Source: an uncultured Burkholderiales bacterium (lineage in GTDB: Bacteria > Pseudomonadota > Gammaproteobacteria > Burkholderiales > Burkholderiaceae_C). Taken from it: a stretch of DNA of 64,000 bases. Shown here piece by piece: positions 1 through 64,000 of this stretch. Both the position numbers and the translations under genes were made by a program. Under the pieces are notes generated by a model. The model did no database searches, was not told where the DNA came from, and saw only the letters and a program-made list of their open reading frames with translations. The DNA lies in contig CAITYM010000014.1 of the NCBI GenBank assembly GCA_903896615.1, forward strand, positions 1 through 64,000, read 5' to 3'. Each line of letters opens with the position of its first letter. Position 1 is the first letter of the stretch.

Positions 1-356
1 CCCTGAGTGATTCCGTCGCACATCGCAGGCACCCCCCCAGCCACCTGAGCAGTTGCACCGCACAAACGGGCCTCATCTTTAATGATCTCGGGGAAGTTTC
101 TAAGTGGGGCATGTGCTGAGAGCATATCGTTATAGGCATTGATAATACCTATATTAGGCGCTCTTTCGCTGACAACTTTAAACCGATCTTTTACTGGCAT
201 TGCAGCTGTCGCATGAGCTACGTTGCCGCACCCTAATCTATCACTGCCTCTTTGACGCGATGCCATGACCTCAATTCGGCTTAGATACTCAAGACGAGTT
301 GTAAGGCTCTTAAGTTTGATACGCTCAGTTACTTTTTGTACAACGCTATGAATCAT
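1..356 (-). CDS. edd: 6-phosphogluconate dehydratase, N-terminal part (cut by window edge)
   Basis: The first 118 codons of a minus-strand gene run off the left edge of the window. The translation carries conserved blocks of the Edd branch of the IlvD/Edd dehydratases: a CGNVAHA block, YNDMLSAHAP, and GGVPAMCDGITQG, whose Cys lies in the conserved iron-sulfur region. The enzyme makes 2-keto-3-deoxy-6-phosphogluconate in the cytoplasmic Entner-Doudoroff pathway. The start is the ATG at 356; the upstream in-frame codon at 365-363 is a stop, which supports it. The ribosome site is weak. The nucleotidyltransferase gene lies 56 bases upstream on the same strand, so cotranscription is possible. Confidence 0.9.
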   Translation of the reverse strand, partial: MIHSVVQKVTERIKLKSLTTRLEYLSRIEVMASRQRGSDRLGCGNVAHATAAMPVKDRFKVVSERAPNIGIINAYNDMLSAHAPLRNFPEIIKDEARLCGATAQVAGGVPAMCDGITQ

Positions 357-412
357 AAGAGCCTATTAAATGTTTAATTCGGTGATTTTAAAATGTGAAG
401 TGCTGTGCACGC

Positions 413-1054
413 TTAATCTACTCTTGCTTGAGTATCCCACCTTGCGTGTGCTTCAGCCAAAAGTGCGGGCGTATCAACGTCAAAAACGCACCCAATATCT
501 TGAACCGCCACCAATTGAGGCGGGTAGGCATGCAATATATCCTTGGCACCTGAATCTCCCTTAAGTGCCAACAAATCCTTAAGGAAAGCTTTAGAAAAGG
601 CAACCGGATGCCCCCTTTGTCCCTCAAACACCGGGGCTAAGGTGACACGTGCCGCCTTCATTTGGTGAAGACTTTGCTCAATTAAACTTTGCTCGGCACA
701 AATCAAATCATTTGCTATCCGCGCTAAGGTTGCACTTTGGATAAGTGGCAAATCGCCCGGCAGTATCAGCCATCCCGTTGGCAACTGGGCAGGATCTTTA
801 AGTCCTGCTTGGATTGTTTGAGCAACTCCAAAGGCAATGCTATCGCCCATTCCCGGTTCGCTAAGGTGGGCTAAATCCTTTGGTTCTACAATCACATACT
901 TCAGACCACTACGTTGTATGCTTTGAATCACGTGTTCTTTGACACTCAAAGATCCCAATTTTGCATCAAGTTTACTGCCTACGCCTCCGTGAGCTCTAAA
1001 CCTCTCGCTGCGCCCTGCGCACAAAAGGACAACAGTAGGTAATTTTTGTTGCAT
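413..1054 (-). CDS. MobA/MocA-like nucleotidyltransferase
   Basis: A 213-residue protein of the NTP-transferase family that includes MobA, MocA and related cofactor nucleotidyltransferases. The N-terminus has the glycine/arginine nucleotide-binding loop (LLCAGRSERF) followed by SKL. The middle has the acidic motif PGDLP that binds metal and NTP. The C-terminal part has the family blocks GHPVAF, GDSGAKDIL and a final DVDTP. Such enzymes often cytidylate molybdopterin, but the substrate cannot be decided here and no molybdoenzyme gene is nearby. It is divergent from pdxH, with start codons close together, and has no clear Shine-Dalgarno sequence. Confidence 0.75.
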   Translation of the reverse strand: MQQKLPTVVLLCAGRSERFRAHGGVGSKLDAKLGSLSVKEHVIQSIQRSGLKYVIVEPKDLAHLSEPGMGDSIAFGVAQTIQAGLKDPAQLPTGWLILPGDLPLIQSATLARIANDLICAEQSLIEQSLHQMKAARVTLAPVFEGQRGHPVAFSKAFLKDLLALKGDSGAKDILHAYPPQLVAVQDIGCVFDVDTPALLAEAHARWDTQARVD

Positions 1055-1119
1055 GATAGTGGTTTGTTTTAATGTTTTTTCCCTTGGATGACAATTCTAA
1101 TCAACTCCGTAACTACTCC

Positions 1120-1788
1120 ATGTCCATTCAATCACTAGCCGATATGCGCAAGAGCTATGAGCTCAAAGAACTTAATGAAAAGGCATCCCATGAGTTGCCG
1201 CACCTGCAATTTGAAGCCTGGATAAGTGAAGCCATTGAATCAAAAATCCCCGAGCCCAATGCAATGACACTTGCCACCGTCGGTAGTGATCTGCGCCCAA
1301 GCACAAGGGTAGTACTCGTCAAAGGATCGGGACCTGAGGGCTTAATTTGGTACACCAACTACGAAAGTAGAAAGGGCAAAGAGTTGGACGGCAATCCATT
1401 TGCCTCACTGCAATTTCACTGGGTTGAATTGGAGCGAGTTGTGCGTATAGAGGGTAGGGTCGAGAAAATCAGCGAATCTGAGAGCGACTCTTACTTTAAC
1501 AGTAGACCCTTGGATTCACGAATTGGGGCCTGGGCAAGTCCGCAAAGTCAAGTCATTGCTTCTCGTACCTACCTAGTTACCCAAGCCGCCAAATTTGGAG
1601 CAAAGTTCTTACTGAACCCTCCTAGACCGCCTCATTGGGGGGGATATTTACTGCGTCCCGATCGATGGGAGTTTTGGCAGGGACGTCCTAACAGATTGCA
1701 CGACAGATTGCTTTATACAAAGGCAACTCATTTAGCCCCGACGGGAGAGACCAAAGAGCATTGGATTCGAGAAAGACTTGCACCTTGA
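1120..1788 (+). CDS. pdxH: Pyridoxamine 5'-phosphate oxidase
   Basis: Oxidises pyridoxine or pyridoxamine 5'-phosphate to pyridoxal 5'-phosphate using FMN. Family features are visible: the start [14 protein letters not shown], the FMN-binding block [33 protein letters not shown], the [13 protein letters not shown] block, and the C-terminal [14 protein letters not shown] with the substrate-binding Arg and His. A longer frame begins at ATG 1072, but the homologous part begins at codon 17, so ATG 1120 is chosen (222 residues). Neither start has a strong ribosome site. The gene is divergent from the nucleotidyltransferase gene. Confidence 0.93.
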
Positions 1789-1888
1789 ATTTTTCATTCA
1801 TGCAAGAGCCGCGTAAAAATGGGTCATCACTTAGTCTATAAAACCAAGAGACAACCCAAGATAAGCTCGGCGTTTGTAGATCCCTACA

Positions 1889-3187
1889 TTAATGGAACTG
1901 CTCTTCCTCAGTAGATCCAGTCAAAGCAGTAATAGAGGATCTTCCGCCTTGAACGACTGTAGTTACATCATCGAAATAACCGGTACCCACCTCTTGCTGA
2001 TGAGAAACAAAGGTGTAACCCCTATCCCTTGCGGCAAACTCAGGCTCTTGTACTTTCTCCACATATGCTGTCATGCCTCGTTTTGCGTAGTCCTGTGCAA
2101 GGTCAAACATGTTGTACCACATGGAGTGAATGCCCGCTAAGGTGATGAACTGGTATTTGTAACCCATTGCTGCTAATTCACGCTGAAATTTAGCAATCGT
2201 CGCATCATCCAAGTTTTTCTTCCAGTTAAAGGAAGGTGAACAGTTATAAGCCAGCAATTTGCCTGGAAATTTGCTTCGAATTGCTTCCGCAAATTTTCTA
2301 GCAAAATTCAAATCTGGTGTCCCAGTTTCACACCAAACCATATCGGCATACTCTGCATAAGCCAATCCTCTGGAGATGGCTTGCTCGATGCCCTTATGGG
2401 TTTTATAAAAACCCTCGGGCGTGCGCTCACCCGTTAAGAACGGCTTATCACGCTCATCGTAATCTGATGTTAATAGGTCAGCTGCTTCTGCGTCGGTTCT
2501 TGCCAAAATCACAGTAGGCACACCCATTACATCCGCCGCTAGTCGAGCAGAAATGAGCTTTTGAACTGATTCATTTGTAGGCAATAAAACTTTTCCACCT
2601 AAATGTCCACACTTCTTAGCAGATGAGAGCTGATCTTCAAAGTGAACACCAGCTGCTCCGTTTTTGATGAGTGATTTGCAAAGTTCGAACGCATTTAATA
2701 CTCCGCCAAAACCTGCCTCGGCGTCAGCCACAATTGGAGCAAAATAATCAATATAGCCAGCGTCACCGGGATTAACGCCCTTTGCCCATTGAATCTCATC
2801 AGCACGCTCAAACGTATTGTTGATTTTTTCAACCATTTTGGGAACCGAATCAACGGGATACAAGGACTGATCAGGATACATGGATGCATAAGTGTTGTTG
2901 TCTGCTGCAACTTGCCAACCAGATAAGTAAATGGCCTTTATGCCTGCTTTAACTTGTTGCATAGCTTGCCCACCAGTAAGTGCACCCAAGCAGTTGACAT
3001 ATTCTTCGATGGTGACCAAATCCCATAATTTCTCAGCTCCGTTTTGAGCCAATGTATATTCCTTACGAATTGAGCCACGAAGACGTACAACGTCCTCTGC
3101 CGTGTAGCCTCGCTTGATACCTTTCCAACGGGGATTGGTATCCCAATCTTTTTGAATTGCTGCTGCCTCTGCTTTACGTGTACTCAT
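1889..3187 (-). CDS. aceA: Isocitrate lyase
   Basis: Cleaves isocitrate to glyoxylate and succinate in the glyoxylate shunt. The 432-residue protein has the signature [11 protein letters not shown] with the catalytic Cys, the block [12 protein letters not shown], and the [10 protein letters not shown] block. An upstream in-frame start at 3265 exists, but the ATG at 3187 is preceded by an AGGGAG ribosome site and matches the family start ([15 protein letters not shown]), so it is preferred. No malate synthase gene lies alongside. Two matching 15-base palindromes about 190 and 275 bases upstream may control it. Confidence 0.95.
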
Positions 3188-3371
3188 TGTGCTAGCTCCC
3201 TTAGTAATAAATAATTGACTGAAACCTATCCCTTTTCTTGCCCCCGGCTTTGTCGTCCTTTTCAAAGGATCTGATGCACTCAGTTTATGAGTTAATTTTA
3301 GAAAAAATCGATTTGCTGCGTCGCAACAATAATATATTTAAATGTTTAAAATCATATAGTTATATTAATAA

Positions 3372-3386
3372 TTTCACAATGCGAAA
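3372..3386. promoter_or_regulatory. Palindromic operator-like site 1 upstream of aceA
   Basis: The sequence TTTCACAATGCGAAA is a near-perfect inverted repeat with arms TTTCnCA and TGnGAAA. A second copy lies 83 bases away between centres, close to eight helical turns. Two spaced copies of one palindrome upstream of a tightly regulated gene suggest a dimeric repressor or activator, perhaps of the IclR type. The regulator identity is inference only. Confidence 0.5.
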
Positions 3387-3454
3387 GACTTATCTGCACC
3401 GTGATATTAGGATAAGTCAATTCAGAATTTGGTTTTTTATGTTGCAACGCACAA

Positions 3455-3469
3455 TTTCATAATGCGAAA
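3455..3469. promoter_or_regulatory. Palindromic operator-like site 2 upstream of aceA
   Basis: The sequence TTTCATAATGCGAAA differs from site 1 at one position and keeps the same dyad. Its spacing from site 1 would put both on the same face of the DNA helix. Confidence 0.5.
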
Positions 3470-3635
3470 TTTATTACCTTATGAAATGGCAACAAAGCTC
3501 TTTTCAGTGAACTTTATAAAACAAATGAGAATTTGTAGAAAAAATGAGCGGCTTAATTTATCAATTAGATATAAGAGAAAACATATCCGGAGATCTAAAG
3601 ATCTCAAAGCACGCTACGGGGCAAGCATTTAGTAA

Positions 3636-4472
3636 TTATGGATTGCACTTCGGACATTTAGAGGGGTCCGCAAATTTTTCAGCTACAACTAACTCAGTCC
3701 TGAAATTACATTTGATACAAGACCATACTTCAGCAATTGGAAGATGCGTTGGCATAGAGCAATGAAGGCAGCGCAACCCCTTCCTTAAATCTGTAACTTG
3801 GAAACCTGGAAATTTACACTCTGGGCATAAGGAATTTAACTTCCGTGATAAGTCTTCAGTAGCTTTCAAAATATTTGCCATTCGGGTGGGATTTGCGTGA
3901 GCTCTTAGATCATTTTCGAGGAATATTTTTCCTTGCTTGGATTTCTGCCTTGCCCACTGAATCGCTGCTTCCAGTGATTCGATGTCGTTAATTCCCTTTT
4001 TGAATTCTGGATGGTATTCGTCATCAGGACGAACAATAAGTTGATGACTTGGAAAATTTGCAATCTCTAAGAACCCCTCAACCTCATCGAAATTACTTAT
4101 GCTCTTACTAGCGCTTTGTGCCGCTCCACCGGAATGCCCCACTATTTCGATACTACGTAAGTCATCAATCAAAATTACTAATTCGTAATTCCAGGGTAGT
4201 ATCCCAGTGTATGGATCATTTGAGAACGCTCCCTCACTCGCAACTCCGGTTGTTAAACCAGATATTTGCATGCCTATTCGCGCTTTCTCTCTAGCCGCTT
4301 CGAGTTGAGAACCAAATCTAGGAATTTCACGAGTAAAAGTGCCAAGCTGGTCAGTGTCAAAGTCAGTTACATGTATTATTTCTATGCCGTTCGAGACTGA
4401 TAACAGGGGTGAGATAACAATCTCTTTCCCATGTTGCGTGAGTAAACTGGCTTTTGTGCTGGAATAAACCAT
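3636..4472 (-). CDS. DUF6671-like protein with C-terminal zinc ribbons
   Basis: Function unknown. The N-terminal half contains TKASLLTQHGKE and TDQLGTFTREIPR, blocks I associate with the DUF6671 family. The C-terminal quarter has four CxxC pairs (CPEC, CLHC, CIKC, CPKC), which would form two zinc ribbons. No signal peptide or membrane segment is seen, so it should be cytoplasmic. ATG 4472 gives 278 residues and lies 20 bases past the permease stop. A TTG at 4517 would give 293 residues and overlap the permease gene by 25 bases. Its position directly behind sbtA suggests a linked role, perhaps regulation of the permease, but this is inference. Confidence 0.65.
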   Translation of the reverse strand: MVYSSTKASLLTQHGKEIVISPLLSVSNGIEIIHVTDFDTDQLGTFTREIPRFGSQLEAAREKARIGMQISGLTTGVASEGAFSNDPYTGILPWNYELVILIDDLRSIEIVGHSGGAAQSASKSISNFDEVEGFLEIANFPSHQLIVRPDDEYHPEFKKGINDIESLEAAIQWARQKSKQGKIFLENDLRAHANPTRMANILKATEDLSRKLNSLCPECKFPGFQVTDLRKGLRCLHCSMPTHLPIAEVWSCIKCNFRTELVVAEKFADPSKCPKCNP

Positions 4473-4492
4473 CTTTTTACAAAAAGGGTTTC

Positions 4493-5452
4493 TTACATCA
4501 AATATTTCGCGATCCAACTGTAGGCAGGAATACCTATGATTATGTTTAACGGAAACGTGATCGCTAAGGACGTACCCATATACAAAGCTGGATTAACTTC
4601 AGGCATAGCGTGACGTAGCACGGCAGGAACAGCAATGTACGATGCACTAGCGGCCAGTAACATCAACAAAATTGAATCTCCCAGGGGAATCTGAAGTAAA
4701 TGGCAAAAACCGAGGGCAATAAAGGCATGAATAGGTGGGGCTCCAAAAGAATAGAGGAAGGCAATGACGGGCTTTCCTTTTAACTCACCCATATTTTTAG
4801 CCGCAAGCAATCCCATATCCAACAAAAAAAAGGCCAACAACCCTTTGAAGAGGTCTATTGAAAAAGGTGCCATTACTTTGTGACCATACTCTCCAGATAC
4901 AAGTCCCACAACTAGAGATCCTAGTAAAAGAAGTTGCCCCCCATCTGTAAATGATTCATGAAGCACTGTTCCAATGGAGATGTGCTTTTGATGGGTCCCT
5001 TGGCGTTGTTGCCTTATTCTGTTAGCAAGGATAATGGCAATTACTATAGCGGGAGATTCCATCAAAGCCATCGCTGCTGCCATATGCCCGCCGTAAGTTA
5101 TTCCGCTCAAATCCAGCGCCTGTGTCGTTGTGATGAATGTAACCGCACTAATGGAGCCATAAGTTGCGGAAATAGCTGCGGCATCCAAAGGAGCAAGCTT
5201 TATTTTCAAGAGGTTATATCCTACTATTGGAATGACTATGGCTAAACCTATTGCAAGCCCAAGGCTCGTTCCAATATCAGGCGTGAAACCAGATTGGTTA
5301 AGGGCGAAACCACCCTTAAGTCCAAGGGCCATTAATAAGTAGAGGGAGAGAAATCTAGAAATAGGCTGTGGTATTTCTAAATTAGATTTCACCAAGCCTG
5401 CAAAAACCCCGAAAATGAAAAACAAAATGGATGGGTCTAATAGATTTGTCAT
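4493..5452 (-). CDS. sbtA: SbtA-type sodium-dependent bicarbonate permease
   Basis: A 319-residue inner-membrane protein with about ten hydrophobic segments. The N-terminal block FGVFAGLVKSNLEIP, followed by LSLYLLMALGLKGGFAL, is typical of the SbtA (formerly DUF897) family of sodium/bicarbonate symporters. The repeated half contains LLLGSLVVGLVSG and LLAFFLLDMGLLAA, consistent with the inverted-repeat fold. In cyanobacteria SbtA is controlled by the PII-like SbtB; no SbtB gene is next to it here, and a zinc-ribbon protein follows instead. It is divergent from a LysR regulator across 84 bases. The substrate is inferred from the family. Confidence 0.85.
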   Translation of the reverse strand: MTNLLDPSILFFIFGVFAGLVKSNLEIPQPISRFLSLYLLMALGLKGGFALNQSGFTPDIGTSLGLAIGLAIVIPIVGYNLLKIKLAPLDAAAISATYGSISAVTFITTTQALDLSGITYGGHMAAAMALMESPAIVIAIILANRIRQQRQGTHQKHISIGTVLHESFTDGGQLLLLGSLVVGLVSGEYGHKVMAPFSIDLFKGLLAFFLLDMGLLAAKNMGELKGKPVIAFLYSFGAPPIHAFIALGFCHLLQIPLGDSILLMLLAASASYIAVPAVLRHAMPEVNPALYMGTSLAITFPLNIIIGIPAYSWIAKYLM

Positions 5453-5523
5453 TTAGTCTCCTTTTTTACCAATGATAAAAAAAATCATATATAAAGTAAA
5501 ATCAATAATTCATCGACTATATA

Positions 5524-5537
5524 TAGATAAATATCTA
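5524..5537. promoter_or_regulatory. Dyad at the start of the LysR gene
   Basis: The 14-base sequence TAGATAAATATCTA has arms TAGATA and TATCTA and ends on the first base of the LysR start codon. A second weak dyad (ATGAT, 7-base gap, ATCAT) lies at 5472-5488. LysR proteins usually bind such dyads in a divergent promoter and repress themselves. The binding role is inference. Confidence 0.35.
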
Positions 5538-6454
5538 TGCATATTACCTTTCGTCAATTAAGACTTTTCTTAGCGCTGGCGGATACAGGAAGTGTGAGCG
5601 CTGCAGCCAGAGTTGTTCATGTCACCCAACCTACCGCCTCAATGCAATTAAAGGAAATCACAGATTCGGTTGGGTTAGCGCTATACGAAGTGGTGTCTCG
5701 CAGAGTTCATCTCACTCAAGCGGGCTACGAACTGGCTAAAACAGCAAGAGCCATCTCACATGAATGGGAAGCATTTGAGCAGCACACGCTGGGATTAAAA
5801 GGGCTCACAAAAGGCCGGCTTAAGGTAGCCGTTGTAAGCACTGCAAAATATTTCATCCCTAGATTACTGGGTACGTTTTGTGAAAAATATCCGGAAATTG
5901 AGATTGCTTTGGAGATCCTTAATAGGGACGGCGTCGTCAAGCGTCTTGAGGAAAACTTGGATGATCTTTATATCATGTCCCAGCCTCCGGTGAATATAGA
6001 AATTGAGGATGAAGCTTTTATGCCAAATCCTTTGGTGCTTATAGCGCCAAAAAATCATAAGCTTGCCAAGCAGAAAAATATTCAACTTAATTCATTAAAG
6101 AATGAAAAATTTATATTTAGAGAAACGGGTTCAGGAACTCGGATGTCAACTGATTTTCATTTTAAAAAATTAAAATTCAAGCCTAACGTACGCCTAGAGC
6201 TAGGCAGCAATGAGGCGATTAAACAAGCCGTTGTTGGCGGTCTGGGACTAGCCGTGCTCTCAGAGTACTCGTTGGGCGATTCAAGCAATAAGCATGATGT
6301 GGCTGTGCTCAAGTGTATGGATTTCCCAATCGAATCGAGTTGGCACATCGTCAGCGCCAAAGGCAAAAAGCCCTCACCAATTTCCAAAGTATTTAGAGAT
6401 CATTTGTTAGATTATGTAAGGGGCCAAAGTAACGGGAATATAAGCCTGTCTTGA
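5537..6454 (+). CDS. LysR-family regulator, CbbR-like
   Basis: A 305-residue transcription factor. Residues 1-60 form the LysR winged helix-turn-helix (FRQLRLFLALADTGSVSAAARVVHVTQPTASMQLKEI). The rest is a periplasmic-binding-protein-like effector domain, including the block VKQAVVGGLGLAVLSEYSL in its family form. The N-terminus and effector domain resemble CbbR/RbcR-like regulators, but no RuBisCO or other carbon-fixation gene is in the window. The divergent arrangement with sbtA makes sbtA the most likely target. No Shine-Dalgarno sequence precedes the ATG. Confidence 0.88.
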   Translation: MHITFRQLRLFLALADTGSVSAAARVVHVTQPTASMQLKEITDSVGLALYEVVSRRVHLTQAGYELAKTARAISHEWEAFEQHTLGLKGLTKGRLKVAVVSTAKYFIPRLLGTFCEKYPEIEIALEILNRDGVVKRLEENLDDLYIMSQPPVNIEIEDEAFMPNPLVLIAPKNHKLAKQKNIQLNSLKNEKFIFRETGSGTRMSTDFHFKKLKFKPNVRLELGSNEAIKQAVVGGLGLAVLSEYSLGDSSNKHDVAVLKCMDFPIESSWHIVSAKGKKPSPISKVFRDHLLDYVRGQSNGNISLS

Positions 6455-6555
6455 CTCATTTAGGAAGAGATTTATGTGCTACGGACAACAACAGTCTAAC
6501 TATTAATAACTTTCCCTATGGTGGACTCTTTAAGAATCACACTGAATGCAGTAAA

Positions 6556-8019
6556 TCAAAATTCATAGTGCAATCTTAGGCTCCCCACGTTAACAGGCCC
6601 TCTGCTTGCGTTATAGGCTGGATTTGTTATGCGTTGAAAATCCGTTGATAGAAAAAAACCTTTTGCCAATTTAGCACTATAGTAAGTTTCTAATATTTGT
6701 TCAGGTTTGTATTCTAGGGCACTATCTCCGATAAACATAGTCATTCCACCCTTTTGAAGGTATTGAATTTCAGCACCAGAGATTGCATTGACTGCAAGTG
6801 CAAATCCAAAAGTATCTTCCTCCCTTCTCCAAGCTCTCCCCTTCAGGCTGGAGCCAAAACTAACCGAGCGACCTATATCTAGTGTTTGTGTTTCAGTTTG
6901 ATCATTGTTCCAACTCCAACGACCAAATATACCTAGATCACTGGTAATGGCTTGCTCTGCATTGATACCGTAGCCATACATGCTCTGATTCACAGAACGC
7001 GCGGTTAATATATTGGGTAAGGCGCCATTTTGCTGTCCCTGCAAAATTGCGTCTTGGTATGTGGCCATATACGCATGTTGTCTAAAAATTATTGCCCTTA
7101 ATTTACCGGGTAGCTCGCCCAATAAATGGGAGCGAGTTACTTCCAGTTGATCCTCATAGTCTTTTTTTAGTGAATAATCTAACTGCAGGATATTGGGACT
7201 TGTTGGTAGTGATAATCTTCCAACCTTGAATACCCACTCGTCTTGATACCACTCAGCAACAAGGCCGTATGTAAATCCTCTAGCATCTGCGGCGTAGCTG
7301 TAAGCACCGCTTGAGAACGTTGAGAAATTTAGAAACTGTAGTCTTGGATCATGACTATAGGTATTCATGTCAAAAAAATCTAGCGACGCTACTTTACCGT
7401 AAGTCAGAACGATTCGATTCTTATCTACCGTTGTTCCTAGTTGGTTGACGACATCGGGCGTTACCTTTTCTTCACCACCGCCTAGCCCTATGGTTTGCCT
7501 TACAAACGCTCTTGCAGAATAAAAGATAGCTGGAATATACATTCCCTTTTGAAGCTCGCCGTTTTGAAAACCGCCCAGTCCTACTAATGCTTTTGAAAAC
7601 GGCTCGCCCTCGAAAATCTCAGGGTTGTAGTAAGCTTCAGCGCCTTGCCAAAGCCTTGTGCCTAAATAGAGCGTAGAACTCCAAGTAAAGCTTCTATCAC
7701 TATCACCCTGTGTTTGATTCAATAAACTATTAGCACCTGAATACGGCGAATAGAAGTTGTTTTTACGTTGCTCTAGATAGGTACTTTGAGCGTGCACACT
7801 CCACAACTCATTATCTGGACCACTAGTCCCCCCAATACTCTGTCTAACTTCGCTGCCTACTTCGGTATCACCTTGAACTACAAAATTTGTTCGCATTGAG
7901 GTGTTTGCACCCCCTGGCGTTTCAATTGTTTGACCTAATGCAAAATCACAAAAGGGTTCCAAGCCTATGATCATAATTAGGAAGACAATTCCCCTTTTTG
8001 TTATGAGATGTAAATTCAT
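6556..8019 (-). CDS. OprB-family outer-membrane porin
   Basis: A 487-residue beta-barrel protein. An N-terminal signal peptide of about 29 residues ends near FALGQ. The mature part has alternating hydrophobic strands and ends in HYEF, a C-terminal Phe typical of outer-membrane barrels recognised by BamA. Blocks such as LGTRLWQGAEAYYNPEIFEG, HDPRLQFLN and YGYGINAEQ are characteristic of the OprB-like carbohydrate porin family. It stands alone with no transporter genes beside it. A Fur-box-like site lies 53-71 bases upstream of the start, suggesting iron control rather than sugar control; the transported substrate is unknown. Confidence 0.82.
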   Translation of the reverse strand: MNLHLITKRGIVFLIMIIGLEPFCDFALGQTIETPGGANTSMRTNFVVQGDTEVGSEVRQSIGGTSGPDNELWSVHAQSTYLEQRKNNFYSPYSGANSLLNQTQGDSDRSFTWSSTLYLGTRLWQGAEAYYNPEIFEGEPFSKALVGLGGFQNGELQKGMYIPAIFYSARAFVRQTIGLGGGEEKVTPDVVNQLGTTVDKNRIVLTYGKVASLDFFDMNTYSHDPRLQFLNFSTFSSGAYSYAADARGFTYGLVAEWYQDEWVFKVGRLSLPTSPNILQLDYSLKKDYEDQLEVTRSHLLGELPGKLRAIIFRQHAYMATYQDAILQGQQNGALPNILTARSVNQSMYGYGINAEQAITSDLGIFGRWSWNNDQTETQTLDIGRSVSFGSSLKGRAWRREEDTFGFALAVNAISGAEIQYLQKGGMTMFIGDSALEYKPEQILETYYSAKLAKGFFLSTDFQRITNPAYNASRGPVNVGSLRLHYEF

Positions 8020-8520
8020 GCGTATTTATTTATGTTTTGAATTATTTGATTTAAAGCAAATTATATAACCAAATGAGAATGATTCTTATTTGCAATAATT
8101 ACATTAAAACGCATTTAATTAATCATTTAAAGCTTATATTAATACTTAATTGGTATATTTATAGCATATTTTAATATGGCACTTAAATAAAATTCAAAAA
8201 AGGTAATTGACGCTTTGAAAGTGCTTTGAGATAAAACAAGCACATTTTTTTAAGAGAACCCCCAATATCGAAAATATAAGCCTCATCGTGATTTGCAATT
8301 ATTAAGTCCAAGCTCTCATTACAAAAGAGCCTTAAGTTAGAACAACTTTATGCACCCCAAGTTGATTAATCCTTGACTACGCAGATCGCGCATAAGTCTT
8401 GAACATTTAAATAGATGAACTGGTAGTGGCTAAATGAACAAGCAAGCTCACCGTATTTGTACAGATTCCTAAAAAAACCAACTGTAATAGAATGACTGCA
8501 CAACCTAACAAAGTCAAATC
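8020..8520. other. AT-rich non-coding region between porin and lipoprotein genes
   Basis: About 500 bases with no credible gene. It contains the Fur-box-like site at its left end and must hold the promoters of the porin (minus) and the small lipoprotein (plus). No repeats, tRNA or clear hairpin were found in the rest. Confidence 0.6.
8072..8090. promoter_or_regulatory. Fur-box-like operator upstream of the porin
   Basis: The 19 bases AATGAGAATGATTCTTATT match the Fur 7-1-7 core TGATAATnATTATCA at 12 of 15 positions when the free centre is counted. Its location 53-71 bases upstream of the porin start is where an iron repressor would block transcription. Confidence 0.6.
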
Positions 8521-8856
8521 ATGAAAAGCTCAAATACGATTATCTGCATAGCCCTTGGATTAGTGTATTTATACCTATCCGGATGCGCTTCACACATGAT
8601 TGAAGTTCGACCCGGCTCAGTCAATGTCAACCTACAGAGCTCAAATAACGTGATCTCATGCAAGCCAATGGGCAAGGTAACTGTTAGCGTTATGACTGAA
8701 TTTGGTTTTTACACAAGAAGCGCTGATGATGTTGAGTCAAACTTAGTACAAATGGCAAGGAATAGTGCGATTGATAGTGGTGCTGATACTATAGTTAAAG
8801 AAGAAATGACTGAGTATGGACGCCGCACATTTGCAACCTATAAATGTCAACGCTAA
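8521..8856 (+). CDS. Small lipoprotein, DUF4156-like
   Basis: A 111-residue protein with a signal peptide and a lipobox LSGC at residues 19-22, so the mature protein is expected to be lipid-anchored at Cys22. The body has two further cysteines (in SCKPMG and YKCQR) and a conserved-looking block NLVQMARNSAIDSGADTI, which fits DUF4156 lipoproteins of unknown function. It is convergent with the small coiled-coil gene to its right. No Shine-Dalgarno sequence is evident. Confidence 0.7.
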   Translation: MKSSNTIICIALGLVYLYLSGCASHMIEVRPGSVNVNLQSSNNVISCKPMGKVTVSVMTEFGFYTRSADDVESNLVQMARNSAIDSGADTIVKEEMTEYGRRTFATYKCQR

Positions 8857-8870
8857 TGCAAGGTCATTTA

Positions 8871-9224
8871 TTAGAGATTTAATTTCTTCCTTAGATCTTC
8901 ACACATCAAGGCTTGATAGGCAAAGGACTGGACTTTCAAATCACTTTCCAATCGAATAGTTGCAATTGATTTAATATTTTCCTCATCGTTTGCACTTAAC
9001 TGCCTTTGATCCTCCTTAATTTGTTTGGTTAAATTCAGTATTTCTGTCTGATTACTAGCATTTTGTTTTTTGATTTGCTCCAGGTGAATATAAAAATATA
9101 GAGTACTAAAACTCAAAAGTAAACAAAACGCACCTAGTAGGCACTGAACTACTTTAAATCGTTGAGTAAAATTAAATTCACCAGATTGAATAGGTATATT
9201 GCAATTGCTAGGGATATTGTTCAT
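8871..9224 (-). CDS. Small single-span membrane protein with coiled coil
   Basis: Not recognised. The 117-residue protein has one hydrophobic segment at about residues 27-47. A hydrophilic, heptad-like stretch follows (about 48-85), and a short tail contains one Cys. The topology suggests an inner-membrane anchor with a periplasmic coiled coil. It lies about 100 bases downstream of the TraN-like pair on the same strand and could be the last gene of that operon, but no sequence motif ties it to conjugation. Confidence 0.55.
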   Translation of the reverse strand: MNNIPSNCNIPIQSGEFNFTQRFKVVQCLLGAFCLLLSFSTLYFYIHLEQIKKQNASNQTEILNLTKQIKEDQRQLSANDEENIKSIATIRLESDLKVQSFAYQALMCEDLRKKLNL

Positions 9225-9323
9225 GTTGTCTTTATCTTATTAACTAAACTAACTCAAAAATTTTTACCTGCGGGGTGAAAAAGTTGGGGAGAAACTATTG
9301 AACATATCAATAGTAGTAATTGA

Positions 9324-11078
9324 TCAATTTTTATTTGTATTAAGTGCTCTTGTAGAGGATGCAGCATCAGTCTGTGGCAAAGGGTAACTGAGCCCGTTAC
9401 CCATAGCCTGCTGATTGCTTTGAACAAGTTGGGGCACTATTGGCGAGTAATTTGCACGGATGTTTTGAGGAAGATTGCTCTGTGCTTGCTGAATTATTTG
9501 ACCGGTAAATTCAGAGAAATTAATCTTTGAAAAATCAAGTTTTGCAATCTCCAGACTACTCAGTCCCACACAACTTGAGAACTCCATTCCCAGTTGCGCT
9601 TTACCCTGCTGATTGATAATCTTACCCAACACCCCGTTAAATGAACAAAAATTGTCTTTATAGGATAAGCATTGACCCGTAATGGGAAGTGACTCACTAC
9701 AACTCTCACTCACGTACACCGAGAGGTCTTGACGTCTGTGCATGGCAAGTAAATTCTCGCTTGGGGTACATTGCTCAAGCGACTCAACCACACTTAAAGC
9801 CAGGGATCCTGCAAATACATAGGGATTAAAACTAACAAAGTAGCCATTTGTACTAGACGAGAGAAAATCCAACTGTGAAGTAGCTCCAAACAAACCGCTA
9901 GATGCCGGAGCACTTCCCATTCCCAAAGTAAAGCCAAAGGCCCCCAAACTGACCCCACTGGAAGCAAAGATCGTCGAATCTGCAAACCCTTGTGAATTAG
10001 TAATGACGTTAGCACTTTGAGTCAACGCACTAGCCATTCCCTGTGTATAGGCTCCACTCACATACATCGCATCAAAAACGTACGGGGAAGCAGTATCAAC
10101 CGCTGTTTCACCAATGTATTTAATAACACTAGCGCTGGAACCCAATAACATACCTAGTATTGCGGAGTTAGACTTTGCACCAGACTGAGTTGCACAACAA
10201 TTTTTAAGCCCTAACCAGCCCTTGGAACAACTCTCAGGCACCCCGGAAAATAGTAATTTTCCAATACAAGCCTCAGGATCGTTACCGGAACATCCTGAAT
10301 AGGTTTGCATCTCACTTGCTACCTCCATCGCTATGGCAGCTTGCGCAAACGCATTTGTACTCGGTAATGCAACAGCACTTCGGACTGAGCTCAAACTACT
10401 ACCCCCTAAAGTTAACGTAGAACTTTGAATGAGGGGTGCGTTACATACTGCTGGCAGTGAATTAGCAACAGTACTACTAGCATCAGCAGATTGATCTAAA
10501 CATGAATAAGTCTGTTGAAATTGAAGGCACTGATTGTTACCAACTCCTAAATATGTTTGATTACTACATACACTATTGATTAAGCTACAGGCAGAATTAC
10601 TCTGAAAAGATGTGCAACCGTTATCCACCTGATTACTCGTCGGGTTGGAAATCTCATTAACTAAGTTATCACTAACAACTGGGGCAGATACTACCTGTTC
10701 GATTCGTGGCATGCAAGAGTATTCAAAACTGTACTGCCAACAAGTTTGAGCTACGCTTAGTGCACCCAGAGGATTTGAGGCACTTGGCAAACCACCTCCT
10801 ACAAGCGGGACTCCAGACAAACAAATGAGCACGCCGGAAGTATCCAACTTACACGGCGTTAAATCGATACAAGTTTTAGAGGAAGGGACCGCGAAACAAA
10901 TATCAGTCTCCGGTAGTGCGGCAAATGTATTCTTACCTAGACTCAAGTAAAAAAAAGAAAATAGGAGAATTAGGAGCGAATACTTAGAAAAGCAATAAAA
11001 AAAGTGACGTAGCTTATTGATATATCCGGGAGTTAGGTAGAAGTTTGATAACTCTACAAAATTCAGTGCAAAAATCAT
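9324..11078 (-). CDS. TraN-like cysteine-rich exported protein
   Basis: A 584-residue protein. A hydrophobic segment followed by TFAA, about 45 residues in, looks like a late signal peptide. The mature part is rich in cysteines. Several stretches resemble TraN, the outer-membrane mating-pair stabilisation protein of F-type conjugation: CWQYSFEYSCMP, CSKGWLGLKNCC, and KDNFCSFNGVLGKIINQQGKAQLG followed by CVGLSSLEIAKLDFSKINFSEF. ATG 11078 lies 16 bases after the upstream gene's stop; a TTG at 11111 would overlap it. In conjugation TraN contacts the recipient surface. The rest of an F-type system is absent, so the present role is open. Confidence 0.72.
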   Translation of the reverse strand: MIFALNFVELSNFYLTPGYINKLRHFFYCFSKYSLLILLFSFFYLSLGKNTFAALPETDICFAVPSSKTCIDLTPCKLDTSGVLICLSGVPLVGGGLPSASNPLGALSVAQTCWQYSFEYSCMPRIEQVVSAPVVSDNLVNEISNPTSNQVDNGCTSFQSNSACSLINSVCSNQTYLGVGNNQCLQFQQTYSCLDQSADASSTVANSLPAVCNAPLIQSSTLTLGGSSLSSVRSAVALPSTNAFAQAAIAMEVASEMQTYSGCSGNDPEACIGKLLFSGVPESCSKGWLGLKNCCATQSGAKSNSAILGMLLGSSASVIKYIGETAVDTASPYVFDAMYVSGAYTQGMASALTQSANVITNSQGFADSTIFASSGVSLGAFGFTLGMGSAPASSGLFGATSQLDFLSSSTNGYFVSFNPYVFAGSLALSVVESLEQCTPSENLLAMHRRQDLSVYVSESCSESLPITGQCLSYKDNFCSFNGVLGKIINQQGKAQLGMEFSSCVGLSSLEIAKLDFSKINFSEFTGQIIQQAQSNLPQNIRANYSPIVPQLVQSNQQAMGNGLSYPLPQTDAASSTRALNTNKN

Positions 11079-11094
11079 TATTTTGAAATTCAAT

Positions 11095-13371
11095 CTAGGG
11101 TCGAAGCACAATCATCTCAGCTGCCTTTTGCTCCAAAGCTAGACACGCATCATTCCACTGAGTGCTGACTGCATACTGCAAACATCCTAAAGTCAACGGA
11201 TTAGTTCCATTAGCACAATACTGTATAACATGGACCGGAATTTGTAGCTGAGTGACACAAGAAAGCTGGCTTGAATTTGCTGAGGAAGACGGGGTTGAAC
11301 CAGTTGGACAAACGAAAGTAATATCAGGTGACTCCAATATTTTTTGTAAACACAATCCCTCATTTAAAGACTGCAAAGGAGGGCATACAAAGACCGGGAC
11401 GGCTTGTGTAATTATGTTTGTATGACCAACGCAATTCTGATCTTGCAAAATATCAGGGGTTACGCAGCTATAGATGACTTCTGCGGGAGAGCTAATAAAC
11501 TTCTGACAAATGTTGCCTAGCAATGTATATCCACTACTACAGTTATATGTAGTCACTGCGGGCAAACTTATAGTTGTGTTGGTAACGCAGGAATAACCCC
11601 CCGATTGATTGATCAAAGAGGTAACGACCTTATCACTTGGACCAATTGGGGCTAGGCTTGGACAGTTATAAGTTATCTGAGGAGCAGATGTAACAGTAAC
11701 TATACAAGTATCACTTGTTAGAACTCCGCTTAGACAGCTATAACCACCAATGGTCGCAATGCTTTGAATGGTTAACAAGCAAACGCCTGCTGTCAAAACA
11801 GTATTAGCTGGACACACTAATTGAGATACGGGTCCAAGAATACAAACAGATTTACCAGATGAAGTATCTGTATTTACATTAATTAACCCGTACAAGGAAG
11901 CAGTAAAGCTACAATTAAAATTATTTTGAATTCTGTAACATTGATACGGCATAGATGGTGGTTTGTAACTTGATAGCGTTCCAATACCGTTGCAACTAAG
12001 TTGTTGAATCTTAGTGGCTGATACCTGTGCGGTACATGTTTGGCCACTAAGCGCAGAGCCCACTGGGCAAGTGTAAGTTGCACTTGCAGGCGATGTAGAT
12101 ATTTGAACGCATTCGCCAATTATTAACTGAGAATTACTCGCGCAACTTAATTGCTGCAAAGCTATACTTGTGTTAGTTTGAATGCTCGTACAAACATCAC
12201 CAACGAGGGTTTGGCCCAAAGAGCAACTAGATCCAACTGCAACCGCAGGAACTGATACGGTTTGAATGCAATTATCTAATGATCTTATTGAACCGCCAGG
12301 ACATGTACTCAGTGTTGTAGTAGCTGGATTTATCTGAATGTTAGTCTGCACACATTGATTGGTGTTCTCGTTCAACTGTGAGCCCTGTGCGCAGGTGAGC
12401 TTAAGTGCTGCTGGGTTCAATAAATTTTGTTCACACTGCCCAGAAATCAGGGAAAATCCGGCCGGACAATTCTGGATACTATCTGCTAAGGATAGGCTAC
12501 TAACGATACATGTATTGCCCTGTAAGGTACCGCTCACACATGAACTTGTCGCAAGTGGAGGAGTCCAGTTTTCAGCAACAGTTACAGCTAAGGATACACT
12601 GCAATTTTCCAAACTCGCTGTCGTAGAAATCCAGCACGTATGGGTCGAGTATTTGGGTGCGGCAACTATTTTTGGACTATTTAAACCATCAGTTGAGCAC
12701 ACGGTCAAAGGCGCAGTTGTTTGAGTCAGTGTTTGGGCAGCCACATCGGAAAAAGTTTGTGTAGACGCTGCATTTGTTGAATTTAACAGTACTTGAGAGT
12801 GACCCTGTAAGCCAGTTGAGGATGGGTTTTGTGTTTCGTTAAAGCCAAACATACCTGCGCCACTGCCAAAGGTATTTGCGCAGTTGTTCAAATTATTAGA
12901 TGGATTAACTGAGTTTGACGGTGGAGCCGCCGCGATAACGTTTGATTGCAAGGAACTTGGGCGAACGCAATTCCCAGCCATGAAATTCACTGCCGCGCAG
13001 TACTCATCACTTGTTGAATCTCCTGTAGCTTGATAGGATGCGCAATTAAGCTGAGCTTGAAGGCCCAATGCGGTCAATCCTCCTTTGGGAGAAGTTGGAG
13101 CGAGCAAAGTGCTGTTTTGGGGCTTAGAGAAGTCTCCCAATTGTTTTGGAAGTGTTAAGACATTATTCGTAACACTCCAAGCAGAAGTGCTAACAGCAGA
13201 AGAATTGACCAACTGCGTAGAGGTTGTAGGTAGTAATTGATTGGCAAAGTCAATACCCTCAGTCTGCGCAGGATTTATGCTAGAGCCAACTATAACCACT
13301 GAAGTTTGTGCATAAAGTCCTATTGGATTAATCAAAATTAACGCTATAGCTAATGTAATTATTCGATGCAT
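11095..13371 (-). CDS. Large exported protein with cysteine repeats, TraN-related
   Basis: A 758-residue protein with a clear signal peptide (residues 1-21, ending in LYAQ). Near residues 105-140 a CASYQ...DEYCAAVNFMAGNCVRP block resembles the TraN N-terminal region. From about residue 250 to the end there are a dozen or more degenerate units of roughly 28-32 residues of the form C-P-x-G-x(3)-L-x-G-x-x-C followed by a Ser/Thr/Pro-rich spacer. This suggests a long disulfide-braced surface or periplasmic stalk. It is immediately upstream of the second TraN-like gene, so the pair could be a split or duplicated TraN. Divergent from the ATPase gene across 290 bases. Confidence 0.68.
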   Translation of the reverse strand: MHRIITLAIALILINPIGLYAQTSVVIVGSSINPAQTEGIDFANQLLPTTSTQLVNSSAVSTSAWSVTNNVLTLPKQLGDFSKPQNSTLLAPTSPKGGLTALGLQAQLNCASYQATGDSTSDEYCAAVNFMAGNCVRPSSLQSNVIAAAPPSNSVNPSNNLNNCANTFGSGAGMFGFNETQNPSSTGLQGHSQVLLNSTNAASTQTFSDVAAQTLTQTTAPLTVCSTDGLNSPKIVAAPKYSTHTCWISTTASLENCSVSLAVTVAENWTPPLATSSCVSGTLQGNTCIVSSLSLADSIQNCPAGFSLISGQCEQNLLNPAALKLTCAQGSQLNENTNQCVQTNIQINPATTTLSTCPGGSIRSLDNCIQTVSVPAVAVGSSCSLGQTLVGDVCTSIQTNTSIALQQLSCASNSQLIIGECVQISTSPASATYTCPVGSALSGQTCTAQVSATKIQQLSCNGIGTLSSYKPPSMPYQCYRIQNNFNCSFTASLYGLINVNTDTSSGKSVCILGPVSQLVCPANTVLTAGVCLLTIQSIATIGGYSCLSGVLTSDTCIVTVTSAPQITYNCPSLAPIGPSDKVVTSLINQSGGYSCVTNTTISLPAVTTYNCSSGYTLLGNICQKFISSPAEVIYSCVTPDILQDQNCVGHTNIITQAVPVFVCPPLQSLNEGLCLQKILESPDITFVCPTGSTPSSSANSSQLSCVTQLQIPVHVIQYCANGTNPLTLGCLQYAVSTQWNDACLALEQKAAEMIVLRP

Positions 13372-13661
13372 GGAATATTAAAAATGGTACAAAAGGTATG
13401 AAGCAGCCCCACTGATTCATAAATAACAACTACAGAAGATACATCTATGGGGCTTAAAAATACTTACTAACTCTTTCAACAATACAAATAATCATTCCAG
13501 GTAGCAATGGTTTGATATATGTGGATTTTGTCATTTACATGAGTCAGTAAATTAGCACTGCTACGCAAATTACTCACGTATCCATCCGTAAAGACATACA
13601 TTTAGAGCTTATAAAGATATCTGCTACTTCAGTCCACTTTCAAATAAAACGGATATAAATT
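13372..13661. other. Divergent promoter region of the TraN-like and ATPase operons
   Basis: About 290 AT-rich bases between divergently oriented genes. No reading frame is credible. I see no long palindrome or repeat that would identify a regulator. Confidence 0.5.
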
Positions 13662-15245
13662 TTGAGAGATTTTCAACTACCACTGTATCCAGAGTTAATA
13701 AACCTTAGCGGAGACGAAAGACGGTCGTTAATGTACATTTCTCGCAATCCAGAACATTTTGAAGTTGAATGTTCTATTCTCAGGGCACTGGCATTTGCTG
13801 TTGCTACTAAAAGCTCGGATGTTCACTTCAATGCCAAGCAGATTAACGGAGTACTCTCAGTTTTTATTAACATTAGAACTAAGGAAGGGTTCGCAAACTA
13901 CGCATTCAACAGTAATTCATCAGATGCCAAGCATTTTGAAACTAAGTTGCTTCAACTAACCAATAACACAGTCGGCGGAACGCAGGCTGAGATCATTTCT
14001 GCTCGGTTTAGCTTAGATTTTCCGCACTGGTGGGCTAAAACCCAAGGCTTAGAACTCAACTCAGGTGAATCCTATAAAACAGATGTACGGGTTCAATTTC
14101 AGAAAACATTCTCTGGATTTAGCATCGTATGTCGTATTTTAGATCAGCAGCGAACACCAAAATTAAGTGAGATGGGGCTTAGTCGCGCATTGGAAATTTT
14201 AATTCGAAGAATAATTCTAGAACCTTCAGGCCTAATATTAGTATCTGGACCCACAGGCTCAGGAAAAACGACTTTGTTAAATGCCATGCTATGCGAACTC
14301 AATGACGGCTCACGTTCAATTTTTACGATCGAAAATCCCGTTGAATTTAGACTAAAAGGTGACGGTCCAATTACCCAAGTACAAACTCACGGCCAAGTGA
14401 GTTTTGCATCTGGACTGAGAAGTGCACTAAGATCCGATCCCGATGTAATTCTCATTGGAGAAATCAGAGATTCTGAGACTATGGAAGTAGCACTTCAGGC
14501 AGCGCAAACAGGGCATCTTGTCCTAGCTACTATTCATGCAAGCGGGGCATCTCAAACTATCAGTCGTATGTTGGATCTCACAAAAGACAAATCAAGAGAC
14601 TCCTTTCGTGTATCGGATACCTTAAAACTAGTTCTTGCACAAAGATTAATTGATAAATACGTATCCGAACCTAAAGAACGTTTGCTCTCAAGCGCTGAAA
14701 AAGATTGGTTTGATTCAAACGCAATACCATTTCCAAAGAAGTTAACGGAAACAGTATCAACCACCAAAGTAGGTTTAAATGCGTTAGTTGAGGCTATTGA
14801 GATAGATCATTCGATTAAGAAAATCATACGCACCCCAAATTTCTTGATGGAAGACATTCATTCATTTTTAAAGAATCAACTTCAATACGAAACTCTTGCA
14901 ATGTGCGGATTGCGATATGTAGAGATGGGTGAGGCAAAGCTCTCGGACTGCCTTGTTAAGTTAGAAACCCTACAACTAGGGGATGAGCTCCCTCCTCTGA
15001 GGTTAAAGCTTGCGCTCAAGTACGGATTAAGTTTCAGTAAAGTGTCTTCTTTAATTGATGAATTTGTTGAATTAAAGAGCACACAATGTCATATTGAAGA
15101 GGTCGCAGATATACATTCAACTCCCGACTCACCGGACATACCAAAGGCCCTGAGTAACTTGCTACTAAAAGCGAGTTTAGAGCCTAAAGCAGCTGCGAAC
15201 AAGATACTTTTAATTCAACAAGACGACAATGACAGGAATAACTAA
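13662..15245 (+). CDS. PilT/DotB/TraJ-type secretion ATPase
   Basis: A 527-residue member of the GspE/PilT/VirB11 ATPase superfamily, closest by eye to PilT and the DotB/TraJ ATPases of IncI and Dot/Icm systems. Walker A is GPTGSGKT at residues 196-203. The Asp box is TIENPVEFR near 222-230, Walker B is VILIGE at 262-267, and the His box is ATIHASG around 289-295. About 180 residues after the ATPase core are unlike PilT and unidentified. The start TTG at 13662 includes the N-terminal domain; an ATG at 13734 is the alternative. It should be a cytoplasmic hexamer powering a membrane machine. The DsbA-like gene follows after 40 bases. Confidence 0.85.
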   Translation: MRDFQLPLYPELINLSGDERRSLMYISRNPEHFEVECSILRALAFAVATKSSDVHFNAKQINGVLSVFINIRTKEGFANYAFNSNSSDAKHFETKLLQLTNNTVGGTQAEIISARFSLDFPHWWAKTQGLELNSGESYKTDVRVQFQKTFSGFSIVCRILDQQRTPKLSEMGLSRALEILIRRIILEPSGLILVSGPTGSGKTTLLNAMLCELNDGSRSIFTIENPVEFRLKGDGPITQVQTHGQVSFASGLRSALRSDPDVILIGEIRDSETMEVALQAAQTGHLVLATIHASGASQTISRMLDLTKDKSRDSFRVSDTLKLVLAQRLIDKYVSEPKERLLSSAEKDWFDSNAIPFPKKLTETVSTTKVGLNALVEAIEIDHSIKKIIRTPNFLMEDIHSFLKNQLQYETLAMCGLRYVEMGEAKLSDCLVKLETLQLGDELPPLRLKLALKYGLSFSKVSSLIDEFVELKSTQCHIEEVADIHSTPDSPDIPKALSNLLLKASLEPKAAANKILLIQQDDNDRNN

Positions 15246-15285
15246 ATTAACAATCACACAAAAACCGGTTTTCTGGAGATAAACA

Positions 15286-16002
15286 ATGCGCAACCTAAAC
15301 TCTGTTAATTGCTACTTCAAACGAAGTTTTATTGCGTCATGTTTCTTTTTCACAATTAGAGCGGCTTCTCAACCCTTTAAAAATCGAATTGAGACTTTTA
15401 GGGAGCATATTGATTCACCTATTCAAAATCAACTAACCACACAGAATCAACAAATTAAGCCTTTCCTTCAAGTTCCTACTATCGCCTCAGAGGAAAATAC
15501 AGTTCGTGTATTTTTTAGCCCCAATTGTCCCTACTCAGCTAGCTATTTTGATTTTTTTGTGAACTTAGCAAACACACTACCCCAAGAAATAAGGTATGAG
15601 CTCTCAGCCCTACCCAATACAAAAGACAGTGCAGCTTATGCATTGACTTACTTAGCTGTTAGAAGATTCTATCCAAATAACTTGAAACAATTTGTCCAAA
15701 ATAGCTTTAAGCTCTTTCAAAATCAAGGACTAAGTAGCAAAAACTGGTCAGTCCTCCAACGATTGGGCACTATGAGCCGTATACCGGGTAATTTACCTGC
15801 CTTTGTTCTATTCAACAAAAGCATATTAAGCAAAGACTTGACTGAATTGATTGATCTTTGTAGGTCGCTCAGAGTAACTAACACCCCTTGCGTAGCCGTT
15901 GACGGTACATATACAGTTACACCTGAGTTTGTTCCGGGTGCAGATCCAGGGATGTTCAATCAACTTGTGAACAGCATTATTTCCATGTCTATTGGCGCGT
16001 AG
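15286..16002 (+). CDS. DsbA-like thioredoxin-fold protein with single active-site Cys
   Basis: A 238-residue protein with a hydrophobic N-terminal segment (about residues 14-26) that may be a signal peptide or anchor. FFSPNCPYS at residues 77-84 aligns with the DsbA CxxC site, but the second Cys is Ser, giving CPYS. Near the C-terminus NTPCVAVDG carries the cis-Pro region expected of the fold, plus an extra Cys. The monothiol site argues for an isomerase, chaperone or glutathione-linked role rather than a standard oxidase. A GGAGAT ribosome site precedes the ATG. Its place behind the ATPase and near Cys-rich TraN-like proteins suggests it helps fold them (inference). Confidence 0.68.
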   Translation: MRNLNSVNCYFKRSFIASCFFFTIRAASQPFKNRIETFREHIDSPIQNQLTTQNQQIKPFLQVPTIASEENTVRVFFSPNCPYSASYFDFFVNLANTLPQEIRYELSALPNTKDSAAYALTYLAVRRFYPNNLKQFVQNSFKLFQNQGLSSKNWSVLQRLGTMSRIPGNLPAFVLFNKSILSKDLTELIDLCRSLRVTNTPCVAVDGTYTVTPEFVPGADPGMFNQLVNSIISMSIGA

Positions 16003-16033
16003 TTTTAAAGCCCAACGGATATTTACAACTGCG

Positions 16034-17152
16034 TCAATTCATCGATTTTGCAAACCACATCACAAAGGGAACTGTTCCCATTGCAGCAGCCGTAGAAACG
16101 GATACTGCAATCGTAATCTCTGATTGTGAAACTCGGTAGCGCTGGGCAAATAAAAATACGTTCGCTCCAATCGGCATACTCGCAGCAAGCACCATGACGG
16201 ACAATGCCAAGCCCTGCACACCAACCCAGTGACCAATACAAAGTACGATGATGGGGTTAGCAATATTTTTTACAAAAGTAAGCGTCCCAACTACTCGCCA
16301 TCTAGATTGAGTATGGGTAGCGTTTAATCGATTAACCATAACCGCATCCAATGCGGCTGAAGCCTGAGAGTCTGAAACTCCGACATTAACGCCTGATCCG
16401 GTTTCTTTGGCGTTAGTTGACATATACAGGCTTATACCAACCAACATTAAAGCAAGCGGCGAGAAAGCCAATCCCACCCACACAATGGGTTGCTCGATGA
16501 GTTGAGGTAAATGCCATCCAAAATAGGAAAAAATGATTCCCCCAATAATTGGCAATGGAACTGGATGAAGCGTAGCGTTACGAAGTGCCTTTGCGACAGT
16601 GCTCCATGTATTGAGTGAATCTATATCGCCTACATTTAAACCAGATGCTTGCTCCCTTAAGAGCGATAACTCCAGGACTACAGTTGCAGTGGTTAACAAA
16701 ATAATCGCATGAACTGAAATTAAAGTAAATAAATAGACCAAGCCTGGAGCCCCGTATACCAGCCCAATTAAGGGGACCCCAATCATTGTTGTATTGCTGT
16801 ACGTACTTGCCAATCCAAGAACAGTGCTCCGACGACTAAAACCTAGTAATGCAATAACTAATGAAAAAATTGACAATGCTACAAAGAAATAAAGCAAAAT
16901 AGGTTGAATATTTAGCTCCTCTAAATGCACTTCACTCATGGTGTGAAAAAGAAGCGATGGAGCTAGTACATTAAATGTAAGTCGTGTCAGGTCATTGGCT
17001 CCTAATTCAGTGACGACCCTTAATTTTGCAACCCAAAAGCCAAGACTAATAAGCAAGGCCACAGGCATTAGAGACGTAAATAGAGGTAGCACTTTAGGGA
17101 CCAGGATTATAAATATTAAGTTCAATGGTGGCAGATATTGAACAACCGTCAA
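16034..17152 (-). CDS. AEC-family permease (auxin efflux carrier / MdcF type)
   Basis: A 372-residue inner-membrane protein with about ten hydrophobic segments. Family features include the early LISLGFWVAKLRVV, LTRLTFNVLAPSLLFHTM, the pore-like STYSNTTMIGVPLIGLVYG, and the C-terminal GLALSVMVLAASMPIGANVFLFAQRY. Members export or import small organic acids; the substrate is not clear. A hydrophilic stretch of about 35 residues in the middle is the usual cytoplasmic loop. The start is TTG 17152; an ATG at 17068 would remove the first hydrophobic residues. It lies 21 bases downstream of msrA on the same strand. Confidence 0.85.
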   Translation of the reverse strand: MTVVQYLPPLNLIFIILVPKVLPLFTSLMPVALLISLGFWVAKLRVVTELGANDLTRLTFNVLAPSLLFHTMSEVHLEELNIQPILLYFFVALSIFSLVIALLGFSRRSTVLGLASTYSNTTMIGVPLIGLVYGAPGLVYLFTLISVHAIILLTTATVVLELSLLREQASGLNVGDIDSLNTWSTVAKALRNATLHPVPLPIIGGIIFSYFGWHLPQLIEQPIVWVGLAFSPLALMLVGISLYMSTNAKETGSGVNVGVSDSQASAALDAVMVNRLNATHTQSRWRVVGTLTFVKNIANPIIVLCIGHWVGVQGLALSVMVLAASMPIGANVFLFAQRYRVSQSEITIAVSVSTAAAMGTVPFVMWFAKSMN

Positions 17153-17173
17153 ATTCGAAAAGCCACCTCGCGC

Positions 17174-17710
17174 TTATGATTTCATCCAATTTGAAAAACT
17201 TTTTCGAAACTTTGCGACTTTAGGAGCAACCACGTATGAGCAATATCCTTGCTCAGGATTATTCACAAAATAATTTTGATGATAACTCTCTGCAGCAGAG
17301 TAATTCTCTAGGGGCTTTACTTCGGTGACGATAGGTTGATCAAATATTTTTTGCGCAGTGAGGCTGTTTATTAAAGTCCTCGCTGTATTGGCTTGATCAT
17401 CATTCTCGTAATAAATGCCACTGCGGTACTGAGTTCCTACATCATTGCCCTGCTGATTCAAAGTTGTAGGGTCGTGAATTGCAAAAAATATACTCAAGAT
17501 ATCTTTAAGTTGAATAATTTTTGTATCGAATTGAATTCGAAGTACTTCAACATGTCCTGTTCTTCCAGAGCAAACCTGCTCGTAGGTTGGCCTTAAGGTC
17601 TGACCATTACTGTACCCAGACTCAACGCGTTCTACGCCTTTGACTAATTCAAAAACAGCTTCAACGCACCAAAAGCATCCCCCACCAACCGTTATTGTTT
17701 CAATAGACAT
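17174..17710 (-). CDS. msrA: Peptide methionine sulfoxide reductase A
   Basis: Reduces methionine-S-sulfoxide in oxidised proteins. The catalytic motif GCFWC is at residues 11-15 with Cys12 as nucleophile, followed by VESGYSNG and, further on, FFAIHDPTTLNQQGNDVGTQYRSGIYY. The length of 178 residues is normal. A dyad AATGACTCTCATT about 65 bases upstream could be regulatory, but it is not a good match to a known box. Confidence 0.95.
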   Translation of the reverse strand: MSIETITVGGGCFWCVEAVFELVKGVERVESGYSNGQTLRPTYEQVCSGRTGHVEVLRIQFDTKIIQLKDILSIFFAIHDPTTLNQQGNDVGTQYRSGIYYENDDQANTARTLINSLTAQKIFDQPIVTEVKPLENYSAAESYHQNYFVNNPEQGYCSYVVAPKVAKFRKSFSNWMKS

Positions 17711-17966
17711 ATAGATTTTAAAAATGAAATTGTTGATTTTTTAACGAAGTTAATTTCGTTTAAATGAAGTAAAAATGACTCTCATTAACCTAAGTATATA
17801 CAAGAAGCGAAGGCCTATTGAATAGGCCAATGAATCGCCCCTTACCTACTGAGTATTTCCGGTGTCGCTGAGGCCTCATTAAGGTGTCGTTAAAATATCT
17901 GACCAAACAATATTCCAGGCGCAGACTTCCCCCCTACTCCAAGGCCTCTTAGGTACCTACACATAC

Positions 17967-18740
17967 ATGAATTTCACTTCTCTCCTTTTTTTAAAACCCA
18001 TCTTAACCACGCTAGTTGTGCCGCCAGCTGGTCCTTTAATACTTGTTTTCATTGGACTTTTTTTATTTTACAAATCTCGCAAAGTACTTAAAAAATTATC
18101 ATTCTCCCTTATCTTAACGGGTAGTCTTTGTCTTTGGGTAATGAGTTGCAAGGACACCGCCCTTTGGCTTTATGAAGCGTTTTTGCCCCAGTACGCACCT
18201 GCTACTTTGGCTCAGTTAAAGGAGGCTCAGGTCATTCTCGTATTGGGGGGTGGCGCTGAGAATTTTGATCCGGCCTATGGGGGTCCCGAGCTTTCATCTG
18301 CGGCGTATGACCGATTAAGGTACGGGGTCTATTTGTCTAAACTCACTGGCTTACCCCTTGCATATTCTGGCGGTAAGGGTTGGGGAGAGTCAAAAAATTC
18401 AGTTCCTGAGGCTGACATCGCTCGTGCAACTCTAAAAAGGGACTGGAGTATTGAGCTGAAATACTCAGAAAATCGATCCCGAGACACCCGCGAAAACGCA
18501 GACCTTAGCTACACTGTCTTGGCCCCTAAGGGAATTACCCACGTGGTGCTGGTTACGCACTCTACGCACATGCCTCGATCGGTCAGAAATTTCAGGCAAG
18601 CCGGGTTTGATATTGTCCCTGCGCCCATGGGATTTCTCACTCCTTCTGCATCGCCTATTTTGGATGCACTCCCATCAGAGGGTGGACTTCAAAATTCCCG
18701 CTTGATTCTCAAAGAACTCATTGGCCTGTTGTTGACTTGA
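17967..18740 (+). CDS. YdcF/ElyC-like membrane protein (DUF218)
   Basis: A 257-residue protein with two N-terminal hydrophobic helices (about residues 22-38 and 43-58) and a DUF218 domain. The domain shows VILVLGGGAEN, LPLAYSGGK, SENRSRDTRENA and VLVTHSTHMPRSVRNF. Family members such as ElyC (YcbC) affect undecaprenyl-phosphate use and envelope integrity, but the chemistry is not established. Encoded upstream of pcm on the same strand with about 100 bases between. Confidence 0.8.
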   Translation: MNFTSLLFLKPILTTLVVPPAGPLILVFIGLFLFYKSRKVLKKLSFSLILTGSLCLWVMSCKDTALWLYEAFLPQYAPATLAQLKEAQVILVLGGGAENFDPAYGGPELSSAAYDRLRYGVYLSKLTGLPLAYSGGKGWGESKNSVPEADIARATLKRDWSIELKYSENRSRDTRENADLSYTVLAPKGITHVVLVTHSTHMPRSVRNFRQAGFDIVPAPMGFLTPSASPILDALPSEGGLQNSRLILKELIGLLLT

Positions 18741-18844
18741 AAAAGTCTAGCGGGTTAAACAGATTTCATCGACTAAATCATTGGTAAAATAGACACTGAT
18801 ACGTCATACCTCCCCTAATAAGATACGTTTTTTTGGTGAACTCA

Positions 18845-19498
18845 ATGAATTTTGATCAAGCACGCTTTAATATGGTCGAGCAACAAATCAGGACATGGCA
18901 AGTCCTTGACTTGCGAGTTCTGGACGTTTTTCTAAATGTTAAACGTGAATTATTTACCCCTATTGCCTATCAAGATGTTGCTTACGGCGATACTGAAATA
19001 CCATTAGCTAACAATCAGTTCATGTTAGCGCCATGCGTCCAAGCTCGACTAATTCATGACCTCCACTTGACAGGCAGCGAGAAAGTACTTGAAGTGGGGA
19101 CTGGAAGTGGCTACGCCACAGCAGTGCTGGCGAATCTCGCCAAACGCATCATCAGCATCGAGTGCGACGCTGAACTAGCGCTAACCGCTAAGTCCAACCT
19201 TCAAAAAGCATCAATCGGCAATGCTGAAGTTAGGGTGGGAGACGGCATGTTAGGTAGCCCTGCTGAAGGCCCATTTGATGCAATCGTACTCCAGGGGTCT
19301 GTGCCTGAGATTCCGCAACAGCTCCTCGATCAACTTCAAATTAACGGTCGATTAATTGCTGTTGTCGGAGAAGAACCAATGATGCAAACCTGCCTCGTTA
19401 CAAGGCATGGCGCAAAGAGCTTTACACATAAAGTTCTATGGGATACCGTGATCCCCCGACTTCAGGGCGTAGAAGAGCACTCTCAATTTCACTTCTGA
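18845..19498 (+). CDS. pcm: Protein-L-isoaspartate O-methyltransferase
   Basis: A SAM-dependent methyltransferase that repairs isoaspartyl residues, or a close paralogue. The SAM-binding motif I VLEVGTGSGYATAVLA is clear, and FDAIVLQGSVPEIP and LIAVVG follow as motifs II and III. The N-terminus FNMVEQQIRTWQVLD is the form common in betaproteobacterial homologues, often encoded next to tolC as here. The ATG at 18845 has GGTGA five bases upstream and gives 217 residues; TTG and GTG codons at 18833 and 18836 are less likely. TolC is encoded about 850 bases further on, after one inserted minus-strand gene. Confidence 0.85.
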   Translation: MNFDQARFNMVEQQIRTWQVLDLRVLDVFLNVKRELFTPIAYQDVAYGDTEIPLANNQFMLAPCVQARLIHDLHLTGSEKVLEVGTGSGYATAVLANLAKRIISIECDAELALTAKSNLQKASIGNAEVRVGDGMLGSPAEGPFDAIVLQGSVPEIPQQLLDQLQINGRLIAVVGEEPMMQTCLVTRHGAKSFTHKVLWDTVIPRLQGVEEHSQFHF

Positions 19499-19577
19499 AC
19501 ACTGGTATATAGACGTCCCAAGCAAACGGGGGCACTCTAATTCAAGAGTATTTTACTTTGGTGAATATCTAAAACCC

Positions 19578-20072
19578 CTAGAACGCGCTACAAGTGTATT
19601 TCCCGTCCCTGAGGACTTGGGATTTCATATTAAACGAAACGCTTTTATTGGGCCTAGCATAAGCCCTCTCAGCAGTACTCATAGTTAGTATCTTAGAGCC
19701 TTTATCATACTGGCCCGTATAGCTGTTTACGCTATAAGCGAGTTGTGTTTCATCCGTGAGCACTTTTTTGCAACTCTCTTCAAAAGAAATTCGGTCACCA
19801 TCATTGCATACTTCATAAGATTTAAGGAAATGCTTTGCCGCCGTGCCAGAGACGTAAACATTTTTTCCCTCGATGCTTAAACGTATCGTATCTTCAGTAT
19901 GCTTTTCAGTGCTAGATCCTTTTACCACATAGTCACTAGCAACGGTCTTGCCGCTACAGTCTAAGACCATAGTCTTATCCCCATTGCTACCACAAGCAAT
20001 CAAAGAGCCGAGTACAGTTAAGACTAGAACCAACTTTATACTGGAATGAAGAGTTGAATTATTTTTAATCAT
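19578..20072 (-). CDS. Hypothetical lipoprotein
   Basis: Not recognised. The 164-residue protein has a signal peptide and a lipobox LIAC ending at Cys27. The mature region has four more cysteines (LDCSG, YEVCN, ESCKK, YTCSAF) that could form two disulfides. Glycine follows the lipidated Cys, so there is no Asp retention signal. It sits on the minus strand between pcm and tolC, two genes that are often neighbours, so it may be an insertion into that pair. Confidence 0.65.
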   Translation of the reverse strand: MIKNNSTLHSSIKLVLVLTVLGSLIACGSNGDKTMVLDCSGKTVASDYVVKGSSTEKHTEDTIRLSIEGKNVYVSGTAAKHFLKSYEVCNDGDRISFEESCKKVLTDETQLAYSVNSYTGQYDKGSKILTMSTAERAYARPNKSVSFNMKSQVLRDGKYTCSAF

Positions 20073-20346
20073 TTAAATTTTTCTCCGATCGCCAATGATA
20101 TACCGCTAAGGAGGACATGTCGCCTTTAGCAGGTTACGTTTTTTTGATCCTAAACTTTTGAGATATATCAAAAGCATCTCAAAATGCAGACAGAAGCTGT
20201 AATTGAGTAAAACTACAGTACCTTCTCAAGCGAAATACCCACCGAAGCGGCAAAAATTGGCCACTTTGACTGGCCTGTTTATTGCTGTATCTGTGCGGAT
20301 CCTTGTCAAGTTATTGACGGGTTATTGCTTGTCTACAGGAAACCTT

Positions 20347-21723
20347 ATGAAATCATTTCGTGTTCTGCCCGTAAAAGCGGCTATTCGTGCTGCGTTATAT
20401 TTAACGCTTGGTACGGGCCTGGCTTTTGGCACCTCCTCTTCAGCGCAAGCTCAAAGTTTAGTGGAGTTATATGAATCTGCAAAGGCTTACGACGCAACCT
20501 ACCAAGGTGCAAAAGCGCTATTTGAAGCAAATAAATACAAAGCTGATGAATCCCTAGCGAACTTGTTACCCAACCTTTCGCTGACCACTTCAGATCAGCA
20601 TCAAAATCTTAATATATCTCCTCCTCCAAACCCCTATCAACAATTAGTGGGATCTCACACGGCTTCATTATCGGCTGTCCAGCCACTCTACAACCCCATT
20701 AATTATGCAACCTACAAACAAAGCCGCAAACAGCTTGGTCAAAGCGCGTCCCAACTCGTAGCGGCTGAGCAAGACCTATTGGTCCGCGTGAGTCAAGCAT
20801 ATTTTGATTTACTCGCCAGCCAAGACAGCTTAGAAGTTGTCAGAGCACAAAGAAATGCGATTGGAGAACAACTCGCAGCAGCTAAACGAAATTTTGAGGT
20901 AGGGACTGCCACCATCACAGACTCAAGAGAAGCACAGGCTAGATACGACTTAAACAGCTCACAAGAAATTGCAGCAGCTAACGATGTAAGAGTTAAAAAA
21001 CTTATATTAGATCAGCTAGTTGGCATCATCAATACACATCCAAAGCCACTTAGCAAGGGAGCCAAACTCCCTCCATTGGCCAAGGAAGACCCAGATGAAT
21101 GGGTAAGAGAGGCTGAGGATACACACCCGAGCATTTTAAATGCAAGGCTGGGACTGGAAGTAGCTCAATTGGAAGTTGAAAAATCTTACGATGGCCACAA
21201 ACCAACCATTGACTTTAAAACCTCTTTAACTGATCAGGTTATCTTAGGAGGCGTTAATAACAGCGGCACTTACCAAGCTGGTAACCAAAAACAAGGGACG
21301 ACTACATTTGCTGTAGTTATGAATTTGCCACTCTTTGCCGGTATGTACACGCACAATAGAGTTCAAGAGACCATTTCTTTGGAAGAAAAAGCAAGAGACG
21401 ATTTAGATGCCGCACGTCGCAGTGTAGGTCTTGCCACCCGAACAGCATACTTAAGTGTTGCCTCCGGGCTCGCTCAGGTCAAGGCTTTAGAGGCCGCTCA
21501 AAACTCTAGTCAAGTGGCGCTTGACGCCAATAAGCTTGGTTACAACGTAGGCATTCGAATCAATATCGATGTACTTAATGCACAAAGTCAACTTTACCAA
21601 ACAAAAGGAGAACTAGCTAAAGCTCGTTACGCTGTTTTGGTCGGAGAGCTTAAGCTCAAGCAAGCCAACGGGACCTTGTCTCAAGAGGACTTACTCGAGA
21701 TCAATAACTTACTTGAGAAATAA
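20347..21723 (+). CDS. tolC: TolC-family outer-membrane efflux channel
   Basis: A 458-residue outer-membrane channel for type I secretion or RND efflux. The signal peptide ends near SSAQAQ, followed by the classic SLVELYESAKAYDATYQGAK. Two TolC repeats are visible; each has a helical stretch with AEQDLLVRVSQAYFDLLASQD or RRSVGLATRTAYLSVASG, then VGTATITDSREAQARYD or VGIRINIDVLNAQSQLY. An open frame extends to 20203, but ATG 20347 has an AGGA ribosome site and begins the signal peptide. No inner-membrane partner is adjacent. Confidence 0.92.
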   Translation: MKSFRVLPVKAAIRAALYLTLGTGLAFGTSSSAQAQSLVELYESAKAYDATYQGAKALFEANKYKADESLANLLPNLSLTTSDQHQNLNISPPPNPYQQLVGSHTASLSAVQPLYNPINYATYKQSRKQLGQSASQLVAAEQDLLVRVSQAYFDLLASQDSLEVVRAQRNAIGEQLAAAKRNFEVGTATITDSREAQARYDLNSSQEIAAANDVRVKKLILDQLVGIINTHPKPLSKGAKLPPLAKEDPDEWVREAEDTHPSILNARLGLEVAQLEVEKSYDGHKPTIDFKTSLTDQVILGGVNNSGTYQAGNQKQGTTTFAVVMNLPLFAGMYTHNRVQETISLEEKARDDLDAARRSVGLATRTAYLSVASGLAQVKALEAAQNSSQVALDANKLGYNVGIRINIDVLNAQSQLYQTKGELAKARYAVLVGELKLKQANGTLSQEDLLEINNLLEK

Positions 21724-21756
21724 TCTTACACAACTAACAAAGGGGCTTTGAGCTTG

Positions 21757-23160
21757 TTAAATATAAGCCTCTAAAGCGTCTATCGTTTTAGATACAGCGC
21801 CCCTATTGTCTGAGGCGAACTCTAGGGCTAATTGAGACATTTTCTTTTGCTGCGTAGGGTTCAAAGCGATTTGATGAGCCACTTGGCACGCACCGTGTAG
21901 TGAGGGGACTTGCAAAGCGGCGCCCCGCTCCAGGGCTTGATTTGCAGCTTGCGAAAAATTAAAAACATGAGGCCCCATCACCAACGGACATCCACAAGCT
22001 GCGGCTTCGATTAGATTTTGTCCACCAAAGGGCTCGAAACTCCCGCCAAGCAAAACAACGTCCGCCATACCGTAATAAATGGGCATTTGGCCTACAGTAT
22101 CCCCCAGCCAAATATTGGCCAACAAATTGGGGTTAAAGGTGCTTTGCTCAAAATATTCGCCTTCAGCGTTGGGCTCTGGAAGTGCATTGGCCCTTTTAGA
22201 TACAGCAAAACCAAACTGAAGTCCTATGTTACTCACTTCCCCAAACCGCTGGGGATGCCTGGGTACGACAAGCCACTGGACTCCTTGAATAAGCGTGCGA
22301 TTTGCAAGCAATGCATGAAAGAAAAGTGCCTCCTCCCCCTGCCTTGAACTTGCAAAGACAATGATTGGTTTTTGATGTTGAACTTTAAATCGCTGTGCAA
22401 ACGATCTACCCAAAATGAGTTGATCTTGGTTAATTGTTGCATCAAACTTTAGATTGCCAAGACTTGCAGTAACGGGTGCACCTAACGCTCTTAGACGGGT
22501 TGCATCTGCAGGGGACTGAGCCAAAACTGCTGTCAGTCTTTTATATACCGTTTGGGCAAAGGCTCCTAAGGCCTGAGCGCTCTTGAATGACTTATCATTC
22601 ATCCGGGCGTTTACCAAAATAAGGGGTATCAAGTTTTGTTGACAAGCCAGTACCATATTTGGCCAAACCTCTGTCTCCATTAAGAGTCCAAGCCTAGGTT
22701 TGAATTGTTTTAAAAACCTACTCACAGCGCCCGGCGTATCCCAGGGATACCAAACCTGCAGCGCGTTGCTTTCAGTTAAACCCAGTTGATCAATGAGCTC
22801 AATTCCTGCTTGGCGGCCTGTAGCCGTTGAGTGAGTGAGTAGAAAACGAGGGGGGTTCTCACCTACTTTTGAAGCACTATTTATAGACTCCAGCAAGCCC
22901 TTAACCAACACTTGAGCAGCCCTTGTTTCTCCTAAAGATACAGCATGAATCCATATAGCACCACTTTTAAAGGTATGAACGGGGTCATTTACTTGTTTGC
23001 CGTAGTCAGCGAATCTTTGCTCGATGGCATGCAAATACCCAGGCTCTTTTTTTCCTCTTCTTATTGCTTTAACGCGCAGGAGTGGGGCTATCAAACTCAT
23101 GAGAGTTGAGTACAGGGCTAAAGTGCACTTAAAGCTAAGGGATAGTGGATCTGTGTTCAT
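21757..23160 (-). CDS. waaA: 3-deoxy-D-manno-octulosonate (Kdo) transferase
   Basis: Transfers Kdo to lipid IV-A at the cytoplasmic face of the inner membrane. The N-terminus is a hydrophobic anchor. Conserved blocks are WIHAVSLGETRAA, LLTHSTATGRQAG, LMETEVWPN, LVNARMNDKS, ASSRQGEEALF, and near the end LGGSFEPFGGQNLIEAAACGCPLVMGPHVFNF. The length of 467 residues is slightly longer than usual because of a loop in the C-terminal domain. The gene is 28 bases downstream of waaC on the same strand, so the two probably form an inner-core LPS operon. Confidence 0.94.
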   Translation of the reverse strand: MNTDPLSLSFKCTLALYSTLMSLIAPLLRVKAIRRGKKEPGYLHAIEQRFADYGKQVNDPVHTFKSGAIWIHAVSLGETRAAQVLVKGLLESINSASKVGENPPRFLLTHSTATGRQAGIELIDQLGLTESNALQVWYPWDTPGAVSRFLKQFKPRLGLLMETEVWPNMVLACQQNLIPLILVNARMNDKSFKSAQALGAFAQTVYKRLTAVLAQSPADATRLRALGAPVTASLGNLKFDATINQDQLILGRSFAQRFKVQHQKPIIVFASSRQGEEALFFHALLANRTLIQGVQWLVVPRHPQRFGEVSNIGLQFGFAVSKRANALPEPNAEGEYFEQSTFNPNLLANIWLGDTVGQMPIYYGMADVVLLGGSFEPFGGQNLIEAAACGCPLVMGPHVFNFSQAANQALERGAALQVPSLHGACQVAHQIALNPTQQKKMSQLALEFASDNRGAVSKTIDALEAYI

Positions 23161-23188
23161 TGAATCGAACTATGTTCGCATTTGGCAA

Positions 23189-24403
23189 TTAGTCAAAAAG
23201 ACCCAATTGAGGACTAGGGGGTGTTGGGTTTACTTTTTTCCTTTCCGTCGTTTCTTTTAAAATAGGATTTGAAATATTTTGATGATTGAGTTGCGTTGAA
23301 TCCTGGGCTTCGAGCGGCGCAGTGACCTCAAACTGTGAATTTGAAGACTTGACCCCAAAATCTATAGATACTGAAGGAGCAATACTATCTACATAATCTT
23401 TCCGCACTGCAAAAAGATTCCAACATAGATCCCATTTTGCCAATACATCCTCAGGCGAAGGTGTCGGATTAGCGTAAATGCTAGTTTGAAAATCATTTCT
23501 AATGGGTCCCGTGCGCCAGTTGGTTTCAAAGTTATAAATTTGAACCAAGGGCAGATCCAGTGCCTCAGCGATGTGACTAAGTCCACTATCAACGCCGATC
23601 ACCCCTACGCAGGCAGCCAAATGAGCCGTCACTTCATCCAAGCTCATTTTCAACCAAACCTTAGATCCTACCAATGTGTTGGAAATCGCTCTTGCTTGCT
23701 CTAACTCAAAATCCGATCCTTGGGGTAAGGCAATATTAAAACCCTTACTCATTAACGCCTCACCCAACTTGGTCCAGTAAGTGAGGGGCCAAGTTTTGTC
23801 CGCTCTAGAACTTGCATGAATAAGTGCAATTGTTTTAGGCAGTACTGTGCCAGAGGGCACTACAGTTAAAGCTGATTTGACTTTATTCAGCGATTCATTT
23901 TCATCGGAATTATCTAAATAATTAAAATTCAGCGCTTTGGAACATATGATTCGCGAGCGTTCAACTGCATGAACTCTGTTTTGAACCTCAATCGGTTTGT
24001 CAGCCACCCATCGTGTCAAAAACTCATAAGATGATCCGTCTGTTTGATTTCCGATTGCAAAGCGCCTCCCGTTTGGATTTAGCTTTGCTAACCAAGAGAC
24101 GAATGCTGATTTAGATAACCCTTGCAAATCAATGATTGCATCATAAGATTTTTTTTGAAGTTGGTGCTTAAATGCTTGAACTTCCCTACGCGTTTGAGAT
24201 GTCCACAAGGTTTTTCGCCAGCGCCTAATCTCGCACGAAATAACGTTATCAACCACAGGAGAGACTTCAAGCAATGGCGCAAAGGCTCGCTCCACAACCC
24301 AATCAACTTGTGCGTTGGGCAAATGGTTTTTTATATCCATCACTGCAGGAAGTGCATGGACTACATCTCCCAATGAGGACAGTTTAACGATCAGTATGTT
24401 CAA
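23189..24403 (-). CDS. waaC: ADP-heptose:LPS heptosyltransferase I
   Basis: Adds the first heptose to Kdo-lipid A. GT9 family features are MNILIVKLSSLGDVVHALPAV at the start, VDWVVERAFAPLLEVSP, IDLQGLSKSAFVSWLA, IHASSRADKTWP, and the ADP-heptose-binding block GVDSGLSHIAEALDLPLVQIYNFETNWRTGP. At 404 residues it is about 60 longer than typical WaaC. The extra C-terminal tail is polar with a Pro-rich end and looks unstructured. The start codon is TTG at 24403; no ATG alternative keeps the nucleotide-binding N-terminus. Confidence 0.92.
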   Translation of the reverse strand: MNILIVKLSSLGDVVHALPAVMDIKNHLPNAQVDWVVERAFAPLLEVSPVVDNVISCEIRRWRKTLWTSQTRREVQAFKHQLQKKSYDAIIDLQGLSKSAFVSWLAKLNPNGRRFAIGNQTDGSSYEFLTRWVADKPIEVQNRVHAVERSRIICSKALNFNYLDNSDENESLNKVKSALTVVPSGTVLPKTIALIHASSRADKTWPLTYWTKLGEALMSKGFNIALPQGSDFELEQARAISNTLVGSKVWLKMSLDEVTAHLAACVGVIGVDSGLSHIAEALDLPLVQIYNFETNWRTGPIRNDFQTSIYANPTPSPEDVLAKWDLCWNLFAVRKDYVDSIAPSVSIDFGVKSSNSQFEVTAPLEAQDSTQLNHQNISNPILKETTERKKVNPTPPSPQLGLFD

Positions 24404-24446
24404 GGTAATATTTATTGAAAGCGTTCAGAATCCATTATTTATCAAC

Positions 24447-25871
24447 TCAGTGAGCTGATCCCTGAAAGGTGGCATCAGGCTTTACTCTGCGCAGCAATGC
24501 CATCATATCGCGCTCAATTCTGGATAACGCCTCACTAGTTTGACCTTCAAAACGCAGCACCAACACAGGGGTTGTATTAGAAGCCCTTATCAATCCAAAC
24601 CCATCACTCCAATCAATGCGCAGTCCATCTACATCACAGACTACTGGATTTTTGTGCAAACCGGGCAAGTCCCCCAAGTTAGCTTTCACATAATCCAAAA
24701 TGCTTTGAGTCAACCTGTGTGGCTCCCCCTCATGACAAGGTACATTTAACTCGGGTGTCGAAAAACTGGTGGGCAATGCGTTAAGTACATCACTTGCATT
24801 TGGGCTTTGGCTGAGGATCTCCAACAGACGAGCTCCAGCATAAGTTCCATCATCAAATCCGTACCAACGTTCTTTAAAAAAGATGTGCCCACTCATCTCT
24901 CCTCCAAGGGGAGAGTCAAGCACCTTCATTTGCGCTTTAATAAGCGAATGTCCCGTTTTATACATGACTGGCTTGCCTCCCAGTGAGGCAACTGCAGGCG
25001 CAAGTTGCTGGGAACATTTCACATCAAAAACAATTGCACCACCTGGTACGCGGCTGAGTACATCTTTCGCAAACAAGAGCATTTGTCGATCGGGATAAAT
25101 AGTTTGTCCGTCCTTGGTGACTACGCCTAATCGGTCTCCGTCTCCATCAAACGCCAACCCAAGCTCAGCATCCGTGGTTTGTAATGCTTGGATGAGATCT
25201 TTTAGATTCTCTGGCTTACTAGGGTCAGGGTGGTGGTTGGGGAACTGACCATCGACTTCACTAAATAGTTCAACTACTTCGCACCCCAGCGCTTTAAAGA
25301 TAGCAGGGGCGCTCGCCCCTGCGACTCCGTTTCCACTGTCAATCACGATCTTCATTTTGCGATTTAATGTGACATCAGATGTGATGCGCTTACTATAGTC
25401 CGAGCTGATATCTACCTCGCGCAAAGATCCCTTAGAGAGAGTTTTTGATTGTCTATTTTTCATCTCCTGGTACAAAGCCAGAATCTCCTCACCATATATA
25501 GCTTTACCTGCAAGAACCATCTTAAACCCGTTGTAATCCTTTGGGTTATGACTCCCCGTAATCTGTATTCCGCTCTTGCAAAGGGTATGCGCTGCAAAAT
25601 AGAGCATAGGCGTGGTAACCATACCAACGTCAATTACATCTACCCCCCCCGCTCTGAGCCCCTCAATTAGGGCCTTACTCAACTCGGGACCACTTAGTCG
25701 ACCATCACGCCCAACTGCAACGGTTCGCTCTTCATGCGCAAGTGCTTGCTTTGCAAATGCAAGTCCCAGAGCATGCGCGATTTGAGTGTTTAATGAAGTG
25801 GGTACAACGCCTCTGATATCGTAGGCTTTAAAAATGCTTGAATCAATGTTATCTATAGTCATATGACTCAT
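24447..25871 (-). CDS. Phosphomannomutase/phosphoglucomutase
   Basis: An alpha-D-phosphohexomutase of the AlgC/ManB type, 474 residues. Motifs are SIFKAYDIRGVVP at the N-terminus, the phosphoserine loop ITGSHNPKDYNGFK, the metal loop FDGDGDRLG, the sugar-binding GGEMSGHIFF, and the C-terminal phosphate-binding RASNTTPVLVLRFE. It supplies sugar-1-phosphates for LPS and exopolysaccharide. It lies upstream of waaC on the same strand with 43 bases between, which fits a cell-envelope operon. Confidence 0.92.
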   Translation of the reverse strand: MSHMTIDNIDSSIFKAYDIRGVVPTSLNTQIAHALGLAFAKQALAHEERTVAVGRDGRLSGPELSKALIEGLRAGGVDVIDVGMVTTPMLYFAAHTLCKSGIQITGSHNPKDYNGFKMVLAGKAIYGEEILALYQEMKNRQSKTLSKGSLREVDISSDYSKRITSDVTLNRKMKIVIDSGNGVAGASAPAIFKALGCEVVELFSEVDGQFPNHHPDPSKPENLKDLIQALQTTDAELGLAFDGDGDRLGVVTKDGQTIYPDRQMLLFAKDVLSRVPGGAIVFDVKCSQQLAPAVASLGGKPVMYKTGHSLIKAQMKVLDSPLGGEMSGHIFFKERWYGFDDGTYAGARLLEILSQSPNASDVLNALPTSFSTPELNVPCHEGEPHRLTQSILDYVKANLGDLPGLHKNPVVCDVDGLRIDWSDGFGLIRASNTTPVLVLRFEGQTSEALSRIERDMMALLRRVKPDATFQGSAH

Positions 25872-26005
25872 TGTAACGATGCCACAAAGGCTCTAAAGAG
25901 CTAGCTAGGGAAGGTTCTGCAAGTGCTTCAGTACTTTAGGAGATGCTGATCAACCTTTTAGGTTTGGGACGAGATTGGACAATGAAGTCTAATTAAAATT
26001 TGATA

Positions 26006-26890
26006 CTAATCTAAAAGTGATTGCGCCAATTCATAAAGCCTGTGATGGGGAGTGACTAGCCCCGTCATGACACTAAAGTGATTCAACCCAGCTAAATCCT
26101 CGCAAATAGGAACTCGGTGCTCGCCCCAAGCCTCTTGAATTAGGTGGTTTTGGCGTATAAACTCCTGGCTCTCAGAACCCCCGGCCACGCTTATCAATTT
26201 CCCGTGGTTTGGAGCAGGCATTAACGCAGGACTACAGCTTAGTGCATCTGTTTGAGTCAATAGCAATGAATCCATCAAAAAAGGTGTTTTAACCAAAGGT
26301 TGAAGGTCAAATAATCCAGAAATTGACAATGCGCTTTTGATTAAATCTACGGGCAATTCTGAATCGTAGTGCTGCCACTGACAAGCCATAAGCATTGCTG
26401 CCAGATGACCACCAGCAGAGTGCCCTATTAAATGAATTTGGCGAGGGTCACCGCCCCAATGCTTGATATTGTTAAAGACCCACGCCAAACACTTTACCAT
26501 TTGCATGGTGATTTGAGGAATGGTCACGGCTGGACACAAATCATAATTGGGTACGACCACGCAAGAACCCATCTTTGTTAAGGCTGGAGCAATAAAGGAA
26601 TGATCCGATTTATCAAGTGAGCGCCAGTATCCTCCATGGATGAAAACAAAAACTGGTGAGTGCGGGACATCTGAGGGGAATATATCCAAACTTTCTTTGG
26701 TGCCTCGACCATACGCTACATCTAATACTGCGCGCCGATCTTGGCGAGCTAGTTCTGATTGATGTTGCCAACGGGTAAAGTGTTCAGCAAAGTCAGGCAC
26801 TAAGGCCCTGTTGTTGTACATGCGGTCATACCATTCGCCGCTATGCTCTTCGTGAACCTGTTTTGTCAAATGATCAGAATGTGAGTGCAT
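26006..26890 (-). CDS. Alpha/beta hydrolase, esterase/arylformamidase-like
   Basis: A 294-residue hydrolase. The oxyanion-hole motif is HGGYWRSLDKSDHSF, and the nucleophile elbow is GHSAGGHLAAML with the catalytic Ser. The catalytic His is likely in LNHFSVM near the C-terminus, and YDLCPAVTIPQI is also conserved. The N-terminus YDRMYNNRALVPDF is typical of HSL-like arylformamidases (kynurenine formamidase type), but no kynurenine gene is nearby, so the substrate is uncertain. The gene stands alone. Confidence 0.8.
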   Translation of the reverse strand: MHSHSDHLTKQVHEEHSGEWYDRMYNNRALVPDFAEHFTRWQHQSELARQDRRAVLDVAYGRGTKESLDIFPSDVPHSPVFVFIHGGYWRSLDKSDHSFIAPALTKMGSCVVVPNYDLCPAVTIPQITMQMVKCLAWVFNNIKHWGGDPRQIHLIGHSAGGHLAAMLMACQWQHYDSELPVDLIKSALSISGLFDLQPLVKTPFLMDSLLLTQTDALSCSPALMPAPNHGKLISVAGGSESQEFIRQNHLIQEAWGEHRVPICEDLAGLNHFSVMTGLVTPHHRLYELAQSLLD

Positions 26891-27010
26891 GTAAGACCTT
26901 AAAAATTATTCAAAGAAGGCTTTGGTTTTAGGGTTATAAACCTGAGCACTCCAAGCTTAATGCATATCTTATACCTACTTGGTAAAGGCATTCAACCAAT
27001 GAATGGCAGA

Positions 27011-27454
27011 TTAGTTTGAAACACCGTTTTGTGCGTTTCGAATTGCCGAGCTTGCGTCGCTGGCGGCTGTGGGGGGATTACCCGTTGGATTTTGTATCAC
27101 TAAACCAAGCAATTTAGCTCCGTGTTCCACGGCAATTGAGCCGTAAGAGATATCACCGTGAACAATTGACTCCTTGTGAAACTCAACTCGTTCGGTTGCA
27201 TAAATGTTGCCCTCTACTTTACCTGCAACCATGACACGGTACGCCGTAATATCTCCAGAGACCTCCCCGCTAGAGCCTATCGCAACTGTTACTTTATTAT
27301 CTTTATTGGTTTCAATGTTTCCAACAACTTTTCCGTCTATTCGAACACTGTCAAGTAAGACCAGTCGGCCATAGATTTGGGTCGTTTTGCCAATGATCGT
27401 GTCAAAGCGCTCTTGGGTGGTTGTTAGTGTTTTGTCGCGAAGTTTCTCAAACAT
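27011..27454 (-). CDS. Bactofilin
   Basis: A 147-residue bactofilin (formerly DUF583), a cytoskeletal protein that polymerises without nucleotide through a beta-helix core. The core shows the repeating pattern TQIYGRLVLLDSVRIDGKVVGNI, then SSGEVSGDITAYRVMVAGKVEGNI and HGDISYGSIAVEHGAKL. Both termini are polar and probably disordered. ATG 27454 has a GGAG ribosome site six bases upstream and is preferred to the TTG at 27466. It follows the M23 peptidase gene after about 40 bases, suggesting joint action on cell-wall growth. Confidence 0.92.
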   Translation of the reverse strand: MFEKLRDKTLTTTQERFDTIIGKTTQIYGRLVLLDSVRIDGKVVGNIETNKDNKVTVAIGSSGEVSGDITAYRVMVAGKVEGNIYATERVEFHKESIVHGDISYGSIAVEHGAKLLGLVIQNPTGNPPTAASDASSAIRNAQNGVSN

Positions 27455-27494
27455 ATTAGACTCCAAAATATAGGAACAGCACTAACAAACCAAC

Positions 27495-28490
27495 TTAAAC
27501 AGAGGGACCAAAAGGCAATACTTGAACAGGATTAAGAAGGCGATCTTTTCTAAATACCTCATAGTGCAAATGAGGGCCAGTTGAACGCCCAGTGGTTCCA
27601 ATTTCACCAATTTGGTCGCCTCTCTCAACCCTATCACCTTCAGCGACAAGTCGCTTAGACAAATGTGCATAACGAGTTACGAAGCCCTCCCCGTGGGCGA
27701 CCTCGACCACATTGCCGTAACTTGCATCCCAAGATGAGCGCACTACAGAGCCAGGTCCTGAGGAGACAACGGGCGTTCCTACGTTTGCGGCAAAATCCAA
27801 TCCTTCATGCATCGCCAAGGTGCCGGTAAATGGATCATTTCGAATTCCAAAACCACTCGTGATCCTAAAGTCTCCTTTTACGGGCACACCTGTAGGAAGC
27901 GTTGCGAGCCATTCAATTTGCTGATCCCACCTGGTATGTATATCCTTGAGAGCCTCTTGGGTTTCGTTAATCTCAGTCAGGGTCTTATCTAATTCCTGTC
28001 CCAACGGGAGCCTAATGAAGCTACTCAAAATTCGGGGCGTTACTAAAGGACCGCCCCTGCTATCGTCTTTGTTATGAGACCATTTATCTCTCAGGTTGGT
28101 CGGAGTGGCCATTTCCATAAAATGATTTTTTAAGGCCTCTAACTGCTTGATTTCTGTCACATTCGCTTGGAGTGAATCGCGCATCTTATCCAAATCCTCT
28201 CGGTAAATGGCCTCCATACGACGCTGCTCAGCCTCTGTAGTCACGCCCCCCATACTGCGCGCGAGTTCAGGGTTATATTCAACTGCGATCTTAAATCCCA
28301 CAAAATGCAACAAAAAACCAAGCAACAACAGCGTAAACGCGGCCACGCTAATGCCTGCTAACACAGTTCGCAAAGTTATCGAAATTGATTTCACAGAACC
28401 GGTAGGTCCTGATAGCCACATCAACTGCATTTGAAAAAATCTCTGATCTACAAAAATTGGGCCCTTAAGCGCGGCATCTAATGTGCTCAA
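27495..28490 (-). CDS. M23-family peptidoglycan endopeptidase, membrane-anchored
   Basis: A 331-residue protein. One transmembrane helix lies at about residues 44-68, then a coiled-coil-like periplasmic region, then a LytM domain. The zinc site is visible: the first His and Asp in MHEGLDFAA, and the HLHYE motif near the end, preceded by GFVTRYAHLSK and GTTGRSTGP. The full set of metal ligands suggests an active enzyme. The start is TTG 28490, or an ATG at 28430 that still keeps the helix. The downstream bactofilin gene probably scaffolds it, as in other bactofilin/M23 pairs. Confidence 0.9.
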   Translation of the reverse strand: MSTLDAALKGPIFVDQRFFQMQLMWLSGPTGSVKSISITLRTVLAGISVAAFTLLLLGFLLHFVGFKIAVEYNPELARSMGGVTTEAEQRRMEAIYREDLDKMRDSLQANVTEIKQLEALKNHFMEMATPTNLRDKWSHNKDDSRGGPLVTPRILSSFIRLPLGQELDKTLTEINETQEALKDIHTRWDQQIEWLATLPTGVPVKGDFRITSGFGIRNDPFTGTLAMHEGLDFAANVGTPVVSSGPGSVVRSSWDASYGNVVEVAHGEGFVTRYAHLSKRLVAEGDRVERGDQIGEIGTTGRSTGPHLHYEVFRKDRLLNPVQVLPFGPSV

Positions 28491-28673
28491 CGCCTAAGAC
28501 GAATGCGCCCAAAATTGAAGTCTTTTGGGCGGGATATCCATTCTATGCAATCCCAAAAAATTAACAATGAGAAATTAATGAATTCGAAAAATATATGCGT
28601 AAATATAGTAATTAAGGTTTAATTTAAGACGATTTTTGACGATTAAACAACCTCACGTGGCGGTTAAACTTTT

Positions 28674-29468
28674 TCACCAAACCCAATTTGAACTGTATAA
28701 AATAGCAGGTAAACTAGCCGCCCAAGCCCAGAAAAATCGGTTGAGCCCGAAAAATAAAAACACTAAAAAGTGAAATAGTAGCGCTACCGAACAAAACACC
28801 CAAGCAACAGTTACATTGGTCAGCGCTAGAGGCATCAAAGACTCCCACAAAATAAATGACCAGCTACACAAAATTGCAATTGGTTTTTGGGCCAATACAC
28901 TGCCCGGCTTTAAAGGGCCGTAGACCCCTGTATCTAGGAAAATGGGCATACACACCCCTGAAATCCACTCTTTACTGGTTAGCTTTACCCACCCTGACAT
29001 GAAATAGGATGTTATCGAATGAATACAGATGTACCAAAGGGTTACAACCCAGCCCATTGCCTCACCCAAGAATAGTGAGCCAGTTTGCCCTAAGACCAGT
29101 CCACAAGTTACAACCAGGGTCATAAAGTCGCTGCCCCCGTTGAAGGCACCCCGCCAACGAACTAAAAGTAGCAAATTTGAAAGAAACAAAATCCAAGCGG
29201 CCCAAATTGAAACCCCAAAGATTAATAAAACGACAGCTGTAATCAGTCTGAGTGCTAGGATGATCCTATAACCAGACTGATTCAGTAAAACATCGAGCAC
29301 TAAGCCAAGTAAATGCTGGGACTTCGGAATGTCTGCACGTTGAATTTTCCAAGACCATATACTTTTTTCATCTGTGTAGGGCAATAGTTTGAAATATTCA
29401 GCCGTTTGAACAAAAAGACTTAATGAAAATAAAATTTCAACTCCCCTAGATGCCACTAAGAGGTTCAT
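28674..29468 (-). CDS. HTTM-like multi-span membrane protein
   Basis: A 264-residue inner-membrane protein with about seven hydrophobic helices. The pattern RGAFNGGSDFMTLVV, then SGWVKLTSKEWISG and a final FGLNRFFWAWAASLPAI, resembles HTTM-domain proteins, which are related to vitamin-K-dependent gamma-carboxylase membrane domains. Function unknown. It overlaps the upstream gene by four bases (ATGA), so the two are translationally coupled. The assignment rests on visual pattern only. Confidence 0.6.
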   Translation of the reverse strand: MNLLVASRGVEILFSLSLFVQTAEYFKLLPYTDEKSIWSWKIQRADIPKSQHLLGLVLDVLLNQSGYRIILALRLITAVVLLIFGVSIWAAWILFLSNLLLLVRWRGAFNGGSDFMTLVVTCGLVLGQTGSLFLGEAMGWVVTLWYICIHSITSYFMSGWVKLTSKEWISGVCMPIFLDTGVYGPLKPGSVLAQKPIAILCSWSFILWESLMPLALTNVTVAWVFCSVALLFHFLVFLFFGLNRFFWAWAASLPAILYSSNWVW

Positions 29469-30337
29469 GACAATTCCCCTTCCCTTCCCCCGCTGTTAAA
29501 ACTTGCGTGGACAAAGTTTTGAGCATCAGACACATTGACTTTTAAGCCACTTGGTTGGGGTTTGGTAAATAACTCGATTCTCTCAATGGGTGAGATCATG
29601 AGTACGTGGACATCTTCAGTAAGTTGTGCTTGCTCGCTGAAGTGTCCGCGTTGATTTTCGTTTGCAGGATGAACTCCTTCCTGCGCACCCATTAACGCTA
29701 AATCTGGCAATCCATGAAATTGCTCCTTCCCCAAATCTGAGTCCTCATTTTGAGCTTGAGCAGAGACTAAGCGGGCTTTGATCTGCGGACTATTAAGCTG
29801 CAAACGAATTTCAAATTGATATTCCAACAAATGTGAGATGCCTAAGTTTGTCTCTCTACTCTCACTTTTTGACTGAAGTTTATGATCTTTTTGTTCAGCC
29901 CCTCGCTGAGCTGCAATCCAATGACGAACCCTTCGGTCCACCAATTGATAACTTACTAATTTTCTAGGATCTTCTTGATCTTGGAGTTCTTGCAAATCAG
30001 TGGACAAATGCTCAACTAAATTTTGATGTGCTAAATCAATATTGACACTTGGATTGTGAAACAAGCTCAGGACGCTTCTTTTGGCTCGGGGATAAATTAA
30101 ACTAAATTCCGTCCAATCGTTTGCGCCAGACTGCACCTGTGTATTTGATAGATCATTAGTGCCTAAGGTGCGGGTTCGAACAAACAGATTAGGTTGCCAT
30201 CCAAGAGAGTGGTAAAACTTCCAATTGGGGAAAAAAGCCCTGAATAAAAAAAGCCAAGGACCATGAACAGTTCTAGTGGTTACCATCAAAGTAGCCAATA
30301 AAACAAGAAAATAAAAAACTATAAAAACTCGGCTCAT
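29465..30337 (-). CDS. Hypothetical membrane-anchored partner of the HTTM-like protein
   Basis: Not recognised. The 290-residue protein has one N-terminal transmembrane helix (about residues 4-20) followed by a short aromatic stretch GPWLFLFRAFFPNWKFYH. A long soluble region, rich in Gln, Glu and Ser, follows and is probably periplasmic. It contains an apparently folded part (YQFEIRLQLNSPQIKARL) and a low-complexity part. No catalytic motif is seen. Its stop overlaps the start of the HTTM-like gene, so the two proteins very likely act together. Confidence 0.6.
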   Translation of the reverse strand: MSRVFIVFYFLVLLATLMVTTRTVHGPWLFLFRAFFPNWKFYHSLGWQPNLFVRTRTLGTNDLSNTQVQSGANDWTEFSLIYPRAKRSVLSLFHNPSVNIDLAHQNLVEHLSTDLQELQDQEDPRKLVSYQLVDRRVRHWIAAQRGAEQKDHKLQSKSESRETNLGISHLLEYQFEIRLQLNSPQIKARLVSAQAQNEDSDLGKEQFHGLPDLALMGAQEGVHPANENQRGHFSEQAQLTEDVHVLMISPIERIELFTKPQPSGLKVNVSDAQNFVHASFNSGGREGELS

Positions 30338-30688
30338 AAATACGGGAATATATACAAGAATATATAGACAAATATATACAAAAAAGGAAGTGAATTTGCA
30401 CCCAAATCCGAAAAATTTATTTTAAATACCTTCTACGCCTTTAGGAGCTGGGTAAAAACCAACTTTATACGCTTGAAACACCTCAATCCCAAGCCAATTT
30501 CATTAAAAAAGCAATAAGTCTGCTTTATTTCTTTTTCTCAAAAAAAAACTTGTCAAACACCAAAATTCGCCTGTAACTCTGAGAAAATTGATCCCAAGAA
30601 ACAAATGGACAGTGCTTGACTCACCTTGAGCGTTAAAGCTTCACAAAAAAAGAGTACATCCATTTGAACAAGTGAACAAATTCCCAAA
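30338..30688. other. Divergent intergenic region upstream of minC
   Basis: About 350 AT-rich bases between the HTTM operon (minus) and minCDE (plus). The left part contains three spaced ATATATA-type runs at 30350-30380 that may be promoter elements of the minus-strand operon. No gene or clear hairpin is seen. Confidence 0.5.
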
Positions 30689-31606
30689 ATGACGACAACA
30701 AAAGTCTCTAAAGCAACCCAGTCCTTTGATATAAAAAGTGCTCTCCTCTCGTTGGAGAGCGTCGTCCTTCGCTCAGATGATATAAAACAAGTAGAGACAG
30801 ATTTAGACGCGCGTTTTGCTAAGCACCCTGATTTCTTTGACAACGATCCTGTCATGATCGATTTGACGCAAATCCAAGAAAGCGCCGCATCTGCGGCCTT
30901 GGATCTTCCAATGCTTTGTCAAATTTTAAAGAAATACAAAATGAATCCTGTAGCGCTACGCTCCAACAACCCTACCCACCATGCATGGGCCGAGTTAGCG
31001 GGATTGTTTTTAATTACTTCATCTCAAATGCCGGCTGAGCAAAAAAAATCAAGTGCTGGCAAGACCTCCGCATCAACAGCATCAACAGCATCAACAGCAG
31101 CATCAGCAAACCCAAGCCCAATCTTGGACACTGAGCTTAATTCCTCGAGTAACAGTGCTACATCTAATACCGGCCTACAAGAGCAAGCAAATCTAGGTTC
31201 TCTTCAAAGCTCCCCCGACAAGTCACTCGAGAACAGTGCTGATCCATCCATAGCAGACCCCACTTTCAGCCTAAATAGTGCACTCATTGTTGACAAACCG
31301 CTGCGTTCAGGACAACACGTGTATGCAAAGGGAAGAGACCTTGTCGTGATGGCGATGGTCAATCCTGGTGCAGAGATCATGGCAGATGGTCATATTCACG
31401 TTTATGCGCCCCTTAGAGGAAAAGCAATCGCAGGCGCAAGAGGAAATAAAGATGCGCGCATTTATGCTTCTTGCATGGAGGCCGAGTTGGTTTCGATTGC
31501 CGGCATTTACAGAACCAGCGGAGACACGCCCATACCTAAAGAAGTTGCAGGAAAATCTGCGCAAATACGCTTGATTGATGATAAATTGGTCATGCAACCA
31601 AAGTAA
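30689..31606 (+). CDS. minC: Septum site-determining protein MinC
   Basis: Inhibitor of FtsZ assembly away from midcell. The N-terminal domain covers about residues 1-115. The C-terminal beta-helix domain starts at about residue 200 and includes PLRSGQHVYAKGRDLVVMAMVNPGAEIMADGHIHVYAPLRGKA and GARGNKDARIYASCMEAELVSIAG, which bind MinD. The linker between them is Ser/Thr/Ala-rich and unusually long, giving 305 residues against the usual 230-270. Part of it is encoded by a 9-base tandem repeat. First gene of minCDE. Confidence 0.95.
   Translation: MTTTKVSKATQSFDIKSALLSLESVVLRSDDIKQVETDLDARFAKHPDFFDNDPVMIDLTQIQESAASAALDLPMLCQILKKYKMNPVALRSNNPTHHAWAELAGLFLITSSQMPAEQKKSSAGKTSASTASTASTAASANPSPILDTELNSSSNSATSNTGLQEQANLGSLQSSPDKSLENSADPSIADPTFSLNSALIVDKPLRSGQHVYAKGRDLVVMAMVNPGAEIMADGHIHVYAPLRGKAIAGARGNKDARIYASCMEAELVSIAGIYRTSGDTPIPKEVAGKSAQIRLIDDKLVMQPK
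31070..31096 (+). repeat. 9-base tandem repeat in the minC linker
   Basis: The unit GCATCAACA is repeated three times in tandem and then degenerates into further GCA/TCA triplets. Because the unit is a multiple of three, gain or loss changes linker length without a frameshift. Confidence 0.75.
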
Positions 31607-31648
31607 ACTCTCGTTGTTATTTTATTTTTTATTAAAGGACCGAAATCC

Positions 31649-32464
31649 ATGACCAAAATTGTTGTAGTGACCTCTGGTAAAGGAGGCGTAGGTAAAACAA
31701 CAACCAGTGCCAGTTTTGCCTCTGGACTTGCCCTACGTGGACATAAAACGGTCGTCATTGATTTTGACGTAGGACTTCGTAACTTAGACTTGATCATGGG
31801 ATGTGAGCGCAGGGTTGTTTACGACTTTGTTAACGTAATCAATCAAGAGGCCACGCTAAATCAAGCCCTTATCAAAGACAAGCACACCGATAATCTCTTC
31901 GTTCTTGCTGCTTCTCAAACACGGGACAAAGAAGCACTGACTCAAGAAGGTGTTGAACGCATCCTGCGTGAACTTGCAGCTATGGACTTTGAGTTCATCA
32001 TCTGCGACTCACCAGCTGGTATAGAAACAGGCGCATTAATGGCAATGCACTACGCCGACGAAGCCTTGGTCGTTACGAATCCAGAGGTATCTTCAGTACG
32101 TGACTCAGACCGCATTTTGGGCATGCTCGGTAGTAGAACACTGCGTGCGATCAATGGGTCAGAGCCCATTAAAGAGCATCTTCTGATCACGCGGTACAAC
32201 CCCTTAAGAGTGGAGGAAGGCCAAATGTTGTCTATTGAAGATATTCAAGATATTCTTCGAATTCCACTGATTGGCGTGATCCCAGAGTCAGAAAATGTGC
32301 TGCAAGCTTCCAACCAAGGTGTACCTGCAGTTCACCTTAATAAAACAGAAGTATCAGAGGCCTATCTTGACGTTGTAGACCGCTTCTTAGGTGAGGACAA
32401 ACCTCTACGGTTTATTGAAGCTGAAAAGTTGGGGTTAATTCAGCGTTTATTTGGAAGGAGATAA
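31649..32464 (+). CDS. minD: Septum site-determining ATPase MinD
   Basis: A 271-residue membrane-associated ATPase that carries MinC to the membrane. The deviant Walker A is GKGGVGKTT at residues 10-18, with the signature Lys11. The switch regions are [15 protein letters not shown] and ICDSPAGIE. The C-terminal amphipathic membrane-targeting helix is [10 protein letters not shown]. An AAAGGA ribosome site lies just upstream. Separated from minE by two bases. Confidence 0.98.
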
Positions 32465-32466
32465 GT

Positions 32467-32727
32467 ATGTCAATCTTATCTTTTTTGCTGGGAGAGAAAA
32501 AGAAGTCCGCCAATGTTGCAAAAGAGCGCTTGCAAATCATCTTGGCTCACGAGCGCTCGGGGCGCAATGCAGCAGAACCGGATTACCTCCCAGAACTACA
32601 ACGCGATTTGATCGCTGTGCTGAGTAAATACGTCAAAATTAATGCAGAAGATATACGAGTCAATCTTGAGCGTCAGGATAACTTAGAGGTTCTAGAGGTC
32701 AAAATAGAACTTCCAGACTCACGCTAA
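32467..32727 (+). CDS. minE: Cell division topological factor MinE
   Basis: An 86-residue protein that stimulates MinD ATPase and gives the Min system its spatial pattern. It begins with [26 protein letters not shown] in the family pattern (membrane-targeting helix then MinD-binding region), followed by the dimerisation domain with [17 protein letters not shown]. Start lies two bases after the minD stop, with a GGAAGGAG-like ribosome site inside minD. It ends nine bases from the convergent methyltransferase gene, with no obvious terminator between. Confidence 0.97.
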
Positions 32728-32736
32728 GACAAATTA

Positions 32737-33555
32737 TTAAACTGTGCTCTGTGAAATCCCTGCATATAAACAAATTGCAGTTGCAGCGGCGACATTTAAA
32801 GACTCCTCCCCTGAAGGCTGAGCTATTTTGACCCTATGAGTAGCTAAGTCCAGGAGTTCGCTACGAACACCCTGCCCTTCATGGCCAAATACCCAGGCAC
32901 AAGGTGAAGGAATTTGTCCATTGAGTTGCAGTTCATGTAAATATGATCCCTCATGCGAACTCGTACATAGTAGCGGTATTTGTAACGAGCGAACATGATC
33001 CAATGTTGCAGACTCTATCAAACGAAGACTAAAGTGAGCGCCCATCCCCGCGCGCAGTACTTTCTCAGACCACAGCCCGGCTGTTCCTTGCAACGAAATG
33101 ACCTGCTTGTATCCAAAGGCAGCAGCACTTCTCAAAATAGATCCTACATTGCCTGCATCTTGTACCCTGTCTAAAACAACGCTTCGTAGCGTTGGATCTA
33201 AGGGCTGTACATGAGGGGGCGCAACCAAAAAACCTACACCCGTGGGCGATGGTAATGTACTAATTAACTTATAAAGATTATCTTGAATGATGCTTACCTT
33301 TGCGGCTTTTTTAAGCCACAACGGCGAAGCTTGTTGAATCACTAAATGAGTGGTCTGCGTGCAAACCAAATGTTCTATCTGCACACCTTTATCAAATGCT
33401 GCACTGCAAAGATGCTCTCCCTCGAGCCACAATTCATTTGAATCTTTGTAAGCTCTTGCGTTCGAGACTATGCCCCTAATCCTTTTGATCAATGGGTTAT
33501 CCTTAGATTGGATAATCTCTAAAGAACTCGGTATTCGTGCAGTATTGCTATTCAT
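32737..33555 (-). CDS. SpoU/TrmH-family RNA 2'-O-methyltransferase
   Basis: A 272-residue SPOUT methyltransferase. The N-terminal domain resembles the L30e-like substrate-binding domain (SKDNPLIKRIRGIVSN). The C-terminal knot has motif 1 LDRVQDAGNVGSILRSAAAFG, motif 2 VFGHEGQGVRSELLDLA, and motif 3 SLNVAAATAICLY. The target, rRNA or tRNA, cannot be decided. ATG 33555 is preferred over TTG 33579. In related bacteria such a gene often follows rnhB; here an outer-membrane protein gene and a RodZ-like gene lie between. Confidence 0.88.
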   Translation of the reverse strand: MNSNTARIPSSLEIIQSKDNPLIKRIRGIVSNARAYKDSNELWLEGEHLCSAAFDKGVQIEHLVCTQTTHLVIQQASPLWLKKAAKVSIIQDNLYKLISTLPSPTGVGFLVAPPHVQPLDPTLRSVVLDRVQDAGNVGSILRSAAAFGYKQVISLQGTAGLWSEKVLRAGMGAHFSLRLIESATLDHVRSLQIPLLCTSSHEGSYLHELQLNGQIPSPCAWVFGHEGQGVRSELLDLATHRVKIAQPSGEESLNVAAATAICLYAGISQSTV

Positions 33556-33635
33556 CGCTGGATTATAGTAATCCTGCAAGCGTAGGAAAATGAGTCCCTC
33601 AATCCTAGCAACCCTAAAGCCCCATAATTCAATAC

Positions 33636-34775
33636 TTAATTTACCCCTGCCGCCAATCCCTCGCCCTTATTTACAGGGAGTTCTGTCAGCGTAAATTGGT
33701 GCTCAACCTCCACGGGCATATAAATTCCGTAGCCCTGGAAGTAAAACTTAAGCTGTTTTAAGTTATCGCTATAGACCTTAAATGGAGCTACGCCGTAAAC
33801 GCTTTGCGATGCGCCTTGAGCCATCGACAGCATAGACACTTTATTTTGCGCGTCCATTACACAAAGGTTAGACTGCGTAATTGCCATGATATGTACAAAA
33901 TTGCCTTGTTTGCTAGGATGAAGTGCGGACAAGCTTGGCGCACCAGATACCCAATGACAGGCTGAGTTGTTGGACTCTACTGCGATTGCGTTGTTGGAGT
34001 TGGCGTTTGTATTGAGGGGCAGATTCCCGCCTCCTTCAACGACATCAGCTTGCGCTAAAGTCGCAGCACCCCCCTCTTTGGAAGGAGATGAATTTACAGC
34101 GTTTGAAGTCGCACCAACTGGAGAATTGATACCCGATTTAATCGCTTCATCTCTGGTGTTTATCCAGTGTCCTTGGACCCAAGTAACTAACTCAGAGCCG
34201 TAATTGCTTCCCGTCTGCGTGCTATTTAGGTAAAAATCATAAACTAAGAGCGCAGATGCTAGAGTGCCCATTAGAACCCACAAGCCCGTTGAATGCCAAA
34301 ATGATATATCCAAGGGTTTTGCCGTTAAAGCACCCAAGCTGGAGGCTTTCCGAACATGCAACACACGGTGAAGGAAGGGCTGGTTGAACACAGCCGTTAG
34401 CCTCTCAGATAAGGTTTTTAAAAACTTACTTAATTCATTAATGAGGAATGAAAAAGCAGTCCTTAACCGGTTCAACAAAGAAGGGACAGGAGGCTTGAGG
34501 GGGATAATTCTATGTTTCGGATTACCCGGCATCTGCTCATGCACTTGGGTTTGTGGCTCGGTGAAACGAAACCCCAGTATAGAGAGCACTCTCTCTCCTG
34601 CTCGAAGCTTAATAGCCTCTGAGTAAAAGAGATTACTCCCGCCGTCCTCTAGTTGCCTGAGTTGCTCAACCGATAGCGAAGCCTTTCGAGCTAAAACCGA
34701 AAGACCTATGCCAGCTGATTGTCGCAGCGACTTTAAGGTCACTCCGTCTGATGATTGCCAATTCAGGTTACTCAT
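33636..34775 (-). CDS. RodZ-like HTH membrane protein
   Basis: A 379-residue protein. Residues 10-65 form a Cro/CI-like helix-turn-helix (VTLKSLRQSAGIGLSVLARKA and LSVEQLRQLED). A long, proline-containing linker follows, then a transmembrane helix near residue 175 (LWVLMGTLASALLVYDF). The periplasmic C-terminal part resembles the RodZ DUF4115 domain (SNLCVMDAQNKV, SVYGVAPFKVY, LKFYFQG). RodZ links MreB to the elongasome. It is not next to ispG, where the usual betaproteobacterial rodZ lies, so this may be a paralogue or a moved copy. ATG 34775 begins the HTH domain; the frame is open to 34883. Confidence 0.72.
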   Translation of the reverse strand: MSNLNWQSSDGVTLKSLRQSAGIGLSVLARKASLSVEQLRQLEDGGSNLFYSEAIKLRAGERVLSILGFRFTEPQTQVHEQMPGNPKHRIIPLKPPVPSLLNRLRTAFSFLINELSKFLKTLSERLTAVFNQPFLHRVLHVRKASSLGALTAKPLDISFWHSTGLWVLMGTLASALLVYDFYLNSTQTGSNYGSELVTWVQGHWINTRDEAIKSGINSPVGATSNAVNSSPSKEGGAATLAQADVVEGGGNLPLNTNANSNNAIAVESNNSACHWVSGAPSLSALHPSKQGNFVHIMAITQSNLCVMDAQNKVSMLSMAQGASQSVYGVAPFKVYSDNLKQLKFYFQGYGIYMPVEVEHQFTLTELPVNKGEGLAAGVN

Positions 34776-34902
34776 AGATGTTTTCTGTCCGCATGGACTC
34801 AAATCGTATAAGTCTAAAGAACACTTATGAAAAAGTGATGACGCACCTAAAGCACTTGAATTAGATGCCCTCAGTGTAGTCACAATGCATTCTAGTCAAA
34901 TA

Positions 34903-34960
34903 TAGACCCTAACCCCGCTTGCTCATCAAATCGAGTCTGATTGAGTGGTGCTGGGGTCTA
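34903..34960. terminator. Possible hairpin after the small outer-membrane protein gene
   Basis: The arms TAGACCC (34903-34909) and GGGTCTA (34954-34960) are exact inverted repeats, with further partial pairing of ACCCC with GGGGT and CTCA with TGAG inside. It lies just past the stop of the minus-strand gene. It lacks a strong T-run, so it may be an mRNA-stabilising hairpin rather than an intrinsic terminator. Confidence 0.35.
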
Positions 34961-34965
34961 CCTTA

Positions 34966-35487
34966 TTAGAATTTGATGATCAAACCAGTTTGAACAACAT
35001 TGGAGCGCTCATCGCTTAAAACGCCTGTTCCGTTAAAGCGGGTAGCTTCTAATTTCAGTGAGTACAACTTTGAGAGATCATACGCAGCCTCACCACCAAC
35101 AATCCAACCGTTTCCAGACCTATCCACTTCAACCGCGTGCCCAACGCCCATTACGGCCCCAAACTCAAAACGACCTACCGTGAACAGCTCCTTAACCCCC
35201 TTGAGAATAGCGACATTTGAGCCTACATCGCCTTGACGCCCAGCTGAATATTCACCCACAATTTTGAAACCAGACTCACCCAAAGGCAATGCAGCAGAAA
35301 ATGCCGCCAAGCCTTTACCTGATCCTGAATCGTAGCCCCCGTCAATACCGAGTTGAAAGGTTGACTCGCGTTCATATTCAATTGCACCCGTTGCACCCTC
35401 GGAAGCACCTTCCTTGGACGGCGCGGCTTCATGCGCATAGGCACCAAAAGCCATGGACAGGGCAATTAAAAGTAGTGTTTTTTTCAT
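34966..35487 (-). CDS. Small outer-membrane beta-barrel-like protein
   Basis: A 173-residue protein with a signal peptide (residues 1-18, ending in GAYAH). A Glu/Ala/Gly-rich segment and about eight amphipathic beta strands follow, ending in TGLIIKF with a C-terminal Phe. This is the layout of small barrels of the OmpW/OmpX size class, but I recognise no specific family. ATG 35487 starts the signal peptide; a GTG 12 bases earlier is in frame. Encoded between rnhB and the RodZ-like gene. Confidence 0.65.
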   Translation of the reverse strand: MKKTLLLIALSMAFGAYAHEAAPSKEGASEGATGAIEYERESTFQLGIDGGYDSGSGKGLAAFSAALPLGESGFKIVGEYSAGRQGDVGSNVAILKGVKELFTVGRFEFGAVMGVGHAVEVDRSGNGWIVGGEAAYDLSKLYSLKLEATRFNGTGVLSDERSNVVQTGLIIKF

Positions 35488-35670
35488 AAAGGTTCTCACT
35501 TATCGAACAAGTTTCAACAAAATCAACTGTTTAGAAGATTAACTACTATTCAGATCGACTTGAATTATTGAAACTTGAGCCTAAGAGTGAACCATAAGTA
35601 ACTCCTTGCAAAATCAGGCAATGCAATTAAATACTAATTTAGTACTAATACGGGGTTGTTTTTAAAAAAA

Positions 35671-36288
35671 TTAATGAGCCGAGCTTCGTATCACGGCCAT
35701 CACAGGGGCAAAGGATCGGCGATGCCAAGGCGTTGCCCCGTAAACCTTTAATGCCTGCATGTGTATTTTGGTGCCGTACCCTTTGTGTTTTGCAAAACCG
35801 TAAAGAGGAAATTCGGCGTCTAACTTTGCACACCAATGATCACGACTGACTTTGGCAAGAATTGATGCCGCAGAAATGCAATCTAAAAGTGAGTCTCCTT
35901 TGACAACGAATTGCGCAGGCATAGCTAGCTTTGGAACTCTGTTGCCGTCAACCCAAACACGCTTAGGAACGACTTGCAAGCCCTGAACTGCGCGTGTCAT
36001 TGCAAGCATTGTGGCCTGCAAAATATTCAATTCATCAATTTCCTGTGCACTCGCCTGAGCCACGCAAAAGGCAACAGCCTTAGACCTAATTTCTGCATCT
36101 AAGAGCTCCCTTTTTTGCGCACTTAGTTTCTTTGAGTCCGCTAAGCCCGATATGGGCTGTTGGGGGTCCAAAATAACAGCGGCCGCCATAACTGGTCCAA
36201 CTAAAGGACCTCTGCCGGCCTCATCAACCCCTGCTGCAAGCTCATTTGCATCAAAACCCAATTGCTTAAGGGTGCGAAGGTCATTCAC
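35671..36288 (-). CDS. rnhB: Ribonuclease HII
   Basis: A 205-residue enzyme that removes ribonucleotides from DNA. The catalytic [14 protein letters not shown] contains Asp22 and Glu23; the third acidic residue is in VWVDGNRVP. Near the C-terminus [14 protein letters not shown] is characteristic of type II. Start overlaps the end of lpxB by eight bases, so it is the distal gene of the lpx block. Confidence 0.97.
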
Positions 36289-37462
36289 CTTTAGCTTGCC
36301 CCATCAAATCTTCAATGACTTTCGTGGCTATTGAAGGCGTATCCCTACTGAGTTGTTGGTGCATTTCATTAAAGGTTTGCATAAGCGCATCCAAAGCAAC
36401 CTGATCGTCAAGTAATTTAAGCACTTCTGCTGCTAAAGCAATTGGCGTTGCCTGGGCTTGCAACAGTTCGGGTACGATTTCTTTACCCGCCAATATATTA
36501 GGCAAACCAATCCAAGGCAGGATTCTTTGAGGCCAAATCAGCAAGTAGCTGAGCCAATTCACGTGATATCCAATCACCATCGGGCGCTTGAAGAGTGCGG
36601 CCTCAAGCGTTGCAGTACCACTGGCAACCAGCACAGCATCACAAGCCGTCAATGCCTCGTGTGACATACCCTTTAAAACCTTAAGATTTGCAACGGGTAT
36701 ACGCTCACAAAGGCGCTCAACGTATTGCTCTAGGTGAGGCACTACGGGCAAAAGAAAGCAAAGATTAGGAAGACTCTTTTGCATAATAAGCGCTGCTCGT
36801 AAAAACCGTTCCGTCATTTGCTCAACCTCTGAGGCACGACTCCCAGGCATCAAGACAACGACCTTTGCACAAGGGTCTAACCTTAAAAGACTGCGAGCGG
36901 TGAGTCGATCAGGCACAAAAGGTACCACTTGCGCCAAGGGGTGACCAACGTAAGTTGCACCAATCTCGTATTGCGCCAAAATTGCAGGCTCGAAGGGAAA
37001 AATACACAGCACATGGTCTACGCTTTTAGCCAATTTAAGCGCCCTATTAGCCCGCCAAGCCCAAATAGAGGGACAAACAAAATGCAGACAAGGAACGCCT
37101 TCTGCCTTTAACGATTGCTCTAGATTGAGGTTAAAGTCTGGTGCATCAACTCCAATAAAGAGATCGGGAGGATTTGCTAATAATTCCTTTCTAAGGGCGT
37201 TGCGAATTCCTAAAATCTCTTTCAAATGCAACAGTACTTCAAAATAACCGCGTACAGATAGTTTGTGGGCGGGCCACAAGGCCTTAAATCCCAAGGCGCA
37301 CATGCTTTCCCCGCCAATGCCGTATATGTGAGCCTGAGGCCAGCGGGCCAAAATTCCTTTGATCAATAAACTAGCTAGCAAATCCCCAGACGCCTCTCCA
37401 GCCACCATAGCAATGCGCGGTGCAAGTTCAGAGTTTTCTTTCGGTTTAGAGTTGGGTAGCAA
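36281..37462 (-). CDS. lpxB: Lipid-A-disaccharide synthase
   Basis: Condenses UDP-diacylglucosamine with lipid X. Conserved blocks are [63 protein letters not shown], and [14 protein letters not shown], with [27 protein letters not shown] near the C-terminus. The length of 393 residues is usual. The start is TTG 37462; the only internal ATG (37408) would remove the first strand. lpxA lies upstream after about 130 bases. Confidence 0.95.
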
Positions 37463-37592
37463 GGTAATTAATATTAAAAGTATTCAAAGTTTGGGAGGAC
37501 ATAATAGACACTATCACTCGATCACTCAGATATTGACAACGCCAGGGAGCGGTTTGCACATGAGCTCGCCTTTTTGCGACGACGGCCCCCTA

Positions 37593-38387
37593 TTAACGAA
37601 CGATACCCCGCTCTGCGCTTGGAGCATTCAAAAAGTCAAGCATCATTTGCACATCAATCGCAGCTTGTGGGTATTCGCTCACCAAAGCTTTGATGCCCGC
37701 CTTAGACTGCTCAAGTGTGAGGCCGTCCCTGTAAAGTAGTTTATGCATCTCTTTGATCGCTTTAATTCGCTCAGGCGAGAAGCCTCGACGGCGCAGCCCC
37801 TCGAAATTCATGGAACGAGCCTGGGCGGGTTGTCCTTGGCACATTACAAAAGGGGGCAAGTCAGCCCAAATCATTGCATTGATGGAGGTAAACGCATGCG
37901 CACCAATTCGACAAAATTGATGCACAGTTGTGAATCCTCCCAAAATCACAAAATCTCCTACCTGCACATGTCCAGCGAGTGAGGAGTTATTTGCAAAAAT
38001 CGTATTATTCCCAACCTCACAATCATGTGCCAAGTGAACATAGGCCATGATCCAATTGTCATCCCCAATACTCGTGCGAGCTTTATCACCGGCAGTGCCA
38101 ATGTTGAAAGTACAAAATTCCCTTACTGTATTGCGGTCTCCAATCGCGAGCTCACAGGGCTCACCTGCATATTTTTTATCCTGCGGAATAGCGCCAAGAG
38201 AATTAAAGGGGAAGATCTGATTGTCTTCACCAATCGTTGTATGTCCATCAATAACACAGTGGGCAGCGATACGGGTGCCTTTTCCTACGCGCACATGAGG
38301 GCCAATCACTGTGTAGGGTCCTACCTCTACACTTTCGTGTAACTGAGCCCCTTTATCTACAATAGCGGTTGGATGAATGCGGGTCAT
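37593..38387 (-). CDS. lpxA: UDP-N-acetylglucosamine acyltransferase
   Basis: First step of lipid A synthesis. A left-handed beta-helix of hexapeptide repeats begins [29 protein letters not shown] in the family pattern. The signature [17 protein letters not shown] and the helical C-terminal domain are present. The length of 264 residues matches the family. It is followed by lpxB and preceded by fabZ, the canonical order. Confidence 0.97.
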
Positions 38388-38429
38388 AGATTGTGTTTAA
38401 GAATGGTTGATGATTAAAGATAGAGTTGG

Positions 38430-38492
38430 GTAAGCAGGGGTAAGCAAAGTAAGCTAAGCAAGGATATAAGTTAAGGGGGTAAGAAGAGTCAT
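38430..38492. repeat. Short degenerate direct repeats between lpxA and fabZ
   Basis: The plus strand contains about six imperfect copies of a GTAAGC/TTAAGG-like hexamer to octamer in 60 bases (for example GGTAAGCAGGGGTAAGCA). It lies in the 169-base gap between two genes of the lpx block. No function is assigned. Confidence 0.45.
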
Positions 38493-38556
38493 TAATTCAG
38501 CCCTTAAATTGAAGCCCTTATCCGCCTCATCTGCAAACTTCACTTGTGTTGCGCCC

Positions 38557-39003
38557 TTATTCAATAGTGCGCATCGTGCACATTAATTCAGCTTCCACGG
38601 CCAAATCTTCGCCCACAAAACCTTGTGCCTTAAACTTCATTACACCGGCCTTCATCCTTAGCACCTCAATGTTGAGCAACAACTGATCACCAGGCTCAAC
38701 GGGTCGCTTAAAGCGAACACCGTCAATGCCAGCAAAATAAAAGACATTATTGCTTTGTGAGCTGATATCAAAACTCTCAAACGCCAAAAGCGCAGCTGCC
38801 TGCGCCAAAGCCTCAATCATCAATACGCCTGGCATGACGGGGCGGTGGGGGAAGTGTCCGTTAAAGTAAGGCTCATTGATGGAGACATTCTTTAACGCCC
38901 TAATTGACTTTCCCTTATTAACTTCAAGTACACGGTCAACCAATAAGATGGGATAGCGGTGGGGAAGTAATTTTAGAATTTTGTGTATGTCCATACTACT
39001 CAT
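38557..39003 (-). CDS. fabZ: 3-hydroxyacyl-ACP dehydratase FabZ
   Basis: A 148-residue hot-dog-fold dehydratase of type II fatty acid synthesis. [15 protein letters not shown] is the N-terminal signature. The active site is [26 protein letters not shown], with catalytic His and Glu. Lies between lpxD and lpxA as in most proteobacteria, balancing 3-hydroxyacyl-ACP between phospholipid and lipid A. Confidence 0.97.
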
Positions 39004-39094
39004 GATGATGGTCTTTTTAAATAATGGTTGGAATAGGAAAGTTTATTTATTAGCAATTTCGAAAATTAATTCAGAAAACCCATGAAAATATAGG

Positions 39095-40084
39095 TTAAGT
39101 TTTGTCCACCGCACCAAAGTTCATTAGTGATTTCACTTTCTCCCTAAGAGAGCTTAGTTGTCTGAGTATGGCAGCATTCTTCTTCCAAACCGTATCGGCA
39201 TCAAAAGGGTAATAACCGCCGTAGTTACCTGCCTCACGAATGGACCTGGTGATAACGGCCTTCGCACCGATGTTGACTCGGTCAGCGATTTCAATGTGTC
39301 CCACAAACCCTGCTCCCCCAGCAACTGTGCAGTATGCGCCAATTTTGGTACTCCCTGATACACCAACAAATGCGGCCATTGCAGTGTGTGCGCCTATGTA
39401 AACATTGTGTCCAATTTGGATACAGTTATCAAGCTTCACTCCGTCTTCAATAACTGTATCCCCCAAAGCACCGCGGTCGATGCAGGTATTGGCTCCAATA
39501 TCAACATTGTTACCAATGCGAACACCCCCAAGCTGCTCTATTTTGACCCAAGTGCCTTGGTGAGGCGCAAATCCAAAGCCGTCCGCCCCAATCACTGCGC
39601 CGGGGTGCACAATGCAATCCGAACCCAAGACACAGTGATGGCCAACGTTCACGCTTGCTTTAAGCCAAGTCCGCTCCCCAATTACCGCACCTTGTTCCAC
39701 CACGCATTGAGGACCAATACGCGCAGTGCTGTGCACCAGTGCTTTAGGATGAACAAAGGCGCTAGGATGGATTGCAGGTTCTAAATCAGTGTTGATTGGA
39801 TTTTGCTCACGCCAAAGCTGAGTAAGTTTTGCAAAATATAAATAGGGTTTATCACAAACTATGCAAGATCCGCGCGCACTTGCTCGCTCCCGGTAAGCCT
39901 CTGAGACGATCACGCAACCAGCATGAGTCGTATCAAGTTGATCAGCATAAAGTGGATTACTCAGGAAACTAATATCTGAGGGTGTCGCAGTATCAAGCGG
40001 GGCAATGGATGAAATGCTTGCACTAGCGCCTCCAACAAGTGTTCCGCCCAATTTTTCAACAATAAAACCAAGTGTTAAAGCCAT
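39095..40084 (-). CDS. lpxD: UDP-3-O-(3-hydroxyacyl)glucosamine N-acyltransferase
   Basis: The third lipid A enzyme, 329 residues. An N-terminal uridine-binding domain (ISSIAPLDTATPSDISFLSNPLY) is followed by a left-handed beta-helix of hexapeptide repeats, including GADGFGFAPHQGTWVKIEQLG and VDIGANTCIDRGALGDTVIEDGVKLDN. The C-terminal helix carries LSSLREKVKSL. ATG 40084 is preferred to the in-frame TTG at 40093. Two palindromes lie directly upstream. Confidence 0.96.
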   Translation of the reverse strand: MALTLGFIVEKLGGTLVGGASASISSIAPLDTATPSDISFLSNPLYADQLDTTHAGCVIVSEAYRERASARGSCIVCDKPYLYFAKLTQLWREQNPINTDLEPAIHPSAFVHPKALVHSTARIGPQCVVEQGAVIGERTWLKASVNVGHHCVLGSDCIVHPGAVIGADGFGFAPHQGTWVKIEQLGGVRIGNNVDIGANTCIDRGALGDTVIEDGVKLDNCIQIGHNVYIGAHTAMAAFVGVSGSTKIGAYCTVAGGAGFVGHIEIADRVNIGAKAVITRSIREAGNYGGYYPFDADTVWKKNAAILRQLSSLREKVKSLMNFGAVDKT

Positions 40085-40115
40085 CCGGTCCAAACCCTTT
40101 ACAGGAGTTGCGGGG

Positions 40116-40132
40116 ATTGCAAAATTTGCAAT
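40116..40132. promoter_or_regulatory. 17-base palindrome just upstream of lpxD
   Basis: ATTGCAAAATTTGCAAT reads as a perfect dyad of two 8-base arms around one central A, 32 bases before the lpxD start. It is symmetrical enough to be an operator inside the bam/lpx operon, but no regulator is known to me for it. Confidence 0.4.
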
Positions 40133-40142
40133 AATTAAATTT

Positions 40143-40186
40143 CTTGAGCCAAAGAAACACGCGAAGTTTGCAGACTTTGGCTCAAG
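40143..40186. repeat. Perfect 12-base inverted repeat between skp and lpxD
   Basis: The arms CTTGAGCCAAAG (40143-40154) and CTTTGGCTCAAG (40175-40186) are exact reverse complements around a 20-base spacer. The spacer itself can form a small inner AAAC/GTTT pairing. In RNA this makes a strong hairpin in the skp-lpxD gap. There is no long T-run after it on the minus strand, so it is not a standard intrinsic terminator. Confidence 0.75.
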
Positions 40187-40243
40187 CCAGGTTTATGCTC
40201 CCCATCAAAAGGCACAAAATTTTGGCTCTTTTATTGAGTATTT

Positions 40244-40783
40244 TTACTTACCAGTGGACCCGGCTGCAGGAACTGGGGTTTGAGAGTTGATCGCTTTAAT
40301 CACTTTCTCTGTAATGTCGTGCTTAGGGTTAATGTAGACCGCTTCTTGTAAGATAAGGTCGTATTTTTCCGCTTCAGCAACTTGTCGGACCACCTTGTTA
40401 GCGCGCTCCAAAACAAGTTGAAACTCCTCGTTCTTTCGAGCGTTCAAATCTTCTTGGAATTCGCGTCTCTTTCTTTGGAATTCACGGTCTTGATCAGACA
40501 TTTGACGCTGGCGCGAGATACGTTGAGTTTCAGAAAGCGTGGGCGCATCACGCTCAAACTTTTCAGAGGCAGTTTTAAGCGAATTACCTAAATCAACCAA
40601 TTCTTTCTCTCGCTTAGAGAATTCTTGCTGCAGTTTTACCTGAGCAGCAATGGCCGAATTAGCTTCCCGGAAAATTCTCTCCGTATTCACATAACCAATA
40701 CGGAACTCATCCGCAAGTGCAACACCCGTTGCTGCAATTGTAAGAAGTGCGATTAATAAGCGTTTTGTTGTCAGCATTTTCAT
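40244..40783 (-). CDS. skp: Periplasmic chaperone Skp (OmpH)
   Basis: A 179-residue periplasmic chaperone for unfolded outer-membrane proteins. A signal peptide ends near GVALA. The mature protein is FRIGYVNTERIFREANSA followed by a long Glu/Lys/Arg-rich coiled coil that forms the arms, and a C-terminal strand with YDLILQEAVYINPKHDIT. ATG 40783 shares its A with the TGA of bamA (TGATG), so the two are translationally coupled. Confidence 0.95.
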   Translation of the reverse strand: MKMLTTKRLLIALLTIAATGVALADEFRIGYVNTERIFREANSAIAAQVKLQQEFSKREKELVDLGNSLKTASEKFERDAPTLSETQRISRQRQMSDQDREFQRKRREFQEDLNARKNEEFQLVLERANKVVRQVAEAEKYDLILQEAVYINPKHDITEKVIKAINSQTPVPAAGSTGK

Positions 40784-43086
40784 CAAAAAGAAGTCCCGAT
40801 TTGAAATTGTATCTTCTGCATTCTATCGCCTGGAAAATATCTCTCCGGATTGGCTATCGCTAGCCTTAACGGCCCCATAGGGGAAATCCAGCTTAGACCC
40901 ACACCAACGGACGATCGCAACAAGCTAAAGTCCATTTTCTCCGTTTCACCGTACACATTACCCATATCGAAAAAGGCATATAAACGCAGTGATTTATCAT
41001 TACCTGCTCCCGGCATAGGGGCTAAGAGCTCAGTGTTGACAGTGAACTTCTTGGGTCCACCAACACTTAATCCCGTTACGTCCCTTGGCCCAAGTGTGCC
41101 GGCTGTGAAGCCCCTAACTGAGCCCAGTCCACCGGAGGTGTAATTTTTAAATACCGGGAAAGGCCGGCCCTGCAACCCCTCTCCCAAATCTAACTCCGTG
41201 TTAAATGCGAATGTGTACTGCTTTGTAATGGGGATGTATTGTTGAAATTGTCCTCCAGTTCGTGTGTAGCGAGTGTCCCCTAACGCACCAACCTCACTAT
41301 TTAATCTCATAAAGTAGCCTGAGTTCGGCGTCAAAAGACTGTCCCTATTATCTCTAGCCCATCCAACCGTCATGGGCACTGAAACTGTAGTGTACCCAAA
41401 GCGCTCAGCGAAGTCCAAATAAGCGGCGGGGATATTACTACCTGGCTTGATCTGGGTTTGCTCTGCGGCTGTGCCTAGAAAAACTGTATCTAGCTCGGCA
41501 AAGGGAACGCCGTAGCGAATTCCAACTCCGTCAGTAATCAACCTGTAATTACCCCCTTGATCTACGTACGGAATGGTAGACCGATGGTAATAATTCAAAC
41601 TGCGCGACACGCCGTCTTCAGTGACATAAGGATCGGTTGTATTAATTTGAAAAATTTGGTTGTACTTACTAGTACTGATCTGAGTACCTACAAAATTACC
41701 GGTTCCAAAGACGTTATCTTGTTGAATACCAAAGGTCAAGAAAACCTTTTCAGCTGTTGAATAACCTGCTCCCAATTGCAGACTGCCAGTTGGCTTCTCG
41801 GTGAGCGTTACAGCCAAGTCAACTTGGTCTGGAACACCGGGAATCTCTTTTGTATCAACTTCAACTTCCTTAAAAAATCCGAGTCTTTTAAGTCGGTCTT
41901 TAGATAATTTGATTCGGTAACCGTCGTACCAAGCGGACTCCATTTGCCTGAACTCACGCCTCACAATCTCATCACGTGTTTTGGCGTTTCCTGATATGTT
42001 GATTTTGCGAACGTAAACTCGCCTAGAGGGATCACCCTGCAAAACGATTACAACCCGGTTGGTCTGACGGTCAATCTCTGGGCGGGGTTCAACGCGAGCA
42101 AAAGCATAACCAAAATTACCATAAAAGTCAGTGAACGCTTTAATGGTCTGAGTGACTTGATTAATGTTGTAGGGCTCACCCGGCTTAACAGCTATGAGGG
42201 CTTTAAATTCGTCATCACGACCTAGAAAGTAGCCTTCCAACTTAACACCAGAGACCACAAAACGCTCACCCTCTGATACGTTTAGAGTAATAGTAATCTT
42301 TTGCTTATTAGGTGAAATTGCAACCTGAGTGGAGTTAACTTTAAACTCCAAAAAACCCCTGGACTGGTAATATGACTTTAGAACCTCAATATCAGCGTTG
42401 AGTTTAGCCTGCGAGTACCGATCTGACTTGGTGTACCAACTCAGCCAAGTGGGCGTACTCAAATCTAATTGCCCCAGTAGAGTTGATTCAGAAAAAGTCT
42501 GAGCTCCAACGATACGCATTTCCTTAATCTTTGCAACGTCACCCTCAGTCACACTAAATGTCAAATTAACTCTGTTGCGCTCAATGGGCGTAATCGTTGT
42601 GATGACCTCTGCGCCGTATAAACTTTTATTTATGTATTGGCGTTTCAATTCTTGCTCTGCCTTGTCAGCCAAAGACTTGTCAAAGGGACGCCCCTCGGCC
42701 AATCCTACCTCACGCAGTGACTTTCTAAGCGCATCTTTGTCAAACTCTTTAGCGCCAACAAAGTCCAAGTTTGCAATGATGGGGCGCTCCTCAATCGCAA
42801 TAGTAACGACGCTTTCCTTTATATCGATTCGCAAATCTTTAAAAAGCCCTAATCCAAAAAGGCTTCGAATTGCTTGCGTCCCTTTTTCCTCTGTGTAAGT
42901 ATCCCCAACTCTAAAGGGGATGGTGGCAAACACTGTGCCCGGCTCCACCCTTTGTAGTCCCTCAACGCGGATATCTTCAATCTTAAATGAGTCTAAGGCC
43001 CAGGCCTGTGGGATCAGGCTGGTCGTAAATAGCGCAAGGGCGAGAAATGTCTTAAAGAACAAAAACAAGGTAGATTTTGATTTCAT
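40783..43086 (-). CDS. bamA: Outer membrane protein assembly factor BamA
   Basis: Central component of the BAM complex, 767 residues. A signal peptide ends in AWA. Five POTRA domains follow (about residues 30-430); the first begins FKIEDIRVEGLQRVEPGTVF. A 16-strand barrel follows, with the conserved loop-6 VRGF motif in GLGSVRGFTAGTLGPRD and a C-terminal FQIGTSF with final Phe. Lies between rseP and skp in the standard order. Confidence 0.98.
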   Translation of the reverse strand: MKSKSTLFLFFKTFLALALFTTSLIPQAWALDSFKIEDIRVEGLQRVEPGTVFATIPFRVGDTYTEEKGTQAIRSLFGLGLFKDLRIDIKESVVTIAIEERPIIANLDFVGAKEFDKDALRKSLREVGLAEGRPFDKSLADKAEQELKRQYINKSLYGAEVITTITPIERNRVNLTFSVTEGDVAKIKEMRIVGAQTFSESTLLGQLDLSTPTWLSWYTKSDRYSQAKLNADIEVLKSYYQSRGFLEFKVNSTQVAISPNKQKITITLNVSEGERFVVSGVKLEGYFLGRDDEFKALIAVKPGEPYNINQVTQTIKAFTDFYGNFGYAFARVEPRPEIDRQTNRVVIVLQGDPSRRVYVRKINISGNAKTRDEIVRREFRQMESAWYDGYRIKLSKDRLKRLGFFKEVEVDTKEIPGVPDQVDLAVTLTEKPTGSLQLGAGYSTAEKVFLTFGIQQDNVFGTGNFVGTQISTSKYNQIFQINTTDPYVTEDGVSRSLNYYHRSTIPYVDQGGNYRLITDGVGIRYGVPFAELDTVFLGTAAEQTQIKPGSNIPAAYLDFAERFGYTTVSVPMTVGWARDNRDSLLTPNSGYFMRLNSEVGALGDTRYTRTGGQFQQYIPITKQYTFAFNTELDLGEGLQGRPFPVFKNYTSGGLGSVRGFTAGTLGPRDVTGLSVGGPKKFTVNTELLAPMPGAGNDKSLRLYAFFDMGNVYGETEKMDFSLLRSSVGVGLSWISPMGPLRLAIANPERYFPGDRMQKIQFQIGTSF

Positions 43087-43182
43087 GAAAATGATTTAGC
43101 AGGTCGCGTTTTTAAAGTTTGTGTTCAAAGAATTTCCGACAAATACGATTTAAGTTAATTAATTCAGATTTTTTTGCGAAAT

Positions 43183-44910
43183 TTACCCGATTAAACGTAC
43201 CACGTCATTAAACATAGCTACGCACATCATAAGAATAACTGTTGCAAGTCCAAACTGAGTTAGCCTTGCACTCCATACCTCTGAGGGAGCACTTCCACTT
43301 AGCAACTCCCAAAGATAATACATCAATTGACCACCATCTAATACCGGAATTGGCATAAGATTCAAAATGCCTACGCTTACGCTAACAAACGCAACAAAAC
43401 TGACAAAATTGGCCAACCCGCCCTGTGCAGTCTTGCCCGCATATTCGGCTAAGCTCAGTGGTCCGCTAAGTTCATGCCAAGAAAGTTGACCCAACACCAT
43501 GCTTTTAAACGAACCCAATGAACTAATGGCTTGGTCGATCGTCAATTGACTGGCAAAGACCATTCCAGCCCAAAAACCAAGTCTTTTGTAAACCAGTTCC
43601 TGTTCACCTCCTATTATGGCATCCACACGACCTATAGATTTTCCGTACTCTTGGACTGTTCTTGGGATAACTCTGAGGTTTAAATGAACCACCTGCCCGC
43701 CAACAATTCGCCTAATTTCCCAGTTTGACGTCAGTTTTTGCTCCTCCGCCAACCCTGACCCTTGTTTTTCAAAGCTTTTGCGAATCATTTGTACCAAATC
43801 CTGGGCGTCCGAGACATTCAGTCCGTTGATTTTTACAACCTCATCACCTGGTAATACGCCCGCCTTCTTTGCAACCCCCCCCTCTACTAAAGAGTTCACA
43901 ACAGGTGATCTCTTAGGACCCGTCAGACCAAGATCCCGCAACGCCTGCACCCGCTCTTGAGCTGAGCTTTGTAAGTGCTCACTCACCCTCCATTCATTCA
44001 AGTCAAACCTTAAGGTTTGGGTAGTGGGCATATTCAGGATATCTTGCAACTCGATAGTTGTATCTGCACGCTCAGTTGGCCCATCCTCCTTGACCCCAGT
44101 TCGGGGGGCGTTTGCAGATCCAACTCGATCAGCCTTGCTGTAAACGGTATTTGGGTTGTCCCTGTTTACAGCTATTTCAACCCATTGAGGATTGTTAGTG
44201 TAAGTATTAGAGGTAACAGAGGAACTAGCGGCCTCTAATGAAGGTGATTCACTTAGCGATCGAGCTTTAGCCTCAATTAATAAATTTACAAAATCTCTAT
44301 AGGTGGGTGTTACCTGAAAATCTGAATTTATACCCCCCACCCTCAAGCCTAAGATCCTATCGCCACTGCGTAAATCTGCTTGCTCAACAATGGAACCACC
44401 TAAGGGTGTACCCACGACAGCAGATGGTTGTAATTGCCCAACCCACTGAACGCAGGCGTAAAGAAAAATAGCCAACAATAAGTTAGCCAATGGCCCAGCA
44501 GCAACAATAGCCGCTCGAGCCTTGAGGGGTTTTCTATTGAATGCAAAGTCAATTAGCTCTTGATCAACACCACCCTCTCGCTCATCTAACATTTGCACGT
44601 ACCCCCCCAATGGAATTGAGGAGAGGAGGAAAATTGTCTTTGAAGGATCGGGGGCTAGTGACTTAAATTGAGGACTAGATAGATTTAGAGCAGGACCAGA
44701 GCCGGAATTAATCTCACTCCCCGCATCAGCCTTAATTTGCTCAAGCTTCACACGCTTAAATGGATGTAATTGCCAAGCAATAAGTGGTTTACCAAAACCC
44801 ACAGAAAACTTTAAAACCTTCACCCCGCAAAGCACAGCGACCTTGTAGTGTCCATATTCATGAACAACCACTATTGCACTGAGCATTATCAAAAAATAGA
44901 GTATGGTCAT
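43183..44910 (-). CDS. rseP: Site-2 protease RseP, with unusual insertions
   Basis: Intramembrane zinc metalloprotease that cleaves anti-sigma factors. The zinc site HEYGH is at residues 17-21 and the third ligand is in LMPIPVLDGGQLMYY near the C-terminus. A PDZ domain with VEGGVAKKAGVLPGDEVVKINGL is clear. At 575 residues it is over 100 longer than E. coli RseP. The excess is mainly a Ser/Thr/Asn-rich stretch in the first PDZ (about residues 215-300) and a polar insert near residues 57-85. Start has an AGAAGG ribosome site. dxr ends 13 bases upstream. Confidence 0.95.
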   Translation of the reverse strand: MTILYFLIMLSAIVVVHEYGHYKVAVLCGVKVLKFSVGFGKPLIAWQLHPFKRVKLEQIKADAGSEINSGSGPALNLSSPQFKSLAPDPSKTIFLLSSIPLGGYVQMLDEREGGVDQELIDFAFNRKPLKARAAIVAAGPLANLLLAIFLYACVQWVGQLQPSAVVGTPLGGSIVEQADLRSGDRILGLRVGGINSDFQVTPTYRDFVNLLIEAKARSLSESPSLEAASSSVTSNTYTNNPQWVEIAVNRDNPNTVYSKADRVGSANAPRTGVKEDGPTERADTTIELQDILNMPTTQTLRFDLNEWRVSEHLQSSAQERVQALRDLGLTGPKRSPVVNSLVEGGVAKKAGVLPGDEVVKINGLNVSDAQDLVQMIRKSFEKQGSGLAEEQKLTSNWEIRRIVGGQVVHLNLRVIPRTVQEYGKSIGRVDAIIGGEQELVYKRLGFWAGMVFASQLTIDQAISSLGSFKSMVLGQLSWHELSGPLSLAEYAGKTAQGGLANFVSFVAFVSVSVGILNLMPIPVLDGGQLMYYLWELLSGSAPSEVWSARLTQFGLATVILMMCVAMFNDVVRLIG

Positions 44911-44923
44911 CCAAGCCTTCTAA

Positions 44924-46177
44924 TTAGTCAAGAGCGCGTATGACTTGCTCTGCTGTTGCCCTTGCGCGGGCATCTAGCTCTAGCAGATCTTCTAACGAAT
45001 GAGGCACTAAGGGCTCATACTGATCAAGAGTTCTTAAATTCACCTCGTGAATTTGGGTGAATCCGATTTTGCCCGCCAAAAATGCGTGTACAGCCACCTC
45101 ATTTGCAGCATTTAATACCCCAGTCATGCCAGGCCTGGCACCCAATACTTGCCAAGCCAACAATAGTCCCGGAAAGCGCGCACGGTGCTCCAATGAATCG
45201 AAATCCTCGAAAGTCATAGGCGGGGTGCTTTGGAGCGTTAGCGCTTTAGCACCAGATTCAATCCGGTTTGGCCAACCTAGACCAAATGCAATAGGGACAC
45301 GCATATCCGGCGTTCCTAACTGCGCAACGACAGAAGTATCTTTGTATTCGACCATAGAGTGAATAATGCTTTGAGGATGAATGACAACCTCAATTTTTGA
45401 AGGCGCTAAACCAAACAAATAATGCGCCTCAATAACTTCTAAACATTTATTCATCATTGTCGCTGAGTCAACAGTTATTTTTTGGCCCATGACCCAATTG
45501 GGATGGCGACAGGCTTCAAGGGGAGTCACAGAATGTAGTGAGTTAGGGTCTCTGTTTCTAAAAGGACCGCCAGAGGCAGTCAAAATGATTTTCTGGATCT
45601 GTGAATTCCAAGTTGTAGGATCCTCAGGTAGGGACTGAAAAATAGCGGAGTGCTCGCTATCAATGGGAAGCAGTTTTGCTCCTCCAGTGCGAACTTGGGA
45701 CAGAAATAGTTCCCCCCCCACCACCAAGGCCTCCTTATTTGCAAGTAACAATCTCTTGCCTGAGCGTGCGGCGGCTAAACAAGAGGACAGACCAGCAGCA
45801 CCAACAATGGCCGCCATCACCGTGTCAACGCTTGGATGCGCCGCCAAATCATCTAGTCCCTTTGAACCCCTAAGCACTTGAGTGTTTAAATCGGTAGCCT
45901 TAATTAAATTTTCTAAGCGACTCGCCGCCGCATCCTCCACCATGAGGGCATAGGTCGGCTTGAAACGCACACACTGCTCAAACATTAATTCAACTTTTTT
46001 CGCACCCGTTAATGCAAAAACACTGAAAAGATCTGGATGCCTTGCAACAACATCTAAAGTGCTTGTACCAATAGAACCTGTTGAACCTAGGATGGTCAGT
46101 ACTTGACGTTTAACTTGAGAACGGAGCTGTGGTGCGTTACCTACGTTGTCTGCAGTAGCTTCAGTGACTAAGGACAT
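44924..46177 (-). CDS. dxr: 1-deoxy-D-xylulose 5-phosphate reductoisomerase
   Basis: Converts DXP to MEP in the non-mevalonate isoprenoid pathway using NADPH. The NADPH loop is LTILGSTGSIGTSTLDVVARHP. Catalytic blocks are LLANKEALVVGGELF, LLPIDSEHSAIFQSL, LTASGGPFRNRD, and HPNWVMGQKITVDSATMMNKCLEVIEAHYLF. ATG 46177 overlaps the TGA of cdsA by one base (TGATG), which favours it over the TTG at 46192; 417 residues. Confidence 0.97.
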   Translation of the reverse strand: MSLVTEATADNVGNAPQLRSQVKRQVLTILGSTGSIGTSTLDVVARHPDLFSVFALTGAKKVELMFEQCVRFKPTYALMVEDAAASRLENLIKATDLNTQVLRGSKGLDDLAAHPSVDTVMAAIVGAAGLSSCLAAARSGKRLLLANKEALVVGGELFLSQVRTGGAKLLPIDSEHSAIFQSLPEDPTTWNSQIQKIILTASGGPFRNRDPNSLHSVTPLEACRHPNWVMGQKITVDSATMMNKCLEVIEAHYLFGLAPSKIEVVIHPQSIIHSMVEYKDTSVVAQLGTPDMRVPIAFGLGWPNRIESGAKALTLQSTPPMTFEDFDSLEHRARFPGLLLAWQVLGARPGMTGVLNAANEVAVHAFLAGKIGFTQIHEVNLRTLDQYEPLVPHSLEDLLELDARARATAEQVIRALD

Positions 46178-47049
46178 CACATCAAACTCCAAAACATCGC
46201 AATTGGCAAGGTGGGTAATAAAGCGTCGATGCGGTCTAATATACCTCCGTGCCCCGGCAAAAGTCGACTGCTGTCTTTAGCGCCTATGCTGCGCTTTACC
46301 AGTGACTCAACCAAATCGCCAGTGACGCTCATTGCCACCATAAATATGAGTCCGCTAATTTGAATCAAAATGCCTTTGTTTGCAAGAATCGTAAAGAAAC
46401 TTACACCCTGGATATTCAGAGACAAAAGGTTCGTAACGTCTGAATAGGTCTCTAGTCTGTAACCATCAACCCAAGTCCAAATTGTGGAGAGAGCAAACAC
46501 AGCCAATAAACCACCCCAAACTCCCTCCCAGCTCTTTCCCGGACTAATGCTGGGTGCTAATTTCCTGCGCCCAAAAGCCCGCCCAAAGAAATAAGCCCCT
46601 ATATCCGCGACCCAAACCAAAACTAAAACTGATAATAGAAAATTGACACTCATGGCCTTGGCTTGATTGATTGCCAACCAAGTTGCGCAAAGCGCCCAAA
46701 TCCCGCCTAAAACTCTGAGCGGCCGATAAACTTTTAACCACCCCTCAGCTCCAACCCGCAAAAGCAAAGCACCAATTAAAACCCAGGCAACACTACAAAA
46801 TAACCAAAAATAATAATTAGTTAAATCTAATACTTTTAAATACCAGCAAGAAACACAGATCAAACCACAAAGAACACCCAAACAACATGAATAGGGGAAA
46901 TTTAAATTATTGAGGCGCCCCCACTCCCACGCACCTAAAGTGCAGAGGATTAAAGTCAAAATAGCTAACGCCTGCGGGTTAGTCGCAGTTAAAGCTGGCA
47001 CCAACAGAATCAACAAAGCAACTGCGGTAATGACTCGTTGCTTAAGCAT
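46177..47049 (-). CDS. cdsA: Phosphatidate cytidylyltransferase
   Basis: Makes CDP-diacylglycerol in the inner membrane. The 290-residue protein has about eight hydrophobic helices and the signature near the C-terminus: SVTGDLVESLVKRSIGAKDSSRLLPGHGGILDRIDALLPTLP. The internal AYFFGRAFGRRKLAPSISPGKSWEG block is also diagnostic. Its start is only 143 bases from frr, so uppS, normally between them, is not there. Confidence 0.96.
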   Translation of the reverse strand: MLKQRVITAVALLILLVPALTATNPQALAILTLILCTLGAWEWGRLNNLNFPYSCCLGVLCGLICVSCWYLKVLDLTNYYFWLFCSVAWVLIGALLLRVGAEGWLKVYRPLRVLGGIWALCATWLAINQAKAMSVNFLLSVLVLVWVADIGAYFFGRAFGRRKLAPSISPGKSWEGVWGGLLAVFALSTIWTWVDGYRLETYSDVTNLLSLNIQGVSFFTILANKGILIQISGLIFMVAMSVTGDLVESLVKRSIGAKDSSRLLPGHGGILDRIDALLPTLPIAMFWSLM

Positions 47050-47192
47050 AAGACTGAGTTCGAAAAGATTCAGGGGTAAGGAATTTACAGCACCCGAGTT
47101 CCAGTAAGTACTGAATGATAATTCTGGCTATTGGAACAAGGGAGATCACGTTAAAAAATTAAAGTTAAGGTGCCTGAATTAAATGTGTATGA

Positions 47193-47753
47193 CTAAACTG
47201 CCATTAACTCTTGCTCTTTGGCGACTACCATTTTGTCAACTTCTGCAATGTTCTTATCTGTAGTCTTTTGAGTCTCAGCCTCTGCCCGCTTTTGATCATC
47301 TTCAGAAGCCAACTTATCTTTCACTAGTTTTTTGACCATTTCATTGGCATCTCGACGAAGGTTGCGAATTGCAATCTTGGCATTTTCACCTTCATTTTTG
47401 ACAATCTTAGTCATCTCTTTTCGCCGCTCTTCAGACATTGCCGGCAGGGGAACCCTAATTAAATCACCCATCGTTGATGGATTTAAACCCAAATCACTTT
47501 CTCGGATAGCTTTTTCTATCTTAGGGCCCATCCCCTTTTCCCAAGGCTGAACAGAGAGTGTTCTCGAATCTAGGACAGACACATTGGCAACTTGGCTTAG
47601 CGGTGTCATATTGTCATAATAATCCACCATCACAGAATCTAGCAAAGTAGGCGTTGCCCGCCCCGTTCGAACTTTAGCTAAGTTTTGACGAAAAGCCTCT
47701 ATGGATTGCGCCATCTTGGTCTCGGTCGTCTTTTTAATATCTGCAATAGTCAT
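47193..47753 (-). CDS. frr: Ribosome recycling factor
   Basis: A 186-residue factor that splits post-termination ribosomes with EF-G. The blocks [50 protein letters not shown] and [19 protein letters not shown] are characteristic. A GAGGAG ribosome site precedes the ATG. A GC-rich palindrome (GGGGCGACGTCCCC) lies in the leader between pyrH and frr. Confidence 0.98.
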
Positions 47754-47935
47754 GTTAATCTCCTCATGCGGGGGGCGACGTCCCCAATCATCATTAATTA
47801 AATTACTTCTCCGTGCAGGTGAGTGAAGCTCTTTATATTCTAAAACCGTCCACCAAGCAGGCCTGTATTATCGCTTGAATGAGCCGCCCCCTAGAAATAC
47901 GTAAATTGGAGTTTTGACGTATGTCGTTGAGCTTT

Positions 47936-48670
47936 TTAAGCGTGAACCAAAGTGCCTTCATTTTCACCCATTACTACTCTTTTAAGCGCTCCACTTTTAA
48001 AAATAGAGAATACTTTAATTGGAAGTTTTTGATCTCTGCATAAGGCAAAAGCAGTGGCATCCATAATGCCTAAATTGTTTGCAATCGCTTCATCAAAGGT
48101 TAACTTGTCGTACCGAGTCGCTTTAGGATCTTTCTTAGGGTCTGCCGTGTATACGCCGTCCACTTTGGTAGCCTTTAGTACCAGCTCAGCACCAATCTCT
48201 GCTCCGCGAAGTGCTGCAGCGGTGTCTGTTGTGAAAAATGGATTTCCAGTTCCAGCCGCAAATATAACCACTTTCCCCTCTTCCAAATACTGCAGTGCTT
48301 TGGGCCTTACATAGGGCTCCACCACTTGTTCGATACCAATCGCTGACATCACACGTGCAGTAAGACCCGCCTTGTTCATTGTGTCAGCCAAAGCCAAGGC
48401 ATTCATCACCGTTGCCAACATACCCATATAGTCAGCTGTAGCGCGGTCCATACCCACAGAGCCACCAGCTACACCTCTAAAGATATTGCCCCCACCAATC
48501 ACAACAGCGACTTCTACGCCCAAGTGAATGATTTCAGCAACCTCATCGACAACTCTGACGATAGTATCCCTATTGATTCCAAATGAATCATCCCCCATTA
48601 AAGCCTCACCAGAGAGCTTAAGCAAAATACGCTTATGAGCTGGAGCTTTATGTGGGGCGCTTGTTGTCAT
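47936..48670 (-). CDS. pyrH: UMP kinase
   Basis: A 244-residue hexameric kinase making [19 protein letters not shown] is the start of the amino-acid-kinase fold, followed by [30 protein letters not shown], and [19 protein letters not shown]. It lies between tsf and frr in the standard order; a terminator-like hairpin follows tsf upstream. Confidence 0.98.
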
Positions 48671-48728
48671 TGAATTTTCTCCTGATGCTTTGTGAAGTGT
48701 AACGCGAATGAATAGATTTCAAAAAAAA

Positions 48729-48744
48729 GGAGACCGAAGTCTCC
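48729..48744 (-). terminator. Intrinsic terminator after tsf
   Basis: On the minus strand GGAGAC-TTCG-GTCTCC forms a perfect six-pair stem closed by a UUCG tetraloop, followed by a run of about eight Ts. It lies 10 bases past the tsf stop, so pyrH probably needs its own promoter or read-through. Confidence 0.85.
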
Positions 48745-48754
48745 ATTTTGTTGC

Positions 48755-49651
48755 TTAAGCTGAGTGTTTAGCAGCAGCTACTTGAGCCGCCACTTCAGCG
48801 GCGAAGTCATCGACCTTCTTCTCAATACCCTCTCCCACGACGTATAGAGTGAATGAATGAACTTTGGTTTGTACAGATTTCAACATCTGCTCAACAGTTT
48901 GTTTATCGTTTTTAACAAAGGGCTGATCAAACAAAGAGACTTCCTTCAAATACTTTTGTACTGAGCCCTCGATCATCTTTGCCGCTATCTCAGGGGGTTT
49001 TCCAGATTCAGCAGCCTTAGCAGTAGCAACAGAGCGCTCGCGGGCGATGAATTCCTCGGGTACATCTGCACTTGTAAGTGATACAGGCTTCATTGCGGCA
49101 ACGTGCATCGCAGTGTCACGCGCAGCAGTCTCTTGCCCCTCATACTCAACTAAAACGCCAATACGGGTGCCGTGCAAATATGAAGCGACAGAGTGCTGAC
49201 CTGAGATACGTTTGAAGCGTCTAAAGCTCATGTTTTCGCCGATCTTACCAATCAAACCCTTACGAACATCCTCTAAGGTTGGACCAAAACCGTCTTGCTC
49301 ATAAGGCAAGGCGCCTAATGCCTCAACGCTTACGGGGTTATGTTGAGCAACAAGTTTAGCTGCAGCATTAGCAATTGCCAAAAAACTATCATTTTTAGTT
49401 ACGAAATCAGTCTCGCAGTTAACTTCAATCAAAGCAGCCGTTTTACCGCCTTCAATAAATTGAGCAACAACCCCCTCAGAAGTAATTCGAGCAGCCGCTT
49501 TACCCGCCTTGCTACCGAGCTTTACGCGCAGTAACTCTTCTGCTTTCGCCATATCCCCATCAGCCTCTGTCAAAGCTTTTTTGCATTCCATCATGGGAGC
49601 ATCTGTTTTTGCTCTTAACTCAGCGACCATGCTTGCAGTAATTGCTGCCAT
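48755..49651 (-). CDS. tsf: Elongation factor Ts
   Basis: Nucleotide exchange factor for EF-Tu, 298 residues. The signature [27 protein letters not shown] is at the N-terminus, with [35 protein letters not shown] and [11 protein letters not shown]-type blocks after it. ATG 49651 has a GGAG ribosome site; the frame is open to 49672. Confidence 0.97.
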
Positions 49652-49687
49652 ATCTATTTCTCCAATATTCAATTCAGTAGTTGTAAA

Positions 49688-49708
49688 AAAGGGGCCCGAA
49701 GCCCCTTT
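49688..49708 (-). terminator. Terminator/attenuator between rpsB and tsf
   Basis: The minus-strand sequence AAAGGGGC, a five-base loop TTCGG, and GCCCCTTT form an eight-pair stem followed by more Ts. It lies 19 bases after rpsB. In many bacteria rpsB and tsf are cotranscribed with partial termination between them, so this is probably an attenuator. Confidence 0.8.
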
Positions 49709-49726
49709 GGGTACGCTTGAGAGTTG

Positions 49727-50482
49727 TTAAGCAGCAGTTGCGCCTTCAACCTCAACGAATTCGTCACTTCCTTCGGCCTGCACTGCTTTAACCACATCAT
49801 TAACTGCGTTAGCACGCCCCTCAAGGATTGCATCAGCAATACCACGAGCATAAAGAGTGACCGCCTTAGAGGAGTCATCGTTACCTGGAATAATGTAATC
49901 AATGCCTTCAGGAGAGTGGTTAGTGTCCACGACTCCGATCAAAGGGATGCCAAGTTTTTTGGCCTCGGCAATTGCAATTTTGTGATACCCAACGTCGATC
50001 ACAAAAATTGCGTCAGGAAGTGTTGCCATATCTTGAATGCCACCAATATCCTTCTCAAGCTTTTCAATTTCACGAGTGAAAGTGAGTTGCTCTTTCTTAG
50101 ACATTGCGTCAAGTCCAGCTTCTTGCTGGGCTTTCATTTCTTTTAGACGCTTGATAGATGTTTTTACTGTTTTAAAGTTGGTCAACATACCGCCTAACCA
50201 ACGCTGGTTTACAAACGGCACTCCGGCGCGTTTCGCCTCTGTGGCAATCAATTCTCTGGCTTGACGCTTAGTTCCAACCATCAAAATGGTGCCACGATTT
50301 GCAGACAATTGCTTTGCAAACTTGATCGCCTCTTGAAACAAAGGCAATGTTTTTTCAAGGTTAACAATATGAATTTTGTTGCGGTGACCAAAGATGTAAG
50401 GAGCCATCTTGGGATTCCAAAAACGGGTCTGGTGTCCAAAATGCACTCCCGCCTCTAACATTTCACGCATAGTAACTGACAT
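49727..50482 (-). CDS. rpsB: 30S ribosomal protein S2
   Basis: A 251-residue ribosomal protein. [26 protein letters not shown] begins in the family form, with the blocks [32 protein letters not shown] and [29 protein letters not shown] 50482 has a TTGGAG ribosome site eight bases upstream. It is the first gene of the long minus-strand operon set; divergent from dadA. Confidence 0.98.
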
Positions 50483-50639
50483 AATTTTCTCCAAAGGTTG
50501 ATTCTAAAATCCAATCCGTCATCAAATCAGTTAAGATCAATAACCTAACTAATTCAACACCTTGTTGGGATTGGTTTGCGATTTATTCAGATAATTAAAG
50601 CCAATTGTGGAGATCCGCAACCCACTTTAACAATTAGGC

Positions 50640-50661
50640 AAATCAAAAATAAATTTGATTT
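50640..50661. repeat. Inverted repeat between rpsB and dadA
   Basis: Arms AAATCAAA (50640-50647) and TTTGATTT (50654-50661) around a six-base spacer lie in the divergent gap between rpsB and dadA. It could be an operator or a weak terminator; nothing else supports a role. Confidence 0.35.
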
Positions 50662-50744
50662 ACCCAAAATCCTGAACCTTGAGATTGTAACATATATCCC
50701 ACTTCATTCTTAACACTTATTAATTAACCCCTTTTGTGTAGCTT

Positions 50745-51989
50745 ATGAAAAAAATTGCTGTTATCGGGGCCGGAATTGTAGGAATCACCACCGCCTTTGA
50801 ATTAGCTTCCATGGGAAATTCGGTGACTGTTTTTGAGCAAAACTCGGCTGGAGCTGAGGAGGCAAGCTTTGCAAATGGTTGCATTTTCTCGCCCGGATTC
50901 GTTACGCCTTGGGTTGCCCCTGGACTACCTAAGACGCTGTTGGGTAAACTCTTAAGAGAGCATTCACCCGTTCGCATTGGGGGCCTAGGCGCCAAGGAAG
51001 TAGCTTGGATTTCTAAATGGCGAGCTGCTTGCAAAATGGACAGTTACCTGGTGCACCGCTCTCAACTTCATAACCTTGCCTCATTTAGCAATGAGGTATT
51101 TAAAGATATTACACGTCGCCTAAGCCTTGAATATGAGAACTCTAAAGGTTTTATGGTCTTGTACAGAAGTCCTGAAGAGCAAAAAAATGCTCAGCGCGTT
51201 TTGCAGACTTACAGAGAAATGGGAGTTCCCTTTCTCGAAATATCTGCGGAAAAAGCCCGCATATTAGAGCCAGCGCTCAACCTTGAAACACAGCTAAATG
51301 GGGGCCTGTATTTCCCAGAAGATGAGGTCGCAAATTGCAGACAATTTGCGCTTATGCTCAAAGATGAATGCGAGAAACTGGGAGTCCGGTTTGAATTTAA
51401 CTCGAACGTGAGCCCTCTAACCCCAGCTCAACCTACCCTAATTACAACCCAAACGGGTCAAACAAAATTTGATGCAGTTGTCATTTGCGCAGGCGTGAGA
51501 AGCGCAGAATTGTTGTCCCCCATTGGCATCAAGGTTCCCATGCTTCCTATATACGGCTATACACTTTCAGCAGCAGTACGTGAGGCGATTGACGCTCCGT
51601 TGAGCGGTATTTTGGATGACCGGCACAAAGTCACCATCAGCCGTATTGGCCAACGAATTAGGGTCTCAGGTATTGCGCAAATCGGTGGCTCGCCCAAGAA
51701 ACATGTCAGCGGTGCATTTAGTACCTTATACAAAGTGTTGAATGACTGGTTCCCAGGTGCTGCGAGAACCTCAGAGAGCGTTCAAGAATGGAAAGGTGCC
51801 AGAGCAATGTTACCTGAGGGCATACCCCTGATCGGAGCGTGCAAAGTGCCAGGGGTTTGGCTAAATATTGGGCATGGATCAAGCGGTTGGACACTCAGTT
51901 GCGGCGCTGCAAGGGCCTTATCCAATTTAATTGACGGACGACTTCCAGGTACGAATCTCATTGGTTTTGGAATGTCTAGATTAGATTGA
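50745..51989 (+). CDS. dadA: D-amino acid dehydrogenase
   Basis: A 414-residue FAD enzyme of the DAO family that oxidises D-amino acids at the inner membrane. The FAD-binding motif is KKIAVIGAGIVGITTAFELA, followed by VTVFEQNSAGAEEASFANG and the C-terminal GHGSSGWTLSCGAARALSNLI. The match to DadA includes YFPEDEVANCRQFALMLKDE. No alanine racemase gene is beside it. Divergent from rpsB. Confidence 0.9.
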   Translation: MKKIAVIGAGIVGITTAFELASMGNSVTVFEQNSAGAEEASFANGCIFSPGFVTPWVAPGLPKTLLGKLLREHSPVRIGGLGAKEVAWISKWRAACKMDSYLVHRSQLHNLASFSNEVFKDITRRLSLEYENSKGFMVLYRSPEEQKNAQRVLQTYREMGVPFLEISAEKARILEPALNLETQLNGGLYFPEDEVANCRQFALMLKDECEKLGVRFEFNSNVSPLTPAQPTLITTQTGQTKFDAVVICAGVRSAELLSPIGIKVPMLPIYGYTLSAAVREAIDAPLSGILDDRHKVTISRIGQRIRVSGIAQIGGSPKKHVSGAFSTLYKVLNDWFPGAARTSESVQEWKGARAMLPEGIPLIGACKVPGVWLNIGHGSSGWTLSCGAARALSNLIDGRLPGTNLIGFGMSRLD

Positions 51990-52086
51990 TTTTCTTGATA
52001 GCGATATAAGTTAATGGCGCTATATTCACGCTTGGCTGTGCTTTTAACCTGCTTAACTGCAGTTCAATAGAACTACACTTGGGGTC

Positions 52087-53832
52087 ATGCAAAGCATAAC
52101 TCCACCCTCCATCGCCAATGAGATAACACGGATCGCGGAGCCTTACAGCTTACGGCCTTTGTTGAGCACCACTCAAATTAGATCCTTAGAGTCCTCATAT
52201 GCAAAAGAACGCTTGGCACAGATAAATGGTCTAAGCACTCAAACCGATCTATCCCTATTTAACACACCGAAACATCAAAAGCTTCAGCCAACGCTCATGG
52301 AGTCAGCAGGAAAGAGTCTTGCCAAACTTTGTTTAGCGCTTGCACCAAATTCAAAGAATATATGGATTGCTTGTGGTCCTGGTAACAATGGTGGAGATGG
52401 TTTGGTAGCCGCGGTAGAGTTGCAAAAGCTTGGCAAGAAAACTTACGTGAGCGTGTTAGGCAAAGATATTGACCACCTCACTGACCTGAATTCAGATAAA
52501 TTTGGATCCACAAATGACAGAACAAGTGCGTTGCAATTGGCAATAAGAATGGGTATCGAGTTACACAGGGAACCTCCAAAGCAGTGGGATTTTGCAATTG
52601 ACGCCTTACTTGGGATTGGATTAGATCAAGAAAATCCTAGGCCTATAACTGGCACTATGGCCAATTGGTTAAGCCTTATGAACACCTCTGAATCCCCGGT
52701 GCTTTGTGTGGACACTCCATCTGGTCTTTATTCAGATACGGGTCAAATGAGTGCATTTACCTCAGGGTCTAAACAGCAATTAATTCACCCAAATTTAAAT
52801 ATGAATCAAAAGCGTTTCACTCTCACATTCTTAGGCCTAAAACCCGGCCTATTTACTGGAATGGGAAAAGATTTCGCTGGCGAGATTTGGTTTGACTCCC
52901 TAGCCCACAACCACTCGCCAACTGATCTGGCGCATGATCCGGAAAAACTAGACTACTCAGTGCATCTCAACGCCGAGCCACCTCTAATTCCTCGCCTCCA
53001 CAACTCTCACAAGGGGACATTCTCAGACGTTATCGTTATAGGAGGCGCCAAAGGTATGCAAGGCGCGGCAGTATTAGCGAGCACTGGTGCACTTCACATG
53101 GGGGCTGGTCGAGTATTTTTATGCTTACTAGATGAGGGGCCTAGTCCCTACCAACTGAGCCCTGCGCTGATGACTCGTTTTCCTAAAGACTTACCCAAAC
53201 TTGGATTGCCTTCAGCAACTACGGTATGTGGTTGTGGCGGCGGAAAAGAAATAGCTAAATACTTAGAACACATACTTTGCACTTCCCTCAACTTAGTGCT
53301 AGATGCAGATGCACTGAACGCCGTTGCACAGAATCAAACATTCAAGGACTTACTCATCTCCAGAGAAGCCTCCTCAATGCACACCGTGCTAACGCCTCAC
53401 CCCTTAGAGGCGGCGAGATTACTGGGTATCACCGTAAGTGAGATTCAAGCAGACCGAATCCAATGTGCCCATAGACTTGCTGAGCATTACCGCTGCACGG
53501 TGGTTTTAAAAGGTTCTGGAAGCGTAGTCGCACAATACAGGGGTAAAAAGCAAATCAAAGAAAGTTCAGTCAATGAGGAGTTCGATCAACGAGTCATACC
53601 ACCTCGTATAAGGGTCAATCCAACAGGTTGCGCTTTGTTAGCCACTGCGGGGACTGGTGACGTACTCGCTGGAATGATAGGCTCCTTGCTGGCCCAGCAA
53701 GGAGATACATGGACAAGTGCTTGCGAAGCAGTATACCTACACGGGCGCACCGCACAGGACTGGGGAGCGAAAGAAAGTTTTGATGCTGAATTACTAGCAA
53801 ACCGAGTCAGCTACCCCAGAATTTCAATCTAA
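52087..53832 (+). CDS. nnrD: Bifunctional NAD(P)HX epimerase/dehydratase
   Basis: A 581-residue repair enzyme for hydrated NAD(P)H. The N-terminal YjeF epimerase domain shows LMESAGKSLAKLCLALA and GPGNNGGDGLVAAVELQKLG, followed by IDALLGIGLDQE. The C-terminal ribokinase-like ADP-dependent dehydratase domain shows HKGTFSDVIVIGGAKGMQGAAVLA, LTPHPLEAARLLG and NPTGCALLATAGTGDVLAGMIGSLL. The two domains fused in this order are as in E. coli YjeF. Ends 61 bases from a convergent SDR gene. Confidence 0.93.
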   Translation: MQSITPPSIANEITRIAEPYSLRPLLSTTQIRSLESSYAKERLAQINGLSTQTDLSLFNTPKHQKLQPTLMESAGKSLAKLCLALAPNSKNIWIACGPGNNGGDGLVAAVELQKLGKKTYVSVLGKDIDHLTDLNSDKFGSTNDRTSALQLAIRMGIELHREPPKQWDFAIDALLGIGLDQENPRPITGTMANWLSLMNTSESPVLCVDTPSGLYSDTGQMSAFTSGSKQQLIHPNLNMNQKRFTLTFLGLKPGLFTGMGKDFAGEIWFDSLAHNHSPTDLAHDPEKLDYSVHLNAEPPLIPRLHNSHKGTFSDVIVIGGAKGMQGAAVLASTGALHMGAGRVFLCLLDEGPSPYQLSPALMTRFPKDLPKLGLPSATTVCGCGGGKEIAKYLEHILCTSLNLVLDADALNAVAQNQTFKDLLISREASSMHTVLTPHPLEAARLLGITVSEIQADRIQCAHRLAEHYRCTVVLKGSGSVVAQYRGKKQIKESSVNEEFDQRVIPPRIRVNPTGCALLATAGTGDVLAGMIGSLLAQQGDTWTSACEAVYLHGRTAQDWGAKESFDAELLANRVSYPRISI

Positions 53833-53893
53833 AGTTGTTGGTTAGGGTCACTTCTTCTAGCTGTAAGAAAAAATTATTGCTGCTTTTTCTTGA

Positions 53894-54646
53894 TTAGCCG
53901 CGGCCAACAAATGGCATTTTATTTGCCATTATTGTATGAAACAGCACATTTGCTTCTAGTGGCAAACTGTCCATGTAAACAATTGACTGCCCAACAAAAT
54001 CAACGTTCATTAAGGGCTCTGCAACTATTTGGCCATTAGCCTGTGGCACTCCAGAGGCCATGCGTTGCGCCATAGGGGTAGCGGCATTGCCAATATCAAT
54101 TTGTCCTACGGCAATATCGTATTTACGACCATCAAGCGATGCCGTCTTGGTCAAACCTGTCACGGCGTGCTTAGTGGCCGTATAAGCTATTGAATTAGGA
54201 CGAGGCGCATGAGCAGAAATAGAGCCGTTATTGATTATTCGACCCCCCATTGGTTTTTGATCCTTCATCACTCTAAATGCTTGTTGCAAACAAAAAAACA
54301 TACCGTTTAGGTTGATGTTTACTACATTAGTCCATTGCTCAACCGTGAGCTCCTCAAGCGGTATAGCTGGTGCACCAACTCCGGCGTTATTGAACAATAA
54401 ATCAATACGCCCCCACTCCTTCACTGTTTTATCAAAAAGCGATTTAACTGCAACGGGATCTGCAACGTCTGTAGGGACCATCATTGCTTGTCCCTTAGGA
54501 GCTAAATCAAACACCTCTTGCAACATCTCAACACGCCTTCCAACCAAAGCAACCTTGTATCCAGCCTTCATGAGTGCAAGAGCGGCTGCTTTACCCACGC
54601 CAGATCCAGCTCCTGTTACGATTGCGATTTTTGATGCTTGACTCAC
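53894..54646 (-). CDS. SDR-family oxidoreductase
   Basis: A 250-residue classical short-chain dehydrogenase. The cofactor loop is [16 protein letters not shown], followed by GRRVEML, which suggests NADP preference, then [27 protein letters not shown] with catalytic Ser, Tyr and Lys, and a C-terminal [12 protein letters not shown]. Substrate unknown. The start is GTG at 54646 with a GGGAG ribosome site seven bases upstream. Confidence 0.88.
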
Positions 54647-54717
54647 GAATTTTCTCCCTGTATGTTTTCGAATTTCTAATTAAAGGGTACCGACTGGTGA
54701 ATAAAATCAGTTTGGAA

Positions 54718-57117
54718 CTAATTCATTCTAAAAGGCTTTCGACCCTTCTTTTTCTTAGCTGCTGCTTTTAAAGTTACTGCAGTTTGCAAAACTTGGTTTA
54801 AGCCGCTCTTATTAGCTTCATCTTTGGCTGCAGATTTCTTGACCCTTGCAGTGCCAGCTCCAAGAGCCGCCTTATTTACATCTTTAGCTGTTTTAGATTT
54901 CGACTTGGCTTTTTTGGCTCTTGATTTAAGTTCCAACGTATCTTTTAGAGCGGGATAGGACTGCGATGTACTCGCTCTAGCGGAACTCTTTCCTGATGAT
55001 TTAGAAGCTGATTTAGCCGAGGTTTTAGTTCCTGCACCGCCCTTGCCAACTCCATTGGCTAGACCGAGTCCTCCAAAACGCTCTAGATCAGAATTAATTA
55101 ACCTGAAGTCGATTTTTCTTCCATCCAAATCAACTCTGGATACCTGGACTCTGACCTTTGTTCCAATTGCGTAACGTATTCCAGTACGCTCACCTCGTAA
55201 TTCTTGGCGCACCTCATCAAAATTGTAATACTCAGCTCCTAATTCAGTGATATGAATTAATCCTTCAACATACATCTGATCCAAAGTAACGAATACACCA
55301 AATCCAGCAACAGAAGTGACGACACCGCCAAACTCCTCACCCAGATGTTCACGCATATATTTACATTTAAGCCACGCCTCTACGTCGCGACTAGCCTCAT
55401 CTGCACGTCGTTCATTTGCACTGCAGTGCAACCCAGCTGCTTCCCAGGCCTGCATTTCAGGGCCTGATTTTTTTTGCACCTTTGAAGGATTCTTTTGCTT
55501 GGCATTGTTCATCGCCAAACGTCGTGCTAATTTTGCGTGCGCCTCCCCTGGCAAGGGAAGTTTTGGCAAAGCGTAAGTCTTACCAAGCAACTTGGCTTTG
55601 ATGACCCTGTGAACTAACAAATCTGGGTATCGCCGAATGGGACTTGTGAAATGGGTATACCCTTCGTAGGCCAAACCAAAATGACCGCTATTAAATGGAG
55701 TGTAGATCGCCTGTTGCATAGAGCGCAAGAGCATCGAATGTATTTGCTGTGAATCGGGCCTCTCTTTTGTTGCTAATGCAATGGCTTGAAACTCTTTCGG
55801 TGCTGGATCCTCACTAAGGCTTGCTTGAACGCCAATTGCTCGCAAGTAAGCTTTAAGGGTTTCTCTTTTTTCTGGCGTAGGTCCCTCATGAACTCTGTAG
55901 AGAGCGGGTTGCTTGCCTTGCAATATAAATTCAGCACTACAAACATTCGCCGCTAACATGGCCTCCTCAATAAGTTTGTGGGCCTCAGTTCGTTCTCGGG
56001 GAACAATTTTTTCAATACGTCCCGAATCATCACATATTATTTGCGTCTCAACACTCTCAAAATCAATAGCACCCCTGGTCTGACGCTCTTTGAGAAGGGC
56101 TCGATAAACATCATACAAATTCATCAATTCCGGAATTAGCGCCTTTCGCTTCAGGGCTTCTGGTCCACGCGTGTTACTGAGAATAGCGGCCACCTCTGTA
56201 TAGGTCATGCGCGCATGACTAAACATAATTGCAGGATAAAACTGATAAGCGTGAATTTTCCCCTCGCCCGTAATAAGCATATCGCAGACCATACACAAGC
56301 GCTCAACATCGGGTTTCAAGGAACAAAGTTCGTTGGATAGCTTCTCGGGCAACATTGGAATGACGCGCCTAGGAAAGTAAACACTTGTTGCGCGATCATA
56401 AGCATCTACATCAATAGCACTGCCCGTTTCAACGTAGTGACTTACATCTGCAATGGCCACCAAAAGTCGCCACCCCTTAGTTCTCCCAACCTTAGCAGGT
56501 GTGCAGTAGACAGCGTCATCAAAATCTCGAGCATCCTCCCCGTCAATGGTGACAAGTGGTATGTCAGTTAAGTCCACTCGATTAACTCGGTCTGTAGTTC
56601 TAACTTTCTCGGGCAAGGATTTAGCAAGGTTCAAACAAGCTTGTGAAAATTCGTGGGGTACGGAATACTTTCTAACTGCAATCTCAATTTCCATACCAGG
56701 ATCATCAACTTCCCCAAGCACTTCAACTACTCGTCCAACTGGTTGTCCGAACAAACTAGGAGTCTCTGTCAACTCAGTAACTACAACCTCCCCTGGCTTT
56801 GCTTGCCCAGTTGCACCTTTGGGTATGAGAACATCTTGTCCGTACCTTTTGTCCTCAGGTGCGACCAACCAAACGCCCCCTTCTTGGAGCAGGCGCCCGA
56901 TAATGGGGTGCTTGGGTCTTTCAATAATTTCTAGAACTCTTCCCTCAGGGCGTCCTTTCTTATCCAAACGAGTAATTCGGACTTTAATATGATCCTTGTG
57001 AAGTACTGCACGCATCTCATTTGGAGGCAAATATATGTCGGCTTGACCGTCATCCCTCATCAAAAAGCCGTGGCCGTCTCGATGTCCCTGAACGGTTCCA
57101 GAAATTTCTTCCAACAA
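54718..57117 (-). CDS. rnr: Ribonuclease R lacking the usual N-terminal domain
   Basis: A 799-residue 3'-5' exoribonuclease. Two cold-shock domains start almost at the N-terminus (GTVQGHRDGHGFLMRDDGQADIYLPP). The RNB catalytic domain contains TIDGEDARDFDDAVYC with the metal-binding aspartates, HYTHFTSPIRRYPDLLVHR-like block, and an S1 domain with GVVTSVAGFGVFVTLDQMYVEGLIH. A Lys/Ser/Ala-rich tail of about 110 residues ends the protein. The winged-helix domain normally present at the N-terminus is missing: the frame closes at about 57195 inside the tRNA gene. The TTG 57117 start has no clear ribosome site and the true start is uncertain. Confidence 0.93.
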   Translation of the reverse strand: MLEEISGTVQGHRDGHGFLMRDDGQADIYLPPNEMRAVLHKDHIKVRITRLDKKGRPEGRVLEIIERPKHPIIGRLLQEGGVWLVAPEDKRYGQDVLIPKGATGQAKPGEVVVTELTETPSLFGQPVGRVVEVLGEVDDPGMEIEIAVRKYSVPHEFSQACLNLAKSLPEKVRTTDRVNRVDLTDIPLVTIDGEDARDFDDAVYCTPAKVGRTKGWRLLVAIADVSHYVETGSAIDVDAYDRATSVYFPRRVIPMLPEKLSNELCSLKPDVERLCMVCDMLITGEGKIHAYQFYPAIMFSHARMTYTEVAAILSNTRGPEALKRKALIPELMNLYDVYRALLKERQTRGAIDFESVETQIICDDSGRIEKIVPRERTEAHKLIEEAMLAANVCSAEFILQGKQPALYRVHEGPTPEKRETLKAYLRAIGVQASLSEDPAPKEFQAIALATKERPDSQQIHSMLLRSMQQAIYTPFNSGHFGLAYEGYTHFTSPIRRYPDLLVHRVIKAKLLGKTYALPKLPLPGEAHAKLARRLAMNNAKQKNPSKVQKKSGPEMQAWEAAGLHCSANERRADEASRDVEAWLKCKYMREHLGEEFGGVVTSVAGFGVFVTLDQMYVEGLIHITELGAEYYNFDEVRQELRGERTGIRYAIGTKVRVQVSRVDLDGRKIDFRLINSDLERFGGLGLANGVGKGGAGTKTSAKSASKSSGKSSARASTSQSYPALKDTLELKSRAKKAKSKSKTAKDVNKAALGAGTARVKKSAAKDEANKSGLNQVLQTAVTLKAAAKKKKGRKPFRMN

Positions 57118-57124
57118 GCCTACG

Positions 57125-57152
57125 TTGGAGTGTGCAAAGTTTTTGATAGAAT
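57125..57152 (+). promoter_or_regulatory. Likely sigma-70 promoter of tRNA-Leu
   Basis: TTGGAG (57125-57130) and TAGAAT (57147-57152), 16 bases apart, resemble -35 and -10 elements. Transcription would start near 57159, about 13 bases before the mature tRNA end. It overlaps the region upstream of rnr on the other strand. Confidence 0.5.
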
Positions 57153-57171
57153 CACCCTCTTTTCCTGAACT

Positions 57172-57256
<85 letters not shown>

Positions 57257-57971
57257 AACTTCCTAAAAGTAAAGATGCATTAGGCATTTATCTATGCACC
57301 AACTTCATAATTGATTCAATTAATCAACTGAAGTCAAACAATACATCTTCTAAGAAGTTAATATCCTTTTGCAGCGATCGCGAATCAAATTTACCTTGTA
57401 TGACCTTAGTTCGCTGCGCGCCCAATTTCTTTTTTGAACCCCAAGCGTAGTTTACACTTTTTGTATTACAAGGTTCGCCTATCCTGAAATTGTCCAGGGA
57501 CTTTCTCATAACATCCCAGTAAATAAAATCGTAACAGGGTTTAGGTTATTGCGGTTTTTTCTGTTTCATTTGTCGCCTCAGTCCCATTCCAATTGCGGCT
57601 ATGTTCCCATATAAAAATGGCTAGCTAGAAAATTAGCCAGAAGCAGCTTTGGGATGATCTGAATTTAAAGCACGGAATCCCGTGAGTGTTCTAATAACAC
57701 AAAACATTTTTCCCATAAAAATCAACCTCTTCGTGAGAAAAACTCACTAACCACTTCATGTAACTCTAACACTTAGGTGTTATCGAATCTAAGTGCAATC
57801 AGTTCAAATTGCGATTTATCACCGCTTTACAGTTGATGTGTACCAATCAAGGTAGGCAATAAATTAGTAGAAGTTTTAATATGCGATAAAAAATGATGCT
57901 CCCTCTGTCTAAATGAGTAGATATTTCGATATCATATTGCCCTTGCATCAACCTTACCACCGATTTTTGTA
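57257..57971. other. Long gap after tRNA-Leu with possible degraded reading frame
   Basis: Over 700 bases with no convincing gene. On the minus strand a 61-codon frame (57324-57509, ATG start) can be extended upstream without ATG into a protein-like stretch (CYDFIYWDVMRKSLDNF) that is closed by a stop at about 57546. Beyond this stop the same frame resumes with membrane-protein-like residues and another stop. This could be a decayed gene or chance. I do not recognise it. There is no integrase or repeat at the tRNA end. Confidence 0.3.
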
Positions 57972-58850
57972 ATGAATGAAGAAACCACAAAAAAACAAGC
58001 CAATTGGCAGCTAAAAATCGAGCACGTCCTTGCAAAGCCCTTTTTACAGCATGGCATTGTTGTACTTATTTTCGTCAATGCAATCTTGCTTGGCATGGAA
58101 ACAAGTCCCTGGATAATGGGTGAAATGGGTGAGCAATTGCACATACTCGATCACACTATTTTGGGAATATTTATTCTTGAGTTGACACTCCTGATGATGG
58201 CTCGCGGTTTAAGTTTCTTCAAGGACCCCTGGTGTCTATTCGATTTTATTGTTATCGCAATCGCACTTATCCCAGCTTCCGAGTCTTTGGCTGTGTTGCG
58301 TTCATTGCGTGTACTTCGTGTACTAAGGCTTATCAACAAAGTTGACAGCATGCGCAAAGTAGTGCGAGGACTTTTGGGATCATTGGCTAGTTTGGGCTCT
58401 GTTATGGGCTTAATGTTGATCGTTTTCTACGTTTCAGCCGTAGTTACAACAAATTTATTTGGTAGAGAATTCCCAGAATTCTTTGGTAATTTAGGATCTA
58501 GCTTCTTTACCCTTTTCCAAGTCATGACATTAGAGAGTTGGTCAGACGGCATCGCAAGACCCGTTATGGAGAAATTCCCAAATTCTTGGATTTTCTTTGT
58601 TATCTTCATTATGATCGCAACTTTCGTAGTCGTAAACCTATTTGTGGCCGCGATTGTGGATTCCTTCAGTGCACACAGCGCTGCAGATAAGGAGGAAGAG
58701 AAACGTGTCCAAGATGAAGCACAAAGGCACCTAGAGGAACAACGTTTACTATTGCAAATTAACGAAGAGTTTCATGCCATTAAGGAGGAACTTGATGAGG
58801 TCAAAGATATGATTAAAGGCCTTACCCGCCCTGACCTTGTTGCTAAATAA
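57972..58850 (+). CDS. NaChBac-type voltage-gated sodium channel
   Basis: A 292-residue single-domain 6-TM channel that would act as a tetramer in the inner membrane. S1-S3 lie at about residues 29-41, 60-80 and 88-101. S4 (SLAVLRSLRVLRVLRLINK) has arginines at 110, 113, 116 and 119, the voltage-sensor spacing. The selectivity filter TLESWS at 186-191 is the bacterial sodium-channel signature, flanked by pore helices. S6 is at about 206-231. The C-terminal helix (about 240-290) is Glu/Lys-rich and should form the tetrameric coiled coil. No Shine-Dalgarno sequence is visible. Related channels drive flagellar motion and pH balance. Confidence 0.95.
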   Translation: MNEETTKKQANWQLKIEHVLAKPFLQHGIVVLIFVNAILLGMETSPWIMGEMGEQLHILDHTILGIFILELTLLMMARGLSFFKDPWCLFDFIVIAIALIPASESLAVLRSLRVLRVLRLINKVDSMRKVVRGLLGSLASLGSVMGLMLIVFYVSAVVTTNLFGREFPEFFGNLGSSFFTLFQVMTLESWSDGIARPVMEKFPNSWIFFVIFIMIATFVVVNLFVAAIVDSFSAHSAADKEEEKRVQDEAQRHLEEQRLLLQINEEFHAIKEELDEVKDMIKGLTRPDLVAK

Positions 58851-58881
58851 CACTAGGCTATCGAAATCAATTTCATAAAAG

Positions 58882-58909
58882 AATGGGGGGGCTTAAAAGC
58901 CCCCCCATT
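58882..58909. terminator. Bidirectional terminator
   Basis: The palindrome AATGGGGGGGCTT, AA, AAGCCCCCCCATT has 13-base arms and a two-base centre, with T runs next to it. It lies between the converging sodium channel and aldehyde dehydrogenase genes and can serve both. Confidence 0.9.
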
Positions 58910-58933
58910 TTCTTGTGTGCTAACAAATATTTT

Positions 58934-60370
58934 TTAAGCGCAAATGATGGAGACAGACTTCGTATTAAGATAAGCCTCAAGCGCCTCAAACCCTCCCTCA
59001 GATCCGTAACCAGAGTCCTTAACGCCGCCAAAAGGCATCTCTGGCCAAGCAACCGCTGGCTGATTAATCCACAGCATACCCACTTGCAGTTGCTGGGCTA
59101 ATAAATGTGCATTCTTTAGGGACTTCGTAAATGCATAACTTGCAAGTCCAAATGGCAATCTGTTTGACTCAACAATTACTTCATCCATTGTCTCAAAGGT
59201 TCGAATGGCTGCCATTGGACCAAAGGGCTCTTCATTAAATACTTTTGCATCTAAGGGAACATCAGACAAAATAGTCGGAGCAAAGAAATTCCCCGTCTCC
59301 CCTATCCGCTCACCACCCGCGCAAACCTTAGCACCCTTGCTCACAGCATCTTTGGTGAACTCATTCATAGCTGCTAACCGACGTGAGTTAGCTAAGGGAC
59401 CCATTGTTGTACCATCTACAAGGCCATTTCCAATTTTTAAAGCTGTCGCTTGTTTCACCATAGCTTCAACAAAGGATTTCTTTAAACTTGAATGTACTAG
59501 GAAGCGAGTTGGAGAAATACAAACTTGCCCTGCATTGCGAAATTTAGCAGCACCGGCAGCTTTTGCGGCCAATTCCACATCAGCATCCTCGCAAACTATC
59601 ACAGGTGCATGTCCCCCCAACTCCATGGTTGCACGTTTCATGTGCTGGCCCGCCATTGCTGCCAATTGCTTGCCAACAGGAGTTGAACCGGTGAAAGTTA
59701 TTTTGCGAATGATAGGATGTGGAATTAGATAACTTGAAATCTCAGCTGGATCCCCGTAGACCAAGCCTATGACTCCGGGGGGAATACCGGCATCAATAAA
59801 AGCGTTCAAAAGCCCTGCAGGCGATGCTGGCGTTTCCTCAGGCGCCTTAACTATGATGGAGCATCCCGTAGCTAAAGCGGCGCTGAGCTTGCGAACGACT
59901 TGGTTGATAGGAAAATTCCATGGCGTAAAGGCAGCAACAGGTCCAACAGGGTCCTTAAGAACCATTTGCTGAGCGGCCAAGTTTCGCGCAGGAACAATTC
60001 GACCATAAACTCGCTTGCCCTCTTCTGCAAACCACTCAATAATATCGCTTGCCATTGCAATCTCTGCTTTAGCCTCAGCCAAGGGTTTACCTTGCTCTTG
60101 GGACATTAACGCAGCTATTGTTGCAGCACGCTCTCTTAAAAGAGCGGCAGCTTGACGCATGATCTTGCACCGCTCAAATGCAGGCACTTTGCGCCACGCA
60201 TCAAATCCTTTTTGCGCCGCAGTTAAAGCGCGGTCCAGATCCTCCTTACCCGCAAATGCAACTCGTCCAATTTCTTGAGCAGTGGCGGGGTTAAGTACAG
60301 CCAATGTTTTACCGCTTTTAGCATCACACCACTGGCCATCAATTAATAACTGTGTATTAGCGTAGGTCAT
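58934..60370 (-). CDS. NAD(P)-dependent succinate-semialdehyde dehydrogenase-like enzyme
   Basis: A 478-residue aldehyde dehydrogenase. Motifs are [34 protein letters not shown], the cofactor loop [13 protein letters not shown], the general-base Glu in [11 protein letters not shown], and the catalytic Cys in [16 protein letters not shown]. Near the end [14 protein letters not shown] is typical of GabD-like succinate- or glutarate-semialdehyde dehydrogenases. No gabT is nearby, so the precise substrate is not proven. The gene stands alone. Confidence 0.88.
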
Positions 60371-60675
60371 TCGTTATATCTTTCATAATTCAATCAAATG
60401 GGAAAGGGAAAGCTTAGAAGGGTAAACTGGGAATCACTCAGAACCTCAGCATGAACAAAGTTTACCACCCTGACCTTAAGTAGTGTGTACATCTGCGGAG
60501 CTCATACTTTGAGAGAATCAAAACAGCGCCCCTTTCAACCACTGTGAAAATGTAGTAAACGAACCAAGGCCTAATAAGCTCCTCAAACACCAAACTAGGG
60601 AATTCCCGGTGTAAGCTGCGAAAAAGTACACTAAACCTTTGTAACGAATCACATAGATCCTCACTGTAGCTGTTT
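60371..60675. other. Non-coding region between aldehyde dehydrogenase and AbrB-family genes
   Basis: About 305 bases between divergently transcribed genes. A 144-codon minus-strand frame crosses it but overlaps the AbrB-family gene and lacks recognisable motifs. No repeats or hairpins of note. Confidence 0.5.
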
Positions 60676-61788
60676 ATGCCGCCCTTTATTTCTAGCCCCT
60701 CAGCCCCCAAAACAGCGGTTAATTTATCGAAGTTCCCAAAGCAAATGCAGTGGGCCTCACTCTTAATCATTACGCTAATTTGCACCGCTTTTTGTGAATG
60801 GCTCGCCCTGCCTGCGGCTCTTTTGTTAGGTCCAATGTTTGCAGGCATCATCACAGAAAGCTTGGGTGGCGTGATAAGACTTCCCAAAGTATCCATGCAG
60901 ATATCGCAGGCCGTAATAGGTTGTTTAATTGCCCGCTCTGTGAATCAAGATATCTTAAATATTTTCATTGCACAGTGGCCCGTTCTGATCTGCGCAGTCT
61001 CATCAACCTTGGTTGCCAGTGTTGCACTTGGATGGGGAATTGGCAAAATAGGAATATTGCCAGGCACTACTGCTATTTGGGGACTTTTACCAGGTGCAGC
61101 TTCTGTCATGGTAGTGATGGCTGAGGATTATGGAGCAGATCCCAGGTTAGTTGCTTTCATGCAGTATTTACGCGTTCTGTTAGTAACAGTTACGGCATCA
61201 CTCGTTGCAAGATTTTGGGCCCATGTCCCTAGCTCTGCAATTCATTCAGTCATATGGTTTGCGCCCGTTCATGCACTTGCTTTAGCAGTCAGCATAGGCG
61301 TTATCTGTTTTAGCCTGCTAGCGCACCTTATTCCTCGATTTTCGGGTGGGGTACTTTTACTTTCTTTGATACTGGGTGGTTTTATTCAGCTAGAGGGATA
61401 TGTACAACTTGAACTACCGTTGTGGCTTCTCGCAGTTGCTTTTACACTCATAGGATGGAATGTTGGCCTTCGGTTCACGAGAGAGGTATTAATTGTTGCT
61501 GCAAAAGCATTGCCTCAAACTGTTTTTTCAATTTTGTTGTTGATCCTATTTTGCATGGGTCTAGCAATTGGACTTTTTCATTTCTTAAATGCAGATCCGC
61601 TAAGCGCCTATTTAGGGACCAGCCCCGGCGGGGTTGACTCGGCGGCTATCATTGCAGCCTCTACAAACGTTGATATTGCATTTGTTATGGCGCTTCAGAT
61701 CATGCGTTTCTTGATGACACTTTTAATAGGTCCTTCACTTTCTAGGTATGTTGCTAATTTATCCTCCCAATCAAAACCTAATAGTTAG
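60676..61788 (+). CDS. AbrB-family (ammonia monooxygenase-like) membrane protein
   Basis: A 370-residue inner-membrane protein with about ten helices in two repeats. Each repeat has a motif of the type LLGPMFAGII and LPGAASVMVVMAEDYGADPRLVAFMQYLR, or SPGGVDSAAIIAASTNVDIAFVMALQIMRF. This is the family named AbrB or ammonia monooxygenase-like, of unknown function. The name is historical; it is unrelated to the AbrB DNA-binding protein. The conserved part begins near residue 24, so ATG 60745 (MQWASLL) is an alternative start. Followed by a beta-hydroxyacid dehydrogenase gene 58 bases later. Confidence 0.8.
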   Translation: MPPFISSPSAPKTAVNLSKFPKQMQWASLLIITLICTAFCEWLALPAALLLGPMFAGIITESLGGVIRLPKVSMQISQAVIGCLIARSVNQDILNIFIAQWPVLICAVSSTLVASVALGWGIGKIGILPGTTAIWGLLPGAASVMVVMAEDYGADPRLVAFMQYLRVLLVTVTASLVARFWAHVPSSAIHSVIWFAPVHALALAVSIGVICFSLLAHLIPRFSGGVLLLSLILGGFIQLEGYVQLELPLWLLAVAFTLIGWNVGLRFTREVLIVAAKALPQTVFSILLLILFCMGLAIGLFHFLNADPLSAYLGTSPGGVDSAAIIAASTNVDIAFVMALQIMRFLMTLLIGPSLSRYVANLSSQSKPNS

Positions 61789-61846
61789 CCAACTTCCTTT
61801 TTAACGCAAACGACTGATCAAAAAAAAACGGAGATTAAAAATCATT

Positions 61847-62815
61847 ATGGTGAAAAAAAATATTTCAAAAAAAATAGCAATTCAAAACCAAAATACCTCA
61901 AAGTCCAAGAAATTGCCAACGATTGGTATTATTGGATTAGGAATTATGGGCGGCATCATGGCGCAAACTTTGATTCACCGTGGCTACGATGTGATGGGGT
62001 TTGACATTGACGATATTGCAATGAAACGTCATAAAAAAGCAGGCGGTATGGCTGCGAATTCGATAAAGGACATCTGCCAAGATTGTCAGGTTGTCATAAT
62101 CTCCCTAGCTACTTCAAATGCACTAAGTAAAGTTGTAACCGAATTAACAAGTTCGTTAAAGGACAATGGAAAGTCATGTCTTATTCTTGAAACAAGCACT
62201 CTACCAATCGCAGATAAAGATAAGGCAAACTCAGCACTCACGAAAGTCGGTGCAACGGTCATGGATTGCCCAATAAGTGGTACTGCAGCACGGATGAAAG
62301 ACCGTGCGTGGACTATATACATCAGCGGTCCCAAAAAGGCACTCTCCAGCGCTGAGCCGATTTTTAGAGCATTCACAGATAACATCCCTTATGTAGGTGA
62401 ATACGGGAGTGGAACAAAAATGAAATATGCAGCCAATCATTTGGTTGCAATTTATAACGTTGCATACGCTGAAGTAGTCACCTTTGCAAGAAAGATGGAA
62501 CTTGACCCGACAGAGATGCTAAAGCTTTTTGGAAATTCGCCCGTCCTAGGTACAGGAGTGATGAGGCTGAGAATGCCTTTCATGCTTGATCGTAACTATA
62601 CGCCGCCGACCATGAAAGTTGAAGTTTGGCAAAAAGACATGCAAGTTATTGGAGACATGGCCAAGTCAGTAAATTGTCCCCTGCCCTTATTCACTGCTTG
62701 TGCGCCTATTTATACCGCGGCAATGGCACAAGGATTGGCAATGGAGGATACCGCATCTACTGCTGAAGTGATTGGTGCTATGGCTGGACTGAAGCCCAGA
62801 AAAACCAAAAAATAA
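61847..62815 (+). CDS. 3-hydroxyisobutyrate dehydrogenase-family oxidoreductase
   Basis: A 322-residue NAD(P)-dependent beta-hydroxyacid dehydrogenase. After a Lys-rich N-terminal leader of about 24 residues, the Rossmann loop GIIGLGIMGGIMAQTLIHRGYDVMGFDI appears. The substrate-binding block is MDCPISGTAARMKDRAWTIYISG, and GSGTKMKYAANHLVAIYN carries the catalytic Lys. The C-terminal helical domain has KDMQVIGDMAKSVNCPLPLF. Substrate unknown. Probably cotranscribed with the upstream AbrB-family gene; GGAG lies 13 bases before ATG. Confidence 0.87.
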   Translation: MVKKNISKKIAIQNQNTSKSKKLPTIGIIGLGIMGGIMAQTLIHRGYDVMGFDIDDIAMKRHKKAGGMAANSIKDICQDCQVVIISLATSNALSKVVTELTSSLKDNGKSCLILETSTLPIADKDKANSALTKVGATVMDCPISGTAARMKDRAWTIYISGPKKALSSAEPIFRAFTDNIPYVGEYGSGTKMKYAANHLVAIYNVAYAEVVTFARKMELDPTEMLKLFGNSPVLGTGVMRLRMPFMLDRNYTPPTMKVEVWQKDMQVIGDMAKSVNCPLPLFTACAPIYTAAMAQGLAMEDTASTAEVIGAMAGLKPRKTKK

Positions 62816-62902
62816 TTAGCGCATCCAAAATTCAGAGCTTACTCAAAGTAGTGATCTCCAAATTTCTCCCTAAAAATGCTTGAACTCACGTGTAAGCTTT
62901 TT

Positions 62903-63952
62903 TTAATCAGCTTTGATATTTGCAGATTTAACTACAAGGCCCCATTTAACAATTTCTTTTTTAACATAAAGACTAAAATCCTCAGCAGAATCACCTACGG
63001 GTAAAGCTCCTTCGTGACTTAACCTCTCCCCTATCTCTTTGAGTTTTAATACATCCACAAATTCACGATTTATTTTGTGAACCAATTCTTTAGGCATATT
63101 TGCAGGGCCAAATAAACCTACCCAAGAATATGCCTCATATCCAGATACTCCACTCTCTGAGATAGTTGGAATATCAGGTAGGGTTGAAATACGTTTAGCG
63201 TTACCAATTGCAATAGCATTTAATTGTCCAGAATGAATATAGGGTAAAACAGGTGGAATGCTACTAAAAAGCATTTGAACCTGCCCGGACAATAAATCAG
63301 CCAACGCGGGTCCTTGGCCCTTGTAGGGAACGTGAACCAATTTAACATCGGCCATTGCATTAAAAAGTTCTCCTGCCAAGTGACCGGAATTACCAGAACC
63401 AGGTGAACAAAAATAAAGTTGCCCTGGTTTAGCCTTAGCTAATGAAATAAGTTCTTTAATATTTTTAGCAGGCACGCTGGGATGAGTAACTAACAAAAGC
63501 GGCAGACTAACAAGGTTAGTAATGGAGGTTAGATCTTTTAGGGGATCGTAAGGTAACTTGTCATAAAGACTAGGATTTACTGCAATTGGCCCTGCTGAGG
63601 CGACAGCGAGTGTGTAACCATCAGGTGGGGCTGAAATCAACGCCTGTATACCTACGATTCCATTTGCTCCTGCCTTGTTATCAATCACTATAGGCTGACC
63701 AAGGCGCTCTGACAATTTTTGAGCGATCACCCGTGCAACTACGTCATTACCTCCTCCAGCAGGAAAGGGAACAATTAGGCGAATAGGTTTATTTGGATAA
63801 ATGGACGCAGCTACCGTCTGAGCATTAACTGCACTGCTAGCACAACAAAAAACAAAACTAATAGCAACTAAATTTTTCAAATAAAAACGCAATAAATAAA
63901 GATGTTTATTGATATAAAACAAATTCACGGGAGATTTTTGCAATGAATTCAC
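62903..63952 (-). CDS. Tripartite tricarboxylate transporter substrate-binding protein (Bug family)
   Basis: A 349-residue periplasmic binding protein. The signal peptide ends near AVNAQ. The family block YPNKPIRLIVPFPAGGGNDVVARVIAQKLSERLGQPIVIDNKAGANGIVG is clear, followed by PDGYTLAVAS and VPYKGQGPALADLLSGQVQMLFSS. Bug proteins bind carboxylates; the ligand is unknown and no TctA/TctB membrane genes are in the window, as is common in Burkholderiales. The start GTG 63952 is 48 bases from the window edge and a long N-region precedes the signal peptide, so it may start further in. Confidence 0.92.
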   Translation of the reverse strand: MNSLQKSPVNLFYINKHLYLLRFYLKNLVAISFVFCCASSAVNAQTVAASIYPNKPIRLIVPFPAGGGNDVVARVIAQKLSERLGQPIVIDNKAGANGIVGIQALISAPPDGYTLAVASAGPIAVNPSLYDKLPYDPLKDLTSITNLVSLPLLLVTHPSVPAKNIKELISLAKAKPGQLYFCSPGSGNSGHLAGELFNAMADVKLVHVPYKGQGPALADLLSGQVQMLFSSIPPVLPYIHSGQLNAIAIGNAKRISTLPDIPTISESGVSGYEAYSWVGLFGPANMPKELVHKINREFVDVLKLKEIGERLSHEGALPVGDSAEDFSLYVKKEIVKWGLVVKSANIKAD

Positions 63953-64000
63953 ATTCGCTGAAAAGCGTATTAAATTGAGTGAATCTACAAAATTACTATT

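What the first reader, a model, noticed from the sequence alone, without database searches (positions are those of the whole stretch)
8871..16002. Orphan TraN / PilT-type ATPase / DsbA-like island
Two Cys-rich TraN-like exported proteins (minus strand) face a DotB/PilT-type ATPase and a DsbA-like protein (plus strand) across one 290-base promoter region. TraN belongs to F-type mating-pair formation, while the ATPase resembles the IncI/Dot type. Relaxase, coupling protein, VirB4, secretin and pilin genes are all absent from the window. Seen: the motifs and arrangement. Inferred: a domesticated adhesion, uptake or secretion device, or an eroded conjugative element whose other parts lie elsewhere.
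Basis: partly seen in the sequence, partly recalled or inferred. Interest (0 to 1): 0.72.

Follow-up and report, generated by a model that had tools for sequence, protein, structure and literature searches.

The report
Scattered chromosomal F-type secretion system
The five genes are one piece of a bacterial DNA-transfer-like machine whose other pieces sit elsewhere in the same genome, seemingly kept for the cell's own use rather than for spreading a plasmid.

Summary
The island is real but not orphan. It holds a 117-aa membrane protein, one true TraN, a Cys-rich repeat partner, a GspE/PilB-like ATPase and a DsbA-like protein with CxxS. Five plasmid stretches from Burkholderiales and Pseudomonas show the same divergent module, four of them beside tra genes, so nothing is mixed. 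The window's genome carries the rest of an F-type T4SS in two further loci with housekeeping flanks, shared by four genomes of the genus as far as contigs reach. The window's site is shared by two; two other species have it without the island. A second lineage is split at other breakpoints. In a close pair 23 of 23 genes have dN/dS 0.01-0.35, and the pilin candidate is 90-98% identical among four species. MobF occurs in 1 of 6 genomes; a divergent coupling protein exists in two. I read it as a domesticated, dispersed F-type T4SS for cell contact; its substrate is unknown. No structure could be predicted.

The parts
8871..9224 (-). 117-aa protein with one membrane segment and a coiled-coil-like rest (by eye); counterpart of the small gene after traN in plasmids
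   Evidence: ORF; 33-36% to the G026 copy; similar gene at the same place in pBMUL01, Pandoraea, Massilia and G064
9324..11111 (-). traN, F-type mating-pair stabilisation protein; the only TraN match in the genome; true start probably downstream of the TTG
   Evidence: PF06986 1.2e-19; NF009018 6e-87, below cut-off; single match in own genome; 57% to G026
11095..13371 (-). exported Cys-rich repeat protein (758 aa, 42 Cys, about 16 C-x-G-x-C units), partner of TraN
   Evidence: homologues of 379-1130 aa in plasmids and relatives
13372..13661 (.). 290-base divergent intergenic region; one promoter-like match on the minus strand, no more than chance for the region scanned
13662..15245 (+). GspE/PilB/PilT-like (T2SSE) motor ATPase, 527 aa
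   Evidence: T2SSE 1.8e-62; 36-51% to the 14 best plasmid copies
15286..16002 (+). exported DsbA-like protein with CxxS (CPYS) in place of CxxC, next to the ATPase in every locus read
8521..8856 (+). flank: DUF4156 gene, conserved in G026, G062 and G063
   Evidence: PF13698 2.7e-9
16034..17710 (-). flank: AEC-type transporter and MsrA genes (labels by eye), conserved in G026, G062 and G063

Best explanation
The island is the contact module (locus III) of an F-type T4SS split into three loci with housekeeping flanks. Locus I encodes DsbC, lytic transglycosylase, TraW, U, TrbC, L, E, K and B; locus II encodes TraV, a TraA-like pilin, TraC, signal peptidase, TraF, H and G; locus III encodes TraN, the Cys-rich partner, the motor ATPase and the DsbA-like protein. 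Inferred working: locus I and II proteins build the envelope channel and a pilus; TraC and the GspE/PilB-like ATPase supply energy (the latter where VirB11 works in other T4SSs); TraN and the repeat protein sit on the outer face and grip a partner cell or surface; DsbC and the CxxS protein help fold these Cys-rich proteins. Without MobF in 5 of 6 genomes and fixed in the chromosome, it most likely makes a retractable contact or adhesion organelle for its host. Shown: gene content, split, shared sites, constraint. Inferred: chromosomal location (from flanks), pilus, contact function, ATPase role.
For: TraH and TraC in 6 of 6 module-bearing genomes; TraU in 8 of 8 searched. Locus I has the bactofilin-like side in 4 of 4 type A genomes and the phasin-like side in 3 of 3 readable ones; locus II has the patatin side in 4 of 4, on to ggt-dnaG-rpoD in the 3 readable, and the helicase side in 2 of 3 readable. 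Window site: DUF4156-island-AEC-MsrA in G000 and G026, DUF4156-peptidase S51-AEC-MsrA in G062 and G063. 7 of 10 loci I/II genes compared follow the order of 3 of 4 housekeeping neighbours, G061 furthest. ATPase match over 443 or more of 527 residues in 3 of 37 genus genomes, the same 3 of 37 with TraH; 1 in 7,770 if genomes were independent, which they are not. dN/dS 0.012-0.353 in 23 of 23 genes, G062-G063; pN below pS in 18 of 18, G000-G026. Pilin candidate 74-80 of 82 identical. MobF in 1 of 6. T4SSs without VirD4 proposed to make adhesive pili are known (PMC12857230 section 20).
Against: A T4CP-superfamily gene next to a weakly Replic_Relax-like gene occurs at one site in G061 and G084, so a DNA role is open. 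Own genome has MobF and T4CP on a short contig with a second tra set. Own TraB was not seen, and contig ends cut own TraC, TraG and TraK; DsbC was not found in own locus I. In G061 the module is at another site. G012's ATPase/Dsb belong to the other lineage, and its locus II has other genes on the helicase side. Synonymous sites are mostly saturated in G000-G026. LTG, TraV and TraF do not follow the housekeeping order, and neither does one of the four housekeeping genes. The pilin candidate hits no Pfam or NCBIfam family. Draft genomes only (five of the six are MAGs by title); no expression data.
Confidence: 0.68

Rival explanations
1. A chromosomal DNA-exchange machine. The dispersed T4SS exports or imports host DNA, with a divergent coupling protein and its neighbour as the DNA-handling part, like the gonococcal GGI or archaeal Ced.
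For: T4CP-superfamily protein (PF12696 38, PF02534 37, PF10412 33 bits) in G061 and a 73% identical one in G084, same flanking genes; GGI is an F-type system that secretes ssDNA (PMC4207684 passages); Ced is a domesticated conjugation system (PMC9905601 passages).
Against: PF10412 rang in none of G026, G012, G062, G063 at E 0.001; the pair is known from two of the 8 genomes searched with PF10412, so its link to the T4SS is unproven; MobF missing in 5 of 6; other relaxase families not searched.
Confidence: 0.2
2. An ordinary integrated F-type element broken up by rearrangement and still partly mobile or decaying.
For: Apparently complete plasmid-like element in the congener G064; sporadic presence, TraH in 8 of 84 genus genomes; one module beside an integrase and tRNA-Val in G012.
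Against: Shared sites and order of loci I and II in four genomes at 70-85% TraC/TraU/TraH identity, open frames, low dN/dS; no integrase recognised by eye among the ORFs read beside loci I-III of G000, G026 and G061 (no family search for it there).
Confidence: 0.15
3. Protein secretion: a T4SS without a usual coupling protein exports proteins that first reach the periplasm, as in Ptl.
For: T4SSs lacking VirD4 that secrete proteins in two steps are known (PMC12857230 section 20).
Against: No candidate effector gene noticed beside the loci (none was searched for); the pilin candidate and TraN are kept, pointing to contact rather than release.
Confidence: 0.1
4. SGI1-like: the island supplies TraN and partners to a helper plasmid's T4SS.
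For: SGI1 reshapes the mating apparatus of IncC plasmids (PMC5389848, search listing); own genome has a second tra set, and the window's TraN is the only TraN match in that genome.
Against: The same genome has loci I and II, which co-occur with the module; no int, xis or oriT recognised at the island.
Confidence: 0.06

Closest known systems
Plasmids pBMUL01, pKF715B, and those of Pandoraea commovens, Herbaspirillum huttiense, Massilia sp. H6
   Same: Same divergent order: small gene, traN, partner gene, facing ATPase and Dsb (in pKF715B by position, with a transglycosylase gene before the ATPase)
   Different: On plasmids; four of the five stretches have tra genes nearby (not Massilia). MobF is annotated or typed in all five; a T4CP is seen in the Massilia, Herbaspirillum and Pandoraea stretches. 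They also have g182- and Sel1/TPR-type genes that the window lacks
GGI-like F-type T4SS (Neisseria and others)
   Same: Often chromosomal F-type machinery with TraN, TraC, TraH, TraU; one such system was noted without an identifiable relaxase
   Different: GGI-like systems form a conserved unit, mostly with TraI and TraD (PMC4207684 passages); this one is split over three or more loci
Rickettsiales rvh T4SS
   Same: Scattered chromosomal gene clusters, found in all seven Rickettsiales families (PMC10732058 passages)
   Different: rvh is P-type and lacks the VirB5 minor pilin; this is F-type
Bartonella Trw
   Same: T4SS without VirD4, proposed to work as adhesive pili (PMC12857230 section 20)
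   Different: Related to R388 Trw, not F; multiple copies of pilus genes there
Archaeal Ced/Ted
   Same: Conjugation machinery domesticated on the chromosome (PMC9905601 passages)
   Different: Archaeal, few genes, known DNA import

Membership tests
F-type (MPF_F) T4SS | TraC (VirB4 of F type) | tested here: met
   PF11130 in 6 of 6 genomes; TIGR02746 405 bits for G026's copy, below its cut-off of 567
F-type (MPF_F) T4SS | F-specific TraH, TraU, TraN, TrbC, TraW, TraF, TraG | tested here: met
   Own genome: TraH, TraU, TraN, TrbC PF09673, others by BLAST; TraG only as a 382-aa part at a contig end
F-type (MPF_F) T4SS | Core complex TraB, TraK, TraV and TraE | tested here: met
   G026, G012, G061 have all four (Pfam for three of them); own genome: TraE and TraV seen, TraK cut at a contig end, TraB not seen
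F-type (MPF_F) T4SS | TraA-like pilin | tested here: inconclusive
   Leader plus two hydrophobic segments between TraV and TraC; the gene at that place in pKF715B is annotated TraA; no Pfam or NCBIfam hit
F-type (MPF_F) T4SS | No VirB11-type ATPase (as stated for F, PMC12857230 passage) | tested here: not met
   PilT/VirB11-superfamily ATPase in the module here and in related plasmids
Self-transmissible conjugative element | Relaxase | tested here: not met
   MobF PF08751 in 1 of 6 genomes, on a separate short contig; MOBH, P, Q, C and others not searched
Self-transmissible conjugative element | Coupling protein | tested here: inconclusive
   PF10412 in 4 of 8 genomes: strong in G000 (second set) and G064, weak in G061 and G084, where it is a divergent T4CP-like protein
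Self-transmissible conjugative element | Contiguous, bounded by an integrase or on a plasmid | tested here: not met
   Three loci on different contigs with housekeeping flanks; G026's three loci lie on contigs C70, C122 and C133
Type IV pilus or T2SS | PilC/GspF platform and pilins beside the ATPase | tested here: not met
   PF00482 in own genome only on C15, beside another ATPase
DotB/IncI (MPF_I) ATPase | Best match to DotB or TraJ models | tested here: not met
   GspE 209, PilB 185, PilT 174 bits over TraJ 118 and DotB 98
DsbA oxidoreductase | CxxC active site | tested here: not met
   CxxS in 11 of 11 module proteins examined, plasmids included

The most novel reading that the evidence does not exclude
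Bacteria have turned an F-type conjugation machine into a dispersed chromosomal DNA-exchange organelle, a bacterial counterpart of archaeal Ced, on at least two separate occasions in one Burkholderiales genus; a motor ATPase of the PilT/VirB11 superfamily drives its pilus, and a divergent coupling protein with its neighbour handles host DNA.
Probability: 0.1. Interest if true: 0.88.

Novelty: new variant of a known kind. Interest (0 to 1): 0.62.

Why it matters
F-type T4SSs are described as units on plasmids or islands. A relaxase-poor one, cut into separate loci with housekeeping flanks and shared across species, with two different cut patterns, would show that the machine pays its way without spreading a mobile element. 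It also shows an ATPase of the PilT/VirB11 superfamily next to TraN in all five plasmid stretches read that carry traN, although VirB11 is said not to be required by F (PMC12857230 passage); whether it powers pilus retraction or assembly is directly testable by deletion in a P. putida plasmid.

Tried and rejected
Rejected: a mix of F-type TraN and Dot-type ATPase (plasmids carry this module); type IV pilus locus (no platform gene beside it; PilC is elsewhere with its own ATPase); phage or defence origin (PHROGs: ATPase core only; PADLOC: weak ATPase-core matches only; viral contigs searched with the ATPase alignment: 98 pattern matches, none confirmed); chance (gene order shared with named plasmids).

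Led nowhere: promoter and terminator scan, no more than shuffles; repeats at the island's ends, none convincing; near match of 10 kb of G064's element in plasmids, none; structure prediction, never accepted because the queue was full, so no fold comparison was made. A label of mine, 'pilin' for the exported gene between TrbC and TraL and in the notes, was wrong: that protein is not pilin-like. The likely pilin is 'h33k' of those tables. In-print check: no paper on a dispersed F-type T4SS, or on this ATPase in F-type plasmids, was seen among the top rows listed by searches (not all matching papers are listed); the library lacks most subscription journals.
Full report
What is there. Five open genes lie at 8871-16002. 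TraN is firm (PF06986 1.2e-19; NF009018 6e-87 but below its equivalog cut-off). The neighbour called a second TraN is a different protein: 758 aa, 42 Cys, no family hit, with about 16 short C-x-G-x-C units. The ATPase is T2SSE and closer to GspE/PilB and PilT than to TraJ or DotB. The DsbA-like protein has CPYS, and 11 of 11 module proteins examined, plasmids included, have CxxS; the DsbC of the T4SS loci keeps CPYC or CPFC in 9 of 9 examined.

Where the module comes from. A protein search of 72,556 plasmids found the ATPase at up to 51% identity (capped at 5,000 records, 25 listed) and the Dsb protein in 43 records. Of six plasmid stretches read, five (Massilia H6, pBMUL01, Herbaspirillum, Pandoraea, pKF715B) show small gene-traN-partner on one strand facing ATPase-Dsb. 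Four of these five have tra genes nearby; the Massilia stretch does not. In Simplicispira the ATPase and Dsb are there without traN in the 24.6 kb read. pBMUL01 and pKF715B are typed MOBF and MPF_F by PLSDB. The plasmids have two more genes, g182- and Sel1- or TPR-type, between the partner and the divergent region; the window lacks them, and I did not search for them elsewhere in the genome.

The rest of the machine is in the same genome. The six genomes known to carry the module (own G000, G026, G012, G061, G062, G063) all have TraH and TraC, and all have TraU; with G064 and G084 that is 8 of 8. In G000, G026, G012 and G061 (type A) these genes form two loci. Locus II runs from TraV to TraG. 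On the TraV side lies a patatin-like lipoprotein gene in 4 of 4 (Pfam for three; by eye in G061), followed by ggt, dnaG and rpoD in the 3 whose contigs reach that far (ggt by Pfam; dnaG and rpoD by eye). On the TraG side lies a DEAD-box helicase (by eye) in G026 and G061; G012 has other genes and the G000 contig ends. Locus I runs from DsbC to TraB, with a bactofilin-like gene on one side in 4 of 4 and a phasin-like gene on the other in 3 of 3 readable (labels by eye). Contig ends cut TraC, TraG and TraK in G000, its TraB was not seen, and no DsbC was found in its locus I.

The window's site. In G000 and G026 the module lies between DUF4156 and the AEC-MsrA pair. G062 and G063 have the same neighbourhood with a peptidase S51-like gene in its place. 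In G061 the module is elsewhere.

A second lineage. G062 and G063 (type B) are also split, but differently: TraG-H-F-LepB facing DsbC to TraL; TraE to TraC followed by the partner (1130 aa), g182 and TraN; and Sel1 facing ATPase-Dsb, in G062 beside flagellar genes (by eye) (TraN seen in G063 only, the G062 contig ends before it). The uncut order is seen in the congener G064 with MobF and T4CP. The different breakpoints argue for separate splitting, and the ATPase tree puts type A with Massilia and Herbaspirillum (78/76) and type B with G064 (97/97), on long branches; a shared ancestor that was split and then reshuffled is not excluded. G012 has type A loci I and II but a type B ATPase-Dsb-Sel1 near an integrase and tRNA-Val.

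Distribution. TraH is in 8 of 84 genus genomes; three of these handles (G079, G090, G092) are G063, G061 and G062 again by identical coordinates. Among the 37 genus genomes searched with the ATPase, 3 have a match over 443 or more of its 527 residues, and these are the 3 of 37 with TraH. A scan of 84,980 species genomes with the first Dsb alignment (three sequences) confirmed 5 loci out of 88 pattern matches, all in uncultured Burkholderiales MAGs; it uses short exact patterns and will miss divergent copies. All five genomes are T4SS-positive. Module presence in G084 was not tested.

Selection. Between G062 and G063, 23 of 23 genes compared have dN/dS of 0.012-0.353: TraE, TraC and TraH lowest; Sel1, h30k, g182 and the NWPKVV protein highest. 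Between G000 and G026 most synonymous sites are saturated; 18 of 18 genes have pN (0.11-0.42) below pS (0.67-0.88). Plasmid genes can also be under such constraint, so this argues against decay rather than against mobility. Of ten loci I/II genes compared, seven follow the housekeeping order with G061 furthest; LTG, TraV and TraF do not, and of the four housekeeping genes the TMEM165-like one hardly does. The TraU tree also sets G061 outside, at 75/89 support.

Pilus. The small gene between TraV and TraC has a leader-like segment and two hydrophobic segments; the gene at that place in pKF715B is annotated TraA. Its mature part, cut at a site I judged by eye, is 74-80 of 82 identical among the four type A genomes, while RnhA and MoaA are 81-93% and 68-77%. 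The surface partner of TraN is 38-45% identical among the three type A genomes in which it was found.

DNA handling. MobF was found in 1 of 6 genomes, on a 5,960-base contig of G000 with a T4CP. G000 also has a second tra set on short contigs, 95% identical in TraU to a second set in G063; with 4.2% estimated contamination it may not belong to this genome. The T4CP family PF10412 rang in 4 of 8 genomes. The two weak ones, G061 and G084, proved to be real T4CP-superfamily proteins, 73% identical, with the same flanking efflux-type operon (by eye), each followed by a ~260-aa gene; the G061 neighbour weakly matches Replic_Relax (E 8e-4, below cut-off), the G084 one does not. This goes against a flat claim of no coupling protein and keeps DNA exchange open.

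Reading. In F-like systems TraN is modelled with a base in the outer membrane and a tip that sets recipient specificity (PMC13104618 passages). VirB11 is needed by most Gram-negative T4SSs but not by F (PMC12857230 passage), so the ATPase here is notable. T4SSs without VirD4 are thought to serve as adhesive pili, protein exporters or DNA importers (PMC12857230 section 20). I favour a host-owned contact pilus; DNA exchange is the main rival. Confidence that the window module belongs to a dispersed F-type T4SS is about 0.9; that contact is its main job, about 0.5; the stated 0.68 covers the whole.

Limits. No structures, expression data or closed genome of a type A species.

Noticed in passing
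L134:7872-10189 (G061) and L135:6974-9663 (G084): T4CP-superfamily gene with a ~260-aa neighbour (weakly Replic_Relax-like in G061), beside an efflux-type operon; 73% identical between two genomes with different T4SS lineages.
   Followed up: partly
L064, L086, L063 (own genome, contigs C33, C3, C77): A second F-type tra set with MobF and T4CP on short contigs, 95% identical in TraU to a second set in G063 (L071); may be a plasmid or contamination.
   Followed up: partly
L028:1-10200 (G012): Type B Sel1/ATPase/Dsb genes about 6 kb from an integrase gene next to tRNA-Val, in a genome whose other T4SS loci are type A.
   Followed up: partly
window:11095-13371; L067:346-3738; L072:5166-8558: The TraN partner has 42-43 Cys in three type A genomes and 72 in two type B genomes, against 17-27 in four plasmid-type copies; the Herbaspirillum plasmid copy has 42.
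   Followed up: partly
L127:6230-7456; L128:8131-9357: Peptidase S51-like (cyanophycinase-like by eye) gene occupies the island's place between DUF4156 and AEC in G062 and G063.
   Followed up: yes
L083:9081-9575, L068:10746-11309 and homologues: Conserved exported protein with a NWPKVV-like motif between TrbC and TraL; the copies scanned had no family hit; fast-evolving (29-42% among type A genomes).
   Followed up: partly
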